From: Bacteroidota bacterium
Lineage (GTDB): Bacteria; Bacteroidota; Bacteroidia; Bacteroidales; B18-G4
NCBI GenBank assembly: GCA_003648575.1
Contig: QMPN01000085.1
Span: 1 to 10,781 of the forward strand
Reading direction: 5' to 3'
DNA length: 10,781 bases
This document shows, piece by piece, positions 1 through 10,781 of this stretch; position 1 is the first letter of the stretch, and every line of letters starts with the position of its first letter. The position numbers were made by a program, and so were the translations under genes. The notes under the pieces are model-generated. The model saw nothing but the letters and a program-made list of their open reading frames with translations, had not been told where the DNA came from and ran no database searches.

Positions 1-35
1 CCCGGAGGTCTCGAGTTCAATTCTCGATCTCGCTA
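1..35 (+). tRNA. 3' part of a tRNA, probably initiator tRNA-Met (partial)
   Basis: The window opens inside a tRNA. Visible in order are the 3' strand of the anticodon stem (CCCGG, 1-5), a five-base variable loop AGGTC (6-10), a perfect 5-bp T stem TCGAG/CTCGA (11-15 with 23-27) around the 7-base loop TTCAATT, the 3' acceptor strand TCTCGCT (28-34) and discriminator A35. CCA is not encoded. The block CCCGGAGGTC, and an acceptor end in which base 72 is T, resemble bacterial initiator tRNA-Met as I remember it, where the 1-72 pair is mismatched. The anticodon lies outside the window, so the amino acid is inference; that it is a tRNA is much firmer. Confidence 0.8.
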
Positions 36-39
36 CAAC

Positions 40-75
40 AAAAATCCTGCACCGAAGGTGTGGGGTTTTTCTTTT
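40..75 (+). terminator. Rho-independent terminator of the tRNA transcript
   Basis: A 14-bp stem (40-53 with 57-70, including a few G-T pairs) closes a 3-base GAA loop. The 3' arm runs into TTTTT and then CTTTT. It starts five bases after the tRNA discriminator, so it most likely ends the tRNA transcript. The A-run at the 5' base of the stem could make it weakly bidirectional. Confidence 0.85.
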
Positions 76-103
76 AAAGGCCGACCAACAAGCCTGCTTG
101 ATT

Positions 104-168
104 GGGAGGACTGTGAAAGAAAAACCATATCTGAGCGCAGCGAGGAAGGGTTTTGTTGTAAGCCTCCC
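104..168. repeat. Imperfect inverted repeat in the spacer
   Basis: GGGAGG (104-109) faces CCTCCC (163-168). Nested inside, AAAACC (121-126) faces GGTTTT (149-154), with the GC-rich core CTGAGCGCAGCGAGG between. This could fold into a long interrupted hairpin resembling REP-type intergenic elements. No gene is visible in 76-417. I do not recognise the element and cannot tell whether it recurs in the genome. Confidence 0.4.
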
Positions 169-198
169 CCCTATAGAATCAGCGAAGCTAACAAAAAG

Positions 199-215
199 GT
201 GTTGAGTGTTGGGTG
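199..215 (+). repeat. Short heptanucleotide repeat, GTGTTGA/G type
   Basis: Units GTGTTGA, GTGTTGG and a partial GTG follow each other with a period of 7. This is the weakest of the period-7 arrays and is listed because the same period recurs at several other sites. Confidence 0.5.
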
Positions 216-253
216 AAAAAATATCAAAGCTTATATTCCAAATCCGTAACAAT

Positions 254-313
254 TTCCAAGGCTCCAAGTTCTAAATTCAAAACCTTCATCCAGCATCCAT
301 AATCCATAATCAG
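254..313 (+). repeat. Degenerate heptanucleotide array (TTCCAAG and ATCCATA types)
   Basis: Heptads can be read from TTCCAAG (254-260), then after one extra base CTCCAAG, TTCTAAA, TTCAAAA, and finally a clean run ATCCAGC, ATCCATA, ATCCATA, ATCAG (288-313). The unit ATCCAGC is a rotation of the reverse complement of CTGGATG, the unit of the array at 4830-4871, so these two arrays belong to one family in opposite orientation. Confidence 0.7.
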
Positions 314-318
314 TTCAC

Positions 319-349
319 TTGCTTATGGCCCTGTGATTTAGTATATTTA
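319..349 (+). promoter_or_regulatory. Bacteroidota-type promoter for the T9SS repeat protein
   Basis: TTG (319-321) is followed after 20 bases by TATATTTA (342-349), one base off the TAnnTTTG consensus of the Bacteroidota primary sigma factor. The predicted start near 356 leaves a leader of about 60 bases before the ATG at 418. The same core GTATATTTACA also stands upstream of the cytochrome gene. Confidence 0.55.
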
Positions 350-417
350 CACCACCAAAGGGGAAACTTTCCAAATGCTCTGCTTAATCAAAGGCTATTA
401 ACTTAAATAGTAGAGCT

Positions 418-2067
418 ATGAAAAAACTATTGTTCGTTACCTTTATCCTGATATTCTGTTGTGTTTGGCTATCAGCCCAACCTTGTTTGCCAAATGGTAT
501 TGAATTTAATACACAGGCACAGATTGATAGTTTTCAGATTAATCATCCTAACTGTACAGAGATTGAGGGGGATGTAAGTATTCGCGGTAATGGTAATGAT
601 ATTGCGAATTTAGACGGATTAAGTGTTTTGACTTCCATCGGGGGAGACCTTACAATTGCGAATAGCGATAATCTGACAAGTTTATCAGGATTGGAAAACT
701 TAATATCCATCGCGGAAGTATTTACTATTCAAGGTAACGATGCCCTGACAAGTTTAACAGGCCTGGACAATGTAACTTTTATTGGAGGAAACATTCGTAT
801 TGGAACAAGTAATTATCTTGGAAATATGAATGGAAACAAATCCCTGACCAGTTTATCGGGATTGGAAAACTTGACATCCATTGAGGGAAATATAGATATC
901 ATAGGCAACGATTCCCTGACCAGTTTAACAGGCCTGAACAACCTGAATTATATTGGGGGTAGATTACTTCTTAGTGGCAACAAATCCCTGCCCAATTTAA
1001 CAGGACTGGACAACCTGACTTCCATCGGGGGAACTTTAAATATTGGGTATCCTTATTATTTGTACCCTCCTATTGGGAACCCATCCCTAAGCAATTTATC
1101 GGGATTGGAAAACTTGACATCTATAGGGGGAGGTCTTTATGTTGGTGGTAACGCTATCCTGACCAGTTTAACAGCTCTGAACAACCTGAATTATATTGGG
1201 GGTCTGGCTATTTTGGGCAACGAATCACTGACCAATTTAACTGGTTTGGATAATGTGACTTCCGTTGGGGGAGGTATAGAAATTGGTTATAGTCATATCG
1301 GTAATCACGTTGGGACATCACTGACCAGTTTAACCGGACTGGACAATGTGACTTCTATAGGGGGAAACCTTTCAATTGCGGACAACAACGAACTGGTAAG
1401 TTTAACAGGCCTGGAGAATTTGACTTCAATCGGGGGAGACCTTGGAATTTATGATAGCAATCCCCTCTTGAGTTTAACAGGCCTGGAGAATTTGACTTCC
1501 ATCGGGGGAAACCTTAGATTTTATTGTAACGATGCTCAGGTAAGTTTAACAGAACTAAACAATGTGACTTCCATCGGGGGATACCTTAGGATTGAGGGTA
1601 TGCAAGCCTTGACCAGTTTATCGGGCTTGGATAATATAGAAGCATCCTCTATCGAAAATTTATACATTGCTTATAACAGCTCCTTATCTACCTGTGAAGT
1701 TCAAAGTGTATGTGATTATCTGGCTGCTCCTGGTGGAACCATTGAAATTCATGATAATGCCGTAGGGTGTAGCAGCCCAGAGGAAGTGCAGGATTCTTGT
1801 GAAGCCAATGCTGTATTCATAGATGAGCAATTTATCAAAGACAAGATAGAGTTATACCCCAACCCAGCACATCAGACCCTTACCATATCGGCTGAAGACT
1901 ACACTATTGAGAAAGTATTCATCTACACCCTCACAGGCCAACAGGTCTTGCAATCCAGACCTGTGAACGGTACGATCGATATTTCACACCTGCAATCAGG
2001 CATGTACATCGTGGAGGTTACTAACGGTAATCAAAAGCTTAGACAGAAACTGCTTGTGAGGAAGTAA
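418..2067 (+). CDS. Secreted leucine-rich/receptor-L-type repeat protein with T9SS sorting domain
   Basis: This 549-residue protein has a signal peptide (residues 1-20, hydrophobic core then LSA before QPC). A cysteine-bearing N-cap (C23, C46) leads into about 14 tandem repeats of 23-24 residues (about 60-425) of the form SLTGLDNVTSIGGNLxI. A C-cap with several cysteines follows (about 430-465), then a type A C-terminal sorting domain (477-549) starting ELYPNPA and ending in a basic tail. The repeats resemble leucine-rich/receptor L domains, which form an elongated beta-solenoid. In Bacteroidota such proteins are carried over the outer membrane by the type IX system and anchored or released at the surface, so adhesion or ligand binding is a reasonable inference; the ligand is unknown. 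Three repeats (3rd, 6th, 9th) are 8-10 residues longer. The start has no Shine-Dalgarno but an A-rich lead, normal for the phylum. It appears monocistronic. Confidence 0.9.
   Translation: MKKLLFVTFILIFCCVWLSAQPCLPNGIEFNTQAQIDSFQINHPNCTEIEGDVSIRGNGNDIANLDGLSVLTSIGGDLTIANSDNLTSLSGLENLISIAEVFTIQGNDALTSLTGLDNVTFIGGNIRIGTSNYLGNMNGNKSLTSLSGLENLTSIEGNIDIIGNDSLTSLTGLNNLNYIGGRLLLSGNKSLPNLTGLDNLTSIGGTLNIGYPYYLYPPIGNPSLSNLSGLENLTSIGGGLYVGGNAILTSLTALNNLNYIGGLAILGNESLTNLTGLDNVTSVGGGIEIGYSHIGNHVGTSLTSLTGLDNVTSIGGNLSIADNNELVSLTGLENLTSIGGDLGIYDSNPLLSLTGLENLTSIGGNLRFYCNDAQVSLTELNNVTSIGGYLRIEGMQALTSLSGLDNIEASSIENLYIAYNSSLSTCEVQSVCDYLAAPGGTIEIHDNAVGCSSPEEVQDSCEANAVFIDEQFIKDKIELYPNPAHQTLTISAEDYTIEKVFIYTLTGQQVLQSRPVNGTIDISHLQSGMYIVEVTNGNQKLRQKLLVRK
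841..1317 (+). repeat. Higher-order internal duplication in the repeat protein gene
   Basis: Bases 841-1083 (81 codons) and 1084-1317 (78 codons) each encode a triplet of repeats in the same order: an SGLENLTSI repeat, an NNLNYIGG repeat, then a TGLDN repeat with a longer loop. The first 39 bases of the two blocks differ at only a few positions. This suggests the solenoid grew by duplicating a three-repeat block rather than single repeats. Confidence 0.7.
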
Positions 2068-2076
2068 GGGCTTTCA

Positions 2077-2111
2077 GATATCCGATATCTGATATTCGAT
2101 ATTCGATATTC
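2077..2111 (+). repeat. Heptanucleotide array, GATATTC type (5 units)
   Basis: GATATCC, GATATCT, GATATTC, GATATTC, GATATTC lie back to back, beginning ten bases after the stop codon of the repeat-protein gene. The unit is nearly self-complementary, so both strands look alike and the array could form small cruciforms. Confidence 0.9.
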
Positions 2112-2117
2112 GAAATA

Positions 2118-2152
2118 AAATTCAATGCTTCAAATTCAAAATTCCAAACGCC
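2118..2152 (+). repeat. Degenerate heptanucleotide array, AAATTCC type
   Basis: Units AAATTCA, ATGCTTC, AAATTCA, AAATTCC, AAACGCC keep the period of 7 with substitutions. It lies six bases after the GATATTC array but has a different unit. Confidence 0.6.
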
Positions 2153-2207
2153 AGATTATAAGGTCTCATCAGTTTGGAACATTACATCTTTGTTATTTAC
2201 GAATTGT

Positions 2208-2249
2208 TTCGAATTTTATTATTTAGAATTTGGGGATTTGTATTGATTT
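2208..2249 (+). repeat. T-rich degenerate heptad stretch
   Basis: The run can be read as TTCGAAT, TTTATTA, TTTAGAA, TTTGGGG, ATTTGTA, TTGATTT. The phase is plausible but the sequence is AT-rich, so chance is a real alternative. It is part of the gene-free stretch 2068-2735. Confidence 0.3.
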
Positions 2250-2297
2250 AAGAAGGTGATTGGAGAAAAAGCTGTACGAAATGAGACTGATGAAGAC

Positions 2298-2379
2298 GAT
2301 AGAAGATAGAAGAAGTACTTATCCCTCTACTTTCTCCTTCTCCTTCGACAATCCACTTCTTCATTCTTCTATCTTCTAT
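2298..2379. repeat. Inverted pair of GATAGAA-type heptads
   Basis: GATAGAA GATAGAA GAAG (2298-2315) is mirrored by the reverse complement at 2355-2379, CTTCTTCATTCTTCTATCTTC. Compared with the left arm, the right arm carries exactly seven extra bases, i.e. one more unit. The arms are separated by about 40 pyrimidine-rich bases and could pair into a long hairpin just past the minus-strand terminator. Confidence 0.6.
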
Positions 2380-2382
2380 ATT

Positions 2383-2407
2383 AAAAAGCCCCGCGTTTCC
2401 GCGGGGC
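2383..2407 (-). terminator. Rho-independent terminator reading leftward
   Basis: On the minus strand a perfect 8-bp stem GCCCCGCG/CGCGGGGC (2407-2400 with 2395-2388) caps a GAAA tetraloop and is followed directly by TTTTT (2387-2383). On the plus strand no T-run follows, so the direction is clear. No protein gene on the minus strand lies upstream of it within the window before the plus-strand peptidase gene. Confidence 0.8.
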
Positions 2408-2455
2408 ACTGCTTCTGACGATTCCGCACTCGTCACACAGAATATGTGTCAGGGC
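2383..2455 (-). ncRNA. Candidate small RNA: three hairpins ending in a terminator
   Basis: Reading the minus strand leftward there are three stem-loops. ACACA/TGTGT spans 2449-2435 with a 5-base loop. GACGA/TCGTC spans 2434-2417 with an 8-base loop and directly abuts the first. The strong GAAA-capped terminator then spans 2407-2388. No open reading frame on this strand fits, and the neighbouring protein genes are on the plus strand, so the terminator seems to serve a free-standing transcript of perhaps 70-90 nt. I found no clear TAnnTTTG box on the minus strand above 2455, so the 5' end is a guess. I do not recognise an RNA family. Confidence 0.35.
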
Positions 2456-2470
2456 AGGATTTCTTCGAAA

Positions 2471-2519
2471 TCTGAAGTCAGAAGTCAGAAGTCAGAAGTC
2501 AGAAGTCTGAAGTCAGTTG
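2471..2519 (+). repeat. Heptanucleotide array, TCAGAAG type (7 units)
   Basis: TCTGAAG, then TCAGAAG four times, TCTGAAG and TCAGTTG follow with no gaps. It is the longest clean array in the window. It makes a spurious open frame translating as KSEVRSQ-like repeats, which is not a gene. Confidence 0.92.
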
Positions 2520-2591
2520 GAATCTCGAAATTAGTATTCCTTTACAATATAAAGATAGATTATGCTAAGGGGATAGTCCAGCGCCTATCAC

Positions 2592-2619
2592 TTAACGGCA
2601 GGCATGATTCAGTTAACGG
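2592..2619 (+). promoter_or_regulatory. Paired TTAACGG direct repeats upstream of the peptidase gene
   Basis: TTAACGG occurs at 2592-2598 and again at 2613-2619, starts 21 bases apart, i.e. two helical turns, about 120 bases before the peptidase start. A related pair CGGCAGGCAT / CGGCAGtcagGCAT flanks them. This could be a tandem operator. Nothing else is seen in 2520-2735; no convincing -7/-33 promoter pair was found. Confidence 0.25.
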
Positions 2620-2735
2620 TATAAAAAAGTCAGTCACCGGCAGTCAGGCATATTGAAGTAGTATTTGCTTTTTCTTTGCATTTTTCGGACTTTTACAGGG
2701 ACGAACTCACCCATTCATTATTCAAATCATCAATC

Positions 2736-4829
2736 ATGAACTACAAAAATATTCTCCCCCTGGCCCTCATCATTATGATCCTGGCCTCATGCAGCGAAAT
2801 CGCAAAAATAGAGAATACGCAAGAAGCAGACATCATAGGTAAGCCTGTGCTGGAGCTCGCTTCTGACCTGCAAAGTCCCGAAGTATTGTGGGCCTATGGC
2901 CGTCTCAGCGACCTGCAAGTTTCTCCTGATGGCAGCAACTTACTATATGGAGTTTCCTATTATAGTGTGGAACAGAATAAAGGCAACAGGGAGCTATACC
3001 TCTCGAACCCTGACGGCAGCAACAATATCCAATTAACGCATACGCCAAAAAGTGAATTCAATGCCCTCTGGCGGCCTGATGGGAAAAAGATTGGCTTCCT
3101 CTCATCTGCCTCGGGTAGCGTGCAACTCTATGAAATGAATCCCGACGGAAGCGGAACAAAACAAATATCAGATTTTAAAGGTGGAGTTGGTGGATTCAGC
3201 TATGCTCCTGATATGAAACACATCCTCTTTATCAAAGATGTTGTCATAGAAAACCCATATGATGAGTTGTATAAAGGACTGCCAAAAGCAAGTGGCCGAA
3301 TCAATTCCGACCTCATGTACAGGCATTGGGATCATTGGGTAGACACATATACACACATTTTTGTAGCTGATTATGAAGGTGAAGCAATAAGCGGAATGAA
3401 AGACATCATGGATGGAGAGCCGTGGGGAGCACCACTCAGCCCTTTCGGAGGAATGGAGCAGATAAGCTGGAGCCCTGACGGCAAAAGCATAGCATATACG
3501 TGCAAGAAAAAAACCGGTATGGACTATTCTGTTTCTACCAACTCCGATATATACTTGTATAGCCTGGAGAATGGCAAAACCGAAAACATTTCGGATGGGA
3601 TGATGGGCTTCGATATGGCACCGGTATTTTCTCCTGACGGAAGCATGATCGCATGGGAAAGCATGGAACGTGAGGGCTATGAATCAGACCAGACCAGGCT
3701 AATTATATATAATGTAGGCAGTGGAGAGAAGCGTGACCATTCAGCTTCCTTCGACCACAACACAGGTGGATATGCTTGGAAAGGGAATAAAAGTATATAC
3801 TTCATCAGCCCTCATCTGGGATCATATGAGGTCTTCAATTATAATATTTCAAATGAAGAGTTCAGTCAGGTAACACAAGGCATCCACAACTACCGGTCAG
3901 TGGCCGTGCTCGGGGAAAAACTGATAACGACAAGGCAGTCGATGTCGATGCCAACAGAAATATTTTCCGTTGACCCTGTTTCCGGCGCAGATACACAGGT
4001 ATCCTTTACAAATAAGGATTTGCTCGAGAAGATCACAATGGGAGAAGTTGAAAAAAGGTGGATCAAGACCACCGATGGCAAGGACATGCTCACCTGGGTG
4101 ATCTATCCGCCACACTTCGACCCTGCTAAGAAATACCCCACCCTGCTCTACTGTCAGGGCGGGCCGCAAAGTATGGTCAGCCAATTCTGGTCATACAGAT
4201 GGAATTTCCAGATAATGGCTGCAAACGGATACATCATCGTGGCACCAAACCGTCGCGGTGTGCCGGGCTTCGGACAGGCATGGAACGAACAGATCAGCGG
4301 CGATTACGGCGGACAGAACATGAAAGACTACCTGGCAGCTATTGATGAAGTATCGAAAGAACCCTTTGTCGATAATGAGCGACTGGGAGCTATAGGTGCC
4401 AGCTATGGTGGATTCTCTGTTTTCTGGCTTGCCGGAAACCATGACAAACGATTTAAAGCATTCATTTCACACGATGGCATGTTCAACTTCGAGGCGCAAT
4501 ACCTGGAAACGGAAGAGATGTGGTTCGTAGACTGGGACCTGGGCGGCGCTTTCTGGGAGAAAGACAACGCAGTGGCCATGAATTCATACGCGAACTCGCC
4601 CCACAAATTCATCAATAAGTGGGATACACCCATTCTCATCATTCATGGCGAACTCGACTACAGGATTACCTATACACAGGGCATGAGTGCTTTCAATGCT
4701 GCTGTGCTGAGGGGCGTACCTGCAGAGTTTCTCTTCTTTCCCGATGAAAATCACTGGGTACTGTCGCCGCAGAACGGGATACTCTGGCAAAGGACCTTTT
4801 ACAATTGGCTGGATCGGTGGTTGAAGTAA
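2736..4829 (+). CDS. dpp5: S9 family peptidase lipoprotein, dipeptidyl-peptidase 5-like
   Basis: This serine exopeptidase of the prolyl oligopeptidase family is likely to trim dipeptides from extracytoplasmic peptides. An in-frame ATG at 2676 exists, but the start at 2736 gives a clean lipoprotein signal (MNYKNILPLALIIMILASC, lipidated C19), leaving 697 residues. Residues about 35-420 form a PD40/WD40-like beta-propeller with repeated SPDG motifs (LQVSPDGS, WSPDGKS, FSPDGSM). The alpha/beta-hydrolase domain follows, with YCQGGPQ and the nucleophile in GASYGG (Ser556), HGELDYR (Asp641) and DENHW (His673). The spacing Ser-85-Asp-32-His matches what I recall for Porphyromonas gingivalis DPP5, and the DENHWVL..W..W.W tail is typical of that group. 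It sits in the periplasm or on the outer membrane. All triad residues are intact. Substrate preference cannot be read from the sequence. Confidence 0.88.
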   Translation: MNYKNILPLALIIMILASCSEIAKIENTQEADIIGKPVLELASDLQSPEVLWAYGRLSDLQVSPDGSNLLYGVSYYSVEQNKGNRELYLSNPDGSNNIQLTHTPKSEFNALWRPDGKKIGFLSSASGSVQLYEMNPDGSGTKQISDFKGGVGGFSYAPDMKHILFIKDVVIENPYDELYKGLPKASGRINSDLMYRHWDHWVDTYTHIFVADYEGEAISGMKDIMDGEPWGAPLSPFGGMEQISWSPDGKSIAYTCKKKTGMDYSVSTNSDIYLYSLENGKTENISDGMMGFDMAPVFSPDGSMIAWESMEREGYESDQTRLIIYNVGSGEKRDHSASFDHNTGGYAWKGNKSIYFISPHLGSYEVFNYNISNEEFSQVTQGIHNYRSVAVLGEKLITTRQSMSMPTEIFSVDPVSGADTQVSFTNKDLLEKITMGEVEKRWIKTTDGKDMLTWVIYPPHFDPAKKYPTLLYCQGGPQSMVSQFWSYRWNFQIMAANGYIIVAPNRRGVPGFGQAWNEQISGDYGGQNMKDYLAAIDEVSKEPFVDNERLGAIGASYGGFSVFWLAGNHDKRFKAFISHDGMFNFEAQYLETEEMWFVDWDLGGAFWEKDNAVAMNSYANSPHKFINKWDTPILIIHGELDYRITYTQGMSAFNAAVLRGVPAEFLFFPDENHWVLSPQNGILWQRTFYNWLDRWLK

Positions 4830-4871
4830 CTGGATACTGGATGCTGGATGCTGGATGCTGGATGCTGGTAA
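4830..4871 (+). repeat. Heptanucleotide array, CTGGATG type (6 units)
   Basis: CTGGATA, CTGGATG four times and CTGGTAA begin at the very next base after the peptidase stop codon. It is the same family, in the opposite orientation, as the ATCCAGC/ATCCATA array at 288-313. Confidence 0.92.
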
Positions 4872-4897
4872 CTAGCCACCAGAAACAAAATAACCCA

Positions 4898-4915
4898 CTT
4901 TGAACTTAATCAAAG
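4898..4915. promoter_or_regulatory. Perfect dyad CTTTGA-N6-TCAAAG upstream of mscS
   Basis: Two perfectly complementary 6-base half-sites are separated by six bases, 55 bases before the mscS start. The dyad contains a TTTG (4899-4902) that could act as a -33 element for a poor -7 match TATGATTTG at 4926-4934 (one base too long). It could be a small operator, or chance in AT-rich DNA. Confidence 0.25.
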
Positions 4916-4970
4916 CACCGTTGTTTATGATTTGAATAAAGACCTAAATATTTAACTAAAACCAAAATAA

Positions 4971-5777
4971 ATGTTGTTATTTAATGTAAACTATTACGTT
5001 GATTATGCAATGGATTATGCTCCGAAAGTAGTTGGAGCTCTCCTCGTGCTAATCATCGGCCTCTGGGTAATCAGTCTCATTACCAAAGGCTTTGGCAGGA
5101 TGATGAAAAAACAGGATACTGACCCATCACTACAGGGATTCCTGAAAAGTATGGTATCTATCCTTCTGAAGGTCCTCCTTTTTATCAGTGTGATGAGTAT
5201 GATGGGAATTGCAGCCACCTCCTTCATTGCCATTCTTGGTGCCGCAGGCCTTGCTGTTGGTTTAGCCCTGCAGGGAACCCTTCAAAATTTTGCCGGTGGT
5301 GTGATCATCCTTCTCTTCAAACCCTATACAGTGGGCGACTTCGTTGAAGGAGCAGGTCATATGGGAACAGTAAAGGAGATCAAGATCTTTACAACCATCC
5401 TGAATACCCCGGATAACAAGATCATCATTATCCCGAATGCTCAATTATCAAATTCTTCCCTTACCAATTTCTCTGCTATGGATACCAGAAGGGTAGACTT
5501 TACATTTGGCATCGGATATGGCGATGACTATGACAAAGCAAAGAAAACACTCCTTGACCTGATCAATGCGGATGAACGTATCATGAAAGATCCTGAGCCA
5601 TTTATTGCTCTTTCAGAACTGGCCGACAGTTCAGTGAATATTGTTGTAAGGGTATGGGCAAAAGGTGCCGACTACTGGGGAATCTACTTCGATATGAATG
5701 AAAAGGTTTATAAGACCTTCACCCAAGCAGGCCTTAATATTCCATTCCCACAAATGGATGTTCATTTGATTAAATAG
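4971..5777 (+). CDS. mscS: Small-conductance mechanosensitive channel, MscS family
   Basis: This is a 268-residue inner-membrane channel that opens under membrane tension to release solutes on hypo-osmotic shock; it forms a heptamer in the characterised family member. Three hydrophobic segments are seen: about 19-38, 59-83, and the pore-lining TM3 at 84-116. TM3 has the Gly/Ala-rich GAAGLAVGLALQGTLQNFAGG, very close to the MscS pore helix. The beta-domain follows, with FKPYTVGDFVE, the GTV turn and NTPDNKIIIIPNAQLS, then the C-terminal alpha/beta domain. The length is close to E. coli MscS (286), so this is the minimal type without extra sensor domains. The start codon is preceded by an AT-rich lead without Shine-Dalgarno. 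A heptanucleotide array begins on the last base of its stop codon. Confidence 0.93.
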   Translation: MLLFNVNYYVDYAMDYAPKVVGALLVLIIGLWVISLITKGFGRMMKKQDTDPSLQGFLKSMVSILLKVLLFISVMSMMGIAATSFIAILGAAGLAVGLALQGTLQNFAGGVIILLFKPYTVGDFVEGAGHMGTVKEIKIFTTILNTPDNKIIIIPNAQLSNSSLTNFSAMDTRRVDFTFGIGYGDDYDKAKKTLLDLINADERIMKDPEPFIALSELADSSVNIVVRVWAKGADYWGIYFDMNEKVYKTFTQAGLNIPFPQMDVHLIK

Positions 5778-5811
5778 TACAAGGTATTAAGTACAAAGTA
5801 CTAGGTACCAA
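5777..5811 (+). repeat. Heptanucleotide array, GTACAAG type (5 units)
   Basis: GTACAAG, GTATTAA, GTACAAA, GTACTAG, GTACCAA run without gaps from the last base of the mscS stop into the 3' end of the convergent gene. The fourth and fifth units supply that gene's stop codon and last residues. The whole spacer between the two convergent genes is repeat. Confidence 0.85.
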
Positions 5812-6325
5812 ATTTCAGTAAATTTTCATACGGGTCACCATCGATCCCGAGTAAAAGTGCAAAGGCTTCTTCTGTTGAGAGGCCTTTTTCTTTTAATATG
5901 AGCACCTCTTTCCTGAATCCCTCACCCCTTCCGGATAAGATCATATCCTCAATAACCATATGACGATACGCATACTGTTCTTCTACAGCAGTGTGCTGCC
6001 CGAATATTTCAAATTTGAACCCGTCAAAGCGAAAACGGGCGATCATGCTTTCCACCCCCCTGATCATCTTAGTTTTTATTTCAAAATCAGGCAGGTGGGA
6101 AAATGAATTCAGCACCACACTTCCATAGTGGTCTATTCTGAAAAACTGGCATATAATATCAATGTCGCTTTCCTCCAGATATATCCCTATCGGGTAGGTC
6201 CCCACCAATATTGGATCGAAAGCTGCTAATAGCTTAAGCAGCATACTATCCTGTATTGCTGCATAAACATCTCGTTGTTTTTCATCTCCTTCCGGGAGAT
6301 AGCTTAGATCACGCCATTGTTTCAT
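5801..6325 (-). CDS. DUF4269 nucleotidyltransferase-fold protein
   Basis: This protein of 174 residues has the N-terminal pattern DLSYLPEGDEKQRDVY and then LVGTYPIGI (GT at 42-43) and SDIDII (acidic pair D54/D56). That is the G[ST]...DhD signature of the polymerase-beta-like nucleotidyltransferase fold, in the form I associate with DUF4269. The family has no established substrate that I know of; the role is unknown and presumably cytoplasmic. An upstream TTG at 6332-6334 would add three residues, but the ATG at 6323-6325 is preferred because the -7-like box TAAATTTG ends at that TTG. Its stop codon and last two residues (G-T) are encoded by the heptanucleotide array shared with the mscS 3' end. 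It is convergent with mscS and divergent from the cytochrome gene. Confidence 0.8.
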   Translation of the reverse strand: MKQWRDLSYLPEGDEKQRDVYAAIQDSMLLKLLAAFDPILVGTYPIGIYLEESDIDIICQFFRIDHYGSVVLNSFSHLPDFEIKTKMIRGVESMIARFRFDGFKFEIFGQHTAVEEQYAYRHMVIEDMILSGRGEGFRKEVLILKEKGLSTEEAFALLLGIDGDPYENLLKFGT

Positions 6326-6349
6326 GAAGGCCAAATTTAAGTATATTTA
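6317..6349 (+). promoter_or_regulatory. Candidate promoter for the multiheme cytochrome gene
   Basis: TTG (6317-6319) and TATATTTA (6342-6349) are separated by 22 bases, slightly long for the Bacteroidota promoter. The -7 region GTATATTTACA is identical to the one before the secreted repeat protein. The predicted start near 6356 leaves about ten bases before the ATG at 6367. It overlaps the divergent promoter of the DUF4269 gene, so the two may interfere. Confidence 0.45.
6332..6339 (-). promoter_or_regulatory. -7 element TAAATTTG for the DUF4269 gene
   Basis: On the minus strand TAAATTTG matches TAnnTTTG exactly and ends six bases before the ATG at 6325, implying a leaderless or nearly leaderless mRNA. 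No good -33 TTG is found at the expected distance (the nearest TTTG is too close, 14 bases), which lowers confidence. Confidence 0.35.
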
Positions 6350-6366
6350 CATACAAAGCCTGTATC

Positions 6367-8808
6367 ATGTCTAAATCCGGAATTCTTTTTATTATTAGCT
6401 TTTCGCTTGCCTGTCTGGTCATTTATGCATTTAGTGGTCCGGGGACCGGAAGTCCCGTTGAAGGAATAAGCATTCAGCATTCTCCCGATGCCTACCCTGC
6501 TAATGAGAGCGGATGTCTCACATCCGGTTGTCATGAAGGGATCGCGCCCATCCGGCAGCATGATTCAAAGATGGCAAAGGATATTTATGAACTGGGCAAT
6601 GAACTTGACGATCCCAATGGCTGTGTTGTTTGCCATATGGGGAATGCAAAAACCGGGAATAAGGACGTGGCCCATAAAAACATGATCAGCTACCCGGGAT
6701 CTATATGGCTGGAAGACGGATCATGCCGGCATTGCCATGATGAGTACTATTACAATATGCATCGCAACCTCATGCAAACAGAAGCCGGAAAGATACAGGG
6801 GGCACTATGGGGATGGGGAGCACAAACAGGATACGATCCCATTTATGGAAATTATGAAATCAGTGACACGAACGGATTGACACCGGACGTAGGAACCCCT
6901 GCATATAAAGAGTATATGCATCGCTTGCGAGATAAATACCCGGCTAACTTTCCTGAGCACCTGGCTTTGCTTCCTGAAGCCGATATCAATACAATTGATG
7001 AGCACCCGGAACAGGGTGTCCTCACTTACCTGCGTTCTGAATGTCTTCGATGCCATGTTGGTGTGAGAGGAAAGCAAAGACGGGGTGACTACCATGGTGA
7101 TGGATGTGCTGCCTGCCATATCCCCTTTGGGGATGAGGGCTTGTACGAAGGACTCGACCCTTCGATACCCGGAGATGAACCCGGCCATATGCTGGTGCAT
7201 AGTATACAGTCATCGAGAAAAGCAAAAGTTAGCCTTCACGATAAAACATGGTCAGGTATTCCTCCTGAGACCTGTGCCAGTTGCCACAATCGGGGGAAAC
7301 GAATAGGAGTGTCTTTCCTGGGACTCATCGAGTCGGAATATGATACACCCTGGCAGGAAGATGGCAGCAGCCAGCCTAAATTGCATGGCAAGAACTACCA
7401 GTTTATACGTGACGACCATCACCACAGTCCTGAAAGCCGGGCTGAAAACCCCCGCGGGGGACTCTTATGCCAGGATTGTCATACCACCATTGCCATGCAT
7501 GGGAACGGGAATATTGGCGGAACCACTATGGGCGAGGTAGAGGTTGAATGTGCCGACTGTCATGGAAACCCTGATTTCTTCCCCTGGGAACTTCCATTGG
7601 GGTATCAGGATGAATTTGGCATTGAACCAGAGGAAAATGAAAGAGGCACAGTTTCAGAATTATTGAGTGAACAGGAAGAATTTTCTACTATCTACCCGCA
7701 ACAGGATGGCTATCTTCTCACTACCCGTGGAAATCCCTTCGGAAATATCGTCAGGGATGGAGAAGCTGTTATCGTTCATTCGGCCAGCGGGCTGGATTTC
7801 CGTGTACCTCTGTTGAAAAAGATCAATGAAGAGGACTCCTGGATCAACCCGTTAAAAGCGAATACAGCCATGGTAAACATAGGCACACACCTCGATAAAA
7901 TGGAGTGTTACGCCTGTCATTCTACCTGGGCACCGCAATGTTACGGATGCCATGTGCGAGTGGATTATTCACAGGGCCTGAAGAGTACTGATTGGCTGAA
8001 AGATGGAGGAACAGCCACTCAGGATGGGAAAGCATCAGAAGGCCGCACCTATGTTCGCTGGGAGGACCCCATCCTGGGTATCAATGGTGAAGGTCGTATC
8101 TGTCCAGTGATCACCGGTTGTCAACAGATCACCACGGTTATCGGAAAAGAAGGCGACATTATTGTCTCCAATAAGATATGGCGAACACCACCTAACATAG
8201 AAGGAGGTGGTGATGAAGGTCAGCGGGGCATCGATATGACACCTGCTCAGCCACATACCAGCAGCCGGCAAGCCAGGGAATGCACATCCTGCCATGCCAA
8301 CCCGAAAACCCTCGGTTATGGTATTAATGGTGGAGTATACATGAATGCCTATGATACTGACAAATACCTAGACCTGCGTGATGCAGATGGCTCGGTTCTG
8401 AGCCAAAATGCAAGGGTGCAATTCCATACCATAGACGGACTTGATATTGATCTTTCAAAGATTGTGACACGCGACGGACAACAATTGCAAACCGTAGGGC
8501 ATCATTGGCCCCTATCAGGTCCTTTGTCGCAGGACAGCAGGGATCGAATGGAGAGAATAGGTGTGTGTATCGCATGCCACAAGGATATTCCGAACGGAAG
8601 CATTCCCATTGCCATGCTTGTTAAGACGGGCGGCATAATTGGTATGGTTCCTCATACTGATGAAGAACACAGCCGCTTGCTAAATGAGGATATAAAATGG
8701 GCAGCAGTGACAAAAGTGCTCATCCCGCTGATTGTGACCCTTTTCCTGGCCATCATCATTTTTATAAGGATCAGAAGAAAACGAATGAAAAGAAAAGCTA
8801 ATGGATGA
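6367..8808 (+). CDS. Membrane-anchored multiheme (12-heme) cytochrome c
   Basis: This 813-residue protein has an N-terminal signal peptide or anchor (about 5-23), a large exported domain, and a C-terminal transmembrane helix (about 782-800) followed by a basic tail RIRRKRMKRK. That orientation leaves the hemes in the periplasm. Eleven CXXCH motifs start at C86, C120, C226, C247, C303, C368, C395, C514, C525, C639 and C734. A twelfth motif at C50 is CX4CH (CLTSGCH). C514 and C525 are only 11 residues apart, suggesting a closely packed heme pair. CPVITGC (579-585) lacks a following His and is probably not a heme site. Additional His clusters (for example DDHHH, GHHW) may be distal ligands. Electron transfer between the inner membrane and periplasmic or outer-membrane acceptors is likely; whether it is itself a reductase is unknown. 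I do not recognise the subfamily. No cytochrome maturation genes or quinol oxidase partner adjoin it. Confidence 0.88.
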   Translation: MSKSGILFIISFSLACLVIYAFSGPGTGSPVEGISIQHSPDAYPANESGCLTSGCHEGIAPIRQHDSKMAKDIYELGNELDDPNGCVVCHMGNAKTGNKDVAHKNMISYPGSIWLEDGSCRHCHDEYYYNMHRNLMQTEAGKIQGALWGWGAQTGYDPIYGNYEISDTNGLTPDVGTPAYKEYMHRLRDKYPANFPEHLALLPEADINTIDEHPEQGVLTYLRSECLRCHVGVRGKQRRGDYHGDGCAACHIPFGDEGLYEGLDPSIPGDEPGHMLVHSIQSSRKAKVSLHDKTWSGIPPETCASCHNRGKRIGVSFLGLIESEYDTPWQEDGSSQPKLHGKNYQFIRDDHHHSPESRAENPRGGLLCQDCHTTIAMHGNGNIGGTTMGEVEVECADCHGNPDFFPWELPLGYQDEFGIEPEENERGTVSELLSEQEEFSTIYPQQDGYLLTTRGNPFGNIVRDGEAVIVHSASGLDFRVPLLKKINEEDSWINPLKANTAMVNIGTHLDKMECYACHSTWAPQCYGCHVRVDYSQGLKSTDWLKDGGTATQDGKASEGRTYVRWEDPILGINGEGRICPVITGCQQITTVIGKEGDIIVSNKIWRTPPNIEGGGDEGQRGIDMTPAQPHTSSRQARECTSCHANPKTLGYGINGGVYMNAYDTDKYLDLRDADGSVLSQNARVQFHTIDGLDIDLSKIVTRDGQQLQTVGHHWPLSGPLSQDSRDRMERIGVCIACHKDIPNGSIPIAMLVKTGGIIGMVPHTDEEHSRLLNEDIKWAAVTKVLIPLIVTLFLAIIIFIRIRRKRMKRKANG

Positions 8809-8869
8809 ATTGAAAGGCAGGATCAATAAAGCTGCTGAATATATCAGAGAGGCAAATTTCAATCCGTAA
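8801..8869 (+). pseudogene. 22-codon open frame resembling the N-terminus of purine nucleoside phosphorylase
   Basis: An ATG overlapping the cytochrome stop opens a 22-residue frame (MDELKGRINKAAEYIREANF, then NP and stop). The RIxxAAxYI pattern followed by a proline is how many PNP proteins begin, just before their ILGSGLG phosphate loop, but here translation stops exactly where that loop should follow, and no downstream frame restores it. It could be the relic of a lost gene, a short leader peptide, or chance. It has no independent support. Confidence 0.25.
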
Positions 8870-8874
8870 AGTCT

Positions 8875-8882
8875 TATTTTTG
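8875..8882 (+). promoter_or_regulatory. -7 element TATTTTTG for the DUF456/transketolase-like pair
   Basis: This is an exact TAnnTTTG match 17 bases before the DUF456 start, giving a leader of roughly ten bases. No TTG at the expected -33 distance is clear, so it is only a partial promoter match. Confidence 0.4.
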
Positions 8883-8899
8883 TTTAAAAATCAGTTACC

Positions 8900-9418
8900 A
8901 TGGATATATTATTGTTTGTATTGGGAATCATCTTATTGATCGTTGGTTTTATCGGTTGTATACTCCCAATTTTACCTGGCCAGGCCGTGGCTTTTCTTGC
9001 TTTGATCCTGCTTCAATTCATGAGCCCTCCCCGTATGGACGGAGACACCATCTGGGCCCTCGCCGGGATCATGGTCCTGGTAACTGTGCTTGATTATATC
9101 GTACCTATTTACGGAACTAAAAAGTTTGGAGGGACAAAACGGGGGGTCTGGGGCAGTACCATCGGCCTCATTTTCGGAATCTTCATCTTACCATCTATTG
9201 TGTTGATTGGGCCATTCGGGGTTTTCGGCATCATCCTTGGCCCATTTGTTGGCGCTTATATTGGAGAAGCCACCGGCAACCGGGATTCAAGAGAATCTTT
9301 TATTGCGGCCATCGGTTCCTTTATCGGATTTTTAACAGGCACTATGCTGAAGCTCGTGTACTCCGGAGTTTGCGCATACTACTTTTTTAAATATGCTTTC
9401 TCACAGCCAATGTGGTAA
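8900..9418 (+). CDS. DUF456 family integral membrane protein
   Basis: This protein of 172 residues is almost wholly hydrophobic, with about five or six transmembrane segments. It shows the glycine- and proline-rich family features: GFIGCILPILPG near residues 16-28, a VLDYIVPIYGTKKFGGTKRG loop (about 61-80), WGSTIGLIFGIF, GPFGVFGIILGPFVGAYIGE, and a terminal GSFIGFLTGTMLKL helix. These match DUF456 as I know it. The family is widespread and its function is not established; inner-membrane location is inferred from hydrophobicity. It lies 23 bases before the transketolase-like gene in the same direction, so co-transcription is likely, though a functional link is not evident. Confidence 0.85.
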   Translation: MDILLFVLGIILLIVGFIGCILPILPGQAVAFLALILLQFMSPPRMDGDTIWALAGIMVLVTVLDYIVPIYGTKKFGGTKRGVWGSTIGLIFGIFILPSIVLIGPFGVFGIILGPFVGAYIGEATGNRDSRESFIAAIGSFIGFLTGTMLKLVYSGVCAYYFFKYAFSQPMW

Positions 9419-9441
9419 TAAGATTGCGCTAGATTGTAGCT

Positions 9442-10245
9442 ATGAACACAAAAATACCATCGGATCAGGAACTTAGGAAGATCTCACGGGAAGTCCGGGC
9501 TGAAATCATCAGGAGCCTTGCTGAGGCAGGTTCAGGGCATACCGGAGGTTCTCTCGGGCTGGCCGATATCTTCACCTGCCTTTATTTTGGTGTTATGAAA
9601 CACCATTGCCAGGACCCGGGTCGCAAGGAGCGCGACCGCCTGATCCTGTCAATTGAGCATGTTTCTTCTGTACTGTATGCTGCCATGGCCCTGGCGGGAT
9701 GCTTCTCTCAAGAGGAATTGAATACCCTCCAAAAGCTTGGAATGCCAGGCAACAAACATTTCTCAGGCTCAGCGGGACAAGGCTTATCCTTAGCTGTTGA
9801 AATGGCTATCACAGCAAGGAAGGATAAGAACGATTACCATATCTACTGCATACTCAGAGAAGGAGACCTGGAAGAGAGCTCAATCCGGAAAGCAGCTATG
9901 GAAGCAGTACACCACAATCTTAGTAAACTTACTATTCTTGTCGACAGGAATGGAGCAGCGATCGATGGCAAGGTCGAAGATTTACCAAAGATTGAACTAA
10001 CTACCGATAAATGGAAATCTTTTGGCTGGCATGTGATCCATTGCGATGGCCATGTGCACGAAGATGTATTTTCTGCCTACGAGGAAGCCATAAACATCCA
10101 TAGTAAACCCAGCGTGATCCTGGCAGATACTATTGTGGGAAAAGGTGTTTCAAGTATTGAGGGAGATAACAGATGGCATGGCAAAGCGCCTTCGAAAAAA
10201 GAAGCAGAATCTTTCCTTCGGGAACTAGAAAGGGGCGTATCATGA
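9442..10245 (+). CDS. Transketolase N-terminal-half protein with a degenerate cofactor site
   Basis: This 267-residue protein is homologous to the N-terminal (thiamine diphosphate-binding) subunit of split transketolases, with near-normal length. Recognisable are SGHTGGSLGLADI (H33), LSIEHV (H73, where the family has LSKGHA), GQGLSLAVEMA, LVDRNG (N170), DKWKSFGWHVI..DGH and WHGKAP. Three features are odd. The cofactor motif GDGE is replaced by REGD (139-142), putting Glu where the metal-binding Asp should be. The Glu-Gly after it has become Glu-Ser. About 14 residues carrying the GHP and PGVE(M/V)STG segments are missing before GQGL (only GNKHFSGSA remains). No C-terminal subunit gene follows; the next gene is truA on the other strand. 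It may be inactive, altered in reaction, or regulatory. The reading frame is intact, so it is not obviously a pseudogene. Confidence 0.85.
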   Translation: MNTKIPSDQELRKISREVRAEIIRSLAEAGSGHTGGSLGLADIFTCLYFGVMKHHCQDPGRKERDRLILSIEHVSSVLYAAMALAGCFSQEELNTLQKLGMPGNKHFSGSAGQGLSLAVEMAITARKDKNDYHIYCILREGDLEESSIRKAAMEAVHHNLSKLTILVDRNGAAIDGKVEDLPKIELTTDKWKSFGWHVIHCDGHVHEDVFSAYEEAINIHSKPSVILADTIVGKGVSSIEGDNRWHGKAPSKKEAESFLRELERGVS

Positions 10246-10285
10246 TGCTTCAACTGAAGTATTGGAATTAAGCAATCAAATTCTT

Positions 10286-10781
10286 TTACATTTCATCCGG
10301 ATATTCAATATCGGTCAAATATAATCCGTGAGCCGGGACTGAAAGACCTGCTTCAGAGCGGTCTTTAGCTTCTATCACAGATCTGAATTCATCCAGGTCT
10401 ATCTTTCCCCTGCCGAGGTCTATCAGGGTACCCACAATAGCCCGAACCATATTTCTCAGGAAACGGTCGGCTTTAATAGTAAAGATCAGCATGTCTTCCT
10501 TTTGTTCCCAATATGCCTCCATCACATCACAATTGTTGGTTTTAACCTGTGTATGAAGCTTTGAAAAGCTCGTGAAATCGGTATAGTTGAGAAGAATGGC
10601 CGCCCCCTTATTCATGCTGTCGATATCCAATTGCCCATGCACATGCCACGCAAGTCCCTCATTGAAAGGATCTTTACGATTTGTGATCAGATACTCATAT
10701 GTGCGGGAAATAGCTGAAAAACGTGCATGCATATCAGGTGCAACCTCAAGAATATCGAAGATAAAGATATCAGAAGGCAAA
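10286..10781 (-). CDS. truA: tRNA pseudouridine synthase A, C-terminal part (partial at window edge)
   Basis: The frame runs off the right edge, so this is the C-terminal two-thirds (about 165 residues) of TruA, which makes pseudouridine at positions 38-40 of the anticodon stem-loop of many tRNAs. Family hallmarks seen are LPSDI near the edge, HARFSAISRTYEYLI, DFTSFSK, IKADRFLRNMVRAIVGTLID, LGRGKI and the ending AKDRSEAGLSVPAHGLYLTD. The catalytic Asp lies in the N-terminal part outside the window. TTG at the edge is an internal Leu codon, not a start. It is convergent with the transketolase-like gene, with 40 bases between. Confidence 0.93.
   Translation of the reverse strand, partial: LPSDIFIFDILEVAPDMHARFSAISRTYEYLITNRKDPFNEGLAWHVHGQLDIDSMNKGAAILLNYTDFTSFSKLHTQVKTNNCDVMEAYWEQKEDMLIFTIKADRFLRNMVRAIVGTLIDLGRGKIDLDEFRSVIEAKDRSEAGLSVPAHGLYLTDIEYPDEM

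What the first reader, a model, noticed from the sequence alone, without database searches (positions are those of the whole stretch)
199..5811. Tandem repeats locked to a 7-base period but with a different unit at nearly every locus
The spacers at 199-313, 2077-2519, 4830-4871 and 5777-5811 all hold tandem repeats with a period of exactly 7. The units are unrelated: GTGTTGA, ATCCATA, GATATTC, AAATTCC, GATAGAA, TCAGAAG, CTGGATG, GTACAAG. Only the ATCCAGC array (288-313) and the CTGGATG array (4830) share a family, in reverse orientation. The genes themselves show no such period. A constant period with changing sequence suggests a process that fixes length, not sequence, for example slippage with a 7-base register, a templating enzyme, or a heptad-reading nucleic-acid-binding protein. 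Heptanucleotide repeats are known in cyanobacteria (STRR); I recall similar runs in other Bacteroidota but cannot cite a description.
Basis: partly seen in the sequence, partly recalled or inferred. Interest (0 to 1): 0.7.

Follow-up and report, generated by a model that had tools for sequence, protein, structure and literature searches.

The report
Drifting seven-base repeats between genes
The gaps between genes in this uncultured Bacteroidota bacterium are filled with short tandem repeats that mostly step by seven bases while their sequence drifts and is replaced quickly between relatives, most simply explained by copying slippage with a preferred step of about seven; the seven-base excess itself is already known in bacteria.

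Summary
Intergenic lag-7 identity in the window is 0.381 (z=10); only the harmonics 14 and 21 also stand out, and genes show nothing. It extends to relatives: in 106 held pieces of the window's clade, noncoding arrays number 0, 0, 13, 118, 26, 7, 3 for periods 4 to 10; in 78 other loci 2, 1, 1, 34, 18, 5, 2. So 7 is a steep lower edge with a falling tail, not an exclusive lock.

Unit classes are shared between lineages only at chance level, but within a locus units are related: adjacent arrays with different units match in register (0.739 against 0.13-0.31, 85 pairs; 0.69 without the dominant family). Between two relatives with 84-94% identical flanks, none of 16 usable orthologous arrays is unchanged. 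Arrays hug stop codons.

Best reading: local slippage with a step near 7 plus point mutation, in tolerant spacer DNA. The heptanucleotide excess, its presence in Bacteroidetes and the slippage idea are in print. Register drift and turnover are what is added. Why 7, and how the CTGGAT[A/G] family spread, stay open.

The parts
199..215 (+). weak GTGTTGA/GTGTTGG heptad (about 2.4 copies, one mismatch)
   Evidence: read directly; not reported by TRF
288..311 (+). ATCCAGC followed by ATCCATA heptads in one register
2077..2113 (+). GATATTC array, beginning 9 bases after the stop codon (2065-2067) of the LRR gene; first units GATATCC, GATATCT
2294..2313 (+). GATAGAA (AGAAGAT) array
2365..2379 (+). 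TCTTCTA array, the same unit as 2294-2313 in inverted orientation
2467..2516 (+). GAAGTCA (TCAGAAG) array, longest exact part 2474-2507
4829..4868 (+). CTGGATA/CTGGATG array that starts at the last base of the S9 peptidase stop codon (4827-4829); orthologous site carries the same family in G001 and G002
5776..5811 (+). degenerate GTACAAG heptads between the convergent MscS and DUF4269 genes, overlapping both stop codons; orthologous site in G001 carries other heptads

Best explanation
The arrays are intergenic simple sequence repeats made by local, self-templated duplication with a preferred, near-minimal step of 7 nt (strand slippage during DNA synthesis), diversified by point mutation and re-amplified, in spacer DNA without strong constraint. 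SHOWN: period 7 dominates with a steep lower edge and a falling tail at 8-10; unit classes are shared between lineages only at chance level; adjacent arrays with different units stay in one register and most often differ by one base; arrays are replaced or resized between relatives with 84-94% identical flanks; arrays abut stop codons. INFERRED: that the agent is polymerase slippage, that the edge at 7 reflects the polymerase's hold on the primer-template (an idea already in print), and that placement reflects tolerance and not a function.
For: Period spectrum. In-register relation of adjacent units: 0.739 in phase against 0.13-0.31 in the six other phases, 49 of 85 pairs one base apart, 18 two; without the 25 pairs of CTGGATA with CTGGATG, 60 pairs give 0.69 against 0.16-0.32, 24 one base apart, 18 two. 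Identity decays with unit distance, 0.647 to 0.377 over ten units, other lags 0.249; without CTGGAT-rich regions 0.606 to 0.337 against 0.269. None of 16 usable orthologous arrays unchanged between G020 and G021. Same place, same period, other unit at the MscS 3' end of the window and G001. Unit classes overlap at chance. Array ends within 5 bp of gene 3' ends: 12 against 3.6 expected in the clade, 8 against 1.6 in 98 other loci.
Against: One family, CTGGAT[A/G], sits at dozens of places in G021 (64 overlapping hits of a 20-mer), which local slippage alone does not explain; it comes with a REP-like palindrome in the same four genomes. Its arrays are one-sided: heptad-like sequence continues further on one flank in 21 of 30 (p=0.003; 14 of 21 where neither flank is coding, p=0.02), and 6 of 36 regions start within 15 bp after a sense stop while 0 end within 15 bp before an antisense stop. 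No tandem-duplication indel of 4 nt or more was seen in 85 kb of alignable G020/G021 DNA, so the birth step was not observed. Small-loop mismatch repair (recalled knowledge) would not by itself remove periods 5 and 6. Units show an excess of GG/CC (1.32) and a deficit of CG and GC (0.68), so composition is not wholly free. Start codons are avoided only in the clade, not in the 98 other loci. The 7 unselected G020 contigs hold only 2 period-7 arrays in 33 kb.
Confidence: 0.72

Rival explanations
1. A functional element: the heptads are bound by a protein or act in the transcript's 3' end (termination, mRNA stability, translation), as was proposed for TAACTGA repeats near start codons in marine Beggiatoaceae.
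For: Arrays abut stop codons more than chance. In G021's chosen contigs and in 98 other loci convergent spacers hold more arrays per spacer than divergent ones. CTGGAT[A/G] arrays start close to a sense stop 6 times and end close to an antisense stop 0 times.
Against: No shared unit between lineages; units not enriched in palindromes (0.32, expected 0.37) or stop-free frames (0.80, expected 0.82); overall orientation of CTGGAT[A/G] regions to flanking gene ends even (10 sense only, 11 antisense only, 12 both, 3 neither); purine bias weak (25 of 45 arrays above one half); arrays present at a site in one relative and absent in another.
Confidence: 0.1
2. Arrays are copied between loci as blocks (ectopic recombination or a mobile palindromic element), slippage only trimming them.
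For: CTGGAT[A/G] arrays at many loci, with both variants interspersed at many of them; a REP-like palindrome lies inside or beside such arrays in L001, L187, L190, L153 and L301 and its pattern occurs in the same 4 of 9 genomes as the CTGGATG trimer.
Against: Most unit classes seen in the clade are not repeated widely: of 163 arrays in 60 classes, 73 belong to the two CTGGAT classes and no other class has more than 6. Flanks of CTGGAT arrays show no common sequence beyond heptads and the palindrome by eye. In-register drift into other units needs local copying.
Confidence: 0.1
3. A dedicated templating enzyme (reverse transcriptase or telomerase-like) lays down 7-nt units.
For: Period near-constant; units differ between loci.
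Against: Units drift from neighbour to neighbour, which a fixed template would not give; periods 8 to 10 occur in the same genomes. No gene search for such an enzyme was made.
Confidence: 0.03
4. Loss of MutS-type mismatch repair lets the repeats accumulate.
For: No MutS1 hit over the cut-off in G001 and G002.
Against: The array-richest genome sampled, G021, has a full-length MutS1 (902 bits, 894-aa frame); 36 of 41 genomes have one over the cut-off. G001 and G002 are fragmented MAGs of about 2 Mb. Periods below 6, where repair should matter most, are nearly absent.
Confidence: 0.03

Closest known systems
Long simple sequence repeats (LSSR) of prokaryotes with heptanucleotide excess (Mrazek, Guo & Shah 2007, not held, known here only through citing papers; Mrazek & Huang 2014, PMC4060949)
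   Same: Tandem units of 5-11 nt with heptanucleotides the most abundant class in most repeat-rich genomes (as told in PMC4679880); among repeats of 4-11 nt Bacteroidetes have a positive median (0.75) for heptanucleotide trimers only; polymerase slippage over a 7-nt contact proposed.
   Different: Seen here in addition: fixed-register drift of units, a period spectrum with a lower edge at 7, replacement between orthologous spacers, stop-codon abutment.
GGGAATC / GGGGA(C/T)T heptamers of Xanthomonas and Nostoc (PMC4692102)
   Same: Intergenic heptamers, fewer than expected between divergent genes, length and sequence variation between close relatives.
   Different: One G-rich family per genome there, tied to G-quadruplexes; dozens of unit classes here, and the window's exact units have no GGG or CCC.
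TAACTGA repeats of marine Beggiatoaceae, cyanobacteria and five Bacteroidetes (PMC4679880)
   Same: Intergenic heptanucleotide direct repeats; other heptamer repeats mentioned beside them in Gramella, Aequorivita and Elizabethkingia.
   Different: One unit, mostly just upstream of start codons; here many units, at gene 3' ends, and TAACTGA is not among the window's units.
Cyanobacterial STRR heptanucleotides (Calothrix; name recalled, the Calothrix report is mentioned in PMC4692102)
   Same: Tandem heptanucleotides in a bacterial genome.
   Different: Three units reported in that organism; dozens of classes in the clade here.

Membership tests
Prokaryotic heptanucleotide LSSR | Tandem 7-nt units in excess of chance | tested here: met
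Prokaryotic heptanucleotide LSSR | Period 7 more abundant than neighbouring periods | tested here: met
   118 against 13 (6) and 26 (8) in the clade, 34 against 1 and 18 in 78 loci
Prokaryotic heptanucleotide LSSR | Mainly noncoding | tested here: met
   118 noncoding and 11 coding arrays in the clade; 34 and 7 in 78 loci (simple ORF caller)
Prokaryotic heptanucleotide LSSR | Copy number changes by slippage among strains | not testable with these tools
   no strain-level genomes of this clade at hand; between G020 and G021 arrays are replaced or resized
TAACTGA repeats of Beggiatoaceae | Unit TAACTGA | tested here: not met
   not among the window's units
TAACTGA repeats of Beggiatoaceae | Placement within several nucleotides upstream of start codons | tested here: not met
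   2 array ends within 30 bp of a start, 11.0 expected, in the clade; in 98 other loci 9 against 8.1
G-quadruplex heptamers (GGGNATC type) | Unit with a run of at least three G | tested here: not met
   none of the window's exact array units has GGG or CCC; G026 has CTGGGGA units

The most novel reading that the evidence does not exclude
Spacer DNA in this clade is continually rebuilt by a synthesis mode that re-primes about 7 nt back on its own product, so that one event can lay down several heptads that copy and mis-copy their predecessor. That would be a property of a particular polymerase or repair pathway of these bacteria and not generic slippage, and it would account for the stepwise in-register drift, the steep edge at 7, the one-sided decay of arrays and the fast wholesale replacement.
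Probability: 0.12. Interest if true: 0.8.

Novelty: new member of a known kind. Interest (0 to 1): 0.45.

Why it matters
Why bacterial tandem repeats favour 7 nt has been open since at least 2007. The clade found here includes two genomes whose syntenic flanks are 84-94% identical while the spacers between them have turned over, which gives many independent events for testing whether 7 is a minimum slip length. It also warns that spacer length, assembly breaks and repeat-based markers in such genomes may be shaped by a mutational process and not by function.

Tried and rejected
MutS1 loss as the cause: no hit over cut-off in G001 and G002 but intact in array-rich G021. RNA-level bias: mean purine fraction 0.543, 25 of 45 arrays above one half, weak. 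Stop-free or palindromic units: no excess. Shared preferred units across Bacteroidota: overlap at chance; the GAAGTCA trimer is in 6 of 395 sampled genomes, its reversed control in 1 of 395. Birth step as 7-nt tandem-duplication indels in alignable DNA: none of 4 nt or more in 85,343 aligned bases. The first decay calculation was spoiled by masked stretches read as N and was repeated without them. In one search, 20 of the 74 G021 heptad regions held (count) could be anchored on both sides in one G020 contig; I set aside by hand 3 essentially identical ones (2 inside ORFs, 1 outside any called ORF) and 1 anchored through a repeat, leaving 16, some sharing a spacer. Many G021 and part of the G020, G001 and G002 stretches were chosen because they held repeats or synteny, so densities from them are biased; unselected contigs are given apart. 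Two literature searches returned mostly unrelated papers. On re-checking I corrected the number of clade pieces, repeated the register test without the dominant family and recounted array orientation by script.
Full report
THE WINDOW. It is a stretch of an uncultured Bacteroidota (Bacteroidales-like) genome. Genes, by Pfam (boundaries): a secreted Recep_L/LRR protein with a type IX sorting tail (418-2067), an S9 peptidase (2736-4829), an MscS channel (4971-5777), DUF4269 (5801-6334, minus), a multihaem cytochrome (6367-8808), DUF456 (8900-9418), a transketolase N-terminal half (9442-10245) and a pseudouridine synthase (10286-10780, minus). Its own genome is not held. The nearest relatives by the S9 peptidase are L001 (genome G001, 80%) and L002 (G002, 79%), both Bacteroidota MAGs.

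OBSERVATION. In 1,375 bp of spacer, lag-7 identity is 0.381 (z=10), lag 14 0.344 (z=6.7), lag 21 0.317 (z=4.3), and no other lag from 2 to 24 exceeds z=1.7; in genes lag 7 is 0.244. TRF finds the listed arrays. The finding is real. Weak points: GTGTTGA at 199 and AAATTCC near 2125 are degenerate, and GATAGAA and TTCTATC are one family in opposite orientation.

SPECTRUM IN RELATIVES. With exact lag-k runs of at least 10 and neighbouring arrays merged, 106 held pieces of the window, G001, G002, G020 and G021 (105 kb noncoding; 4 of the pieces read only N) give 0, 0, 13, 118, 26, 7, 3 noncoding arrays for periods 4 to 10; 78 other named loci (168 kb noncoding) give 2, 1, 1, 34, 18, 5, 2, the period-7 arrays lying in 15 of the 78. 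Much of the first set was chosen for repeats or synteny. Unselected contigs alone (coding included): G021 (34 kb) 0, 0, 0, 10, 3, 0, 0; G002 (153 kb) 0, 0, 1, 11, 1, 0, 2; G001 (107 kb) 0, 1, 3, 8, 3, 1, 1; G020 (33 kb) 0, 0, 0, 2, 0, 1, 0. First-order random sequences made from the G001, G002 and window pieces give 0.2 or fewer period-7 arrays per set on average, and 49 kb of E. coli gives none. In 20 stretches of 17 other Bacteroidota genomes (263 kb) 4 period-7 arrays were found, so the trait is patchy. The period is therefore not locked to 7: 7 is a steep lower edge followed by a decline.

UNITS. Sixty unit classes in the clade and 41 in 98 other loci share 2, as chance predicts (2.5 +/- 1.5). 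Units are not enriched in stop-free (0.80, expected 0.82) or palindromic sequences (0.32, expected 0.37), but GG/CC is in excess and CG and GC are rare. The CTGGATG trimer occurs in 2 of 19 genomes first searched (a twentieth was not held), both the closest relatives, and a 20-mer of it in 4 of 9 genomes of the family of G002. The GAAGTCA trimer occurs in 6 of 395 sampled genomes of the phylum, its reversed control in 1.

REGISTER. Within a spacer the units are not unrelated. Where two exact arrays with different units are adjacent (85 pairs in 112 pieces), the second matches the first at 0.739 in phase and at 0.13-0.31 in the six other phases; 49 pairs differ at one base and 18 at two. Leaving out 25 pairs of CTGGATA with CTGGATG, 60 pairs give 0.69 against 0.16-0.32, 24 at one base and 18 at two. 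Example (L190, G021): ACTGGAT ... ACTGGTT GCTGGCT GCTGACT ACTGACT ACTGTCT TCTGTTT. Over 98 heptad regions, chosen for high lag-7 identity, identity falls from 0.647 at one unit to 0.377 at ten, while off-register lags average 0.249; without CTGGAT-rich regions (67 left) 0.606 to 0.337 against 0.269. Each unit is thus best seen as derived from its neighbour, not from a fixed master.

TURNOVER. At the MscS 3' end the window has GTACAAG-type heptads and G001 has GTGTTGA- and ATTTCAG-type heptads, with an 85% identical protein. At the S9 3' end the window, G001 and G002 share the CTGGAT[A/G] family with different copy numbers, G001 with a palindromic insert; G026 has CTGGGGA/CTGGGAA; G025 has about two ATACCGG units; G020, G021, G022 and G024 show no clear array there, and in G023 the contig ends inside the gene. 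G020 and G021 are a closer pair: long syntenic matches are mostly 81-95% identical. Of 74 G021 heptad regions held, 20 could be anchored on both sides in one G020 contig, with flanking alignments 84-94% identical. Setting aside 3 essentially identical ones (2 of them inside ORFs) and 1 anchored through a repeat, none of 16 is unchanged; by the script's tag 9 of 16 have a period-7 array in the G020 spacer too, some of them in the same spacer, usually with another unit or copy number; 5 have a short G020 counterpart and 2 none. At L179 9639 about 12 CTGGATA units face about 12 CCGGATA/CCGGGTG units. The 20-mer of CTGGATG gives 64 overlapping hits in G021 and 2 in G020.

PLACEMENT. Relative to random placement in the same spacers, 12 of 63 array ends facing a gene 3' end lie within 5 bp of it (3.6 expected) and 2 of 55 facing a start lie within 30 bp (11.0 expected) in the clade (63 pieces). 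In 98 other loci 8 of 49 lie within 5 bp of a 3' end (1.6 expected), but starts are not avoided (9 of 35 within 30 bp, 8.1 expected) (short ORFs largely made of arrays were dropped before the count). Convergent spacers hold more arrays per spacer than divergent ones in G021's chosen contigs (13 arrays, 15 spacers; 7 arrays, 17 spacers) and in the 98 loci (15 arrays, 106 spacers; 7 arrays, 144 spacers); in G001, G002 and the unselected G021 contigs the numbers are too small to tell. Of 36 CTGGAT[A/G] regions 10 have only a sense gene end within 400 bp, 11 only an antisense one, 12 both and 3 neither; yet 6 start within 15 bp after a sense stop and 0 end within 15 bp before an antisense stop. 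The arrays of this family also decay further on one side (21 of 30, p=0.003; 14 of 21 with noncoding flanks, p=0.02). This polarity is not explained.

MECHANISM. The facts fit local strand slippage with a preferred step near 7, followed by point mutation and re-amplification, in DNA that tolerates it. Drift from neighbour to neighbour argues against a fixed template; chance-level sharing of units and turnover argue against a sequence-reading protein. Mismatch-repair loss is contradicted by an intact MutS1 in G021. Not explained: the dispersal of CTGGAT[A/G] with its REP-like palindrome, its polarity, and why periods 5 and 6 are so rare. The birth step itself was not seen. That a polymerase is the agent is inference.

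KNOWN. PMC4679880 (abstract, introduction and Bacteroidetes section read) reports that Mrazek et al. [quoted passage not shown] the 2007 paper is not held. PMC4060949 (passages and part 1 of section 3.1 read) gives Bacteroidetes a positive median for heptanucleotide trimers alone among repeats of 4 to 11 nt. PMC4692102 (passages and discussion read) reports noncoding bias, few repeats between divergent genes and variation between close relatives for one heptamer family in Xanthomonas. PMC12699852 (passages) reports that a subset of 6-9 nt repeats is enriched in prokaryotic phyla and that density of 5-, 7-, 8- and 9-nt repeats correlates with indels in Pseudomonadota, most strongly for 5. PMC6749651 (passages) notes bacterial satellites derived from heptamers. 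PMC4700210 (passages) reviews slippage. In seven searches, seen as listings with starts of abstracts apart from these six papers, I saw no description of register drift or of replacement between orthologous spacers in Bacteroidota; PMC4679880 does describe relatives of Gramella and Aequorivita without the repeats. The arrays are new members of a known kind, with better-resolved dynamics.

Noticed in passing
L001 about 4595-4626; L187; L190; L153; L301 (G020:C3): A REP-like palindrome (core CACCGAAGCTTTAGCGNAGG) lies inside or beside CTGGAT arrays; the core occurs 2, 3, 6 and 17 times in G001, G002, G020 and G021 and in none of G022-G026, the same 4 of 9 genomes as the CTGGATG 20-mer.
   Followed up: partly
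window 2355-2465: A block with a GC-rich hairpin (about 2386-2408) is 75-84% identical in G001, G002, G020 and G021. In L001 and L002 it lies just outside the 3' side of a minus-strand reading frame upstream of the S9 gene; the window has another gene there but keeps the block.
   Followed up: no
L179 5613-5779, L291 3224-3394, L294 2358-2417, L297 6694-6829: Period-8 arrays in G020 and G021, several of an AGTCTCAA/GAGACTGT type, with the same kind of in-register change of units (7 adjacent pairs).
   Followed up: partly
G020:C3, C15, C16, C30 (L301, L292, L290, L295); end of L002: Several contigs end in or beside heptad or palindrome sequence, so short-read assemblies of this clade may break at the arrays and undercount them.
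   Followed up: no
G001 and G002: No MutS1 hit over the cut-off in either, although most relatives have one (36 of 41); both are fragmented MAGs of about 2 Mb, so absence is not shown.
   Followed up: partly
window 824-1635: The secreted LRR-type gene is itself built of repeats of about 72 and 144 nt, a coding repeat unrelated to the heptads.
   Followed up: no
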